49,711 nucleotides of DNA from Gammaproteobacteria bacterium (GTDB taxonomy: Bacteria > Pseudomonadota > Gammaproteobacteria > S144-34), in assembly GCA_026989495.1 (NCBI GenBank), contig JALSJE010000113.1, positions 1 through 49,711 on the forward strand, in the 5' to 3' direction. The notes beneath the pieces are model-generated. The model was given only the letters and a program-made list of their open reading frames with translations. It made no database searches and was not told the origin of the DNA. A program made the position numbers and the translations under genes. Shown piece after piece: positions 1 to 49,711 of the stretch (positions are counted from its first letter, which is position 1; every line of letters begins with the position of its first letter).

Positions 1-1619
1 TGCTCACGGGCCGCACCGTGGACGCCCGGCAAGCGCGCCGCCTGGGCCTGGTGGACCACGCCGTCCCGCGCCGCCACCTGGAGACGGCCGTCCGCCGTCT
101 CGTCGCCGAGCGGCCACCGCGCAGGCGGCCGCCGCGCCTCCAGCGTGCCCTCACGCTGCCGGGGCCGCGCCACGCCGCGGCCTGGCTGCTCGAGCGGCGC
201 CTGAGCCGCCACGCGCGGCGCGCGCACTACCCGGCGCCCTACGCGCTCATCGGGCTCTGGCGCCGCCACGGCGGCGGCGACGCGCGCGCCATGATCGAGG
301 CCGAGGCGCGCTCGGTGGCACGGCTGATCGCCACCACCACCGCCCGCAACCTGGTGCGGGTCTTCCTGCTCGGCGAGCGCCTCAAGGGCTTCGGCAAGGG
401 CGAGGCCCCGCCCGTGCGCCACGTGCACGTGATCGGCGCGGGCACCATGGGCGGCGACATCGCCGCCTGGTGCGCCCTGCGGGGTCTCGCCGTCACGCTC
501 ACGGACACGCGCCTGGAGGCGCTGGGCAGCGCGGTCGCGCGCGCGGCGAAGCTGTTCCGCCGGCGCCTGCGCGACCCGCGCCGGGTGACCGCCGCCCTCG
601 ACCGGCTCACGCCGGATCCCGCCGGGGCAGGTGCGCGCCGCGCGGACGTGGTGATCGAGGCCATCGTCGAGGACCTGGAGGCCAAGCGCGCGCTCTTCGC
701 CCGCGTCGAGCGCGATGCGCCCGCGCACGCCCTGCTCGCCACCAACACCTCCAGCATCCCCCTCGAAGAGATCGCGGCCGCGCTCGAGGCCCCCGAGCGC
801 CTGGTGGGGCTGCACTTCTTCAACCCGGTCGCGAAGATGCGGCTCGTGGAGGTCGTCACCGGCGAGTCCACCGGTGAGACGGCCGCGCGCCGCGCCTGCG
901 CCTTCGTGCGCGGCATCGACCGCCTGCCGCTGCCCGTGCGCAGCGCGCCGGGCTTCCTGGTCAACCGCGCCCTCATGCCCTACCTGCTGGAGGCGGTGGC
1001 CCTGGAGGCCGAAGGCGTGCACCCGGCGCACATCGACGAGGCTGCCCTCGCCTTCGGCATGCCGATGGGTCCCATCGAGCTCGCCGATACCGTGGGGCTG
1101 GACGTATGCCTGGCCGTGGCCGAGGTGCTCGGTGCCCATCTGGGCCGGTCCGTTCCCGAGCGCCTGCGCGCGCTCGTTCAAGACGGCCGCCTGGGGCGCA
1201 AGAGCGGCCAGGGATTCTACGCCTGGCGTGAGGGAAGCCCCCGGCGGCCACGTCCGCCGCGCGATGCGCACCCCCCGCAGGACCTCACCCAGCGCCTCAT
1301 CTACCCCCTGCTCAACGAGCTCGTCGCCTGCCTGCGCGAAGGCGTGGTCTCCGACCCCGACCTCGCCGATGCGGGCCTCGTCTATGGCGCGGGCTTCGCT
1401 CCCTTCCGCGGCGGGCCCATGCACTACGCCCTCGACGAGGGCCCTGAGCGCATTCGCGCCGTACTCGAGACCCTCGCCCGCCGGCACGGCGAGCGTTTCC
1501 GCCCGGACCCCGGCTGGGAGACGGTCCTGGCCACGGGCCGGCCGGCACCGGGCGGAAAGGAGGATGCGCCATGTCCGCAGCCAGCACCGCAAGCCAGACC
1601 GCCCATCAACCCGACCTGA
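1..1619 (+). CDS. 3-hydroxyacyl-CoA dehydrogenase / enoyl-CoA hydratase fusion, FadJ-like (5' partial)
   Basis: This is the C-terminal part of a bifunctional fatty-acid beta-oxidation protein. It hydrates enoyl-CoA and oxidises 3-hydroxyacyl-CoA with NAD in the cytoplasm. The reading frame is open from base 3, and the first residues (LTGRTVDARQARRLGLVD) are the conserved end of a crotonase domain, so the gene starts upstream of the window. An NAD-binding Rossmann motif follows (HVIGAGTMGGDIAAW, about residues 138-152 counted from base 18), then the 3HCDH signature around NTSSIPLEEIA and GLHFFNP, and a C-terminal 3HCDH domain (FLVNRALMPYLLEA). The final 49 nt overlap the next gene, an acyl-CoA ligase in the same pathway, which suggests an operon. 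FadJ and FadB cannot be separated because the N-terminus is missing. Confidence 0.88.
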   Translation, partial: LTGRTVDARQARRLGLVDHAVPRRHLETAVRRLVAERPPRRRPPRLQRALTLPGPRHAAAWLLERRLSRHARRAHYPAPYALIGLWRRHGGGDARAMIEAEARSVARLIATTTARNLVRVFLLGERLKGFGKGEAPPVRHVHVIGAGTMGGDIAAWCALRGLAVTLTDTRLEALGSAVARAAKLFRRRLRDPRRVTAALDRLTPDPAGAGARRADVVIEAIVEDLEAKRALFARVERDAPAHALLATNTSSIPLEEIAAALEAPERLVGLHFFNPVAKMRLVEVVTGESTGETAARRACAFVRGIDRLPLPVRSAPGFLVNRALMPYLLEAVALEAEGVHPAHIDEAALAFGMPMGPIELADTVGLDVCLAVAEVLGAHLGRSVPERLRALVQDGRLGRKSGQGFYAWREGSPRRPRPPRDAHPPQDLTQRLIYPLLNELVACLREGVVSDPDLADAGLVYGAGFAPFRGGPMHYALDEGPERIRAVLETLARRHGERFRPDPGWETVLATGRPAPGGKEDAPCPQPAPQARPPINPT

Positions 1620-3394
1620 TCCCCGTCGAGACCGCGCGCACGCTCGCCGGCCTCCTTGCCGAGCGGGCCCGCCGCAGCCCGCACGCCCCGGCCTACCGCT
1701 GGTTCGACCGCGAGGCCGGCCACTGGCACGAGCTCACCTGGCACGACGTGGTGCGCGAGGCCGGACGCTGGCAGGCGGCGCTTGCGCGCGAAGGCCTCGC
1801 GCCGGGCGAGCGCGTGGCCATCATGTGCCGCAACCGCCCCGAATGGATGCTCTTCGACATGGCGGCCCAGGCGCTCGGCCTGGTGGTGGTTCCCCTCTAC
1901 GCCGACGACCGCCCGGACAGCGCCGCCTGGATCCTGCAGGATGCCGATGCGCGGCTGCTGCTGATCGAGGAGAAGGTGCAGTGGGCACGGCTCTCCGCCT
2001 GCGCCGGGCGCCTCGGGGGGCTGCGGCGCATCGTCACCCTGGAGCCCGTGCCCAGCGACGACCCGCGCCTGCGCTGGATCGGCCGCTGGCTGGGCGAGGC
2101 CGAAGGCCCGTTCACGCCCGCCGACGTGGACCCCCACGCGCTCGCGACCATCGTCTACACCTCGGGCACCACGGGCCGCCCCAAGGGCGTGATGCTGAGC
2201 CATCACAACATCCTCTGGAACGCGGCCGCATCGCTCGCCGCCGTGCCCGCCTATCCCGACGACCTGTTCCTCTCCTTCCTGCCGCTCTCGCACACTTTCG
2301 AGCGCACCGTGGGCTATTACCTCCCGATCATGGCCGGAAGCTGCGTCGCCTATGCGCGCTCCATCCGCGAGCTGGCCGAGGACCTGGCCGCCGTACGCCC
2401 CACGGTGCTCGTGACCGTGCCGCGCATCTTCGAGCGCGTGCGACGTCGGCTCGAGGAGCAGCTCAGCGCGCGCACCGCCGTCGCGCGCCAGCTCTTCCAT
2501 GCCGCCGCCGCCGTCGGCTGGCGCCACTTCCTGCACGAGCAGCACCGTCTCGGCTGGAGCCCCGGTCTCCTGCCCTGGCCCGTGCTGCAGGCGCTCGTCG
2601 CCGCGAAGGTGCTGGAGCGGCTCGGCGGGCGGCTGCGGGCGGCGATCTGCGGCGGCGCCCCGCTGCCGCCCGAGCTCGGGCGGCTGTTCATCGGGCTCGG
2701 CGTGCCCATCCTCCAGGGCTACGGCCTCACCGAGCACAGCCCTGTCATCAGCGTCAATCGCGCCGAGGACAACGTGCCCGAGAGCGTGGGCGAGCCCCTG
2801 CCCGGCGTCGAAGCCCGCATCGGCCCGCGCAACGAGCTGCTCGTGCGCAGCCCCGCCGTGATGCTCGGCTACTGGCGCCGTCCCGAGGCGACCCGCCAGA
2901 TGATCGACCCCGACGGCTGGCTCCACACCGGCGACCAGGCGCGGATCGAGCGCGATCACATCTACATCACCGGGCGGCTGAAGGACATCATCGTGCTCGC
3001 CACCGGCGAGAAGGTGCCGCCCGCCGACATGGAGATGGCCATCCTCGAGGATCCGCTCTTCGAGCAGGTCATGGTGGTCGGCGAGGGCCGGCCCTACCTC
3101 GTGGCGGTGTGCGTGCTCGACCGCCGCCACTGGCGCGAGCTCGCGAAAGGGCTCGGGCTCGACGCCGAGGCCCCCGCGGGCCTCGAGACCACCGATGCCG
3201 AGCAGGCCGCGCTCGAGCGCATCGCGCGCCGCCTGCAGGGCTTTCCCGGCTATGCCCAGGTGCGCCGCGCCGTGCTCACGCTCGATCCCTGGACCGTGGA
3301 AGATGGTCTCCTCACCCCCACCCTCAAGCTGCGCCGTGAGCGCGTCGAGGAACGGCTGCGCGCAGTCATCGAAAGCCGCTACGCCGGACACTGA
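1571..3394 (+). CDS. AMP-dependent long-chain acyl-CoA synthetase
   Basis: A 607-aa adenylate-forming enzyme that activates a fatty acid to acyl-CoA through an acyl-AMP intermediate. The P-loop-like motif YTSGTTGRPKG lies near residues 195-205, the GYGLTEHSP substrate motif near 380, and the LHTGDQ hinge/adenylate motif near 451, followed by GRLKDIIVLATGEKV. Length and motif order are those of FACS-type ligases. The ATG is preceded by a strong Shine-Dalgarno (GGAAAGGAGG, 1554-1563) and lies inside the end of the upstream beta-oxidation gene, so the two are probably translationally coupled. The exact chain-length preference cannot be read from the sequence. Confidence 0.92.
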   Translation: MSAASTASQTAHQPDLIPVETARTLAGLLAERARRSPHAPAYRWFDREAGHWHELTWHDVVREAGRWQAALAREGLAPGERVAIMCRNRPEWMLFDMAAQALGLVVVPLYADDRPDSAAWILQDADARLLLIEEKVQWARLSACAGRLGGLRRIVTLEPVPSDDPRLRWIGRWLGEAEGPFTPADVDPHALATIVYTSGTTGRPKGVMLSHHNILWNAAASLAAVPAYPDDLFLSFLPLSHTFERTVGYYLPIMAGSCVAYARSIRELAEDLAAVRPTVLVTVPRIFERVRRRLEEQLSARTAVARQLFHAAAAVGWRHFLHEQHRLGWSPGLLPWPVLQALVAAKVLERLGGRLRAAICGGAPLPPELGRLFIGLGVPILQGYGLTEHSPVISVNRAEDNVPESVGEPLPGVEARIGPRNELLVRSPAVMLGYWRRPEATRQMIDPDGWLHTGDQARIERDHIYITGRLKDIIVLATGEKVPPADMEMAILEDPLFEQVMVVGEGRPYLVAVCVLDRRHWRELAKGLGLDAEAPAGLETTDAEQAALERIARRLQGFPGYAQVRRAVLTLDPWTVEDGLLTPTLKLRRERVEERLRAVIESRYAGH

Positions 3395-3700
3395 GCGCCC
3401 GCGACGGCCTCACGGCAGGAAGCCGCCCGCGCCCCACCCCGAGAGGTCGCTGATGAACCCACGGCTCCCAATGTGTGTCCAATCTATTCGAGGGGCAACC
3501 CAGGGCAACCCAAACCCATTCCCCTCGCCAGGACTCGTCCGCCGTGCTGGGGGATGCGCGGGAAGAGGAGAGAGAGGCATGGCTGGCCGCAGGCGCAGAG
3601 AGGCGCGGGGGGTATGCGAAGGTGGTGTCCGCTTCGTTTCTGTCGAAGAGGCCTCTCTTGCACGATTCGGGCCGCTTTGGCACACTAATGCCGCAACGGA
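3395..3700. other. Intergenic region upstream of tRNA-fMet
   Basis: About 300 nt between the ligase stop and the tRNA. I see no convincing gene: the short open frames lack homology signals and good ribosome sites. A possible weak tRNA promoter is present (TTGCAC at 3658-3663 and ACTAAT at 3684-3689), but the 20-nt spacer is too long for it to be more than a guess. Confidence 0.4.
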
Positions 3701-3777
<77 letters not shown>

Positions 3778-3860
3778 TCAGACCGAGAAGATGGAACCAC
3801 GGACGGTTCCATCAGTACTGGAATCCCTCTCAAAACAGCCGAAAGGTCTGAAAAACTCGA

Positions 3861-4025
3861 GGAAGCTCTGAAAAATCCGATTTTTCAGAGCTTCCCCGCG
3901 GCCAAGGATGGCCGCGGGACGGCTCATGCACATGGAAGTGCATGACGATACGAAAAAATCGAAAATGGGCCGCGAAGCACCATAGCGCTGATCAATCCGC
4001 GCAGCGGATTGATCCCAGAGTTTCC
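3861..4025 (+). repeat. Dispersed structured intergenic repeat, copy A
   Basis: About 165 nt containing four hairpins in order. They are a perfect 16-bp stem with 3-nt loop (3861-3876/3880-3895), a 9-bp GC stem (3895-3903/3910-3918), an 8-bp stem (3924-3931/3938-3945) and an 11-bp stem around GATCAATCCGC (3990-4000/4004-4014). The copy ends in CAGAGTTTCC. Near-identical or partial copies lie at 13125-13290, 33927-33965 and, reversed, 49356-49520. Copy A is preceded by a degenerate half-duplication of its first arm (3841-3860). It lies downstream of tRNA-fMet in the same orientation, and the convergent glutaredoxin gene ends 70 nt further on. Confidence 0.85.
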
Positions 4026-4049
4026 ATCAGAGTTTTCTCAAAGTTTCCA

Positions 4050-4081
4050 GACGATACGGACGACCGACGATACGGACGACC
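4050..4081. repeat. 16-bp perfect tandem duplication
   Basis: The unit GACGATACGGACGACC occurs twice back to back (4050-4065 and 4066-4081), between repeat copy A and the glutaredoxin stop codon. The repeat itself contains a related string (GACGATACG), so this may be a replication-slippage product of its tail. Confidence 0.8.
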
Positions 4082-4095
4082 TGAGAGGCTCGGGC

Positions 4096-4362
4096 TCAGG
4101 CGGTGCCGTCACCGAGGAGCTCCACGAGCTCGCCGGCCATGTCGAGCTCGACGAGATCGTCGTAGCCGCCCACGTGGCGCTCGCCGATGAAGATCTGGGG
4201 CACGGTGCGGCGCCCGCCGGTCACCCGCAGCATCTCCTCGTAACGCTCGGGATCCAGGTCCACCCGGATCTTGGTGATCTCGGCCCCGCGCCGCAGGAGG
4301 AGCTGCTCGGCCCGCACACAGTACGGGCAGACGGCGGTGCAGTACATGCGCACTTCGGGCAT
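4096..4362 (-). CDS. grxC: Glutaredoxin 3 (GrxC)
   Basis: An 88-aa dithiol glutaredoxin that reduces disulfides and mixed glutathione disulfides in the cytoplasm. The active site CPYC is at residues 12-15, followed by the family's cis-Pro motif (GGRRTVPQIFIGERHVGG) for glutathione binding. Length is normal for GrxC. The gene stands alone on the minus strand. A TATCCC-N4-GTGATA palindrome and a TAGCCT box lie upstream (4399-4444), so it may belong to the same putative regulon as dsrA. Confidence 0.95.
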   Translation of the reverse strand: MPEVRMYCTAVCPYCVRAEQLLLRRGAEITKIRVDLDPERYEEMLRVTGGRRTVPQIFIGERHVGGYDDLVELDMAGELVELLGDGTA

Positions 4363-4398
4363 GGTCTAGCGCGTGTCGTCGTCAGGCAACGGCATCGA

Positions 4399-4444
4399 AG
4401 GCTAGCGAGCCCGCGTCGGGCAGGTGAATATCACCAAAGGGATA
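4399..4444 (-). promoter_or_regulatory. Candidate operator and promoter of grxC
   Basis: Read on the minus strand, TATCCC-TTTG-GTGATA (4444 to 4429) is followed after 24 nt by TAGCCT (4404 to 4399), a possible -10 box. The palindrome matches the dsrA-upstream site at 11 of 12 arm positions, and its distance to the -10 repeats the geometry seen upstream of the sel1-dsrS-like operon. Binding by any regulator is inference. Confidence 0.5.
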
Positions 4445-4517
4445 AGGGGACAGTGGACGGGAAGGCTCTGCCATGTCCTCGCGGCCGCCAGGCCTCTCTC
4501 GTTTGCGGCCTGCTGGT

Positions 4518-4540
4518 GCGCGGCTGGAAGCCGCGCCTAC
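4518..4540 (-). repeat. Single GTAG-type REP element
   Basis: On the minus strand GTAG is followed by a perfect 8-bp hairpin, GCGCGGCT-TCC-AGCCGCGC (4518-4536). This is the GTAG-plus-stem architecture of gammaproteobacterial REP sequences mobilised by RAYT transposases. Only one copy is seen in the window, so family membership rests on this resemblance. Confidence 0.5.
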
Positions 4541-4569
4541 GGGAAACGCCCCCACGCGCTTGGGCGGCG

Positions 4570-5115
4570 TCAGCCTTGCTCGAGGCGCGCGCTGGTGACC
4601 TCGACCGACGTGAAGTTGGCCTTCAGCCATTTGTAGACCATGTGTGAGGCGAGGCGCTCGATCCCTTCCGCGGGCGGCCGCTTCTGGATCAGGCTCACCT
4701 TCAGGTCCAGCTTGAGGGTGTCGGGCGTATAGTGCCGGGCGAGGCGCTGGAGCGCGTCGGTCTGGCGCGGCCGCACCGGCGGCAGGGTGAAGGCCACCGC
4801 CTGCAGCCCCTGGACGTTGACGCTGGAGAAGACCGGCCGCAGCTTCACCCGCACCTCGTTGCGCGCGAGGGTGGCCGCCAGCCAGGCGATGGCGTCGGCG
4901 GCGGCGATCAGCTCGGGATCCACACCACCCGCCTCGCGGAAATAGTCCAGCGCGGGATAGTAGCCGAGCCCCTCGGCACGCACGTAGGCGGCCACCGCCT
5001 CCGCCAGCTGCTCGCCCACCACGGCCGGCGAGGAGGCCGCGTGGCGCTCCAGCGCCTCGTGCGGCACCTGCAGCGTGACTGCCAGCCCGATGCGGGTGAC
5101 GTGGAGGGCGCTCAC
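4570..5115 (-). CDS. Conserved-looking hypothetical protein (181 aa)
   Basis: I do not recognise this protein. It is 181 aa with a GTG start (5115), no signal peptide and no membrane segment. It has an Ala-rich helical N-terminal half (EQLAEAVAAYVRAEGLGYYP) and a more beta-like C-terminal half (VRVKLRPVFSSVNVQGLQAV). Codon use matches its neighbours, and the competing frame over the same region reads as low-complexity Gly/Ala/Arg, which supports this one. It follows the DsrS-like gene by 100 nt on the same strand and could be the last gene of the sel1-dsrS-like operon. Confidence 0.65.
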   Translation of the reverse strand: MSALHVTRIGLAVTLQVPHEALERHAASSPAVVGEQLAEAVAAYVRAEGLGYYPALDYFREAGGVDPELIAAADAIAWLAATLARNEVRVKLRPVFSSVNVQGLQAVAFTLPPVRPRQTDALQRLARHYTPDTLKLDLKVSLIQKRPPAEGIERLASHMVYKWLKANFTSVEVTSARLEQG

Positions 5116-5215
5116 AGCGGCAACCGCCTCCCATCCGACTCAACCGAGGGTACGAGGGGCGGGACGCGGGGACGTCGGCAGGGGGGCCACATGGGGCGAG
5201 GCACCGCTGCCGCGC

Positions 5216-6379
5216 TCATGGGGCAAGGGTCCGCAGGGCCGCGCGCAGCGGGACGGTCACGGGCTCGAGGCGCTTGCGCATGACCGAGCCGACGGCGTCG
5301 GTGCGCCCGAAGATGGGATCGAGCATGGCCTCCCCCACCTGCCCCAGGAAGAGCAGCGCCTCGAGCTGCGGGCCAAGCGCCGGGGCCGCCGCAGCGGCCT
5401 CCGCCAGCCCGGCCGGCGCCCCCTCCGCCCTGCCCGCGAGCCAGTCCGCCGCCCGGGCGCGCGCCGCCTCGGGGTCGCGCTCGGTGGCGCGGGCGCCGCC
5501 GCGCAGAGGCGCGAACCAGGCCTCGACCGCCTCGAACAGCAGGATCACCACCTCCTGGTCCGCGGGGCGCCTGAGCGCGGCCTCGACGGTGGCGAGGAAG
5601 GCCTGGCCCGGGGCATCCAGCAGCCGCAGCAGCATGGCGGCCACCGGGTTGCCCGCCTCCGCGAGCGGCGCCAACGCCGCCCGGGCCTCGGCCAGGGCCG
5701 GGTGCGCCGGCGGCGGCTCGGGGAGCGCGTCCGGAATCGCGCGCAGGAAACCCACATAGTAGCTGTTGCGCTGGCGGGCCTTGCGCCACAGCCCGAGGCG
5801 CGCTTGCGCGTCGATGAGCCCCGGCTGGAGCACGAGCTGCACGATCTCCACCATCGCCCGGTGCTCCTGCTCGAAGGGCAGCCACTCGAGCAGGTAGTCG
5901 GCAAGCACGCGCCCCATCGTGCCCCGCACCACCGAAGGGCTGAGCAGCATGCGCCGGGCGTTCTCCGGCGTGGGCAGGGCCCACCATGCGCGGCGCGCAA
6001 GCTCGTCGGTGAGCCCGGGCGCGTGCACCACCGCCACCACCGCCTCCGGCTCGCCCAGGAGCAGGAGCCGCTCCAGGCTGCGCTCGTCGCGCTCCTGGCC
6101 CATGCGCGTCCAGCGGCGGATGTAGACGGGGTAGCCCCCGGGGGCGCCCAGCACCTTCAGGGAGAGGAACTCGCGCACGGCGCGCAGGTACCGCTCGGCG
6201 CCCGCGGTGGGGCTGAGGCGCACGCCCGCCTCCCCCTCGGCCGTGAGCGCGCGCACGGTCATGGCCGGCTCGTCGATCCGGATGGCGAGCGGGCCGTTCT
6301 CGAGCAGCACGTTGAGGCGCAGGGCGTCCTCCGGGCTCAATGAGACGCCCCGGGCCGAGAAGGCGCCGCCGGCGCTCAC
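5216..6379 (-). CDS. DsrS-like sulfur-oxidation accessory protein
   Basis: A 387-aa soluble protein without signal peptide or transmembrane segments. The block GAPGGYPVYIRRWTRMGQ (about residues 81-98), followed by LLLLGEPEAVVAVVHAPGLT and RRAWWALPTPENARRML, resembles DsrS as I remember it from purple sulfur bacteria. There DsrS is encoded at the end of the dsr operon and has been linked to correct production of Dsr proteins. Here it lies about 9.5 kb upstream of dsrA on the other strand. The GTG start overlaps the stop of the upstream Sel1 gene by 4 nt (GTGA), so the two are translationally coupled. The assignment is from memory of the family, not from a search. A downstream start near LSPEDALRLN is also possible. 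Confidence 0.55.
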   Translation of the reverse strand: MSAGGAFSARGVSLSPEDALRLNVLLENGPLAIRIDEPAMTVRALTAEGEAGVRLSPTAGAERYLRAVREFLSLKVLGAPGGYPVYIRRWTRMGQERDERSLERLLLLGEPEAVVAVVHAPGLTDELARRAWWALPTPENARRMLLSPSVVRGTMGRVLADYLLEWLPFEQEHRAMVEIVQLVLQPGLIDAQARLGLWRKARQRNSYYVGFLRAIPDALPEPPPAHPALAEARAALAPLAEAGNPVAAMLLRLLDAPGQAFLATVEAALRRPADQEVVILLFEAVEAWFAPLRGGARATERDPEAARARAADWLAGRAEGAPAGLAEAAAAAPALGPQLEALLFLGQVGEAMLDPIFGRTDAVGSVMRKRLEPVTVPLRAALRTLAP

Positions 6380-6819
6380 GTCTCGAAACCCGCCACCCGG
6401 TACCAGCGGCGCGCCTCCTCCGGATCCTTGGGCACGCCGCGTCCCTCCTCATACATCATGGCGAGCGTGGTGGCCGAGCCCGCGAGCCCCTGCTCGGCCG
6501 CCTTGCGGAACCACTCGGCCGCCTGCGCGGGATCCGGCTCGACGCAGTCGCCCTCCAGATACATGAAGCCGAGACCGTGCTGGGCGAGCGCATGGCCCTG
6601 CTCGGCCGCCATGCGCATGAAGCGCACCGCCTGCCCGGGGTTGCGCGTCACGCCGAGGCCGTTCTGGAACATGATGGCCACCCGGTGCTGAGCCTCCGGG
6701 TGGCCGAGTTCCGCGATGGGATGCAGAAGCTGCATGGCACGGGCGAAATGCTTGGCCTCGAAGGCCGCCATGCCGCTCGCGAGCTGCATCTCGTCGATCT
6801 CAGGCTTGGGTTCGGGCAT
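6376..6819 (-). CDS. Sel1-repeat (TPR-like) protein
   Basis: A 147-aa cytoplasmic protein made of about three to four Sel1-like helical repeats. The blocks EAQHRVAIMFQNGLGVTRNP, ALAQHGLGFMYLEGDCVEPD and SATTLAMMYEEGRGVPKDPE each end in the A-xx-W/R-F-x-x-A-A pattern. Such repeats mediate protein-protein contacts. The ATG at 6819 was chosen over longer frames because GGAGGGAGAGAGAGGG precedes it and homology-like sequence starts there. It is first in an operon with the DsrS-like gene (4-nt overlap). A TAGACT -10 box and a dsrA-type palindrome lie directly upstream. Confidence 0.85.
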   Translation of the reverse strand: MPEPKPEIDEMQLASGMAAFEAKHFARAMQLLHPIAELGHPEAQHRVAIMFQNGLGVTRNPGQAVRFMRMAAEQGHALAQHGLGFMYLEGDCVEPDPAQAAEWFRKAAEQGLAGSATTLAMMYEEGRGVPKDPEEARRWYRVAGFET

Positions 6820-6850
6820 GGCCCTCTCTCTCCCTCCGCTGTTTCCGGCC

Positions 6851-6896
6851 AGTCTAGGGGTCCGTGCGAAAGCGCTCGTATATCCCCAATGGGGGA
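6851..6896 (-). promoter_or_regulatory. Candidate operator and promoter of the sel1-dsrS-like operon
   Basis: On the minus strand the palindrome TCCCCC-ATTG-GGGATA (6896 to 6881) is followed after exactly 24 nt by TAGACT (6856 to 6851), the same -10 hexamer seen upstream of dsrA. On the plus strand the site reads TATCCC-CAAT-GGGGGA and shares its CAAT centre with the dsrA site. The same palindrome could also serve the divergent TrpD2-like gene. Confidence 0.55.
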
Positions 6897-6953
6897 GTCT
6901 GCGGCGCGCCATGCCCTCCCGTTTGTAGATAGCCCCCGCCAGCGGGCGATGCC

Positions 6954-6959
6954 TATAAT
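6954..6959 (+). promoter_or_regulatory. -10 box of the TrpD2-like gene
   Basis: A perfect TATAAT lies 42 nt before the chosen ATG (7002). No good -35 hexamer is found 16-18 nt upstream, which would fit an activator-dependent promoter. The palindrome at 6881-6896 lies 57 nt upstream of this box, close to the 55 nt between the distal dsrA site and its -10. Confidence 0.45.
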
Positions 6960-7001
6960 CCCCCGGCCGGATTCTGCGTGCCCGCGGAGACACGAGCAGC
7001 G

Positions 7002-8129
7002 ATGGCGACCTCAGTGCCCGAGCAGACCGCCACGGCGGCGCAGGACATCCTGCGCGCCTGCATCCAGAAGGTCGCGACCGGGCCCGAATACAGCAAGGAC
7101 CTCTCGCGCGAGGAGGCGCGCGCGGCCATGGCCGAGATCCTGGCCGGGCGCGCGCACCCCGTGCAGGCCGGCGTCTTCCTCATCGCGCTGCGCATGAAGC
7201 GCGAGACCCTGGAGGAGTTCAAGGGGCTGCTGGAGGCGCTGCGCGCGGTGGTGCGCGAGGCCACGGCGCCCGTGGACGAGGTGCTGGACCTTGCCGACCC
7301 CTACGACGGCTACGCGCGGGGGCTGCCCGCCTCGCCCTTCGTGCCGGCGGTGCTCGCCGCCTGCGGTGTGCCCACCGTGAGCCACGGCACCGAGAGCGTG
7401 GGCCCCAAGTACGGCATCACGCACCGCCAGGTGCTGGCCGCCGCGGACGCGCCCGTGGACCTGGATCCCGCGGCGGCGGCCGAGCGCCTCGCCGGTCCCG
7501 GCTGGGCCTATGTGGACCAGGCCGCCTTCTGCCCCGCCCTCCATGGGCTGCTGGAGCTGCGCACCCTCATCGTCAAGCGCCCCGCGCTCACGACGCTTGA
7601 GGTGCTGCTGCGGCCGATCAGCGGGCGCAAGGCCACGCACCTGGTCACCGGCTACGTGCACAAGGCCTACCCGCCGGTCTACTGCGAGCTGGCACGGTTC
7701 GTCGGCTACAGATCGGCCGCCATCGTGCGCGGTGTCGAGGGTGGCGTGATCCCCTCCCTGCAGCAGCCGGCCAAGGTCTTCCGCACCGTGGGCGGCGCAC
7801 CCGAGACCGAGCACGCCGTGGAGCCTGGCGCCGCGGGCGTGGCGCGCGACACCCGCGCCGTGCCGCTGCCGCCCGACCTCAACCGCGGCCCCGGCCGCGA
7901 TGAGATCGACGCCGGCCTCGACACCGCCGAGGCCGCGCGCCGCGCGGCCGAGCTGGGGCTCGCCGCGCTGGAGGGCCAGGCAGGACCCATGCAGGATGCC
8001 ATGGTCTACGGGGCGGCCATCTGCCTCTGGCACCTGGGCCGCGCCGCGGACCTGGCCGAAGGGGCGCGCATGGCGCGTGAGGCCATCGCCGGCGGCGCGG
8101 CGCTGGCCCGCTTCCGCGGCGAGGCCTGA
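7002..8129 (+). CDS. TrpD2-like glycosyl/phosphoribosyl transferase family protein
   Basis: A 375-aa protein of the anthranilate phosphoribosyltransferase fold. It has an N-terminal helical domain (EEARAAMAEILAGRAHPVQAG, like the TrpD N domain) and a C-terminal region with a glycine motif, SHGTESVGPKYGITHRQVL, in place of the classical PRPP loop of TrpD. No tryptophan genes are nearby, so a role in Trp synthesis is unlikely. In the related E. coli YbiB the fold binds nucleic acid. The ATG at 7002 follows GGAGA at 6986-6990; an in-frame GTG at 6978 would add 8 residues. It is divergent from the sel1-dsrS-like operon. Confidence 0.75.
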   Translation: MATSVPEQTATAAQDILRACIQKVATGPEYSKDLSREEARAAMAEILAGRAHPVQAGVFLIALRMKRETLEEFKGLLEALRAVVREATAPVDEVLDLADPYDGYARGLPASPFVPAVLAACGVPTVSHGTESVGPKYGITHRQVLAAADAPVDLDPAAAAERLAGPGWAYVDQAAFCPALHGLLELRTLIVKRPALTTLEVLLRPISGRKATHLVTGYVHKAYPPVYCELARFVGYRSAAIVRGVEGGVIPSLQQPAKVFRTVGGAPETEHAVEPGAAGVARDTRAVPLPPDLNRGPGRDEIDAGLDTAEAARRAAELGLAALEGQAGPMQDAMVYGAAICLWHLGRAADLAEGARMAREAIAGGAALARFRGEA

Positions 8130-8199
8130 GCCCGGCCCCGCTGGAGACCCCGTAGAGATTCGGCTTTCCCGCAACAGGCGCATCCTCGAGGAGAAGACC

Positions 8200-8403
8200 A
8201 TGGACAAGACCTACTACGAGACCTCGAAGAAGATGGAAGAGGCCGGCGTGGACCCGGAGTACATCCTGGGCTGGCAGTCCGGCTACCTGCACATGCCCAA
8301 GCGCGAGGAGCAGCGCATCACCGAGGCCTGGGAGGCCGGCTACAAGGACGGTCTCGAGGGCAGGACCGACGGCTACGAGGCCTGGGTCAAGGCCTCCGCC
8401 TGA
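8200..8403 (+). CDS. Small conserved-looking protein (67 aa)
   Basis: A 67-aa acidic, aromatic-rich protein starting MDKTYYETSKKMEEAGVD and containing the segments GWQSGYLHMPKREEQR and AWEAGYKDGLEGRTDGYEAW. It has no signal peptide, membrane segment or cysteine. AGGAG at 8188-8192 precedes the ATG. It lies 70 nt after the TrpD2-like gene, probably in one transcript. The dense, non-repetitive composition and good ribosome site argue for a real gene. I cannot assign a function, although I have the impression of similar short proteins in other sulfur oxidisers. Confidence 0.75.
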   Translation: MDKTYYETSKKMEEAGVDPEYILGWQSGYLHMPKREEQRITEAWEAGYKDGLEGRTDGYEAWVKASA

Positions 8404-8418
8404 GCCGCGCCGTCGGCC

Positions 8419-9027
8419 TCAGGACCCGGCGCCGGACGTCCCCGCGGCGTCCGGCGTCTTTCGCTGCCCGCCCGCCTCCACCTGCGCCAGCACGCCACGA
8501 ACGGCCTTGCGCAGGGTCTCCACCGCCTCCGGCGCGCCCACGTCCATGATGTAGCTCTGGACCCACTGGCGGTCCTTGGGACCGACGAGCGCCTGCACCA
8601 GGTCTCCGAAGCGGCGCCGGAAGCCGAAGCCCGGCCCCTCGGGCTCCCCGTACTCGTAGCCGGCATAGTCTGCGAGGCGCTCGTTCATGCGCGCGATGGC
8701 CTCTTCGCGGTACTCGCCCGGCCCGCAGACGTCACGCAGGTTGTCCACCAGGATCTCGATGCTGCGCAGGGCGAGCGCCGTCACGAAGCGGCGGCGGTCC
8801 GCCTCGTCGAGCCGGCCGTAGACCATGCGGTCCGTGACATGCACCAGGAAGCCGAGGAACTCGGCGATGATGTCGAGGCGCTGGCGCTGGGTGTCGGTCT
8901 GGAAACCCTCGTTCTCCAGGTCGAGCACGCCCTGGCAGGCGATGCGCCAAAGATTGAAGGCGAGCACGCCCGCCGCCTCCTCGAGGCTGCGGGGCTTGCG
9001 GTTCTTGAACCTTGTCCTGACGCGCAC
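8419..9027 (-). CDS. Hypothetical helical protein (202 aa)
   Basis: A soluble, helix-rich protein I do not recognise. Characteristic stretches are EEAAGVLAFNLWRIACQGVL, EFLGFLVHVTDRMVYGRLDE and DRQWVQSYIMDVGAPEAVE. The GTG at 9027 was chosen because GGAGG lies 5 nt upstream; the longer frame to 9096 adds an unlikely Cys/Pro-rich leader. The C-terminus is a Gly/Ala-rich tail. It is convergent with the 67-aa gene (15 nt apart) and divergent from the next gene. Confidence 0.75.
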   Translation of the reverse strand: MRVRTRFKNRKPRSLEEAAGVLAFNLWRIACQGVLDLENEGFQTDTQRQRLDIIAEFLGFLVHVTDRMVYGRLDEADRRRFVTALALRSIEILVDNLRDVCGPGEYREEAIARMNERLADYAGYEYGEPEGPGFGFRRRFGDLVQALVGPKDRQWVQSYIMDVGAPEAVETLRKAVRGVLAQVEAGGQRKTPDAAGTSGAGS

Positions 9028-9196
9028 TTCGTCCTCCGGAAAGGCTGACGGACAGGCCGGGGGCGCACATTTCAGCACGGTCCGCCACGCGCGCAAAGCC
9101 CTGCCGCAAAAGCCATTGCGCTCGTGCGGTGACTCGCCGGGAGGCGCGTGCTAGCATCGGCAATAACAGAGCGCGCAGCTAGGAAATTCTCCCGCC

Positions 9197-10243
9197 ATGG
9201 CCACCGACATCGACCGCCTCCGGGCCACCGTACAGCGCAACTGCCACATCTGCGACGCCCGCCACGCGGGCGACCTCACCCTCTGCACCTACCTGATGAA
9301 GATGCGAGAGTACTTCCGCTGGGAGCGGGGCTACCCCTACGGGGCCTCGCTCCCGAACGAGGCGGTCGGCCGATGGGTGCGCGAGCGCGAGCGGCTGTGG
9401 GAGGGCCTGCAGGACGCCTCCTACGAGCCCCTGCCCGTCGACGGCGGCGAGGTGGATCCCTTCGAGTCCGAAATCGTCAACGCAGCGCTGGTGCCCGAGG
9501 GCCTGGTCTACAGCGGCGGCTTCGGCCGCGGCATGCGCCCCCACTTCTTCCTGGGGCGGCTGGCGCGGCGCCAGCAGCACGACGGCTGCACCATCCTCGT
9601 CTCGGACGAGGAGTACGCGCGCGACCTCCAGGCGCCGCCGGCCATGAGCCAGGGGCGCACGGTCTTCGTGCGGCGGGCGGCCCTGCGCCAGCTCCTGTGG
9701 GAGAAGGTCGAGGCCTGGCGCTTCAGCCGCTGCCCCGACAATCCCATGGGCCGGGCCGTGGCCTGCTACAGCCTGGATGGAGACGTGGCCGATGCGCTGG
9801 AGCGCATGACGGACGACCAGCTCGAGACGGTGCTGCTGCACGAGCTAGGCGAGCTCGCCGCAGGCCGGATGCTGGGAGAGGCATGGGAGCGCATGCTGGC
9901 CGACGTGGCCGGCGGGCGCGCCGAGCTCTTGGCCCGCGCGGTGCGCGACAACCTCGCCGACTGCCTCTCCACCCTGCCCGCCCTGCTCGAGGACCCCCGG
10001 CCGTCGCGGCTGCACTTCCTCATGGCGAGTGTCGGAGGCATGCGCGGCGAGCTCTTCCCGGCACTGCGCACGGCCTATGAGCGCTGGCACGAGGGTGGCG
10101 GCACCGCCCGCCTGCGCGAGGCCGCAGCGGCGGGCGCGGCGCACTGGGCGGAGGTCGGCCGGCGCATGCTCGCGCTCCATGCCCGCGGCGAGCTCACGCG
10201 CCCGGAGAGGCTCGACGCCCTCATGGCCGAGGAGCGGCTCTGA
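9197..10243 (+). CDS. Sfum_1244-family-like protein
   Basis: A 348-aa soluble protein. The N-terminus (RNCHICDARHAGDLTLCTYL) carries three cysteines (residues 16, 19 and 30) next to an acidic/aromatic segment (KMREYFRWERGYPYG). It continues with GLVYSGGFGRGMRPHFFLG, APPAMSQGRTVFVRRAALRQ and TVLLHELGELAAGRMLG. From memory this matches a family annotated in databases as Sfum_1244, of unknown function. HELGE resembles a zinc-protease HExxE/H motif but lacks a second histidine. It is divergent from the 202-aa gene, with 169 nt between them. Confidence 0.7.
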   Translation: MATDIDRLRATVQRNCHICDARHAGDLTLCTYLMKMREYFRWERGYPYGASLPNEAVGRWVRERERLWEGLQDASYEPLPVDGGEVDPFESEIVNAALVPEGLVYSGGFGRGMRPHFFLGRLARRQQHDGCTILVSDEEYARDLQAPPAMSQGRTVFVRRAALRQLLWEKVEAWRFSRCPDNPMGRAVACYSLDGDVADALERMTDDQLETVLLHELGELAAGRMLGEAWERMLADVAGGRAELLARAVRDNLADCLSTLPALLEDPRPSRLHFLMASVGGMRGELFPALRTAYERWHEGGGTARLREAAAAGAAHWAEVGRRMLALHARGELTRPERLDALMAEERL

Positions 10244-10374
10244 CGCGCCCACGCGCGCGGCGCCGATGCCGATGCGCCGCGGCTCGCGTGCCGCCCCGCG
10301 CGCACGGCGCCGCGCCTGCTAGAATCTAGAATCTGCCTGACGTCCATCTCCGCAGCCAGGAGCGAGCCTTCGCC

Positions 10375-11010
10375 ATGCCCGAGCCCGAGCCCCGGCCGGC
10401 GCAGCCCGCCCCGCGTGTGGCCCCCGGCGAGCTGCCCACCCTGCGCGAGGTCCGGCCTCTCAGCTTCATCTTCGAGCAGCGCGGGGCGCTCGCGCCGGCG
10501 GTCTGCCGCGAGGCCATCCGCCGTTTCGAGGCCCACCCGGACGAGCAGTACGAGGGGCGCATCGGCCAGATACCGCTCCAGGACCGCTCGATCAAGCGCT
10601 CCACCGATCTGGTGGTGAGCGGCAAGCCCCACTGGAAGGATATCGACCAGGCCCTGTTCACATCGCTCGCCCGGGCGCTGGAGGAGTTCAGCCGCGCCTT
10701 CCCCTTCTTCCGCGGCCCCTTCCGCGACATGGGCTACGCCATCCAGCGCACGCTTCCTGGCGAGTACTACCACTGGCACATCGACGGCGGCAGCCACAGC
10801 TTCGCCCTGCGCCAGCTCGTGGCCGTGTGGTACCTGAACGACGTGCCGGGCCCGGGCGGCGAGACCGAGTTCCTCTACCAGGACGTGCGCATCCGTCCCG
10901 AGGAGGGCAAGCTCATCCTGTTCCCGCCCTTCTGGACCCACGAGCACCGGGGCGTGACCCTGCAGGAAGGTGTCAAGTACATCGCCACGACCTGGGTCGT
11001 GTTCGCCTGA
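10375..11010 (+). CDS. 2-oxoglutarate/Fe(II)-dependent oxygenase (prolyl-4-hydroxylase type)
   Basis: A 211-aa double-stranded beta-helix oxygenase. The iron ligands are visible as H135-x-D137 in HWHIDGG and a distal histidine in THEHRGVTL (H189 or H191), with a basic residue (K in GVKYIATTW) positioned to bind 2-oxoglutarate. GGETEFLYQDVRIRPEEGKL is the typical major-loop/strand segment of P4H-like enzymes. The substrate is unknown. A possible -10 TAGAAT lies at 10321-10326. It overlaps the following GNAT gene by 41 nt. Confidence 0.85.
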   Translation: MPEPEPRPAQPAPRVAPGELPTLREVRPLSFIFEQRGALAPAVCREAIRRFEAHPDEQYEGRIGQIPLQDRSIKRSTDLVVSGKPHWKDIDQALFTSLARALEEFSRAFPFFRGPFRDMGYAIQRTLPGEYYHWHIDGGSHSFALRQLVAVWYLNDVPGPGGETEFLYQDVRIRPEEGKLILFPPFWTHEHRGVTLQEGVKYIATTWVVFA

Positions 11011-11512
11011 GGCGCGCCTCCTCGAGCCTGCCGGCCCCGAGGCCTGGCGGCGGTACTATGCGCTGCGCTGGGCCGTGCTGCGCGCCCCCTGGGGCCAGCC
11101 TCCGGGGAGCGAGCGCGATGGCGAGGATGAGGCCGCGGTGCACCTGATGCTGGCGGACGCGGACGGCGAGGCGCTCGCCGTCGGGCGCCTGCACCGCCTC
11201 GACGGGCACACGGGCCAGATCCGCTACATGGCGGTGGCGCCGGCGTGGCGGGGACAGGGGCTGGGCCGGCGCCTGCTGGCCGCCCTGGAAGCGCGCGCCC
11301 TCGCTCTGGGGCTCAGGCGCATCGTGCTGGATGCGCGCGAGGCCGCGGCGGGCTTCTACCTCCGGCACGGCTACCGCCCGCTCGGGCCCGGGCACGTGCT
11401 CTTCGGCACCATCCGGCACGTGCGCATGGAGAAAAGGCTGGCAACAGGAGCAGAGCCGGGGAACGGCACCGTGAGCGCCGCGGGAAGCACGCAGAGGCAG
11501 ACCGGCTTCTGA
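10970..11512 (+). CDS. GNAT-family N-acetyltransferase
   Basis: A 180-aa acetyl-CoA-dependent transferase. Motif A (YMAVAPAWRGQGLGRRLLA) carries the R/Q-x-x-G-x-G acetyl-CoA pyrophosphate loop, and motif B is AAAGFYLRHGYRPLG. No start codon lies after the preceding stop before conserved sequence begins, so the GTG at 10970, inside the upstream oxygenase gene, is the likely start. The C-terminal 25 residues are low complexity. The substrate is unknown. Confidence 0.8.
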   Translation: MSSTSPRPGSCSPEARLLEPAGPEAWRRYYALRWAVLRAPWGQPPGSERDGEDEAAVHLMLADADGEALAVGRLHRLDGHTGQIRYMAVAPAWRGQGLGRRLLAALEARALALGLRRIVLDAREAAAGFYLRHGYRPLGPGHVLFGTIRHVRMEKRLATGAEPGNGTVSAAGSTQRQTGF

Positions 11513-11540
11513 GGGAGGATCGGCTGGCGAGGCTGACGAC

Positions 11541-11918
11541 GTGACCGCACCCGTGCTGCTGCAGGTGGTCGAGCTCGGGGGCTACCCCGACCTCACCCCC
11601 GTGTTCCGGCGGCTGGGCTTCGAGCCGGTCGTGGCGGCCTCCATGCGCGAGGCCCTCAGGCGGCTGCGGACACTGGCGCCGGCGGCGGTGGTCGCGGAGT
11701 TCAACTACGGGCTGGTGTACGGCTCGCGCATCAGCAATCTGGAGACGCTGATCGCCGCCCTCCAGCGGCATGCGCCCGGGGCCCGGCTCGTGGCGCTCGC
11801 CGAGCCGGAGCGCCTGAAGCATGCCGAGCGGCTCCGGCCGCGCTGGCCCGCGCTCGCGCTCGTGCCGCTGCCGGTGCAGGAGGCGGCGCTCGCCTCCGCG
11901 CTCGGCGTCAGCCGCTGA
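11541..11918 (+). CDS. Degenerate receiver-like protein (125 aa)
   Basis: A single-domain protein with alternating beta/alpha pattern like a CheY receiver. Hydrophobic strands are VLLQVVELG, AAVVAEFNYG and ARLVALAEP. The position normally held by the phospho-accepting Asp reads VVAEFNYG, that is, Glu, so phosphorylation is unlikely. It starts with GTG, 28 nt after the GNAT gene, and probably shares its transcript. Its last 11 nt overlap the convergent 107-aa gene. The fold assignment is inference from pattern only. Confidence 0.6.
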   Translation: MTAPVLLQVVELGGYPDLTPVFRRLGFEPVVAASMREALRRLRTLAPAAVVAEFNYGLVYGSRISNLETLIAALQRHAPGARLVALAEPERLKHAERLRPRWPALALVPLPVQEAALASALGVSR

Positions 11919-12231
11919 CGAATTCGGTATCGAGGGGGTTGCCGGCGGTGTCCACGTGCACCGCGCGCGTGCCCGGCATGCGGGCCAGGATGTAGGCGGC
12001 CATCATCACCTTCATGGCCTCGTTGTCGGTGTGGAGCGCCGTGAGCAGGCGGTCGGCGGCGATCTGACAGCGCACCACGGTGTCAGGCCGCTCCACCCAT
12101 TCGCGTCCCACCTGCCAGCCGCGGTCCATGTCGGCGTCCATGCGCTGGAAGAACGCCTCGGCCTCGGCCAGCAGGTCCTCCGGCACCTCCACCGGGAAGA
12201 CCTGGTCCTCCACGATCACATCGAGCCGCAT
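11908..12231 (-). CDS. Small hypothetical protein (107 aa)
   Basis: An acidic, soluble protein of unknown function. Its N-terminus is MRLDVIVEDQVFPVEVPEDL, followed by a long helical segment rich in Asp/Met (FFQRMDADMDRGWQVG) and a C-terminal helix and strand (NEAMKVMMAAYILARMPG). No cysteine cluster or membrane segment is present. It is divergent from the YbiX-type oxygenase and tail-to-tail with the receiver-like gene. Confidence 0.75.
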   Translation of the reverse strand: MRLDVIVEDQVFPVEVPEDLLAEAEAFFQRMDADMDRGWQVGREWVERPDTVVRCQIAADRLLTALHTDNEAMKVMMAAYILARMPGTRAVHVDTAGNPLDTEFVSG

Positions 12232-12321
12232 CGCATGCCTCCGTCGCTCACCGCCCCGGCGGGCCTGCTACCCTATGCGCTCTCCGCGACCGGCGCAACC
12301 ACGCACGAGGAAAGGAAAGCG

Positions 12322-12996
12322 ATGCTCGTCCAGATTCCGGACCTGCTCGACGCCGGCCAGCTCGCCGCCGTGCGGCGGCTGCTCGAGGACGCGCCCTTCG
12401 TGGACGGCCGGCTCTCGGCCGGCATGGCCGCGCGCCCGGTCAAGCGCAACGAGGAGCTCGATCCCGCTGACCGGCGCATCGAGGCGCTGAACCGCATCGT
12501 CATGGGTGCCCTCACGCGCCATCCGCTCTACCTGAGCGCGGCGCTGCCCCATCGCGTGGCCGTGCCCTTCTACGCCCGCTACCGGCCCGGCATGGCCTAT
12601 GGCGAGCACGTGGACGACCCGGTCATGGGGCCGCCCGGCGGGCGCTACCGCTCGGACGTTTCGGTCACGGTCTTCCTGAACGCCCCGGAGGAGTACGAGG
12701 GCGGCGAGCTCCTGATCCACACGCCCTTCGGCGAGCAGCGGGTGAAGCTCCCGGCCGGCCATGCGCTGCTGTACCCCGCCTCCAGCCGCCACCGGGTGGC
12801 CGAGGTCACCCGCGGCGAGCGGCTGGTGGCCGTGACCTGGGTGCAGAGCCTGGTGCGCGATCCCGCCCGGCGCGAGGTGCTGTTCGAGCTGGACCGCGCA
12901 CGCGAGGCCCTGCTGCGAGCCGACCCCACCGCCGAGCCCGCCCGCCGCGTGCAGGCCGCCTACGCCAACCTCGTGCGCATGTGGGCGGAGCTGTGA
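12322..12996 (+). CDS. YbiX/PiuC-type Fe(II)/2OG hydroxylase
   Basis: A 224-aa PKHD-type oxygenase. H96-x-D98 in YGEHVDDPVM and H157 in SSRHRVAEV form the iron triad. RYRSDVSVTVFLNAPEEY and GGELLIH are the diagnostic strand segments of the YbiX/PiuC family, often associated with iron homeostasis. The ATG follows GAGGAAAGGAAAGCG. Two structural elements lie downstream, a copy of the dispersed repeat and a strong terminator hairpin. Confidence 0.9.
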   Translation: MLVQIPDLLDAGQLAAVRRLLEDAPFVDGRLSAGMAARPVKRNEELDPADRRIEALNRIVMGALTRHPLYLSAALPHRVAVPFYARYRPGMAYGEHVDDPVMGPPGGRYRSDVSVTVFLNAPEEYEGGELLIHTPFGEQRVKLPAGHALLYPASSRHRVAEVTRGERLVAVTWVQSLVRDPARREVLFELDRAREALLRADPTAEPARRVQAAYANLVRMWAEL

Positions 12997-13124
12997 GCGC
13001 CCTGCGAGCCCCGGCGTCCGGCGGTCCGGTCCCCGCGCCCCGCCCCGGATCCGTCAGGCCCCGCGCCCGGGAAGGATCATCCATTGGGTACGGCCCTGGC
13101 AGGACCGGGCAACCCACAAGAACA

Positions 13125-13290
13125 GGAAGGTCTGGAAAAATCGCGATTTTTCATGCCTTCCCCGCGGCCAGGGACGGCCGCGGGACGGCCCATGCACAGG
13201 GAAGTGCATGACGACACGCGAAAAAATCGAAATGGACCGCGAAGCGCCATCGCGCTGATCAATCCGCGCAGCGGATCGATCAGAGTTTCC
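13125..13290 (+). repeat. Dispersed structured intergenic repeat, copy B
   Basis: Full-length second copy with the same four-hairpin order as copy A. It has an AT-centred stem ending CCTTCC, a CCCGCGGCC/GGCCGCGGG stem, a CATGCAC/GTGCATG stem, and the GATCAATCCGC/GCGGATCGATC stem, followed by CAGAGTTTCC. The first stem is imperfect here, with mismatches mid-stem. It lies 128 nt downstream of the YbiX-type gene, in the same orientation. Confidence 0.85.
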
Positions 13291-13304
13291 AACAGCATAA
13301 GAGC

Positions 13305-13340
13305 CAAAGGAAAGGCCGCCCGAAGGCGGCCTTTCCTTTG
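13305..13340. terminator. Bidirectional intrinsic terminator
   Basis: A perfect 16-bp stem with CGAA loop (13305-13320/13325-13340). It is GC-rich at the loop end (GGCCGCC) and purine/pyrimidine-tracted at the base (CAAAGGAAA/TTTCCTTTG). It sits between the convergent YbiX-type gene and the 68-aa gene, so it can end both transcripts. Confidence 0.8.
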
Positions 13341-13361
13341 CGAGAGGCGTCAGGCGCCCCT

Positions 13362-13568
13362 TCAGCGGTGCGAGCCCACCTCCTGGTGCGCCAGGTCCAC
13401 CAGCTCCATGGCGGTCTTCATGTACTCCTGGCGGTAGTTGTGCAGCGGATGGCCCTCGTCCGGCACGTAGTAGTCCTTCGGGTCGAGGCCATGCTCGTGC
13501 TCGTACTCGATGAACTTGCGCTGCATCTCCAGCAGCTTCTCGATCAGCTCACGACGCTTGTCCGCCAT
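13362..13568 (-). CDS. Small conserved-looking protein (68 aa)
   Basis: A 68-aa soluble, strongly charged helical protein starting MADKRRELIEKLLEMQRKF and ending AHQEVGSHR, with a central GLDPKDYYVPDEGHPLHNYR turn. There are no cysteines or membrane segments. GGAGG lies 6 nt before the ATG. A dsrA-type palindrome and a TAGAGT -10 box are found upstream, so it may be co-regulated with sulfur oxidation. The function is unknown. Confidence 0.8.
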   Translation of the reverse strand: MADKRRELIEKLLEMQRKFIEYEHEHGLDPKDYYVPDEGHPLHNYRQEYMKTAMELVDLAHQEVGSHR

Positions 13569-13644
13569 GGTCGCCCTCCGGATCTGAGCTAGTGGATCCC
13601 GACGGACCCGCGCATCCGCGCAGGCCCGCCCTGCGGCTGCGGGC

Positions 13645-13689
13645 ACTCTACCGGGCAGCCCGCCCGGGGGCCATATCCCTTTCGGTAGA
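13645..13689 (-). promoter_or_regulatory. Candidate operator and promoter of the 68-aa gene
   Basis: On the minus strand TCTACC-GAAA-GGGATA (13689 to 13674) is followed after 23 nt by TAGAGT (13650 to 13645). The proximal arm GGGATA and the spacing match the sites upstream of the sel1 and grxC genes. The distal arm is degenerate. Confidence 0.5.
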
Positions 13690-13709
13690 GGGGGATGGGC
13701 GTTCCGGGC

Positions 13710-14420
13710 TCAGGGGCCCTCGCGCGCGGCGGCCTGGCGCACCGGGCGGATGCCCTTGTGGGGCAGGAAGAGCCCGCAGCCCATCACCCGGCCGGCCCCC
13801 ACCCCGCGTTCCTGCACCCTCAGCGAGTCCGCCGGATCGAGGTCGGCCAGCATGAGGCTGCGCGCGAGCCGCCGGCCCTGCGGGGTGCGCAGCGGATGGG
13901 CGCGCCCGCACAGGGCCTTGCGCACCGGCACCCCCATGGCGCGGAGCTCCTCGGCCACCCGGGCCAGGAAGCGCGGCTCGTCGTCCTCCTCGCCCGGCTC
14001 GCACAGCACGTAGCGGGAGAAGATCGTGGGAAGCGGAGCGAGCTCGCGCTCGCGGGCCTCTCCCACCTCGAGGATCTGGCCCAGCACCTCGAGACGGGCG
14101 CCGGTGAGCGTGCGCGCCTCTGCCACGCGCTCGCGCGGCAGGCGCAGGATCAGGCGCGCGCGCCGCGAAAGGTAGATCAGGCCCGTGTCGGGGTCCTCGG
14201 GCCGTTGCCAGCCGTTGCCGGACTCGGCGCCGTGGATGGTATGCACCCCTTCCCCGGGCGTGCCCCCGAGCCAGGGCAGCACCGCCCGCACCGCCTCCGA
14301 GAGCGCGAGCGCATGGTCCACCGGCAGCATGCGGCAACGCACGGCGAAGGCGAGGTCCACCCACCCGCTCGCGGGCGGGGCCTCGGCGGCGCGGTCGTCC
14401 TCCTCCCAGAACAGGCTCAT
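13710..14420 (-). CDS. Stand-alone Cas6/Cmx6-like RAMP protein
   Basis: A 236-aa protein whose whole length follows the pattern I associate with the Cas6 subtype Cmx6 (type I-MYXAN crRNA-processing endoribonuclease). It has VDLAFAVRCRMLPVDHALAL with a D35-H36 pair, then GVHTIHGAESGNGW, RARLILRLPRERV and LAPLPTIFSRYVLCEP. It ends in the glycine-rich loop VQERGVGAGRVMGCGLFLP, the RAMP/Cas6 hallmark that holds RNA. No other cas gene and no CRISPR array is present in the window. The ATG overlaps the stop of the upstream 69-aa gene (ATGA), making a tight three-gene operon with a TauD-type dioxygenase, all next to dsrA. Nuclease activity is not shown; it may act on a non-CRISPR RNA or only bind RNA. 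Confidence 0.75.
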   Translation of the reverse strand: MSLFWEEDDRAAEAPPASGWVDLAFAVRCRMLPVDHALALSEAVRAVLPWLGGTPGEGVHTIHGAESGNGWQRPEDPDTGLIYLSRRARLILRLPRERVAEARTLTGARLEVLGQILEVGEARERELAPLPTIFSRYVLCEPGEEDDEPRFLARVAEELRAMGVPVRKALCGRAHPLRTPQGRRLARSLMLADLDPADSLRVQERGVGAGRVMGCGLFLPHKGIRPVRQAAAREGP

Positions 14421-14626
14421 GGGCCGGTCCCCACGGGGCGGTCCGGGTTCATGAAGGCCGTCTCCAGGATCTCCTCCCAGTCCTCCGGGGTGTCCGGGAA
14501 CTGTGGTCGCACGTCCATGCGCAGGAAGCGCTCGCCCTCGCGCGCGCGCTCCTGCACGGCCTTGACCACGTCCGCGAAGCACTCGAGATCGTGCCGCTGT
14601 ATGAGCAGCTCACTGAGCCACAGCAC
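14417..14626 (-). CDS. Small hypothetical protein (69 aa)
   Basis: A 69-aa acidic protein (MLWLSELLIQRHDLECFADV at its start, DTPEDWEEILETAFMNPDR near its end). The GTG start at 14626 is supported by AGGAGG 9 nt upstream. It overlaps the end of the TauD-type gene by 17 nt and the start of the Cas6-like gene by 4 nt, so it is wedged translationally between the two. No motif is recognised; its fixed position suggests a partner of one of the neighbours. Confidence 0.75.
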   Translation of the reverse strand: MLWLSELLIQRHDLECFADVVKAVQERAREGERFLRMDVRPQFPDTPEDWEEILETAFMNPDRPVGTGP

Positions 14627-15518
14627 GTTTGCGGTCCTCCTTCGCGCCGCGGGGCGCCGCCACGGCGTCGTGGTAGCGCGCCCGGTAGAGCAGCCGCCCG
14701 CCTCCGGGCCCGTCGCGGAAGCCGGTGCGGGCGTGCAGGACGTTGTTCGCGACCAGCGTCTCGCCGGGAGCCAGGCGGTGGCGCAGCACCCAGTCGGGCC
14801 GGCGCTCCGGCAGCGTGCGCAGGCGCTCCACCGCCGCCTGCACCCAGGCATCGGCCTTCCAGACGATGTTCCGCCCACGCGCGGTGTAGCGCAGCTGCAG
14901 GCGCCCGCTCACGGGGTCCACCCAGAAGACCGGCCCCGTACGCGCCGCACGCGCGGCCTCCGGGGCCTCGTTCGGCGGGATGGTCATGGCGTCCGGCGCC
15001 ATGAGCGCCTCCACCAGGGCGGGGTCCGCATCGCGCAGGTCGATGTAGGCGAGCTCGTGGTCCAGAACCAGGCTCTCGCCGCCTTCGGCCGCGGGACGCA
15101 CGCAGTGCAGCACGAACGCCCGCACCCGCCGCTCGGGCGCGTTGTAGTAGCCGTCGGTGTGCCAGCTCAGTGGACGGTCGCTGTAAGGGATGTAGCCCCG
15201 GTGGGGGCCGTCCTCGCGCACCCGCAGGCTGGTGACGGCGTCCTCGTCCGCACAGGGATTGTGATCCAGCCGGCACAGCCCGAGGCGCGCGGCGAAGTCC
15301 CTGAGCTCGTCCTTGCCCAGCGGGCGCGGGAAGCGCACCAGCGCCAGGTTGGCCCGCGCGCATGCGGCGCGCACGGCCTCCAGCGCCGCCTCGCCGGGGT
15401 CGCGCGGGTCGTCCACCGTGACGGCCAGCTCCTCCAGGCGGCGCGGGCGCGCGGCGAGCTTGCGCGCGCGCCAGGCCGCGTAGGCCGCCTCGTCCTGCAG
15501 GTCGAAGGGTCCGCTCAT
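14610..15518 (-). CDS. TauD/TfdA-family dioxygenase
   Basis: A 302-aa 2OG-Fe(II) dioxygenase. Iron ligands are H120-x-D122 in SWHTDGYYNAP and a distal His in NNVLHARTGF (about residue 265), followed by an Arg-rich strand (RLLYRARYHD) expected to bind 2-oxoglutarate. Family members use taurine, other sulfonates, gamma-butyrobetaine and further substrates, and this sequence does not decide between them. The ATG at 15518 begins the conserved region. It is first gene of the operon with the 69-aa and Cas6-like genes, and is divergent from dsrA across a 383-nt regulatory region. Confidence 0.85.
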   Translation of the reverse strand: MSGPFDLQDEAAYAAWRARKLAARPRRLEELAVTVDDPRDPGEAALEAVRAACARANLALVRFPRPLGKDELRDFAARLGLCRLDHNPCADEDAVTSLRVREDGPHRGYIPYSDRPLSWHTDGYYNAPERRVRAFVLHCVRPAAEGGESLVLDHELAYIDLRDADPALVEALMAPDAMTIPPNEAPEAARAARTGPVFWVDPVSGRLQLRYTARGRNIVWKADAWVQAAVERLRTLPERRPDWVLRHRLAPGETLVANNVLHARTGFRDGPGGGRLLYRARYHDAVAAPRGAKEDRKRAVAQ

Positions 15519-15901
15519 GCTCGGGGCCGGGTTCGTCTGTTCGGGCACGCCGCCGGCGGAGTGCCGGCGCCTGTCCACCTTAGGGCCGCTGCCGGGGGCC
15601 GGCAAGGGGCGCGGCAGCGGCCCCCGCCCCCCTATCCCCAATGGGATAGGCGCCAAACAAAGGGGCACCCCATCGGTAGGGTATCCGCGCAAATCCCGGA
15701 ATCCTAGACTTTTCGCCGCGACCTACCGGAGCGGAAGCACCACAACCCGGTGTCGATGATCGGTCCCATCTCCATCTCCTGCGGCGCAGGCCGTCACGCC
15801 GGCGGCCACGACGGGCGTCCGCAGCGAACCCAACTCCAACGACGGATCCACGGCGTCACCCGCGCGGCGGGCGCCGCGAAGGTTCGGTAAGGAGAATCGC
15901 C
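15519..15901. other. Divergent dsrA/TauD-type intergenic region
   Basis: A 383-nt gene-free region. It contains the dsr operator/promoter (15633-15709) and then about 186 nt of presumed dsrA leader with no structure I can name, ending in AAGGAG just before dsrA. No promoter for the dioxygenase operon could be identified with confidence. Confidence 0.6.
15633..15709 (+). promoter_or_regulatory. dsr operon operator sites and promoter
   Basis: Site 1 is a perfect palindrome in its arms, TATCCC-CAAT-GGGATA (15633-15648), extendable by one pair on each side. A second, degenerate site GCACCC-CATC-GGTAGG (15665-15680) is centred 32 bp, or about three helical turns, downstream. TAGACT (15704-15709) follows site 2 by 23 nt and is the likely -10 box, giving a start near 15716. 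That would place the site centres near -43 and -75, as for an activator. The 7-2-7 geometry resembles NarL-family sites; the identity of the regulator is inference. Confidence 0.6.
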
Positions 15902-17170
15902 ATGGCCAAGAAGATCCACGAGACCCCGATGCTCGACGAGCTGGAGAAGGGCCCCTGGCCCAGCTTCATCTCCGGCATCAAGCGCCTCCGTGACCAGCAC
16001 CCCGACGAGCGCATCCGGGGAGTGGCGAACGACCTCCTCGGGCAGCTCGAGCACTCCTACGAGACGCGCAAGGGGTACTGGAAGGGCGGCACCGTCAGCG
16101 TCTACGGCTACGGATCCGGCGTGATCCCGCGCTTCTCCGAGGTGGGCGACGCCTTCCCCGAGTCGCGCGAGTTCCACACCCTGCGCGTGCAGCCGCCCGC
16201 CGGCAACTTCTACACCACCGACATGCTGCGGCAGCTCGCCGACAGCTGGGAGAAGTGGGGCTCGGGTCTGATCACCTTCCATGGCCAGACCGGCAACATC
16301 ATGTTCATCGGCGCCAGCACGGACGCCACCCAGCACTTCTTCGACGAGATCAACGAGTACGGCTGGGACCTCGGTGGCGCCGGTCCCTGCGTGCGCACCG
16401 GCATGTCCTGCGTGGGCGCGGCCCGCTGCGAGATGTCCTGCTGCAACGAGCAGCGCATCCACCGCACGCTGCTGAACCGGTTCACAGACGACGTGCACCG
16501 GCCCTCGCTGCCCTACAAGTTCAAGTTCAAGATCTCCGGCTGCCCCAACGACTGCGTCAACTCGATCGAGCGCTCGGACTTCGCCATCATCGGCATCTGG
16601 CGCGACAACATGAAGATCGACCAGGACGCGGTCAAGGAGTTCATCGAGAAGAAGGGCCGCCAGTACGTCATCGACAACGTCATCACGCGCTGCCCGACCA
16701 ACTGCATGACGCTCACGGATGACGACCGCATCATCGTCAAGGACGAGGACTGCGTGCGCTGCATGCACTGCCTCAACGTCATGCCCAAGGCGCTGCACCC
16801 CGGCGACGACAAGGGCGTGTCCGTCCTCATCGGCGGCAAGCGCACCCTCAAGATCGGCGATCTGATGGGCACCGTGATCGTGCCCTTCATGAAGCTGGAG
16901 ACCGAGGAGGACTACCAGAAGCTGGTCGAGCTCGCCGAGAACGCCATCGACTTCTGGGCCGAGAACGGCCTCGAGCACGAGCGCATCGGCGAGATGATCG
17001 AGCGCATCGGCCTCGTCAACTTCCTCGAGGGCATCGGCGTGGAGCCGGATCCCAACATGGTCCTGCACCCGCGTCAGACGTCCTACGTCCGCACGGACGG
17101 CTGGGACGAGGAGGCGGAGAAGTGGTTCCGCCGCAAGCTCGAGGAGAAGAAGCAGGCGGCGGCCGGCTGA
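15902..17170 (+). CDS. dsrA: Reverse dissimilatory sulfite reductase alpha subunit
   Basis: A 422-aa catalytic subunit of siroheme sulfite reductase, here in the oxidative direction (sulfide or persulfide sulfur to sulfite) in the cytoplasm. Siroheme-[4Fe-4S] cysteines lie in SCVGAARCEMSC (about 167-180) and SGCPNDC (about 213-219). A ferredoxin domain follows (CPTNC near 264 and CVRCMHC near 284-290). AAGGAG precedes the ATG. It opens the operon dsrABEFHCMKLJOPNR. The oxidative assignment rests on the presence of dsrEFH and dsrL and the absence of dsrD. Confidence 0.98.
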   Translation: MAKKIHETPMLDELEKGPWPSFISGIKRLRDQHPDERIRGVANDLLGQLEHSYETRKGYWKGGTVSVYGYGSGVIPRFSEVGDAFPESREFHTLRVQPPAGNFYTTDMLRQLADSWEKWGSGLITFHGQTGNIMFIGASTDATQHFFDEINEYGWDLGGAGPCVRTGMSCVGAARCEMSCCNEQRIHRTLLNRFTDDVHRPSLPYKFKFKISGCPNDCVNSIERSDFAIIGIWRDNMKIDQDAVKEFIEKKGRQYVIDNVITRCPTNCMTLTDDDRIIVKDEDCVRCMHCLNVMPKALHPGDDKGVSVLIGGKRTLKIGDLMGTVIVPFMKLETEEDYQKLVELAENAIDFWAENGLEHERIGEMIERIGLVNFLEGIGVEPDPNMVLHPRQTSYVRTDGWDEEAEKWFRRKLEEKKQAAAG

Positions 17171-17239
17171 GGCCGCCGCCCCTGCCCTCCCGGCGAGGCG
17201 TGAACTGACGACCGGTTTCTGCTTGAGGAGTAACAGGAC

Positions 17240-18322
17240 ATGACCCAGGCACAGGCGACCCCGCGCATGCCGATCGAGTCGGGCTGCCCCGACGGCTTCC
17301 AGTACATGCACCCCGTCATGCGGCGCAACTTCGGGCAGTGGAAGTACCACGAGCATCCGCGCCCGGGCGTGCTGCGCCACGTGGCCTACAGCGGCGAGGA
17401 GATCTGGACCGTCAAGGCCGGCACCCAGCGCATCCTCGACGTCTTCACCATCCGCAAGCTGTGCGAGATCGGCGACAAGTACGCCGACGGCTACGTCCGC
17501 TTCACCATCCGCTCCAACATCGAGTTCATGGTTGCGGACAAGAACAAGGTCGAGCCGCTCATCAACGCTCTCGAGGAGGCGGGCTTCGTGGTCGGAGGCA
17601 CGGCCAACTCGGTCACGATGATCTCGCATACCCAGGGCTGGCTGCACTGCGACATCCCGGGCACCGATGCCTCGGGCGTGGTCAAGGCCATGATGGACGA
17701 GCTCATCGACGAGTTCCGCAACTGCCGCATGCCCAACCGGGTGCACATCACCACCTCGTGCTGCCAGATCAACTGCGGCGGCCAGGGCGATATCGCCATC
17801 AACGTGCAGCACACCAAGCCGCCGCGCATCAACCACGATCAGGTGGCCAACGTGTGTGAGCGCCCGGCGGTGGTGGCGCGCTGCCCGGTGGCGGCCATCC
17901 GTCCGGCGCTGGTGGACGGCAAGCCCTCGCTGGAGGTGGACGAGAAGAAGTGCATCTGCTGCGGCGCGTGCTATCCGCCCTGCCCGCCGATGCAGATCAA
18001 TGACCCCGAGCACACCAAGCTCGCGATCTGGGTCGGGGGCAACCACTCCAACGCGCGCGGCCGGCCCACCTTCCACAAGCTGGTCGCCGCGGGCATCCCC
18101 AACAACCCGCCGCGCTGGCCGGAGGCGACGGCCATCGTCAAGCGCATCCTGCGCGCCTACCAGCAGGACGCGCGCGACTGGGAGCGCATCAACGACTGGA
18201 TCGAGCGCATCGGCTGGCCGCGCTTCTTCGAGCTGACGGGGCTGCCCTTCACCAAGTACCACATCGACAACTGGCGTGGCGCGCGCAACAGCCTCAACGC
18301 CTCGACCCACATCCGCTTCTGA
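17240..18322 (+). CDS. dsrB: Reverse dissimilatory sulfite reductase beta subunit
   Basis: A 360-aa partner of DsrA in the alpha2beta2 enzyme. The siroheme region shows TTSCCQINCGGQGDIAIN (about 171-188), and the ferredoxin domain carries CICCGACYPPCPPMQ (about 238-252). GAGGAG lies upstream of the ATG, which is 69 nt after dsrA. Length and motif layout are normal for DsrB. Confidence 0.98.
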   Translation: MTQAQATPRMPIESGCPDGFQYMHPVMRRNFGQWKYHEHPRPGVLRHVAYSGEEIWTVKAGTQRILDVFTIRKLCEIGDKYADGYVRFTIRSNIEFMVADKNKVEPLINALEEAGFVVGGTANSVTMISHTQGWLHCDIPGTDASGVVKAMMDELIDEFRNCRMPNRVHITTSCCQINCGGQGDIAINVQHTKPPRINHDQVANVCERPAVVARCPVAAIRPALVDGKPSLEVDEKKCICCGACYPPCPPMQINDPEHTKLAIWVGGNHSNARGRPTFHKLVAAGIPNNPPRWPEATAIVKRILRAYQQDARDWERINDWIERIGWPRFFELTGLPFTKYHIDNWRGARNSLNASTHIRF

Positions 18323-18369
18323 GGCGTGAGGCCGCCGCCGCGGGAAGCTAGGGGGGAAAGGACCAAGCG

Positions 18370-18729
18370 ATGAAGTTCGGGATCCTGGTCAACGAAGGCC
18401 CGTTCCAGCACCAGGCCTCCGACACGGCCTACCACTTCGTCAAGGCCGCGCTGGAGAAGGGCCACGAGGTGCACCGCGTGTTCTTCTACCACGACGGTGT
18501 CAACAACTCGAACAAGCTCTCCGAGCCCCAGCAGGACGATCGCAATATCGTCCAGCGCTGGTCCAAGCTCGCGCAGGAGCACGGGATCGACCTCGTGGTC
18601 TGTGTGGCGGCAGCCCTGCGGCGCGGCATCAAGGACGAGATCCTGGCGCCGGGCTTCCGCATCTCGGGGCTGGGACAGCTGGTCGAGTCCGGCATCCAGG
18701 CCGACCGGCTCGTGGTCTTCGGCGACTGA
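18370..18729 (+). CDS. dsrE: Sulfurtransferase subunit DsrE
   Basis: A 119-aa subunit of the DsrE2F2H2 complex, which hands sulfur to DsrC. The active-site cysteine (C78, in LVVCVAAALRRGI) is present at the position known from purple sulfur bacteria. This Cys marks oxidative-type DsrE and separates it from TusD relatives of non-sulfur oxidisers mainly by context. GGGGGAAAGG precedes the ATG. Confidence 0.97.
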   Translation: MKFGILVNEGPFQHQASDTAYHFVKAALEKGHEVHRVFFYHDGVNNSNKLSEPQQDDRNIVQRWSKLAQEHGIDLVVCVAAALRRGIKDEILAPGFRISGLGQLVESGIQADRLVVFGD

Positions 18730-18750
18730 TCCAGACGGAAGGGGGAAACG

Positions 18751-19158
18751 ATGAGCGAGGTCACCGGCGGCGTCGAGATGGAAGAGGAGACCGGCGGCAC
18801 CGTCAAGAAGTTCATGTTCGTCAACCGCAAGGCGCCCTACGGGACGATCTACGCCCTGGAGGCGCTCGAGGTGGTGCTGATCAGCGCGGCCTTCGACCAG
18901 GACGTGAGCCTGGTATTCCTCGACGACGGGGTCTACCAGCTCAAGAAGGGTCAGCACACCAAGGCGGTGGACATGAAGAACTTCTCGCCCACCTACCGGG
19001 CGCTCGAGGGCTACGACATCGACAAGCTCTATGTCGAGAAGGAGTCCCTCGAGCAGCGCGGCCTCACCCCCGACGACCTGGTGGTGGACGTGCAGGTCCT
19101 TTCGGCCGACGAGATCTCCAAGCTCATGGCCGAGCAGGACGTGGTGCTGAGCTTCTGA
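18751..19158 (+). CDS. dsrF: DsrF subunit of the DsrEFH sulfurtransferase
   Basis: A 135-aa DsrE/TusC-like subunit (KKFMFVNRKAPYGTIYALEA) without the catalytic Cys, as expected for DsrF. It carries a 15-20-residue acidic N-terminal extension (SEVTGGVEMEEETGG) before the conserved core. AAGGGGGAAACG lies before the ATG. It is placed between dsrE and dsrH as in other oxidative dsr operons. Confidence 0.96.
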   Translation: MSEVTGGVEMEEETGGTVKKFMFVNRKAPYGTIYALEALEVVLISAAFDQDVSLVFLDDGVYQLKKGQHTKAVDMKNFSPTYRALEGYDIDKLYVEKESLEQRGLTPDDLVVDVQVLSADEISKLMAEQDVVLSF

Positions 19159-19174
19159 CGGGAGCGAGGGAAAG

Positions 19175-19477
19175 ATGCTGCACACGGTCAACAAGTCCCC
19201 CTTCCAGACGCGCACCCTCGAGAGCTGCCTGCGCCACGCCCTGCCGGGCAGCGCGGTGCTCCTCATCGAGGACGGCGTCTATGCGGCGATGCAGGGCACC
19301 CCTATCGCCGACAAGGTGCGCGCGGCCATGGAGCAGGTGCGCTTCTACGTGCTTGGACCCGACCTCGAGGCCCGCGGCATGGATGGCGACAAGGTGATCG
19401 AGGGCATCGAGATCGTCGATTACGGCGGTTTCGTGGATCTGACCATTGAGTACGGGACGGTGCAGTCCTGGCTGTGA
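19175..19477 (+). CDS. dsrH: DsrH subunit of the DsrEFH sulfurtransferase
   Basis: A 100-aa TusB-like subunit. The conserved cysteine is C18 (TLESCLRHAL), equivalent to the reactive Cys of characterised DsrH. The core continues with AVLLIEDGVYAAMQG. It lies 16 nt after dsrF, with GAGGGAAAG as ribosome site. Confidence 0.96.
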   Translation: MLHTVNKSPFQTRTLESCLRHALPGSAVLLIEDGVYAAMQGTPIADKVRAAMEQVRFYVLGPDLEARGMDGDKVIEGIEIVDYGGFVDLTIEYGTVQSWL

Positions 19478-19511
19478 CACGGCTGAACCCGACGACGGAG
19501 GAGATGGCGAG

Positions 19512-19847
19512 ATGGGTACGATTGAAGTGAACGGCAAGGTCCTGGAGACCGACGAGGAGGGCTACCTCCAGAACCTGAGCGACTGGTCCCCTGAGGTGGC
19601 CGAGTACATGGCCAAGCAGGACGGGCTCGAGCTGACCGAGAACCACTGGGAGGTGATCAACTTCCTCCGCGAGTACTACGAGGAGTACCAGATCGCTCCC
19701 GCCGTGCGCGTCCTGACCAAGGCCATCGGCAAGAAGCTGGGCCCCGACAAGGGCAACAGCAAGTACCTCTACGAGCTGTTCCCCTACGGCCCCGCGAAGC
19801 AGGCCTGTAAGTACGCCGGCCTGCCGAAGCCGACCGGCTGCGTCTGA
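19512..19847 (+). CDS. dsrC: DsrC, sulfur-carrier protein
   Basis: A 111-aa TusE/DsrC protein that accepts sulfur from DsrEFH and presents it as persulfide/trisulfide to DsrAB and DsrMKJOP. Both functional cysteines on the flexible C-terminal arm are present (C99 and penultimate C110, 11 residues apart, in QACKYAGLPKPTGCV), which makes it a true DsrC, not TusE alone. The ATG at 19512 starts the conserved MGTIEVNG. A strong hairpin follows the stop codon. Confidence 0.98.
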   Translation: MGTIEVNGKVLETDEEGYLQNLSDWSPEVAEYMAKQDGLELTENHWEVINFLREYYEEYQIAPAVRVLTKAIGKKLGPDKGNSKYLYELFPYGPAKQACKYAGLPKPTGCV

Positions 19848-19866
19848 GGCCGCAAACCCTCGGGTA

Positions 19867-19892
19867 GCGGGGGGCCGGATGCGGCCCCCCGC
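19867..19892 (+). promoter_or_regulatory. Intercistronic hairpin between dsrC and dsrM
   Basis: A perfect 10-bp GC stem (GCGGGGGGCC/GGCCCCCCGC) with GGATGC loop lies 20 nt after the dsrC stop and 28 nt before dsrM. There is no T-run after it, so it is more likely a 3'-end stabiliser or partial attenuator than a full terminator. It could raise dsrC output relative to the membrane-complex genes. Confidence 0.6.
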
Positions 19893-19919
19893 CCTTGCCA
19901 CAAGCGGAGCGCTGCGACC

Positions 19920-20675
19920 GTGAGCGTGCTGACCGTCGTCTTTGCGCTGATCTTCTACCTCGCCACGGCGATCCTCGTGGCAGGCGTCGGCTATCGCATC
20001 TGGCTCTATGCGCGCACCCCCGCGCCGCTGAAGATCCCCGTCACGCCGGCCCCGCTGACCCCGGCCGGCGTGGCCCTCAGGCTGGGCAAGGAGGTGGTGC
20101 TCTTCGCCAGCCTGTTCCGCTCCAACAAATGGACCTGGCTCTTCGGCTGGGTCTTCCACTTCGCCCTGCTCCTGGTGCTGCTGCGCCACCTGCGCTACTT
20201 CCAGGAGCCGGTGTGGGGCTGGGTGGCCCTGATCCAGCCCTTCGGCAAGTACGCCGCCTTCGCCATGGTGGCGGGCCTCGCCGGGCTGTGGGCGCGGCGC
20301 TTCCTCGTCGACCGCGTGCGCTACATCTCCGCGCCCTCCGACCACCTCATGCTGGCGCTGCTGCTCGCCATCGCGCTGAGCGGACTCTCAATGAAATATT
20401 TCTTCCACACCGACATCGTCGCGCTCAAGGCCTTCTTCCTGGGCCTGATGCGCTTCGACCTGCAGCCGCTGCCGGCAGATCCCATGCTGATCGTGCATCT
20501 GTCGCTGGTGGCGCTGCTCATGGTCATCTTTCCCTTCAGCAAGCTGCTGCATGCCCCGGGCCTGTTCTTCGCGCCCACGCGCAACCAGATCGACAATCCG
20601 CGCGAAAAGCGGCATCTGGTGCCCTGGGCGGCACAGCTCGAGGCGGGCGAGCGCTCCGCCTCGACGACGTCCTGA
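19920..20675 (+). CDS. dsrM: DsrM, membrane cytochrome b subunit
   Basis: A 251-aa NarI-like membrane protein, the quinone-facing haem b subunit of DsrMKJOP. About five to six hydrophobic segments are visible (VLTVVFALIFYLATAILVAG at the N-terminus, WLFGWVFHFALLLVLLRHL, MLALLLAIALSGLSM, LIVHLSLVALLMVIFPF), with histidines in the helices as haem ligand candidates. The GTG start lies after AGCGGAGCG. Confidence 0.95.
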   Translation: MSVLTVVFALIFYLATAILVAGVGYRIWLYARTPAPLKIPVTPAPLTPAGVALRLGKEVVLFASLFRSNKWTWLFGWVFHFALLLVLLRHLRYFQEPVWGWVALIQPFGKYAAFAMVAGLAGLWARRFLVDRVRYISAPSDHLMLALLLAIALSGLSMKYFFHTDIVALKAFFLGLMRFDLQPLPADPMLIVHLSLVALLMVIFPFSKLLHAPGLFFAPTRNQIDNPREKRHLVPWAAQLEAGERSASTTS

Positions 20676-20704
20676 CCGGACCCTGGCTTTGAGGAGCGGC
20701 TGAC

Positions 20705-22195
20705 GTGGCGGACTTCGAGGTTCCCGAGCTGAAGGAAGAGATCGCCCCCCCGCCGGTTCGGGAGGGTGTCACCGGCCACCTGAAGCCCTTCGTGGCGGAT
20801 GCCAAGTTCCAGGAGCCGCTGGGCTACCCCGGCGAGCTCGTGGACAACTGGCAGGAGGTCGCCATCGCCAAGATGGGCGAGCTCCTCGGCAAGTACCGCT
20901 CGCTGCGGGTCTTCCTCGACATCTGCGTCAAGTGCGGGGCCTGCACCGACAAGTGCCACTACTTCCTGGGCACCACGGACGGCAACAACATGCCCGTGGC
21001 GCGCCAGGACCTGCTGCGCCGCGTCTACCGCCGCTACTTCACCTTCGCCGGCAAGTATTTCCCCAAGCTGGTGGGCGCCGTGGACCTCACCGAGGAGGTT
21101 CTCGACCAGTGGTACAGCTACTACCACCAGTGCTCGCAGTGCCGGCGCTGCTCGGTCTTCTGCCCCTACGGCATCGATACCGCCGAGATCTCCATGGCGG
21201 CCCGCGAGATCATGGACTCCGTGGGCAAGGGCCAGAAGTACTGCAACGAGATCATCGGCAAGGTCATCAAGATCGGAAACAACCTGGGCCTCCCCCAGCC
21301 GGCGCTGGCCGACACCCTCGAGGGGCTGGAGGAGGAGGTCAAGATGGACACCGGCAGGGACGTGCGCTTCCCGCTCGACGAGAAGGGTGCCGAGGTGCTG
21401 CTGGTCACCCCTTCGGCCGACTTCTTCGCCGAGCCGCACGTGGACGGCCTCATCGGCTACGCCAAGGTCTTCCACCAGGCGGGCATCTCCTGGACGCTGA
21501 GCTCCTACGCCTCCGAGGCGGCCAACTTCGGCATGTTCATCGGCTCCTACGAGAACATGCGCAAGCTCGCGCTGCGCATCCGCGAGGCCGCCCTGGAGCT
21601 GGGGGTCAAGCGCATCGTCTTCGGCGAGTGCGGCCATGCCTGGCGCGTGGCCTACGCCTTCCTCAACACGCTCGCCGGGCCCTTCGACTTCCTCGATCCG
21701 AAGTATCCGGTGCCGCAGCACATCTGCGAGGTCACCTACGATCTCATCAAGCGCGGGGCGCTCAAGCTCGACCCCTCGGCCAACGATCACCGGCGCGTGA
21801 CCTTCCACGACTCATGCAACGTGGCGCGCGCCACCCGTATGGGTGACTTCCCGGGCGGGCAGTTCGTGATCCCGCGCGAGATCCTCAAGAGCGTGTGCAA
21901 CCACTTCTACGACATGCCCGCCGACACCATCTACGACGCCACCTTCTGCTGCGGCGGCGGCGGCGGGCTGCTCACCGACGACCTCATCGAGCTGCGCGTC
22001 AAGGGCGCCCTGCCCCGCATGGAGGCCCTGAAGCACGTGGTGGAGGAGTACGGGGTGACCCATCTGGTGGCCATCTGCGCCATCTGCAAGAGCCAGTTCA
22101 GCAAGGTCCTGCCCTACTACGGCTTCGAGATGGACCAGATACTCAGCCTCCACCAGCTCGTGGGCGACGCGCTGGTGTTCGAGGCCCAGGCGTAA
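20705..22195 (+). CDS. dsrK: DsrK, HdrD-like iron-sulfur subunit
   Basis: A 496-aa cytoplasm-facing catalytic subunit of DsrMKJOP, thought to interact with DsrC. Two [4Fe-4S] motifs are seen (CVKCGACTDKCHYF near residue 73 and CSQCRRCSVFCPYG near 142). CCG-type cysteine motifs follow (ECGHAWR near 309, HDSCN near 369, and CCGGGGG near 416), as in heterodisulfide reductase HdrD. GTG start; GAGGAG lies 8 nt upstream. Confidence 0.97.
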   Translation: MADFEVPELKEEIAPPPVREGVTGHLKPFVADAKFQEPLGYPGELVDNWQEVAIAKMGELLGKYRSLRVFLDICVKCGACTDKCHYFLGTTDGNNMPVARQDLLRRVYRRYFTFAGKYFPKLVGAVDLTEEVLDQWYSYYHQCSQCRRCSVFCPYGIDTAEISMAAREIMDSVGKGQKYCNEIIGKVIKIGNNLGLPQPALADTLEGLEEEVKMDTGRDVRFPLDEKGAEVLLVTPSADFFAEPHVDGLIGYAKVFHQAGISWTLSSYASEAANFGMFIGSYENMRKLALRIREAALELGVKRIVFGECGHAWRVAYAFLNTLAGPFDFLDPKYPVPQHICEVTYDLIKRGALKLDPSANDHRRVTFHDSCNVARATRMGDFPGGQFVIPREILKSVCNHFYDMPADTIYDATFCCGGGGGLLTDDLIELRVKGALPRMEALKHVVEEYGVTHLVAICAICKSQFSKVLPYYGFEMDQILSLHQLVGDALVFEAQA

Positions 22196-22231
22196 GAGAA
22201 CATCCGGAATCCAGCCACGGGAGAACGGCCA

Positions 22232-24175
22232 ATGGCGACTTCAAGCGAAGAGATGCAGGAGAAGAAGCTCACCTTCCGCCGCTTCAAGGACGGAGACAAC
22301 CGGTGGCGCTCCTGGTCGGAGGCCATCTTTCAGGCCGGCTGGTCGCACAAGTGCCCGACCTACGTCCATCGCACCCCGCCCTGCCAGGGCAGCTGCCCTT
22401 CGGGCGAGGACATCCGCGGCTGGCTGGACATCGTGCGCGGCATCGAGAAGCCGCCGCAGGACGTGGACTGGCACGAGTATGCCTTCCGCCGCGCCACCGA
22501 CGCCAATCCGTTCCCCGCGGTGATGGGCCGCGTCTGCCCCGCCCCCTGCGAGGAGGGCTGCAACCGCAACGCGGTCGAGGATCACGTAGGCATCAACGCC
22601 GTCGAGCAGTTCATCGGCGACACCGCCCTGCGCAACAACTACGGCTTCACCAGGCCGGCCCAGGAGTCCGGCAAGAAGGTCGCCGTCATCGGCGGCGGAC
22701 CCGCGGGGCTGGCAGCCGCCTACCAGCTCCGCCGTCGCGGGCACGCGGTCACCATCTTCGAGGCGCTGGCCGAGCTGGGCGGGATGATGCGCTACGGCAT
22801 CCCCAACTACCGCATCCCGCGCGACGTGCTCGACGGTGAGATCAAGCGCATCCTCGACATGGGCGTGGAGGTGCGCACCAGCACCCGCGTCGGGCGCGAC
22901 GTCACGATCGAGGAGCTGGAGAAGGAGTTCGACGCCATCCTCTGGGCCGTCGGCTGCCAGAAGGGCCGTGACCTGCCCGTACCCGGCTGGGAGGGCACCC
23001 CGAACTGCGTCAGCGCCCTCGACTTCCTGCGCGCCTACAACGAGGGCCGTCTCAAGAACGTTCCCAGGAAGATCGTCGTGGTGGGCGGTGGCGACACCTC
23101 GATCGACGTGTGCTCGGTCTCGCGCCGCCTGGGCGTGCTGCCCGGCAGTACGGAGCTGCCCGAGCGCGTCATCCGCGACCACAGCCTCTCGCAGGAGGCC
23201 TACGGCACCGAGCCGTGCGAGGTGGTGCTGACCTCGGTCTTCCCGCGCGACAAGATGACCGCGCAGCCGCACGAGGTCGAGGAGGCCATCCACGAGGGCG
23301 TCACCCTCAAGGACGGCGTGATGCCGCTCGAGGTGCTGCTCGACGAGAACGGCCGCGCCCGCGGCATCCGGATGGCGCAGTGCAAGGTCGAGGGCAACAT
23401 GAAGCTCGTGCCCATCGAGGGCACGGAGTTCGAGCTCGAGGCCGACCTCATCGTGGCCGCCATCGGCCAGCAGGGCGACCTGACAGGCGTCGAGGAGCTC
23501 GACAACGGCAAGACCTTCATCGAGGCCGACCGCACCTACCGCGTCCCCGGCCGCGAGAAGCACTTCGTCGCCGGCGACATCGTGCGCCCGCACCTGCTGA
23601 CCACGGCCATCGGCCAGGCCTGGGTGGCCGTGGAGGGCATCGACCGTTTCCTGCGCGGCGAGGAGCCGGCCAAGCGGCCCAAGGTGGACAAGCATCATTT
23701 CAACCTGCTGGACAAGCTGCGCGAGGCCGGGCTCGAGCCCGAGCCCTACAACCACGAGCAGGTGCGCGGCACCTCCTCGTCGCGGTTCGCGATCCACAAC
23801 TACGAGGACCGCTCCAAGCAGGAGATCATCACCACCGACAAGATGTTCCTGGGGCACTTCACCTACACGCCCCGCATCAAGCGCAAGGAGCATGTGGTCG
23901 ACGCCGACCAGGTCATCGGCAACTTCCAGGAGCGGCGTGAGGGCCTGAGCGAGGAGCAGGCCCAGGCCGAGGCCAACCGCTGCATGAGCTGCGGGCTGTG
24001 CTTCGAGTGCGACAACTGTGTCGTCTTCTGCCCGCAGGACGCCGTGCATCGCGTGCCGAAGAAGGAGCGAACCACAGGCCGCTACGTGTACACGGAGTAC
24101 TCGCGCTGCATCGGCTGCCACATCTGCTCCGACGTCTGTCCCACGGGCTACATCGACATGGCCCTGGGCGAGTGA
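22232..24175 (+). CDS. dsrL: DsrL, NAD(P)H:acceptor oxidoreductase
   Basis: A 647-aa iron-sulfur flavoprotein related to the glutamate synthase small subunit. N-terminal cysteines are KCPTYVHRTPPCQGSCP (near 40-55). The FAD motif is GGGPAGLAAAYQL (about 154), and the NAD(P) motif is VVGGGDTSIDV. The C-terminus has two ferredoxin clusters (CMSCGLCFECDNCVVFCP near 583 and CIGCHICSDVCP near 628). It couples DsrAB to pyridine nucleotides and is characteristic of sulfur oxidisers. Confidence 0.97.
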   Translation: MATSSEEMQEKKLTFRRFKDGDNRWRSWSEAIFQAGWSHKCPTYVHRTPPCQGSCPSGEDIRGWLDIVRGIEKPPQDVDWHEYAFRRATDANPFPAVMGRVCPAPCEEGCNRNAVEDHVGINAVEQFIGDTALRNNYGFTRPAQESGKKVAVIGGGPAGLAAAYQLRRRGHAVTIFEALAELGGMMRYGIPNYRIPRDVLDGEIKRILDMGVEVRTSTRVGRDVTIEELEKEFDAILWAVGCQKGRDLPVPGWEGTPNCVSALDFLRAYNEGRLKNVPRKIVVVGGGDTSIDVCSVSRRLGVLPGSTELPERVIRDHSLSQEAYGTEPCEVVLTSVFPRDKMTAQPHEVEEAIHEGVTLKDGVMPLEVLLDENGRARGIRMAQCKVEGNMKLVPIEGTEFELEADLIVAAIGQQGDLTGVEELDNGKTFIEADRTYRVPGREKHFVAGDIVRPHLLTTAIGQAWVAVEGIDRFLRGEEPAKRPKVDKHHFNLLDKLREAGLEPEPYNHEQVRGTSSSRFAIHNYEDRSKQEIITTDKMFLGHFTYTPRIKRKEHVVDADQVIGNFQERREGLSEEQAQAEANRCMSCGLCFECDNCVVFCPQDAVHRVPKKERTTGRYVYTEYSRCIGCHICSDVCPTGYIDMALGE

Positions 24176-24192
24176 GCGCGGAGGCAGAGGCG

Positions 24193-24675
24193 ATGCGAGG
24201 GCTGATCGGCCACCTGGGTCAGGCGCTGGCGGCGCTCACCCTGCTCGCTGCGGCGGGCGGGGCGCAGGCCGAGGTGCCCCTGCCCAAGATCCCCAAGGCC
24301 AAGGGCGAGAAGTGCGTGGAGCCCACGGACGTCATGCGGCGCAACCACATGAAGTTCCTGCTCCACCAGCGCGACGACACCCTGCGGCGGGGCATCCGCA
24401 CCAAGAAGCACAGCCTCAAGGAATGCCTGGGCTGCCACGTCACGGCCGAGCCCGGCAAGCCCCTGCCCACGGCCGACAGCCCCGACCACTTCTGCAGCGC
24501 ATGCCACCGCTACGCCGCGGTCAAGATCGATTGCTTCGGCTGCCACAACGACCGCCCTGAACAGTCCGGCCAGCCCTTGGCACAGAACCCGCGGACCCTG
24601 CCCGACGCCGCGGTCGGCCGGCGGGTGACCGTGGAGACCCTCAAGGTGCTCGCCACCGGGGAGGAGGCACGATGA
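24193..24675 (+). CDS. dsrJ: DsrJ, periplasmic triheme cytochrome c
   Basis: A 160-aa exported cytochrome of the DsrMKJOP complex. The N-terminal signal sequence (LIGHLGQALAALTLLAAAGG) ends near AQA. Three haem-binding CxxCH sites are present (CLGCH, CSACH, CFGCH). C41 in GEKCVEPTDVMRRNHM matches the unusual cysteine haem ligand described in DsrJ. The ATG at 24193 was preferred because it gives a normal signal peptide; an in-frame GTG lies 21 nt earlier. It overlaps dsrO by 4 nt. Confidence 0.96.
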   Translation: MRGLIGHLGQALAALTLLAAAGGAQAEVPLPKIPKAKGEKCVEPTDVMRRNHMKFLLHQRDDTLRRGIRTKKHSLKECLGCHVTAEPGKPLPTADSPDHFCSACHRYAAVKIDCFGCHNDRPEQSGQPLAQNPRTLPDAAVGRRVTVETLKVLATGEEAR

Positions 24676-25412
24676 GCGGTACCGACACCTCGCGCCGTCG
24701 CTTCCTGGCGGGAGGCGCCGCGGCCGCGGCCGGCCTGCTGGTCGCGCCGGGCGTGATGCTGCTGCCCGTGGCGCGGGCCCGCGCGCCCGAGGAGCCCGCC
24801 TCCGAGGCCCAGCGCTGGGGGCTTCTGATCGACACCACCCGCTGCGCCGACGGCTGCGACGCCTGCGTGCGCGCCTGCAAGACCGAGAACGGTTGGGAAG
24901 GGCACGGCAGGCCCGCCACCGATCCCCAATGGATCCGCAAGGTCAAGGTGCGCGATCCCCGCACGGGCCACACGCAATCGCTGCCGCTCATGTGCCAGCA
25001 CTGCCGCAAGCCGCCGTGCGTGGACGTCTGCCCCACCGGCGCCTCCATGCGCCGCGCCGACGGCATCGTGCTGGTGGACAAGCATATCTGCATCGGCTGC
25101 CGCTACTGCATGATGGCCTGCCCCTACAAGGCGCGCTCCTTCGTGCACGAGGACGTGCATGACCCGAAGCCGCACGCCCCGCGGGGCAAGGGGACGGTCG
25201 AGTCCTGCACCCTCTGCGTGCACCGCGTGGACGCCGGGCGCGTGCCCGCCTGCGTCGAGGCCTGCGCCGCGGAGGGCAACGGCGCCATCGTCTTCGGCGA
25301 CCTCAAGGACCCGCGCAGCGAGATCTCGCAGCGGCTCGCGCGCTACGGCGGCGAGGAGATCCGCGCAGACCTCGGCCTCGACACCGGCGTGCGCTACCTG
25401 GGCCTGAGCTGA
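24672..25412 (+). CDS. dsrO: DsrO, periplasmic ferredoxin-like subunit
   Basis: A 246-aa Tat-exported iron-sulfur subunit. The Tat motif SRRRFLAGG is at residues 7-15, followed by an Ala-rich hydrophobic stretch. Several [4Fe-4S] motifs follow (CADGCDACVRACKTENG near 58, CQHCRKPPCVDVCPTG, CIGCRYCMMACPY and CTLCVHRVDAG). ATGA overlap with dsrJ gives translational coupling. Confidence 0.97.
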   Translation: MSGTDTSRRRFLAGGAAAAAGLLVAPGVMLLPVARARAPEEPASEAQRWGLLIDTTRCADGCDACVRACKTENGWEGHGRPATDPQWIRKVKVRDPRTGHTQSLPLMCQHCRKPPCVDVCPTGASMRRADGIVLVDKHICIGCRYCMMACPYKARSFVHEDVHDPKPHAPRGKGTVESCTLCVHRVDAGRVPACVEACAAEGNGAIVFGDLKDPRSEISQRLARYGGEEIRADLGLDTGVRYLGLS

Positions 25413-25427
25413 GGGGGATAGCCGGAA

Positions 25428-26717
25428 ATGAAGCCTCACGTGCACTTCCGCGAGATCGAGGGCCGCAGCCCGGGCTACTGGGCGCTGTTCGGGCTCTTCG
25501 GCATCCTCGTCCTGGCGGGCCTCGCCGCGGCCCACTACATGGAGACCGAGGGCCACTGGGTCACGGGCATGTCCAACCAGATCGTCTGGGGCACGCCCCA
25601 CGTCTTCGCCGTGTTCCTGATCGTGGCGGCCTCCGGGGCGCTCAACGTGGCCTCCATCGCCTCGGTCTTCGGCAAGGCCCGCTACAAGCCGCTCGCGCGG
25701 CTGTCGGCGGTGCTGGCCGTGGCGCTGCTGGCCGGTGGGCTCGCCGTGCTGGTGCTGGACCTGGGGCGCCCGGACCGGCTCATCGTGGCCATGACCTACT
25801 ACAACTTCAAGTCGATCTTCGCCTGGAACATCTTCCTCTACACGGGCTTCATGGCCATCGTCGCCATCTACCTCTGGACCATGATGGACCGCATGGGGCG
25901 CCCCTACGGCAAGGCGGCGGGGCTGGCGGCCTTCATCTGGCGCCTCATCCTCACCACCGGCACGGGATCCATCTTCGGCTGGCTGGTGGCACGCCAGGCC
26001 TACGACGCCGCCATCATGGCGCCCATGTTCATCGTCTTCTCCTTCGCCTACGGGCTCGCCGTCTTCCTGCTCGTGCTGCTGCCGGCCTACGGCTGGACCG
26101 GCCGCCCGCTGGGCGCTGAGCTCCTGCGCCGGCTCAAGAACCTGCTGGGCGTCTTCGTCGCGGCCTCGCTCTACTTCGTCGCCGTCTACCACCTCACGAA
26201 CCTGTACGCGGCCGAGCACGGCAGCGTGGAGCGCTTCATCCTGCTCGAAGGCGGGGTCTACACGCGCGTGTTCTGGATCGTGCAGATCCTGCTGGGCGGG
26301 ATCGCGCCGCTCGTGATCGTCTTCCACCCGAAGCTGGGCACCCGCCGCGCCTGGATCGCCACCGCCGCGGCCCTGGTGGTGATCGGCGGCCTCGGGCAGA
26401 TGTACGTCACCATCATCGGTGGCCAGGCCTACCCGCTGGTGCTGTTCCCGGGCAAGGAGGTCTCGAGCACCTTCTTCGACGGTGTGGTGGCGGAATACGC
26501 GCCCTCCCTGCCGGAGATCGCGCTCGGCGTGGGTGGCATCGCCATCGCGCTGCTCGCCGTGCTGCTCGCCATCAGGGTGCTGCCGCTGCTGCCCGAGCGC
26601 CTGGACGACCCCCTGGTGGAGGCGCAGGCGGCCGCTGCCGGCGAGGGGAGTGGCGGCCGGACGGAGGCCGCCGCGGGCAGCGGCGAGGCGGCACCGGCAT
26701 CAGGCACGGCCGGCTGA
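25428..26717 (+). CDS. dsrP: DsrP, NrfD-like membrane subunit
   Basis: A 429-aa polytopic quinone-interacting subunit of DsrMKJOP with about ten hydrophobic helices (ALFGLFGILVLAGLAAAHYM first, IALGVGGIAIALLAVLLAIR last). It ends in a roughly 30-residue Gly/Ala/Glu-rich soluble tail (about 398-429) that looks lineage-specific. It lies 15 nt after dsrO, with GAGGGGGATAG as ribosome site. Confidence 0.95.
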   Translation: MKPHVHFREIEGRSPGYWALFGLFGILVLAGLAAAHYMETEGHWVTGMSNQIVWGTPHVFAVFLIVAASGALNVASIASVFGKARYKPLARLSAVLAVALLAGGLAVLVLDLGRPDRLIVAMTYYNFKSIFAWNIFLYTGFMAIVAIYLWTMMDRMGRPYGKAAGLAAFIWRLILTTGTGSIFGWLVARQAYDAAIMAPMFIVFSFAYGLAVFLLVLLPAYGWTGRPLGAELLRRLKNLLGVFVAASLYFVAVYHLTNLYAAEHGSVERFILLEGGVYTRVFWIVQILLGGIAPLVIVFHPKLGTRRAWIATAAALVVIGGLGQMYVTIIGGQAYPLVLFPGKEVSSTFFDGVVAEYAPSLPEIALGVGGIAIALLAVLLAIRVLPLLPERLDDPLVEAQAAAAGEGSGGRTEAAAGSGEAAPASGTAG

Positions 26718-26777
26718 GCGCCGCCCCCCGCCGCGCGCGGGGCGGGACGGCAGCGCAGCGGCCAGTCCGGAGGCGCC

Positions 26778-28211
26778 ATGGCGCACCTGCTGATCTCCGC
26801 TGCGCACAAGTCCTCGGGCAAGACCACGGTCTCCATCGGCCTGTGCGCGGCCCTGCGCGCCCGCGGCCTGCGCGTGCAGCCCTTCAAGAAAGGGCCGGAC
26901 TACATCGACCCCATGTGGCTCGCGCTGGCCGCGGGCCGCCCCTGCCACAATCTCGACTTCCACACCCAGGGCCGCGAGGAGATCGTGGCCTTGGCCGCCG
27001 GCCGCACCGTCGACGCCGACCTCGCCCTGATCGAAGGCAACAAAGGCCTCTACGACGGCCTGGACCTGGACGGCAGCAACAGCAACGCGGCCCTGGCCCG
27101 CCTGCTGGGCGCCCCAGTGGTGCTGGTCATCGACGCGCGCGGCATGACCCGCGGCATCGCCCCCCTCATCCTCGGCTACCAGGCCTTCGAGCCCGGGGTG
27201 CACATCGCAGGCGTGATCCTCAACCAGCTCGGCGGCAGCCGCCACGAGGCGAAGCTCCGTGCGGTCATCGAGCACTACACGGACGTCCCCGTGCTCGGGG
27301 CCGTGCACCGCGACCCGGCCCTGGAGATCGTCGAGCGCCACCTGGGGCTGGTGCCCAGCAACGAGCACGAGGCCGCCGCCGAGCGCATCCGGGCCGTGGG
27401 CGCGCGCATCGCCGCCCAGGTGAACCTGGACGCGGTCCTGGCGGTGGCACGCAGCGCCCCGCCCCTGCCGGCCACGCCGCCCCCTGCCGCCCCGCCTGAT
27501 GCGGGCGACCTCACGGTCGGCGTGCTGCGGGATGCCGCCTTCGGCTTCTACTACCAGGGCGACCTGGAGGCCCTGGAGCGTGCCGGCGCGCGCCTCGTCT
27601 TCATCGACGCCATCCGCGACCGGCGCCTGCCGGCGGTGGACGCCCTCCTCATCGGCGGCGGCTTCCCCGAGACGCAAATGGACGCGCTCTCGGCCAACGT
27701 CGAGCTGCGGGGCGCCATCCGCGCGGCGCTGGCGGGCGGGCTTCCCGCCTATGCCGAGTGCGGCGGGCTCATGTACCTCAGCCGCGCCATCCGCTGGGGC
27801 GGCCGCCGCCGCGAGATGGTGGGCCTGATCCCGGCCGAGGCCGTCATGTGCGAGCGTCCCCAGGGCCGGGGCTACGTGCGGCTCGCCGAGACCGCGGCGC
27901 ACCCCTGGCCAGGCACGGCCTCCGGCGAGCTCGCCGCCCACGAGTTCCACTACTCGCGCCTCGAGGGCCTCCCGGCGGATACGCGTTTCGCCTACGAGGT
28001 GCTCCGCGGCCAGGGCGTGGACGGCCGCCGCGACGGCATCGTCACCGGCAACACGCTCGCCTGCTACGCCCACCTGCGCGACACGGCCGCGCACCGCTGG
28101 ACCGAACGCTTCCTGGCCTTCGTACGCCAGGCGCGGGCCGGCCGTGCCGGCGGCACGCACACCGATCACGACAGCCCGGCCCTGCCGGCCGGAAGGAGGG
28201 CGACCCCATGA
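26778..28211 (+). CDS. dsrN: DsrN, siroheme amidase (CbiA-like)
   Basis: A 477-aa glutamine-dependent amidotransferase of the cobyrinic acid a,c-diamide synthase family; in dsr operons it amidates siroheme for DsrAB. The P-loop is HKSSGKTTVSIG (residues 10-21), with FKKGPDYIDPMW following. The C-terminal class-I glutaminase domain has catalytic C328 in AYAECGGLMYL. It overlaps dsrR by 4 nt (ATGA). Together with cysG at 40.6 kb it supplies the siroamide cofactor. Confidence 0.93.
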   Translation: MAHLLISAAHKSSGKTTVSIGLCAALRARGLRVQPFKKGPDYIDPMWLALAAGRPCHNLDFHTQGREEIVALAAGRTVDADLALIEGNKGLYDGLDLDGSNSNAALARLLGAPVVLVIDARGMTRGIAPLILGYQAFEPGVHIAGVILNQLGGSRHEAKLRAVIEHYTDVPVLGAVHRDPALEIVERHLGLVPSNEHEAAAERIRAVGARIAAQVNLDAVLAVARSAPPLPATPPPAAPPDAGDLTVGVLRDAAFGFYYQGDLEALERAGARLVFIDAIRDRRLPAVDALLIGGGFPETQMDALSANVELRGAIRAALAGGLPAYAECGGLMYLSRAIRWGGRRREMVGLIPAEAVMCERPQGRGYVRLAETAAHPWPGTASGELAAHEFHYSRLEGLPADTRFAYEVLRGQGVDGRRDGIVTGNTLACYAHLRDTAAHRWTERFLAFVRQARAGRAGGTHTDHDSPALPAGRRATP

Positions 28212-28525
28212 TCACCATCACTCCTGCCGCCGCGAAGCAGATCCGCGAGTCGGCGCGCCAGACCCAGTCGGAGGGCATGGCCCTGCGGCTCGCCGCCAAG
28301 CGCCTGCCCGACGGCAGCATCCACTACGGGATGGGCTTCGACGACATCGGACGCCACGACGACCTGCGCTTCGAGTGCGAGGGCATCGAGATCGTTGTCG
28401 CGCCGGTGAGCCTGGAGCTGCTGAGCGGCACCACCATCGACTACGTGGAGCTCGAGCCCGGCCGGCACGAGTTCATCTTTCTCAACCCCAACGACCCCAA
28501 CTACAGCCCGCCCACCGAGGAGTGA
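28208..28525 (+). CDS. dsrR: DsrR, A-type scaffold-like protein
   Basis: A 105-aa IscA/HesB-fold protein (MITITPAAAKQIRESARQTQ). The three conserved cysteines of iron-sulfur scaffolds are missing; the only Cys is in RFECEGIEI. This is the known feature of DsrR, which does not bind clusters and has been linked to post-transcriptional control of dsr genes. It is translationally coupled to dsrN. Confidence 0.92.
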   Translation: MITITPAAAKQIRESARQTQSEGMALRLAAKRLPDGSIHYGMGFDDIGRHDDLRFECEGIEIVVAPVSLELLSGTTIDYVELEPGRHEFIFLNPNDPNYSPPTEE

Positions 28526-28541
28526 GGGGGAGCACGGCCCC

Positions 28542-29975
28542 ATGGGCGCCACCGGCTACGACCTGGTCGTCATCGGCTCCGGGCCCGGGGGCTACAAGGC
28601 CGCGGTCACCGCCGCCCACCTGGGCGCGCGGGTGGCCCTGGTGGAGCGCGACCTCCCCGGGGGCACCTGCCTCAACCAGGGCTGCATCCCCAAGAAGACC
28701 CTGGCCTACCTTGCCGCCCTGATCGAGGACGTCTCCGCCCTGCAGGGCCGCGGCCTCGCGGGCAAGGTGCGGGGCGACTTCGCCGGAGCGCTGCGCCACC
28801 GCGACGAGGTGGTCGCAGGCATCCGCTCGAGCTTTCCGGTGTGGCTGCGCCGCCTCGGCATCCGGGTGCACCGGGGGCAGGCCCGCTTCCTCGACCGGCG
28901 CCGCATCGAGGTCGCCGGCGAGGACGGGACGACGGTGCTCGAAGCCGACCGCGTGATCATCGCCACCGGCAGCGAGCCGCGGCGGCTGGACGCCTGCCCG
29001 GTGGACGGCGAACGCATCATCACCTCACGCGAGTTCATGCTCGGCCACCCGTCCCAGCCCCGGCGCGCGCTCATGGTGGGCGGCGGCACCATCGGCTGCG
29101 AGCTGGGTTACGTGCTGCACCAGTTCGGGAGCGAGGTCACCATCGTCGAGCGGGCCGGGCGGCTCCTCGACCGCCCCTGCATCCCGGAGCGCGCGAGCGC
29201 GCTGCTGGCCCGCAAGCTGCAGCGCCTCGGCGTGGACCTGCGCCTGGGAACCACGGTGGCGGCCGCCGAGCCCGGCCCCGAGGGGGTGCGGGTGTACCTT
29301 TCCGACGGCAGCGAGGCCCTGTTCGACCTCGTGCTGGTGGCCGTGGGCCGACGGCCCCGCACCGCCGGCCTGGCGCTGGAGTCCGCGGGCGTGGCCGTGG
29401 ACGGGCACGGCTTCATCGTCACCAACGAGCACCTGGAGACCACCGCCCCCGGGATCTACGCCGTGGGCGACGTCAAGGGCGGCCCCATGACCGCCAACGC
29501 CGCCCTCCACGACGCCAAGGTCGCCGCCACCAACGCCGCCGGCGGGGGCAGCCTCCAGCGCAACTACAATATCGTGCCCATCGTCATCGACTCCGCCCTG
29601 GAGATCGCCGCCGTGGGTCTGACCGAGGGCCGCGCCGAGGACGCCGGCTTCGAGCCCGATGTGGCCCGCGCCAGCCTCGGCGGCTCGCCCAAGGCCCGCA
29701 CGCGCCACGACGTGGAGGGCTTCATCGAGGTGGTGCACGACGAGGAGACGGGCCAGATGCTGGGCGGCTGCATCGTCGGCCCCGAGGCGGGCGAGCAGAT
29801 CCAGATGCTCACAGCCGCCTGCCAGTCGCGCAAGGGGCTGTGGTTCCTCAAGGAGATCAGCTACAGCCATCCCTCCTGGTGCGAGGAGCTGGAGAACGCC
29901 ATCGACCCCTACACCGCGGCCTTCATCAGGTCCGGGCGCGAGGTCTTCCGCGCCGGCATCTACGCCAGCGAGTGA
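28542..29975 (+). CDS. Dihydrolipoamide dehydrogenase-like flavoprotein
   Basis: A 477-aa pyridine nucleotide-disulfide oxidoreductase. It has FAD motif VVIGSGPGGYKAA, redox-active CLNQGC (about 46-51), NAD motif MVGGGTIGCELGYVLHQFGS, and TTAPGIYAVGDVKGG. The C-terminal His-Glu dyad is kept as HPSWCE, but the usual preceding His (HAHPT) is replaced and a Cys is inserted in the motif. No lipoyl protein or 2-oxoacid dehydrogenase genes are nearby. It lies 16 nt after dsrR in the same operon, which implies a thiol, lipoate or persulfide redox role linked to sulfur oxidation. The specific substrate is unknown. Confidence 0.88.
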   Translation: MGATGYDLVVIGSGPGGYKAAVTAAHLGARVALVERDLPGGTCLNQGCIPKKTLAYLAALIEDVSALQGRGLAGKVRGDFAGALRHRDEVVAGIRSSFPVWLRRLGIRVHRGQARFLDRRRIEVAGEDGTTVLEADRVIIATGSEPRRLDACPVDGERIITSREFMLGHPSQPRRALMVGGGTIGCELGYVLHQFGSEVTIVERAGRLLDRPCIPERASALLARKLQRLGVDLRLGTTVAAAEPGPEGVRVYLSDGSEALFDLVLVAVGRRPRTAGLALESAGVAVDGHGFIVTNEHLETTAPGIYAVGDVKGGPMTANAALHDAKVAATNAAGGGSLQRNYNIVPIVIDSALEIAAVGLTEGRAEDAGFEPDVARASLGGSPKARTRHDVEGFIEVVHDEETGQMLGGCIVGPEAGEQIQMLTAACQSRKGLWFLKEISYSHPSWCEELENAIDPYTAAFIRSGREVFRAGIYASE

Positions 29976-30003
29976 GGCCCCGGGCGCCAGCGCCCCGTGT
30001 GAT

Positions 30004-31746
30004 ATGCTTCTTTCCGTGCAGACCACGACCCTGACGGCCCGGACCGCGCGCTCCGTGCCGGTGGCTCCGCCCCGGCTGCGGGCGGCCGACGGCCGGCCGG
30101 AAAAGGCCATCCCCCGGGACGGCGCCGGGCCTGCCGAGGCCCTCGCGCGCGACCCCTGGTCGATCGCGCCGGCACCGGGCTGGCGACGCAAGCCCACCGC
30201 CGGGCCGCGCCATCCGGGGCTCGCCATGCTCGGCTTCGCGCTTGCGGCCACGCTCGCCGGCGTCGGGCTCGCCGCGGTGTGGCTCGCGTATGCCCCGGGC
30301 GCGGCGCCCGCCGCCACCCTGAGCGCCCTGCTCACCGTGGCCTTCGGGCTGCTCGGCATCGGCGCCTGGCTCGTGCGCCGCGACCTGCTCGTGCCGCTTG
30401 CGCACCTGCGCAACTGGGCCACCCGCATCCGCGCCGGGAACCTCGCCGTGCGCATCCCGGAGCCACAGCACGGCGAATTTGCAAAACTTGCCAAGGATAT
30501 CAATGCTTTATCTGATACTCTTCAGACGCTTTCCAGGGATCTGGACGAGGCCGTGCGGCGCCAGACCGAGCGCATCGAGCAGAAGACGCGCTCGCTCAAG
30601 ATCCTCTACGACGTGGCCGCGAGCGTGAACGTCTCGCGCGACCTCGACGATCTCCTCACCCGTTTCCTCCACACCCTGCGCGAGGTGGTCGACGCACGCG
30701 CCGCCACCGTGCGGCTGCTCGACGCCTCGGGACAGATGCGGCTCGTGGCGAGCGTGGGGCTCGACCCCAGCGTGGAGGAGCGGGAACGTTTCATCCCGGC
30801 GAGCGACTGCCTGTGCGGCAACGCCGCCGACGCCCACACCGTGCTCTGCAGCGAGAGCATAGAGCACTGCCGCCGGCATCTCGGCGAGACCCTGTTCGGC
30901 GACGAGCGCCTGTCCCTGCTCGCCGTCCCCCTCCAGTACCGGGGACGCACGCTCGGTGTCTACAACCTGTTCGTCGACCGCGACACGCTGCGCGGACGCG
31001 AGGACCTCGAGGCGCTGCTGACCAGCATAGGACGCCACCTGGGCATGGCCATCGAGAAGGCCCGCCTCGACGAGGAGGCCCAGCGCCTGTCCATCATGGA
31101 GGAGCGCACCCGCCTCGCCCACGAGCTGCACGACTCCCTCGCCCAGACGCTGGCCAGCCTGCGCTTCCAGATCCGGGTCCTCGACGAGACCCTGCACGAG
31201 GGCAAGGAGGCCGACCTCTGGCACGAGCTCGAGCGTATCGAGAACAGCGTGGACGAGGCCTACGTGGAGCTGCGCGAGCTCATCGCCCACTTCCGCGCGC
31301 CGGTGGACAGGCGCGGCCTGCTCGCGGGCGTGGAACGGCTGGTCGAGCGCGCCCGCCGCGAGATGGGCATTCCCGTATTCTTCCAGAAGGAATGGCGCGA
31401 GGACGAGCGCCTGCCCGCCGTGGCCGAGATGGAGGTGCTGCGCATCGTGCAGGAGGCGCTCGCCAACGCCCGCAAGCACAGCCGTGCCCAGCACATCCGT
31501 GTCCTGCTCCAGGCCCGTGACGGCACCTACCGCGTCCTCGTCGAGGACGACGGGGTCGGCTTCGACCAGCCGCCCCAGGGCGGCCACCGCGGCGAGCACC
31601 TGGGGCTCAGCATCATGCGCGACCGTGCCCGCCGCCTCGGCGGCAAGCTCCGCATCGAGAGCGAGCCCGGCGAGGGCACCCGCGTCCATCTCACCTTCAC
31701 CCGTGCGGGCCTGGAAGGAAGCGGCCTTCGGGGAGCGCTCGAATAG
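30004..31746 (+). CDS. NarX-like sensor histidine kinase with Cys-rich GAF domain
   Basis: A 580-aa membrane kinase. It has a roughly 70-residue Pro/Arg-rich N-terminus and two adjacent transmembrane segments (about 74-97 and 105-126) with almost no periplasmic loop. HAMP is at about 127-180, a coiled segment near 180-205 and a GAF domain at about 205-355. HisKA_3 follows with phospho-accepting H376 (LAHELHDSLAQ) and then an HATPase (EDDGVGF, GLSIMRDRA). The GAF domain holds C269, C271, C282 and C289, which could bind a cluster or sense thiol or persulfide chemistry. The missing periplasmic sensor loop argues for a cytoplasmic signal. ATG at 30004, 29 nt after the flavoprotein gene. Confidence 0.88.
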   Translation: MLLSVQTTTLTARTARSVPVAPPRLRAADGRPEKAIPRDGAGPAEALARDPWSIAPAPGWRRKPTAGPRHPGLAMLGFALAATLAGVGLAAVWLAYAPGAAPAATLSALLTVAFGLLGIGAWLVRRDLLVPLAHLRNWATRIRAGNLAVRIPEPQHGEFAKLAKDINALSDTLQTLSRDLDEAVRRQTERIEQKTRSLKILYDVAASVNVSRDLDDLLTRFLHTLREVVDARAATVRLLDASGQMRLVASVGLDPSVEERERFIPASDCLCGNAADAHTVLCSESIEHCRRHLGETLFGDERLSLLAVPLQYRGRTLGVYNLFVDRDTLRGREDLEALLTSIGRHLGMAIEKARLDEEAQRLSIMEERTRLAHELHDSLAQTLASLRFQIRVLDETLHEGKEADLWHELERIENSVDEAYVELRELIAHFRAPVDRRGLLAGVERLVERARREMGIPVFFQKEWREDERLPAVAEMEVLRIVQEALANARKHSRAQHIRVLLQARDGTYRVLVEDDGVGFDQPPQGGHRGEHLGLSIMRDRARRLGGKLRIESEPGEGTRVHLTFTRAGLEGSGLRGALE

Positions 31747-32433
31747 ATGAGCCTGCGCGTGCTGCTCATCGACGACCACACCCTCTTCCGCGAAGGCCTG
31801 GAGAGCCTGCTCGCGCATCGCGGCATCGAGATGGTCGCCTCGGTGGGCAGCGGCGAGGAGGGGCTCGCGCTCGCGGCCGAGCTCGAGCCGGACGTCATCC
31901 TGCTCGACATGCGCATGCCGGGCATGGGCGGGCTCGAGGTGCTGCGCCGCATCCGTCAGCAAGGCCTGGAGATGGCCGTGGTCATGCTCACCACCAGCAC
32001 CGACGAGCGCGACCTCATCGAGTCCCTGCGCGCGGGCGCCCAGGGCTACCTGCTCAAGGACATGGAGCCGGACGAGCTCGTGGTGGCCCTGCGCGACATC
32101 GTGGCCGGCAAGACCGTGGTCGCCCCCGAGCTCGCCCCCGTGCTCGCGCGCGCCGTCCAGGGCGGCGAGGCCGCCGACGGGCAGGGCGAGCCCGACGATC
32201 CCTTCGCCCGTCTCACCCCCCGCGAGACCGAGATCCTGAGCCTGCTGGCCGAGGGGCAGAGCAACAAGGCCATCGCCCGCAACCTGGGCATCTCGGACGG
32301 CACGGTCAAGCTCCACGTCAAGGCCATCCTGCGCAAGCTCGGCGTGCACTCGCGTGTCGAGGCCGCCGTCATGGCCGTGGAGATGGGCCTGCGCCAGCGT
32401 GGCAACGCACAACAGGAGAACGCCAAGCCGTGA
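31747..32433 (+). CDS. NarL/FixJ-family response regulator
   Basis: A 228-aa transcription regulator. The receiver domain has phospho-acceptor D54 ([11 protein letters not shown]), and the C-terminal LuxR-type helix-turn-helix reads [20 protein letters not shown] and [19 protein letters not shown]. The ATG directly follows the TAG of the kinase gene, so the two form a cognate pair. The NarL subgroup binds 7-2-7 inverted heptamers, the geometry found in the palindromes upstream of dsrA, cysG and other genes here; that link is inference. Confidence 0.93.
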
Positions 32434-32927
32434 AGCGCTACACCGAACTTGTGCGCGAGGCCCTCGCGCACGTGCCCGAGATCTTCCCCTGGGACCTGGA
32501 CGAGCGTCTCAAGTCGGATGAGGCGCCGCTGGTCCTGGACGTGCGCGAGCCGGAGGAGTACGCCGCCATGCGCATCGCGGGCTCCCTCAACGTCCCGCGC
32601 GGCATCCTGGAGGCCGCCTGCGACTGGGGCTACGAGGAGACGGTGCCCGAGCTGGTGGAGGCGCGCGGGCGCGAGATCGTGGTCGTGTGCCGCTCCGGCA
32701 ACCGCAGCGCGCTCGCCGCCCGTACCATGCAGCTCATGGGCTACGCGCACGTCTCCTCCCTGAGGACCGGGCTCAAGGGCTGGAACGACGCCGAGCTCCC
32801 GCTGGTGGACGCCGAGGGACGCGAGGTGCCCATCGAGGCGGCCGACGCGTACTTCGCGCCCCGCGTGCGCGAGGACCAGCTCCCCCCCGAGCGCCGCCCC
32901 TCGGCCCGCGCCGCCGGCGGCCGCTAG
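32430..32927 (+). CDS. Rhodanese-domain sulfurtransferase
   Basis: A 165-aa single-domain rhodanese. The active loop is CRSGNRS with C87 as persulfide carrier, preceded by [20 protein letters not shown]. There is no signal peptide, so it is cytoplasmic. A 50-residue N-terminal extension and a charged C-terminal tail flank the domain. The GTG start overlaps the response regulator stop by 4 nt (GTGA), making it the last gene of the long dsr transcript. It could feed sulfur to DsrEFH/DsrC. Confidence 0.9.
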
Positions 32928-32965
32928 CCGCCGCCCATCGCGTGCGTGCGCCTGTGGGCGGCGGC
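32927..32965 (+). terminator. Putative terminator of the dsr operon
   Basis: A perfect 11-bp stem (GCCGCCGCCCA, 32927-32937, with its complement at 32955-32965) and a 17-nt loop, starting on the last base of the rhodanese stop codon. Only a weak pyrimidine run follows (CTCTGCT), so efficiency is uncertain. Confidence 0.45.
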
Positions 32966-33006
32966 CTCTGCTACACTGCCATGCCGTCGCCACTGGAACG
33001 AGCCGT

Positions 33007-33468
33007 ATGGGAAGGAGGATGGCCGCCGCGCAGACGCCGCTACCGCTCGATACGGAGGCGCTGGAGGCGATCCGGCGCCTGGCGCGGCGTCACGGATGGG
33101 AACTGGTGGTGCTCTTCGGCTCCGCCGCCCGCGGGGCACCCGATCCCCGGGACCTGGACATCGCGGTCCAGCCCCCGCCCGGCCGCTTCCCGGACCTGAT
33201 GACCGAAGCGGGCTGGCTCTCCGACCTGGAGGACGCGCTGCCCGGCTGGCGGGTGGACCTGCTGGTGCTGACCGACGCCACCGATCCGCTCACCCGCTAC
33301 GAGGCCCTGTGGAAGGGCAGGCTCCTCTACGAGCGCGCGCCCGGCCTCCACGACCGCGAGCTCAGCCGCGCCTTCTTCCTCTACGCCGACAGCGCCAAGT
33401 TCCGCCGCGCCCGCCGCGAGGCCCTCGAGGCGGCGGCCGGAGCCCGCGGAGAGGGAAGCGGCCCATGA
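33007..33468 (+). CDS. MntA-like nucleotidyltransferase antitoxin
   Basis: A 153-aa minimal nucleotidyltransferase. The signature GS-x9-D-x-D is seen in [19 protein letters not shown]. It overlaps the downstream HEPN gene by 4 nt (ATGA), the arrangement of type VII toxin-antitoxin systems in which MntA AMPylates and silences HepT. The start is ambiguous: ATG at 33007 or at 33019. A possible -10 (TACACT, 32972-32977) lies upstream, so it probably has its own promoter. Confidence 0.85.
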
Positions 33469-33884
33469 CCGGGCCGGGCCGCGAGCTGCTCGAGCGCAAG
33501 CTCGCCTTCCTCGAGCGCTTCCTGAACGACCTGGGGACGTTCGAGCCGCTGGACCGCGAGGCCAGGCGCGCCCAGCACTACGCGATCGAGCGCCTGCTCC
33601 AGCTCCTGTGCGAGGCTGCGGCCGACGTGGGCCTCCAGATCCTCAGGCGCAAGACCGGCGAAGGCGCCGGCAGCTACCGGGAGATCTTCACGCGGCTGCG
33701 CGACGGCGCCGGCCTGCCGGACGAGCTCGCGGAAGGGCTGATCCAGGCCTGCGCCATGCGCAACGTGCTCACGCATCTCTACGACGTCATCGATCTCGAT
33801 CGTGTCGCCGATGCCGTGGAGCCCGCGCTCAGGCTCTACCGCCGCTTCCTCTCCTGGGCGCTGGAGCACCTGCCCGGGCGCTGA
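33465..33884 (+). CDS. HepT-like HEPN ribonuclease toxin
   Basis: A 139-aa all-helical HEPN protein. The catalytic R-x4-H-x-Y motif is intact (R99, H104, Y106 in RNVLTHLYDVID). In the HepT family this motif forms the RNase site, and the Tyr is the residue AMPylated by the antitoxin. It is cotranscribed with, and translationally coupled to, the nucleotidyltransferase gene. A partial copy of the dispersed repeat follows it. Confidence 0.87.
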   Translation: MTGPGRELLERKLAFLERFLNDLGTFEPLDREARRAQHYAIERLLQLLCEAAADVGLQILRRKTGEGAGSYREIFTRLRDGAGLPDELAEGLIQACAMRNVLTHLYDVIDLDRVADAVEPALRLYRRFLSWALEHLPGR

Positions 33885-33926
33885 GCCGGCGCCACCCGAC
33901 CGTGCCGCGTGCCGGAGTAAACCCCG

Positions 33927-33965
33927 GCGCTGATCGATCCGCGCAGCGGATTGATCAGAGTTTCC
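33927..33965 (+). repeat. Dispersed structured repeat, copy C (3' end only)
   Basis: Only the last hairpin (GATCGATCCGC/GCGGATTGATC) and the conserved CAGAGTTTCC end of the repeat are present, 43 nt downstream of the hepT-like stop and in the same orientation. It abuts the stop codon of the convergent S24-like gene (33967). Confidence 0.75.
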
Positions 33966-33966
33966 A

Positions 33967-34314
33967 TCAGACATAGTGCTTGCGGTCGCGGCGACGCCGT
34001 CCGGCCTTCTGCACCACCACCCCCTTGATGGCCTGCGGGCCCGGGATCTCCAGCACCGCGTGTCCCTCCTGGAGCGCGTGCAGCTCCCAGCGCCCACCTT
34101 CGATGCGGAGCTGGCGGAAGATGTACTCGCCGCCGTGCTCGGCCACCACGTAGCAGCCGCTCTCCACCACCCCGCCCGGGTCCACGATGATGATGCAGCC
34201 GTGCTCGAACTCCGGCGCCATGCTGTCGCCCAGCACCTGCAGGGCGAAGGGCTCGGAGCCCGCGCAGCCACCGATGGTCGCCTCGACCGCCCGCTTCAGC
34301 TCTTCCTCGTTCAT
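33967..34314 (-). CDS. S24/LexA-fold protein lacking the catalytic lysine (pseudo-peptidase)
   Basis: A 115-aa protein with only the LexA-like C-terminal peptidase fold. The serine motif is intact (VLGDSMAPEFEHG, S31), but the position of the general-base Lys is Arg (R67, in GEYIFRQL). There is no helix-turn-helix. Self-cleavage is therefore doubtful, and a binding or sensing role seems likelier. The ATG at 34314 is preceded by GGGAGAAG; longer frames add an Ala/Gly leader of poor quality. It is probably cotranscribed with the upstream ABC exporter (39 nt apart). Confidence 0.75.
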   Translation of the reverse strand: MNEEELKRAVEATIGGCAGSEPFALQVLGDSMAPEFEHGCIIIVDPGGVVESGCYVVAEHGGEYIFRQLRIEGGRWELHALQEGHAVLEIPGPQAIKGVVVQKAGRRRRDRKHYV

Positions 34315-34352
34315 CTGCGTCTTCTCCCGTCCAGAGGGGCCGCACCCGGGCC

Positions 34353-36173
34353 TCAGGAGACACCCGCCGCCATCGCATCGCCCGCCGCGGCCTCGCGCTC
34401 CTGCTGCTGCAGCGCCCACAAGTGAGCGTAGAGGCCCCCCTGGGCCAGCAGGCCGCGGTGGTCGCCGCGCTCGACGATACGGCCCTGGTCCATGACCAGG
34501 ATCTCGTCCGCGTCCACCACCGTGGACAGGCGGTGGGCGATCACCAGCGTCGTGCGGTGCATGGCCACCTCCCGCAGCGCCGCCAGGATGGCCTGCTCCG
34601 AGCGCGAGTCCAGCGAGGAGGTTGCCTCGTCGAAGACCATGATGGGCGGGTCCTTGAGCAGCACGCGCGCGATGGCGATGCGCTGCTTCTCACCGCCCGA
34701 GAGCTTGAGCCCCCGTTCGCCCACCACCGTCTCGTAGCCCTGCGGCAGCGAGAGGATGAAGTCGTGGATGTGGGCGAGCCGCGCTGCCTGCTCCACCTCC
34801 TCGCGCGTGGCGTCCGGGCGCCCGTAGAGGATGTTGTAGTAGATGGTGTCGTTGAAGAGCACGGTGTCCTGCGGGACGATGCCGATGGCACGCCGCAGGC
34901 TCTCCTGCGTCACCGCGCGGATGTCCTGCCCGTCGATGAGGATGCGCCCGCGGTCCACCTCGTAGAAGCGGAACAGCAGCCGCACGAGGGTGGACTTGCC
35001 CGCCCCGGAGGGTCCCACCACGGCCACCTTGCGCCCTGCGGGGATGTGGAAATCCACATCGTGCAGGATGGGGCGGTCGGCACGGTAGGCGAAGTCCACG
35101 CGCTCGAAGCGGATCTCGCCCGCGCGCACGGCGAGCGGGCGGGCGTCCGGGGCGTCCTCGATCTCGGGCTCGCGCTCCAGCAGGCGGAACATGCGGTCCA
35201 TGTCGGCCAGCGCATGCTTGAGCTGGCGGTAGACGATGCCGAGGAAGTTCAGGGGCATGAAGAGCTGGAGCATCATGGTGTTGACCAGCACCAGGTCGCC
35301 CAGGGTCATGGCGCCGGCCACCACCCCCTGCCCCGCGTAGATCATGATGAGGGTCACGCCCGCGGCGATGATGGCGCCCTGGCCGAAGTTGAGGAAGGAC
35401 ATGGAGGTCTGGCTCTTGACCGCCGCGTCCTCCCAGCGCGCGAGCGTCTCGTCGTAGCGGGCGAGCTCGAGGCGCTCGTTGCCGAAGTACTTGACGGTCT
35501 CGTAGTTGATGAGGCTGTCCACCGCGCGCGTGTTGGCCTCGGAATCGAGGGCGTTCATGGTGTGGCGGAAGTGCATGCGCCACTCCGTCACCGCCAGCGT
35601 GAAGGCCACGTACACGGCCACGGTGGCGAAAGTCACCACCGCGAAGCGCGCCTCGTAGCGCCCCAGCAGGATGAAGGCCACCAGCATGAACTCCGCCGCC
35701 GTGGGCAGGATGTTGAAGACCATGTAGTTGAGCAGCGAGCTCACGCTCTGGGTGCCGCGCTCCAGGTCGCGCGAGATGGCCCCCGTGCGACGCTCCAGGT
35801 GGAAGCGCAGCCCCAGCCGGTGCAGGTGCTCGAGCAGCCGCAGCGACAGCCGCCGCATGGCGCGGTAGCGCACCCGTGCGAAGACCGCGTCGCGCAGCTC
35901 GTTGAAGGCCGAGGCCGCGAGCCGCAAGGCGCCGTAGCCGAGGAGCAGCCCCAGGGGCAGGGCCAGCATCCCGGGGGCCGAAAGATCCAGATGATCGACG
36001 ATGTCCTTGAGGACCAGGGGCACGCCCACGTTGGCGAGCTTGGCCAGCACCAGGGCGGCCAGCGCCAGCAGCACCCGCCCGCGGTACTCCCACAGGAAGG
36101 GGGCGACGCGCCGCAGGTTGTGCAGGTCGCGGCGGTCGCTGTGCGGCGGCTCGGTATAGCGTACGTGCACCAT
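34353..36173 (-). CDS. Atm1/HMT1-type ABC exporter
   Basis: A 606-aa half-transporter. The N-terminal domain has six helices, and the hallmark NYETVKYFGNERLE of the Atm1/ABCB7 group is present. The nucleotide-binding domain has Walker A GPSGAGKST (about 384), signature LSGGEKQR and Walker B IMVFDEATSSLDS. Family members export glutathione-linked sulfur species or metals, which fits a sulfur oxidiser. The start (ATG, 36173) is 131 nt from the divergent membrane-fusion protein start chosen here. Confidence 0.92.
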   Translation of the reverse strand: MVHVRYTEPPHSDRRDLHNLRRVAPFLWEYRGRVLLALAALVLAKLANVGVPLVLKDIVDHLDLSAPGMLALPLGLLLGYGALRLAASAFNELRDAVFARVRYRAMRRLSLRLLEHLHRLGLRFHLERRTGAISRDLERGTQSVSSLLNYMVFNILPTAAEFMLVAFILLGRYEARFAVVTFATVAVYVAFTLAVTEWRMHFRHTMNALDSEANTRAVDSLINYETVKYFGNERLELARYDETLARWEDAAVKSQTSMSFLNFGQGAIIAAGVTLIMIYAGQGVVAGAMTLGDLVLVNTMMLQLFMPLNFLGIVYRQLKHALADMDRMFRLLEREPEIEDAPDARPLAVRAGEIRFERVDFAYRADRPILHDVDFHIPAGRKVAVVGPSGAGKSTLVRLLFRFYEVDRGRILIDGQDIRAVTQESLRRAIGIVPQDTVLFNDTIYYNILYGRPDATREEVEQAARLAHIHDFILSLPQGYETVVGERGLKLSGGEKQRIAIARVLLKDPPIMVFDEATSSLDSRSEQAILAALREVAMHRTTLVIAHRLSTVVDADEILVMDQGRIVERGDHRGLLAQGGLYAHLWALQQQEREAAAGDAMAAGVS

Positions 36174-36303
36174 GGGAATTCAGGATCCGAAAACCATGCG
36201 ATCGGACACTTTGCCGCCCCTCCGCGCCGCCCGCAAGCGCGCGTGGCGCATTCGGCTGCCTTTCCGGCAAAATGGCGATCCCGTGGACGAGCTGGATGCC
36301 CGC

Positions 36304-37454
36304 GTGAGCGAATCTGAGGCCGCGAGCCGCGAGACGGGGTTTCTGCAGCCCGGGGGCCGATCCCCCAGAAGGGTTGGATGCCGACCTCGCCGCAGTTGCG
36401 CGCTTCTGCTGACGCTCCTCTCCCTCCTCCTGCCGCCGCCCTTCCCTGCCGCCATGGCGTCGGCCGCCCCGGAGGGCAAACGGCCTCCGCGCGCGCACCT
36501 GGTGGACGTGGCCGTGGTCGAGCGGCGTCCCGTCTCCCTGGAGGCCGAGGCGACGGGCAGCCTCGTCGTCCGGCGGCTGCGCCGGGTCTACAGCGAGGAG
36601 GCGGGGCGCGTGGTCGAGCTCCCCTGGCGCGAGGGCGACCGCGTGCCGGCGGGCGCGCTGCTCGCGCGCCTCGACGACGCCCTGCTGCGGGCCGAGCTCG
36701 ACAAGGCCGTCGCCCGGCGGACCCAGGCAGAAGCCGACCTGCGGCGGCTGCAGGGGCTCTCGCGCAAGCGGCTCGCGAGCGAGGAGGCCCTGACGGCCGC
36801 GCGCACGGCGCTCGCGCTGGCGCGGGCCGAGGAGGCGGCGCTCAGGCTGCGCATCGCCCGCACCCGCATCCTTGCCCCTTTCGCGGGCGTGGTCACCCGG
36901 CGGCTGGCCGAGCCGGGTGATGTGGTGGCCGCCGGCTCGCATCTGCTCACCCTCGTGGACCCCGCCTCCCTGGTGGCGCGTGCCGGCGCCCCCGAGCGCA
37001 TCGTGGTGCGCCTGCGTCCGGGCGACGCGGTGCGGCTGCGCATCGACGCCCTGGGCACGGGCTGGCTGCGCGGGCGGCTGGTGCGGGTCTTTCCGGAGGT
37101 GGACCCGCGCACGCGTCAGGGCACGGTCGAGGCCGTTCCGGAGCCTTTGCCCGCCGGCGCCGTGCCGGGGCTGCTGGCACGGCTGCGCCTGCGGACGCCG
37201 CCCGCCGAGCACCTGGTGGTGCCGGCGGCGGCGGTCCAGCGCGACCCCTCCGGGGCCTACGTCTTCCGGGTGGATGCCCAGGGGCGCGCCCGGCGCACGG
37301 CGGTGCGCCTCGGTCCCCTGGCACCGGCCGGCGGCGTCGTCGTGCTGGAAGGGCTCGCTCCGGGCGACCGCGTGGTGGTACGTGGCCTCCTGGGCCTGCG
37401 CGACGGCGCGCGCGTGCGCGTGGCCGATCCCGGTCCGGGGGAGGGCGAGGCACC

Positions 37455-37458
<4 letters not shown>
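36304..37458 (+). CDS. RND efflux periplasmic adaptor (HlyD/MFP family)
   Basis: A periplasmic membrane-fusion protein of about 384 aa. A signal sequence is visible (RRSCALLLTLLSLLLPPPF...). A biotinyl-lipoyl half follows (AGRVVELPWREGDRVPAGA), then an alpha-hairpin (about 115-180), a second lipoyl half (LAPFAGVVTRRLAEPGDVV) and a beta-barrel. The start is uncertain. In-frame options are 36172, 36199 (ATG), 36283 and 36304 (GTG); the last leaves the shortest leader before the signal peptide. It overlaps the RND permease gene by 4 nt. Confidence 0.82.
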
Positions 37459-40559
<3,101 letters not shown>

Positions 40560-40571
40560 GCAGGGGAGCGT

Positions 40572-42020
40572 TCAGCCCCTGGACGCCTCCGCGGCGGGCG
40601 CCGCGGAGGGCTCGTCCGCGCGCACCGTCTCGCCGGCGGGCTTGAACCAGGACAGGGTGTCGTGCAGGCGCACCACCTCGCCCACGATGACGAGGGCAGG
40701 GGGCTCCACCTCATGCCGGCGCACCAGGTCCGGGAGGGTCTCCAGGGTGCCCACGTAGACCTTCTGGTCCGGCGTGGTGCCCTGCTGCACGAGCGCCGCC
40801 GGTGTCGTGGCCGGCAGCCCGTGGGCAGCCAGCTCGCGGCAGATGACCTTGATGCCGTGCACCCCCATGTAGAAGACCACCGTCTGGTGGGGCTGGGCCA
40901 GCATGGGCCAGTTGAGGTCCAGCGAACCGTCCTTCAGATGGCCCGTGACGAACACGCAGGCCTGCGCGTAGTCGCGGTGGGTGAGCGGGATGCCCGCGTA
41001 GGCGGCACAGCCCGAGGCGGCGGTGATGCCCGGCACCACCTGGAAGGGGATGCGCTCGGCCATGAGGGTGGCGATCTCCTCGCCCCCGCGCCCGAAGATG
41101 AACGGGTCGCCCCCCTTCAGCCGCAGCACCCGCCTGCCCTCCCGGGCCAGACGCACCAGGAGCTCGTTGATGGACTCCTGCGGGAGGGTATGCTGGCTGC
41201 GCTTCTTCCCCACGTAGACGCGCTCGGCGTCGCGGCGCACCAGGTCCAGGATCTCCGGCGCCACCAGGCGGTCGTAGACGACCACGTCGGCCTGCTGCAT
41301 GAGGCGCATCGCCCGGAAGGTCAGCAGATCCGGATCCCCCGGACCCGCGCCCACCAGATAGACCTCGCCCAGGGGCTGCGCGTGCGGGTCGGCTTCGGCC
41401 AGCGCGGCCTCCAGCGCGGCCCGCGCCTCGGCCTCCTTGCCCGCGAGCACGAGCTCGGCGATGGGCCCGTCGAGCACCCGCTCCCAGAAGCGCCGCCGCA
41501 CCTCGGGGTCGCGGATGCGCGCCTTGACCCGGGGACGGTAGGCCTCGGCGAGCGCCGCCAGCCGCCCGTAGCCCGCCGGGATCACGCTCTCCAGGCGCGC
41601 ACGCAGCTGGCGTGCCAGCACGGGTGAGCTGCCGCCGGTGGAGACGGCGATCTGCACCGGCGAGCGGTCCACGATGGAGGGCATGACGAAGGTGCACAGG
41701 TCCGGGCGGTCCACCACGTTGACCGGGATGTTGCCTGCGCGCGCCGCCTCGGAGACGGCGCGGTTGACGGCCTCGTCGTCCGTGGCGGCCACTGCCAGCG
41801 CCATGCCCTCCACGTCGCCCGGCTCGAAGGCGCGCGCCAGGTGCTCGACGGCGCCGGAGGCCCGGGCCGCCTCGAGCCGCTCGCACAGGGCGGGGGCCAC
41901 CACCCGCACGCGGGCGCCGGCCCGGCGCAGGAGAGAGACCTTGCGCGCGGCCACCTCCCCGCCTCCCACCACGAGGCAGGGCCGCTCGCGCACGTTCATG
42001 AAAACCGGCAGAAAATCCAT
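40572..42020 (-). CDS. cysG: Siroheme synthase CysG (trifunctional)
   Basis: A 482-aa enzyme converting uroporphyrinogen III to siroheme. The N-terminal CysG-B half has the NAD motif [11 protein letters not shown] (17-27), and [15 protein letters not shown] of the dehydrogenase/ferrochelatase active site. The C-terminal SUMT half starts near residue 218 ([17 protein letters not shown]) and carries [13 protein letters not shown]. Siroheme is the DsrAB cofactor. A palindrome of the dsrA type lies 51 nt upstream of the ATG, which suggests joint control. Confidence 0.97.
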
Positions 42021-42070
42021 GCTTTAGACCCCGTTTGCAACACTTCACACCATGAGGCCACGCAGCGGAA

Positions 42071-42105
42071 TATCCCCCTTGGGCTAGATCGCGTCCCGGT
42101 ATCCC
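42071..42105 (-). promoter_or_regulatory. Candidate operator upstream of cysG
   Basis: On the minus strand TAGCCC-AAGG-GGGATA (42086 to 42071) matches the dsrA palindrome at 11 of 12 arm positions. A further GGGATA half-site (42105 to 42100) lies 29 nt upstream of the proximal one. The -10 at the expected distance (TGAAGT, 42047 to 42042) is poor. The site also lies upstream of the divergent FKBP gene, whose own -10 may be TAGACT (42175-42180). Confidence 0.5.
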
Positions 42106-42218
42106 CCCGACTCCGGTCGCACGGACCCACCGGACCGCTCGGAAAAGGTGCTGGCGCGTGGCGTACAGGTGGTCTAGACTCCATGATCCTATTCTCATGC
42201 CACATAGGTCCAGCATCC

Positions 42219-42698
42219 ATGCAGGTCAGCAAGCACAAGGTCGTCACCATCGACTACACCCTCAAGGACGAGCAGGGCTCGGTCATCGACAGCTCCGCCG
42301 GCGGCGAGCCCTTCTCCTACATCCAGGGCATCGGCAGCGTCATCCCGGGCCTGGAGCAGGCCCTGGAGGGCCGCTCGGCCGGCGAGTCCGTCACGGTGAG
42401 CATCCCGCCGGAGCAGGCCTACGGCGAACGCGACGAGTCGCTGGTGCAGGTGGTTCCCCGCTCCCTCTTCGGCGAGGGGCAGGAAGTCGCCCCGGGCATG
42501 CAGTTCCAGGCCGAGACCGAGTCCGGCGCCCGCATCGTCACGGTGGTGGGTGTCGAGGAGGACCGGGTGACGGTCGACGCGAACCACCCCCTCGCCGGCG
42601 CCACCCTCACCTTCGACGTGACCGTGGTGGACGTGCGCGAGGCCACGCCCGAGGAGCTCGAGCACGGCCACGTCCACGAGGCCGGCGCCCACGGCTGA
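42219..42698 (+). CDS. slyD: FKBP-type peptidyl-prolyl isomerase, SlyD-like
   Basis: A 159-aa SlyD/FKBP protein with insert-in-flap domain (IPPEQAYGERDESLVQVVPR), an FKBP core starting VSKHKVVTIDYTLKDEQG, and a short His-containing tail (ELEHGHVHEAGAHG) that may bind metal. The ATG at 42219 starts the conserved core; an upstream ATG at 42183 would add an unconvincing leader. It is followed by a clear terminator. Confidence 0.92.
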   Translation: MQVSKHKVVTIDYTLKDEQGSVIDSSAGGEPFSYIQGIGSVIPGLEQALEGRSAGESVTVSIPPEQAYGERDESLVQVVPRSLFGEGQEVAPGMQFQAETESGARIVTVVGVEEDRVTVDANHPLAGATLTFDVTVVDVREATPEELEHGHVHEAGAHG

Positions 42699-42736
42699 GC
42701 CGGCGGTCCCAGGGTCGAAGACCTGGGTCGAAGAAC

Positions 42737-42765
42737 GGAAAGGCGGGCCCCGGCCCGCCTTTTCC
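42737..42765 (+). terminator. Intrinsic terminator after slyD
   Basis: GGAAAGGCGGGCC pairs with GGCCCGCCTTTTCC around a 2-nt CC loop, with the T-run included. It sits between convergent slyD and serS, and its symmetry suits both directions. Confidence 0.85.
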
Positions 42766-42785
42766 ATTGCCGCCGGGCTTTCGCC

Positions 42786-44403
<1,618 letters not shown>

Positions 44404-44431
44404 CCCCGCCTCCTTTCGCGCCTTCGGCCTC

Positions 44432-44806
44432 CTAGAGCTGGCGCGCGAGCCCCATGCCGAGCCAGGCCGCCGCCAGGCAAGCCGCTATGCTCACGGCCAC
44501 GTTCGCGGCCGCCCGCCCCGCGCTGCCTGCCTCGAGCAGGTTCAGCGTCTCCACCGAGAAGGTCGAGAAGGTGGTGAAGGCCCCGAGGAACCCGGTCAGC
44601 AGCAGCGCCCGCGTCTCGGGCCCCGCGGCCGAGCGCTCCAGCAGCAGCACGTAGAGCAGCCCCATGGCGAAGGAGCCCAGCAGGTTGACGGCGAGCGTAC
44701 CCCAAGGGAAGCCGCGGTCCACCACCGTGTGGACCGCGGCGGTGAGCCCGTAGCGGGCCAGCGCCCCGACGGCACCGCCCGCCGCTACCGCGAGCAGGCG
44801 CGTCAC
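44432..44806 (-). CDS. crcB: Fluoride exporter CrcB/Fluc
   Basis: A 124-aa four-helix dual-topology fluoride channel. Conserved blocks are GGAVGALARYGL, GTLAVNLLGSFAMGLL and TGFLGAFTTFSTFSVE, the last carrying the TFSTF ion-pathway motif. The GTG at 44806 is chosen because CCGGAGGGG lies upstream and the longer frame adds a Cys/His-rich leader that would not fit the first helix. No fluoride riboswitch was recognised upstream. Confidence 0.94.
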   Translation of the reverse strand: MTRLLAVAAGGAVGALARYGLTAAVHTVVDRGFPWGTLAVNLLGSFAMGLLYVLLLERSAAGPETRALLLTGFLGAFTTFSTFSVETLNLLEAGSAGRAAANVAVSIAACLAAAWLGMGLARQL

Positions 44807-44916
44807 CGCGCACCCCTCCGGGGGACAAGCACGGCACCGGATGTGAACGTGGACGGCATGGCCGCGGAATGGTACAGGAAACGCCCGCCTGCCCGCCATG
44901 CGCGCGGCAGGCTCCG

Positions 44917-46293
44917 CTACCGCGGCTCCCGCCTCTCGCCCCTCGTCCCGCGCCCGCGCCTGCGGGCCTCGCGATCGAGCGCGCGCAGCGCCTCCAGCCG
45001 CTCGCGGATGCGGCTCTCCAGGCCGCGGTCCACCGGGCGATAGTAGCGGCGCTCGGGCATGCCTTCCGGGAAGTAGCGCTCGCCGGCGGCGTAGCCCTCC
45101 GGCTCGTCATGGGCGTAGCGGTAGCCGCGCCCGTGGCCCAGGGCCTTCATGAGCCGCGTGGGCGCGTTGCGCAGGTGCAGGGGCACCTCCAGCGAGCCGT
45201 GCCGGCGCGCGTCCTCCATCGCCTCGCCGAAGGCCACGTAGGCCGCGTTGCTCTTGGGCGCGCAGGCGAGGTAGATCACGGCCTGGGCGATGGCGAGCTC
45301 GCCTTCGGGGCTGCCGAGGCGCTCGTAGGCGTCCCAGGCGTCGAGGGCGAGGTGCAGCGCCCGCGGGTCGGCGAGCCCCACGTCCTCGCTCGCCATGCGC
45401 AGCAGGCGCCGGGCGACGTAGAGGGGATCGCAGCCGCCGTCGAGCATGCGCGCGAGCCAGTAGAGGGCGGCGTCCGGGTCGGAGCCGCGCACGGCCTTGT
45501 GCAGGGCCGAGATCTGGTCGTAGAAGAGGTCGCCGCCCTTGTCGAAGCGACGCACGTCGCTCACCGCCACCTGCCGCAGGATGGCCTCGGTCACCACGCG
45601 CCGGCCCTCGGGACCGGGCTCGGCGAGGTCGGCAGCGATCTCGAGCAGGTTGAGGGCCCGGCGGGCGTCGCCGTCGGCGGCCTCGGCGATCAGGTCGAGC
45701 AGGCCGGGCGCCACCTCCACACGCCCGCCCAGGCCGCGCTCGGCGTCGGCCAGGGCCCGCTCCAGCACCGTGCGCAGGGCCGCCCGGTCCAGGGGCTTGA
45801 GCACGTAGGTGCGCACACGCGAGAGCAGCGCGTTGTTGAGCTCGAAGGAGGGGTTCTCCGTGGTGGCGCCGACGAAGACGATCGTGCCCGCCTCCACGTG
45901 CGGCAGGAAGGCGTCCTGCTGGGCCTTGTTGAAGCGATGCGCCTCGTCCACGAACAGGATCGTGGCCCGTCCCTCGGCGGCGCGCACGGTGCGCGCGCGC
46001 TCCACCGCGGCGCGGATCTCCTTCACGCCGGCGAGCACGGCCGAGAGGCTGAGGAACTCGGCCTCGGTGTGGCGCGCCACCAGCCGCGCGATGGTGGTCT
46101 TGCCGGTGCCGGGCGGGCCCCACAGGATCATGGAATGCAGATGCCCGGCTTCGAGCGCGCGGCGCAGGGGCGCCTCCGGGCCCAGCACATGGGGCTGGCC
46201 CACCACCTCGTCCAGCGTGCGGGGGCGCATGCGGTCGGCCAGGGGCCGGGGCTCGGCTCCGGCGGCCAGCAGCTCGCCCTGCCCGGGTGCCAT
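44917..46293 (-). CDS. rarA: Replication-associated recombination protein RarA (MgsA)
   Basis: A 458-aa AAA+ ATPase acting at stalled forks. Walker A is GPPGTGKTT (59-67), Walker [17 protein letters not shown], and sensor 1 lies in [19 protein letters not shown]. The C-terminal tetramerisation region ([19 protein letters not shown]) is intact. The ATG lies 4 nt after the lolA stop. Confidence 0.97.
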
Positions 46294-46297
46294 GGTC

Positions 46298-46972
46298 TCA
46301 GGGCGCCGGTGCGGCGCTTTCCGGTCCGTCGCCGCGCACCACGTCCACCCCGGGGGGCGGCTCGAAGCGGAACAGCGACGGGTCGAGCTGGGGGTTGCGC
46401 TCCACGGCTTCGAAGCGCAGGCGCACCGTCTGGCCGAAGGCGTCCACCAGCTCCATGCGCGCGAGCCGCGGGCCGTCGAAGCCCACCAGGATGCGCTCGA
46501 AGTCGGCCTCGCCGCCGTCGCCGGCCGGGCTGAGCTCCACCCACTCCACCCCCTCGCGCAGGCCCAGCTCGCGTACCCGGAAGCCCTCCAGGGCGCGGCC
46601 GGCCCGCCCGGTGAGGATCTGGAGCGGGGTGCGCGCCAGGGCCTCGGCCTGGGGGCGGACCGTGACCTGCGCCAGGTCCTCGTCGTAGATCCACAGCCGC
46701 TCGCCGTCGGCCACGATGAGCTGGCGGTAGGGCTCTCGGTAGTCCCAGCGGAAGCGGCCCGGCCGCAGCACCGCCACCGTGCCGCTCGAGCGCTGCACGG
46801 GCGCGCCCGCCTCGTCCACGATCTCCTGCACGAAGCGGGCGCGCAGCGTGCGGATCTCGGCCAGGAAGGCCTCGAGCCGCGGGGCGACCACGGCCGGGGC
46901 CGGCGGGTGCGGGAGCGCCGCGAGCAGCAGCCCGAGGCCGAGCAGGAAGGTGCGGGCGCGGCCGTTGGCCAT
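46298..46972 (-). CDS. lolA: Outer-membrane lipoprotein carrier LolA
   Basis: A 224-aa periplasmic chaperone that carries lipoproteins from LolCDE to LolB. A signal peptide ([20 protein letters not shown]) precedes the conserved half-barrel ([42 protein letters not shown]). It is placed between ftsK and rarA as in other gammaproteobacteria. Confidence 0.96.
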
Positions 46973-46976
46973 ATCG

Positions 46977-49292
46977 TCAGTCCTCCGGGGGCGGGGGCGC
47001 GAGCACCTCGCGGCTGCCGTTGGGCTGGAGCGGGCCCACGATGCCGGCCTGCTCCATCTGCTCGATCATGCGTGCGGCGCGGTTGTAGCCGATCTTGAGG
47101 CGGCGCTGCACCGCCGAGATGGAGGCGCGCCGGGTCTCGGTGACGATGCGCACCGCCTGGTCGTAGAGGGGATCCTGCTCGGCGTCGGGCGGCGTGAGCC
47201 CCGGGACGCCCTCGGCGGCGCCGCCCTCGGCGGGCTCGCGCAGCACCTCCTCCAGGTATTCGGGGCTGCCGGCCCCGCGCAGGTGGGCCACCACCCGGTG
47301 CACCTCCTGGTCCGAGACGAAGGCACCGTGGATGCGCTCGGGCACGGAGGTGCCCGGGGCGAGGTAGAGCATGTCTCCCTGCCCCAGGAGCTGCTCGGCG
47401 CCCATCTGATCGAGGATGGTGCGCGAGTCCACCTTGGAGGAGACCTGGAAAGCGATGCGCGCCGGGATGTTCGCCTTGATGAGGCCCGTGATCACGTCCA
47501 CCGAGGGCCGCTGGGTGGCGAGAATCAGGTGGATGCCGGAGGCGCGCGCCTTCTGCGCCAGGCGGGCGATCAGCTCCTCCACCTTCTTGCCCACCAGCAT
47601 CATCATGTCGGCGAACTCGTCCACCACCACCACGATGTAGGGCAGCGGCTGGAGATGGGGGCGCTCGACCGCTTCGCCGTCGCCCTCCTCCGGCTGCCAC
47701 AGGGGGTCGGGAATGGGCTCGCCGGCCTCGAGCGCCTCGCGCACCTTGCGGTTGTAGCCCGCGAGCTGGCGCACCTTGAGATGCGCCATCAGGCGGTAAC
47801 GCCGCTCCATCTCGGCCACGCACCAGCGCAGGGCGTTGGCCGCCTCCTTCATGTCGGTGACCACGGGCGCGAGGAGATGCGGGATGCCGTCGTAGACGGA
47901 CAGCTCCAGCATCTTGGGATCGATGAGGATGAGACGCACCAGGTCGGGGGTGGCCTTGTAGAGCAGGCTCAGCACCATGGCGTTCAGGGCCACGGACTTG
48001 CCCGAGCCGGTGGTGCCGGCCACGAGCAGGTGCGGCATGCGCGCCAGATCCACCACCACCGGGTGGCCGCCGATGTCCTTTCCGAGCCCCAGCGTCAGCG
48101 GCGAGGCCGCACGGTCGTAGGCCTCGGAGCGCAGGATCTCGCTGAGCGCCACGGGCTCGCGCTCGGCGTTGGGGATCTCCAGCCCCACCACCGACTTGCC
48201 CGGGATCACCTCCACGACGCGCACGCTCACCACCGACAGCGCCCGCGCCAGGTCCTTGGAGAGGCTGGTGATGCGGCTCGCCTTGACGCCGGGCGCCGGC
48301 TGGAGCTCGAAGCGGGTGATGACCGGCCCCGGCTGCACCGCCACCACCTCCACCTCGATGCCGAAGTCGCGGAGCTTGAGCTCCACCTGCCGCGACATGG
48401 CCGCCAGGGCCTCCTCGGAGTAGCCCGCGCGATGCGCCGGCGGGGCGTCCAGGAGGGAGAGCGGCGGCAGGGAGGCATCGGGCGGGGGGTCGAAGAGCGG
48501 CACCTGGCGCTCGCGCTCGGCGCGCTCGCTGGGCTCGAGCGTGCGGATGACGGGCTCGATGCGCGGCGGCCGGCGGCGGGCGCGGCGCTTCTTCTCCTCC
48601 CGCACCACCTCCTCGCGCTCGGCCCGCGCGCGCCGGCCCTCGAGCCGCACCCGCAGCCCCGCCGCCGCCCGGCGCGCCTTCGAGGCCAGGGCGAGCGTCA
48701 GGCGGCCGATGCGCTCCATGAGCGCGAGCCAGGACAGTCCGGTGAACAGCGTCACGCCCGCCAGGAACAGGGCCAGCAGCAGCACCGTGGTGCCCAGCAG
48801 GCTGAAGACGGGCAGCAGCCCGCCTCCGACCACCTCGCCGAGGATGCCGCCGGGCCCCAGCGGGAGCGCTCCGGCGGGCGCGGTGAAGTGCAGCGTGGCG
48901 AGCCCGCAGCCGGCCGCCACGGTGAGCACGAAGCCGGCCCAGCGCAGCGCCAGAACGCGTCCGTCGAAACCTTCGCGCCCCTCGCCACGGCCGCGGAAGA
49001 CCAGCCAGCCGCTGTAGGCCACCATGATCGGGAAGAGGTAGGCGAGCCAGCCGAAGAGGTACAGGAACAGGTCCGCGAACCAGGCCCCCACGCGCCCGCC
49101 CGCATTGGCCACCCGCTCCACGTCGGTGGCATGGGACCAGCCCGGATCGGCGGGGCTGTAGGTGGCAAGGGCGATGAGCAGGTAGGCCGCCACGGCGACC
49201 AGCACCAGCAGGATGCCCTCCCGGAGACCTCGACCCGCGGGGTGCACGCTCAAGGGCTGCACCGGGATGCGCTTGGAGCCTGGCCTGGCCAT
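46977..49292 (-). CDS. ftsK: DNA translocase FtsK
   Basis: A 771-aa septal DNA pump. The N-terminal domain has about four membrane helices ([18 protein letters not shown] onward), and a charged linker (about 180-270) follows. The motor has Walker [12 protein letters not shown] (about 423-433) and Walker [15 protein letters not shown]-terminal winged-helix gamma domain ([20 protein letters not shown]) reads KOPS sites. The linker is short compared with E. coli FtsK, giving a total length typical of FtsK/SpoIIIE proteins. Confidence 0.97.
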
Positions 49293-49355
49293 CGCCGCCC
49301 TACCTACGAAACAGCTGCAAGTTTAGCCTGCAACAGGCTATGAGAAAAGAAAATA

Positions 49356-49520
49356 GGAAACTCTGGCCAATCCGCTGCGCGGATTGATCAGCGCTATGGT
49401 GCTTCGCGACCCATTTTCGATTTTTTTCGTATCGTCATGCACTTCCGTGTGCATGAGCCGTCCCGCGGCCGTCCCTGGCCGCCGGGAAAGGCTGAAAAAT
49501 CGCGATTTTTCAGCCTTTCC
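49356..49520 (-). repeat. Dispersed structured intergenic repeat, copy D
   Basis: Full-length fourth copy on the minus strand. Its leading hairpin is a perfect 36-nt palindrome (49485-49520). Compared with copy A, stem positions 5-8 read AGGC instead of GCTC, and the partner strand changes in step, so pairing is kept. The CATGCAC stem and GATCAATCCGC stem are present, the last slightly decayed on its far arm. It begins 8 nt after the ald stop and runs in ald's direction, within the 236-nt ald-ftsK gap. Nothing else is seen in that gap. Confidence 0.85.
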
Positions 49521-49528
49521 AAATAGAT

Positions 49529-49711
49529 TCATGCTGTCCTGCCCGTGACCGCCGTGCACCCGCCCAGCTCCTCCCGCAGCGCCGGGTGCACGATCTCTCC
49601 CTCGGCCACGTTGATCGCCCCCTCAAGGACCGGGTCGGAGCGCCAGTCCGGATGGGCGATGCGCGCCACCCAAGGCAGGAGCACCGCCGAGAGCGCCTGG
49701 GTGGCCGAGCG
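49529..49711 (-). CDS. ald: Alanine dehydrogenase, C-terminal fragment (5' partial)
   Basis: The minus-strand frame is open from the window edge to a TGA at 49529-49531. The 60 residues (SATQALSAVLLPWVARIA, then DPVLEGAINVAEGEIVHPAL) match the C-terminal end of NAD-dependent alanine dehydrogenase, which interconverts alanine and pyruvate plus ammonia. The catalytic part lies outside the window, so a related NAD(P) transhydrogenase-alpha-like protein cannot be fully excluded. Confidence 0.75.
   Translation of the reverse strand, partial: RSATQALSAVLLPWVARIAHPDWRSDPVLEGAINVAEGEIVHPALREELGGCTAVTGRTA

Follow-up and report, generated by a model that had tools for sequence, protein, structure and literature searches.

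A Cas6-family protein, encoded in a gene unit linked to dsrA, accompanies the dsr genes across a bacterial class and does so independently of CRISPR. Judged from sequence, this finding comprises the protein family, the predicted fold, a putative active site that has been kept, a single clade, co-occurrence and linkage with dsrA, and the independence from CRISPR. In the Cas6 fold, a conserved histidine in the first helix goes with the binding of hairpin RNA and its metal-independent cleavage. The explanation that we favour, tentatively and at somewhat less than even confidence, is that this CRISPR-derived protein left CRISPR and took on a fixed accessory place in the oxidative Dsr gene cluster of the class, that it is made together with a 69-aa protein (p69), probably as a complex, and that it would cut a particular cellular RNA that forms a hairpin, much as CRISPR repeats are cut by Cas6. 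The likeliest targets would be the dsr and sulfur-oxidation transcripts, whose cleavage would tune the output of each segment. A Cas6 that has been recruited to metabolism and still has its putative active site would clearly exemplify CRISPR machinery taking on housekeeping RNA work.

Family, fold and conserved residues of the Cas6-like protein

The gene lies at 13710..14420 (including the stop codon) on the minus strand of the window, by which we mean the whole 49,711-nucleotide stretch of contig JALSJE010000113.1 that was analysed, and it encodes 236 amino acids. Searches with curated profiles gave matches above cut-off for both TIGR02807 (118.9 bits; cut-off 98.85) and PF09559 (E = 3.1e-59, 200.6 bits; cut-off 26.7). 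An AlphaFold model built from 62 relatives (mean pLDDT 90.5) predicts two ferredoxin-like (RAMP) halves and a C-terminal glycine-rich loop. When the PDB was searched with this model, the best 35 matches were all Cas6, the top one being the Cas6 of a type I-B CRISPR-associated transposon (8fcu/8fcj, TM 0.71-0.77); the family profile of the Cas6-like protein also recovered the 8fcj chain from the PDB (E = 4e-26). By these profiles and this model, the protein is a true member of the Cas6 family. The initial annotation had read it as a Cas6/Cmx6-like RAMP protein, from a D-H pair and a terminal glycine-rich loop. D35-H36 and the loop glycines G206, G208, G214 and G216 are indeed present and kept in relatives, and the profile and structure comparisons that it had suggested both bore the assignment out, tandem ferredoxin-like halves being what the model predicts.

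Among 69 dsr-type sequences, H36 is kept in 99% and D35 in 86%. H36, the putative catalytic histidine by its position in the family, lies in the first helix and is also found in Cas6 from CRISPR loci. R93, R136, Q203, G206, G208, G214-C215-G216 and F218 are likewise kept in this set of 69 and are common to Cas6 of cyanobacterial cas loci. The cyanobacterial I-MYXAN Cas6/Cmx6 (TIGR02807/PF09559) falls in the same family and length range and shares the D-H pair, R93, R136, Q203 and the glycine-rich loop. Its genes, in contrast, precede cas3, cas8/cmx8, cas7 and cas5, whereas the dsr-type gene is found with tauD, p69 and dsr; the dsr-type proteins also form a clade of their own and carry the additional conserved residues W5, W71, R87, E148, K168, G172, H221 and K222. 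In a tree whose outgroup was cyanobacterial sequences only, 64 dsr-type sequences were split from seven cyanobacterial ones by a branch with an SH-aLRT of 98, and sequences from the same host family mostly paired, as vertical descent would give. The direction for the dsr clade, from CRISPR to dsr, is our inference.

The Cas6-like protein probably cuts or binds some non-CRISPR RNA. That it binds RNA without cutting, either as a post-transcriptional regulator of dsr message stability or translation or as a carrier presenting RNA to its neighbours, seems to us unlikely. A fold of two RRM-like halves suits binding as well as cleavage, and some CRISPR-family relatives of Cas6 do without the histidine at that position: the 8fcj/8fcu protein, which belongs to an RNA-guided transposon complex, has Asn where the dsr-type protein has the His of the D-H pair. 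This Asn, and the one at the same position in a single dsr-type sequence (L070), also count against the cleavage that we favour. A pure RNA binder, however, would be free to lose H36, and the retention of this residue in the dsr-type set thus counts against it.

The gene unit and its association with dsrA

Three genes on the minus strand form the core of the unit. The first, tauD (14610..15518), encodes an Fe(II)/2-oxoglutarate dioxygenase (PF02668, E = 1.3e-28) in which the HTD and distal His motifs are present. It is overlapped by the GTG-started p69 gene (14417..14626), whose product has no known family, and the p69 stop codon in turn overlaps the start codon of the Cas6-like gene as ATGA. 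Downstream of the latter lies p68 (68 aa; 13362..13568, minus strand), a frequent last gene of the unit, and dsrA (TIGR02064, 631 bits; 15902..17170, plus strand) is the divergent neighbour of tauD. This layout, with its overlapping starts and stops and its divergence from dsrA at 15902, is as first described. Across loci the typical order, reading away from a divergent dsrA, is tauD, p69, sometimes a gene X, the Cas6-like gene, sometimes a DsrC paralogue, and p68. From tauD through p69 and X to the Cas6-like gene, neighbouring genes are separated by a median of 0 to 25 bases, and dsrA is divergent in 48 of the 60 loci having at least 3.5 kb upstream. A conserved order of genes that overlap or lie close together speaks for the explanation that we favour. 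The earlier description of a three-gene unit was right as to the linkage of tauD, p69 and the Cas6-like gene, but the unit is not strictly one of three genes, since X (about 235 aa) stands between p69 and the Cas6-like gene in about one third of loci and the DsrC paralogue and p68 often follow. That paralogue (PF04358) lacks the C-terminal cysteines, ends in IAGLPESRRKGGY and usually lies directly 3' of the Cas6-like gene (L033, L036, L037 and most other loci); it is absent at the corresponding place in the window. The most faithful partner is p69, whose relatives lie beside the Cas6-like gene in most loci and often stay alongside it where the unit has left dsr. A single-sequence model of p69 with two helices (pTM 0.37) was set aside as too weak to build on. 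A search for natural fusions joining p69, X or TauD to the Cas6-like protein found none. Two further genes of the window, at 10375-11010 and in the 3' part of 11821-12996 (plus strand), read as Fe(II)/2-oxoglutarate oxygenases; some 20 to 30 of 61 loci have relatives 3' of the Cas6-like unit.

We surveyed 274 genomes of the window's class, the Gammaproteobacteria. The Cas6-like gene and dsrA were both present in 86 of them, the Cas6-like gene alone in 4, dsrA alone in 8 and neither in 176 (odds ratio 473; p = 4e-56, a value that assumes independence). Since the 274 genomes are related, this p value makes the independent evidence look stronger than it is, a problem that affects the agreement across many family labels to a lesser degree. 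Each of the 12 exceptions is found at or close to the end of a contig: the contigs of the 4 units without dsrA stop close to the place expected for dsrA, and the 8 dsrA genes without the unit are at most 1.8 kb from such an end, with tauD and p69 still present beside one of them. Consequently, the class offers no safe negatives, and the use of in-class dsr operons lacking the Cas6-like gene as controls was dropped. The Cas6-like gene again adjoins dsrA in three further class members from a separate draw. The 80 named loci come from Thioalkalivibrio, Thiohalobacter, Thiogranum, Thiothrix, Parabeggiatoa, Thiomargarita, Marithrix and other gammaproteobacterial genomes. The gene is retained even in genomes of 1.0-1.4 Mb, which argues for a real benefit. 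A second copy of dsrA was seen elsewhere in the genome in some cases (L201, at G000:C10:14932-16116, and genomes G055, G082, G156, G194, G196 and G218); the dsrA-dsrB spacers of the second copies that were read are short and mostly lack a strong hairpin.

Outside the class, 48 genomes from a draw across the phylum have dsrA and gave no PF09559 match. This points to a class-specific accessory that is dispensable for Dsr chemistry, and it weighs against the explanation that we favour. At three of the examined loci from the same phylum but outside the class (L230, L231 and L232), tauD-p69 is divergent from dsrA and a siroheme synthase-like gene, named cysG from sequence reading, occupies the position of the Cas6-like gene. 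It follows that tauD-p69 is the more widespread arrangement, to which this class has added the Cas6-like gene. These observations also bear on the idea that the Cas6-like protein acts on protein, helping to scaffold or assemble Dsr or DsrQ together with p69, X and the DsrC paralogue without cysteines. Its partners are indeed sulfur-pathway proteins (DsrQ/TauD and the DsrC paralogue), and the dsr-specific surface residues W5, W71, R87, E148, K168, H221 and K222 are not matched in CRISPR Cas6. The Dsr systems outside the class, some of them with tauD-p69, nevertheless do without the protein, and the Cas6-specific histidine and glycine-rich loop have been retained; we give such a role only a small chance.

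The tauD-like gene upstream of dsr was named dsrQ by Lenk 2012, with speculation on a role in sulfonate cleavage (as cited in PMC7596348). By its PF02668 match and its position divergent from the dsr cluster, the tauD of the unit is this gene; the passages on DsrQ in PMC7596348 make no mention of a Cas6-like protein, and that paper nowhere uses the term CRISPR. PMC6018796 gives DsrQ and DsrU as proteins of unknown function, and DsrU may name a gene of the Cas6-like unit. In the open-licence literature we found no report of a link between Cas6 and dsr. The initial annotation had put forward as new the recruitment of a CRISPR-type endonuclease family into sulfur metabolism. A member of the family does sit in a dsr-linked unit free of CRISPR genes, in many families of the class; the novelty is partly pre-empted, the TauD beside dsr being DsrQ. 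mRNA processing and a part in RNA modification, the examples that the annotation gave, stay conjectural.

Independence from CRISPR systems

No CRISPR-like array was found in the window, and neither cas genes nor arrays accompany the Cas6-like gene there or in the units examined. The source genome does carry Cas1 and type III-like genes (Csx1/CARF proteins and a weak Cmr1 match) on other contigs. Could the Cas6-like protein act in trans as the Cas6 that serves a CRISPR locus in another part of the genome? The TIGR02807 label is that of an I-MYXAN CRISPR protein, and CRISPR genes exist in the genome. These genes, however, have a different Cas6 of their own (PF10040; PADLOC E = 1.6e-92), likewise on other contigs, and there is no array in the window. 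Moreover, the association of the Cas6-like gene with Cas1 across the 274 genomes was not significant (p = 0.06) and 48 of its 90 carriers have no Cas1-family match at all; its presence tracks dsrA, nearly one to one and in many families of the class, and not Cas1, in the survey that the initial annotation had called for. Action in trans is very improbable, and we conclude that the protein does not belong to a CRISPR system. The earlier statement that the window holds no array or other cas gene stands, and, as far as a 143-contig assembly tells, no CRISPR locus nearby uses the protein. The CRISPR label applied by annotation pipelines obscures a gene that is present lineage-wide and bound up with sulfur oxidation, itself a central step in the global cycling of sulfur, and counts of 'Cas6 present' in the genomes that carry it overstate CRISPR.

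A search of phages and plasmids gave no dsrB, and Cas6 relatives on seven cyanobacterial plasmids only. On the Gloeobacter morelensis plasmid pGMOR1 (L108, 5971-6762), a TIGR02807 Cas6 has no cas genes nearby, a second stand-alone setting of the family; the genes beside it carry PAPS-reductase-family and cupin annotations.

Candidate RNA targets and the shared palindrome

Two hairpins on the plus strand of the window are candidate substrates. One, GCGGCGGCC-loop-GGCCGCCGC (17156..17179), stands at the end of dsrA and overlaps the end of its coding sequence; the other, of 11 bp with a GATG loop, lies between dsrC and dsrM (19867..19892). The median fold z was -2.4 for dsrC-dsrM spacers and -1.8 for dsrA-dsrB spacers, the remaining spacers tested standing out less. 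Strong hairpins in these two spacers speak for cleavage of dsr transcripts. A hairpin score of at least 20 was found for dsrA-dsrB in 59/104 operons as against 4/18 of those without the Cas6-like gene (Fisher p = 0.01, with phylogeny and spacer length as confounders). Among 84 linked operons, 34 have no strong dsrA-dsrB hairpin. In operons without the Cas6-like gene, dsrC-dsrM hairpins were present in 4/6 within the class and 2/4 outside it. Since such hairpins also occur without the gene, which counts against the explanation that we favour, they do not discriminate as a specific substrate and remain candidates only. No common sequence was recognisable among the dsr hairpins. A more specific proposal is that a domesticated Cas6 endoribonuclease cuts the intercistronic dsr hairpins, or else some small RNA linked to dsr, and that the stoichiometry of the sulfur-oxidation machinery is set in this way; a CRISPR RNA-processing enzyme would then have become a regulator of metabolic genes in an entire bacterial class. 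In our view this proposal is possible but doubtful.

The DsrEFH and DsrC proteins are relatives of the tRNA-thiolation proteins TusBCD and TusE. Some other RNA of the cell with ties to sulfur relay, such as a tRNA, an rRNA or a small RNA, might be what the Cas6-like protein processes. The unit is away from dsr in Thiothrix, Parabeggiatoa and Thiomargarita, and an RlmB-like gene (L047) and an RNase III-like gene (L080/L081), both named by sequence reading, are among its neighbours. The neighbours of relocated units nevertheless vary from genome to genome with no consistent theme, and an Rfam search near the unit gave one distant tRNA only and no Rfam family beside it; we regard this role as improbable.

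As to regulation, the divergent dsrA/tauD region of the window contains a perfect palindrome, TATCCC-N4-GGGATA (15633..15648), which is the probable operator of a dsr regulator. With at most 2 mismatches it occurs in 67 of 82 dsrA/tauD regions, where about 1 would be expected, and upstream of p68 in 16 of 51, including the window (13674-13689, 2 mismatches); in dsr-operon spacers it was not found beyond chance. Where the Cas6-like unit sits elsewhere, the palindrome remains with dsrA and the relocated units lack it. Thus the unit shares the palindrome only through its position, and shared regulation was set aside as proof of a common function. A recurrent CCTAGACTT box is also present, at 15703.
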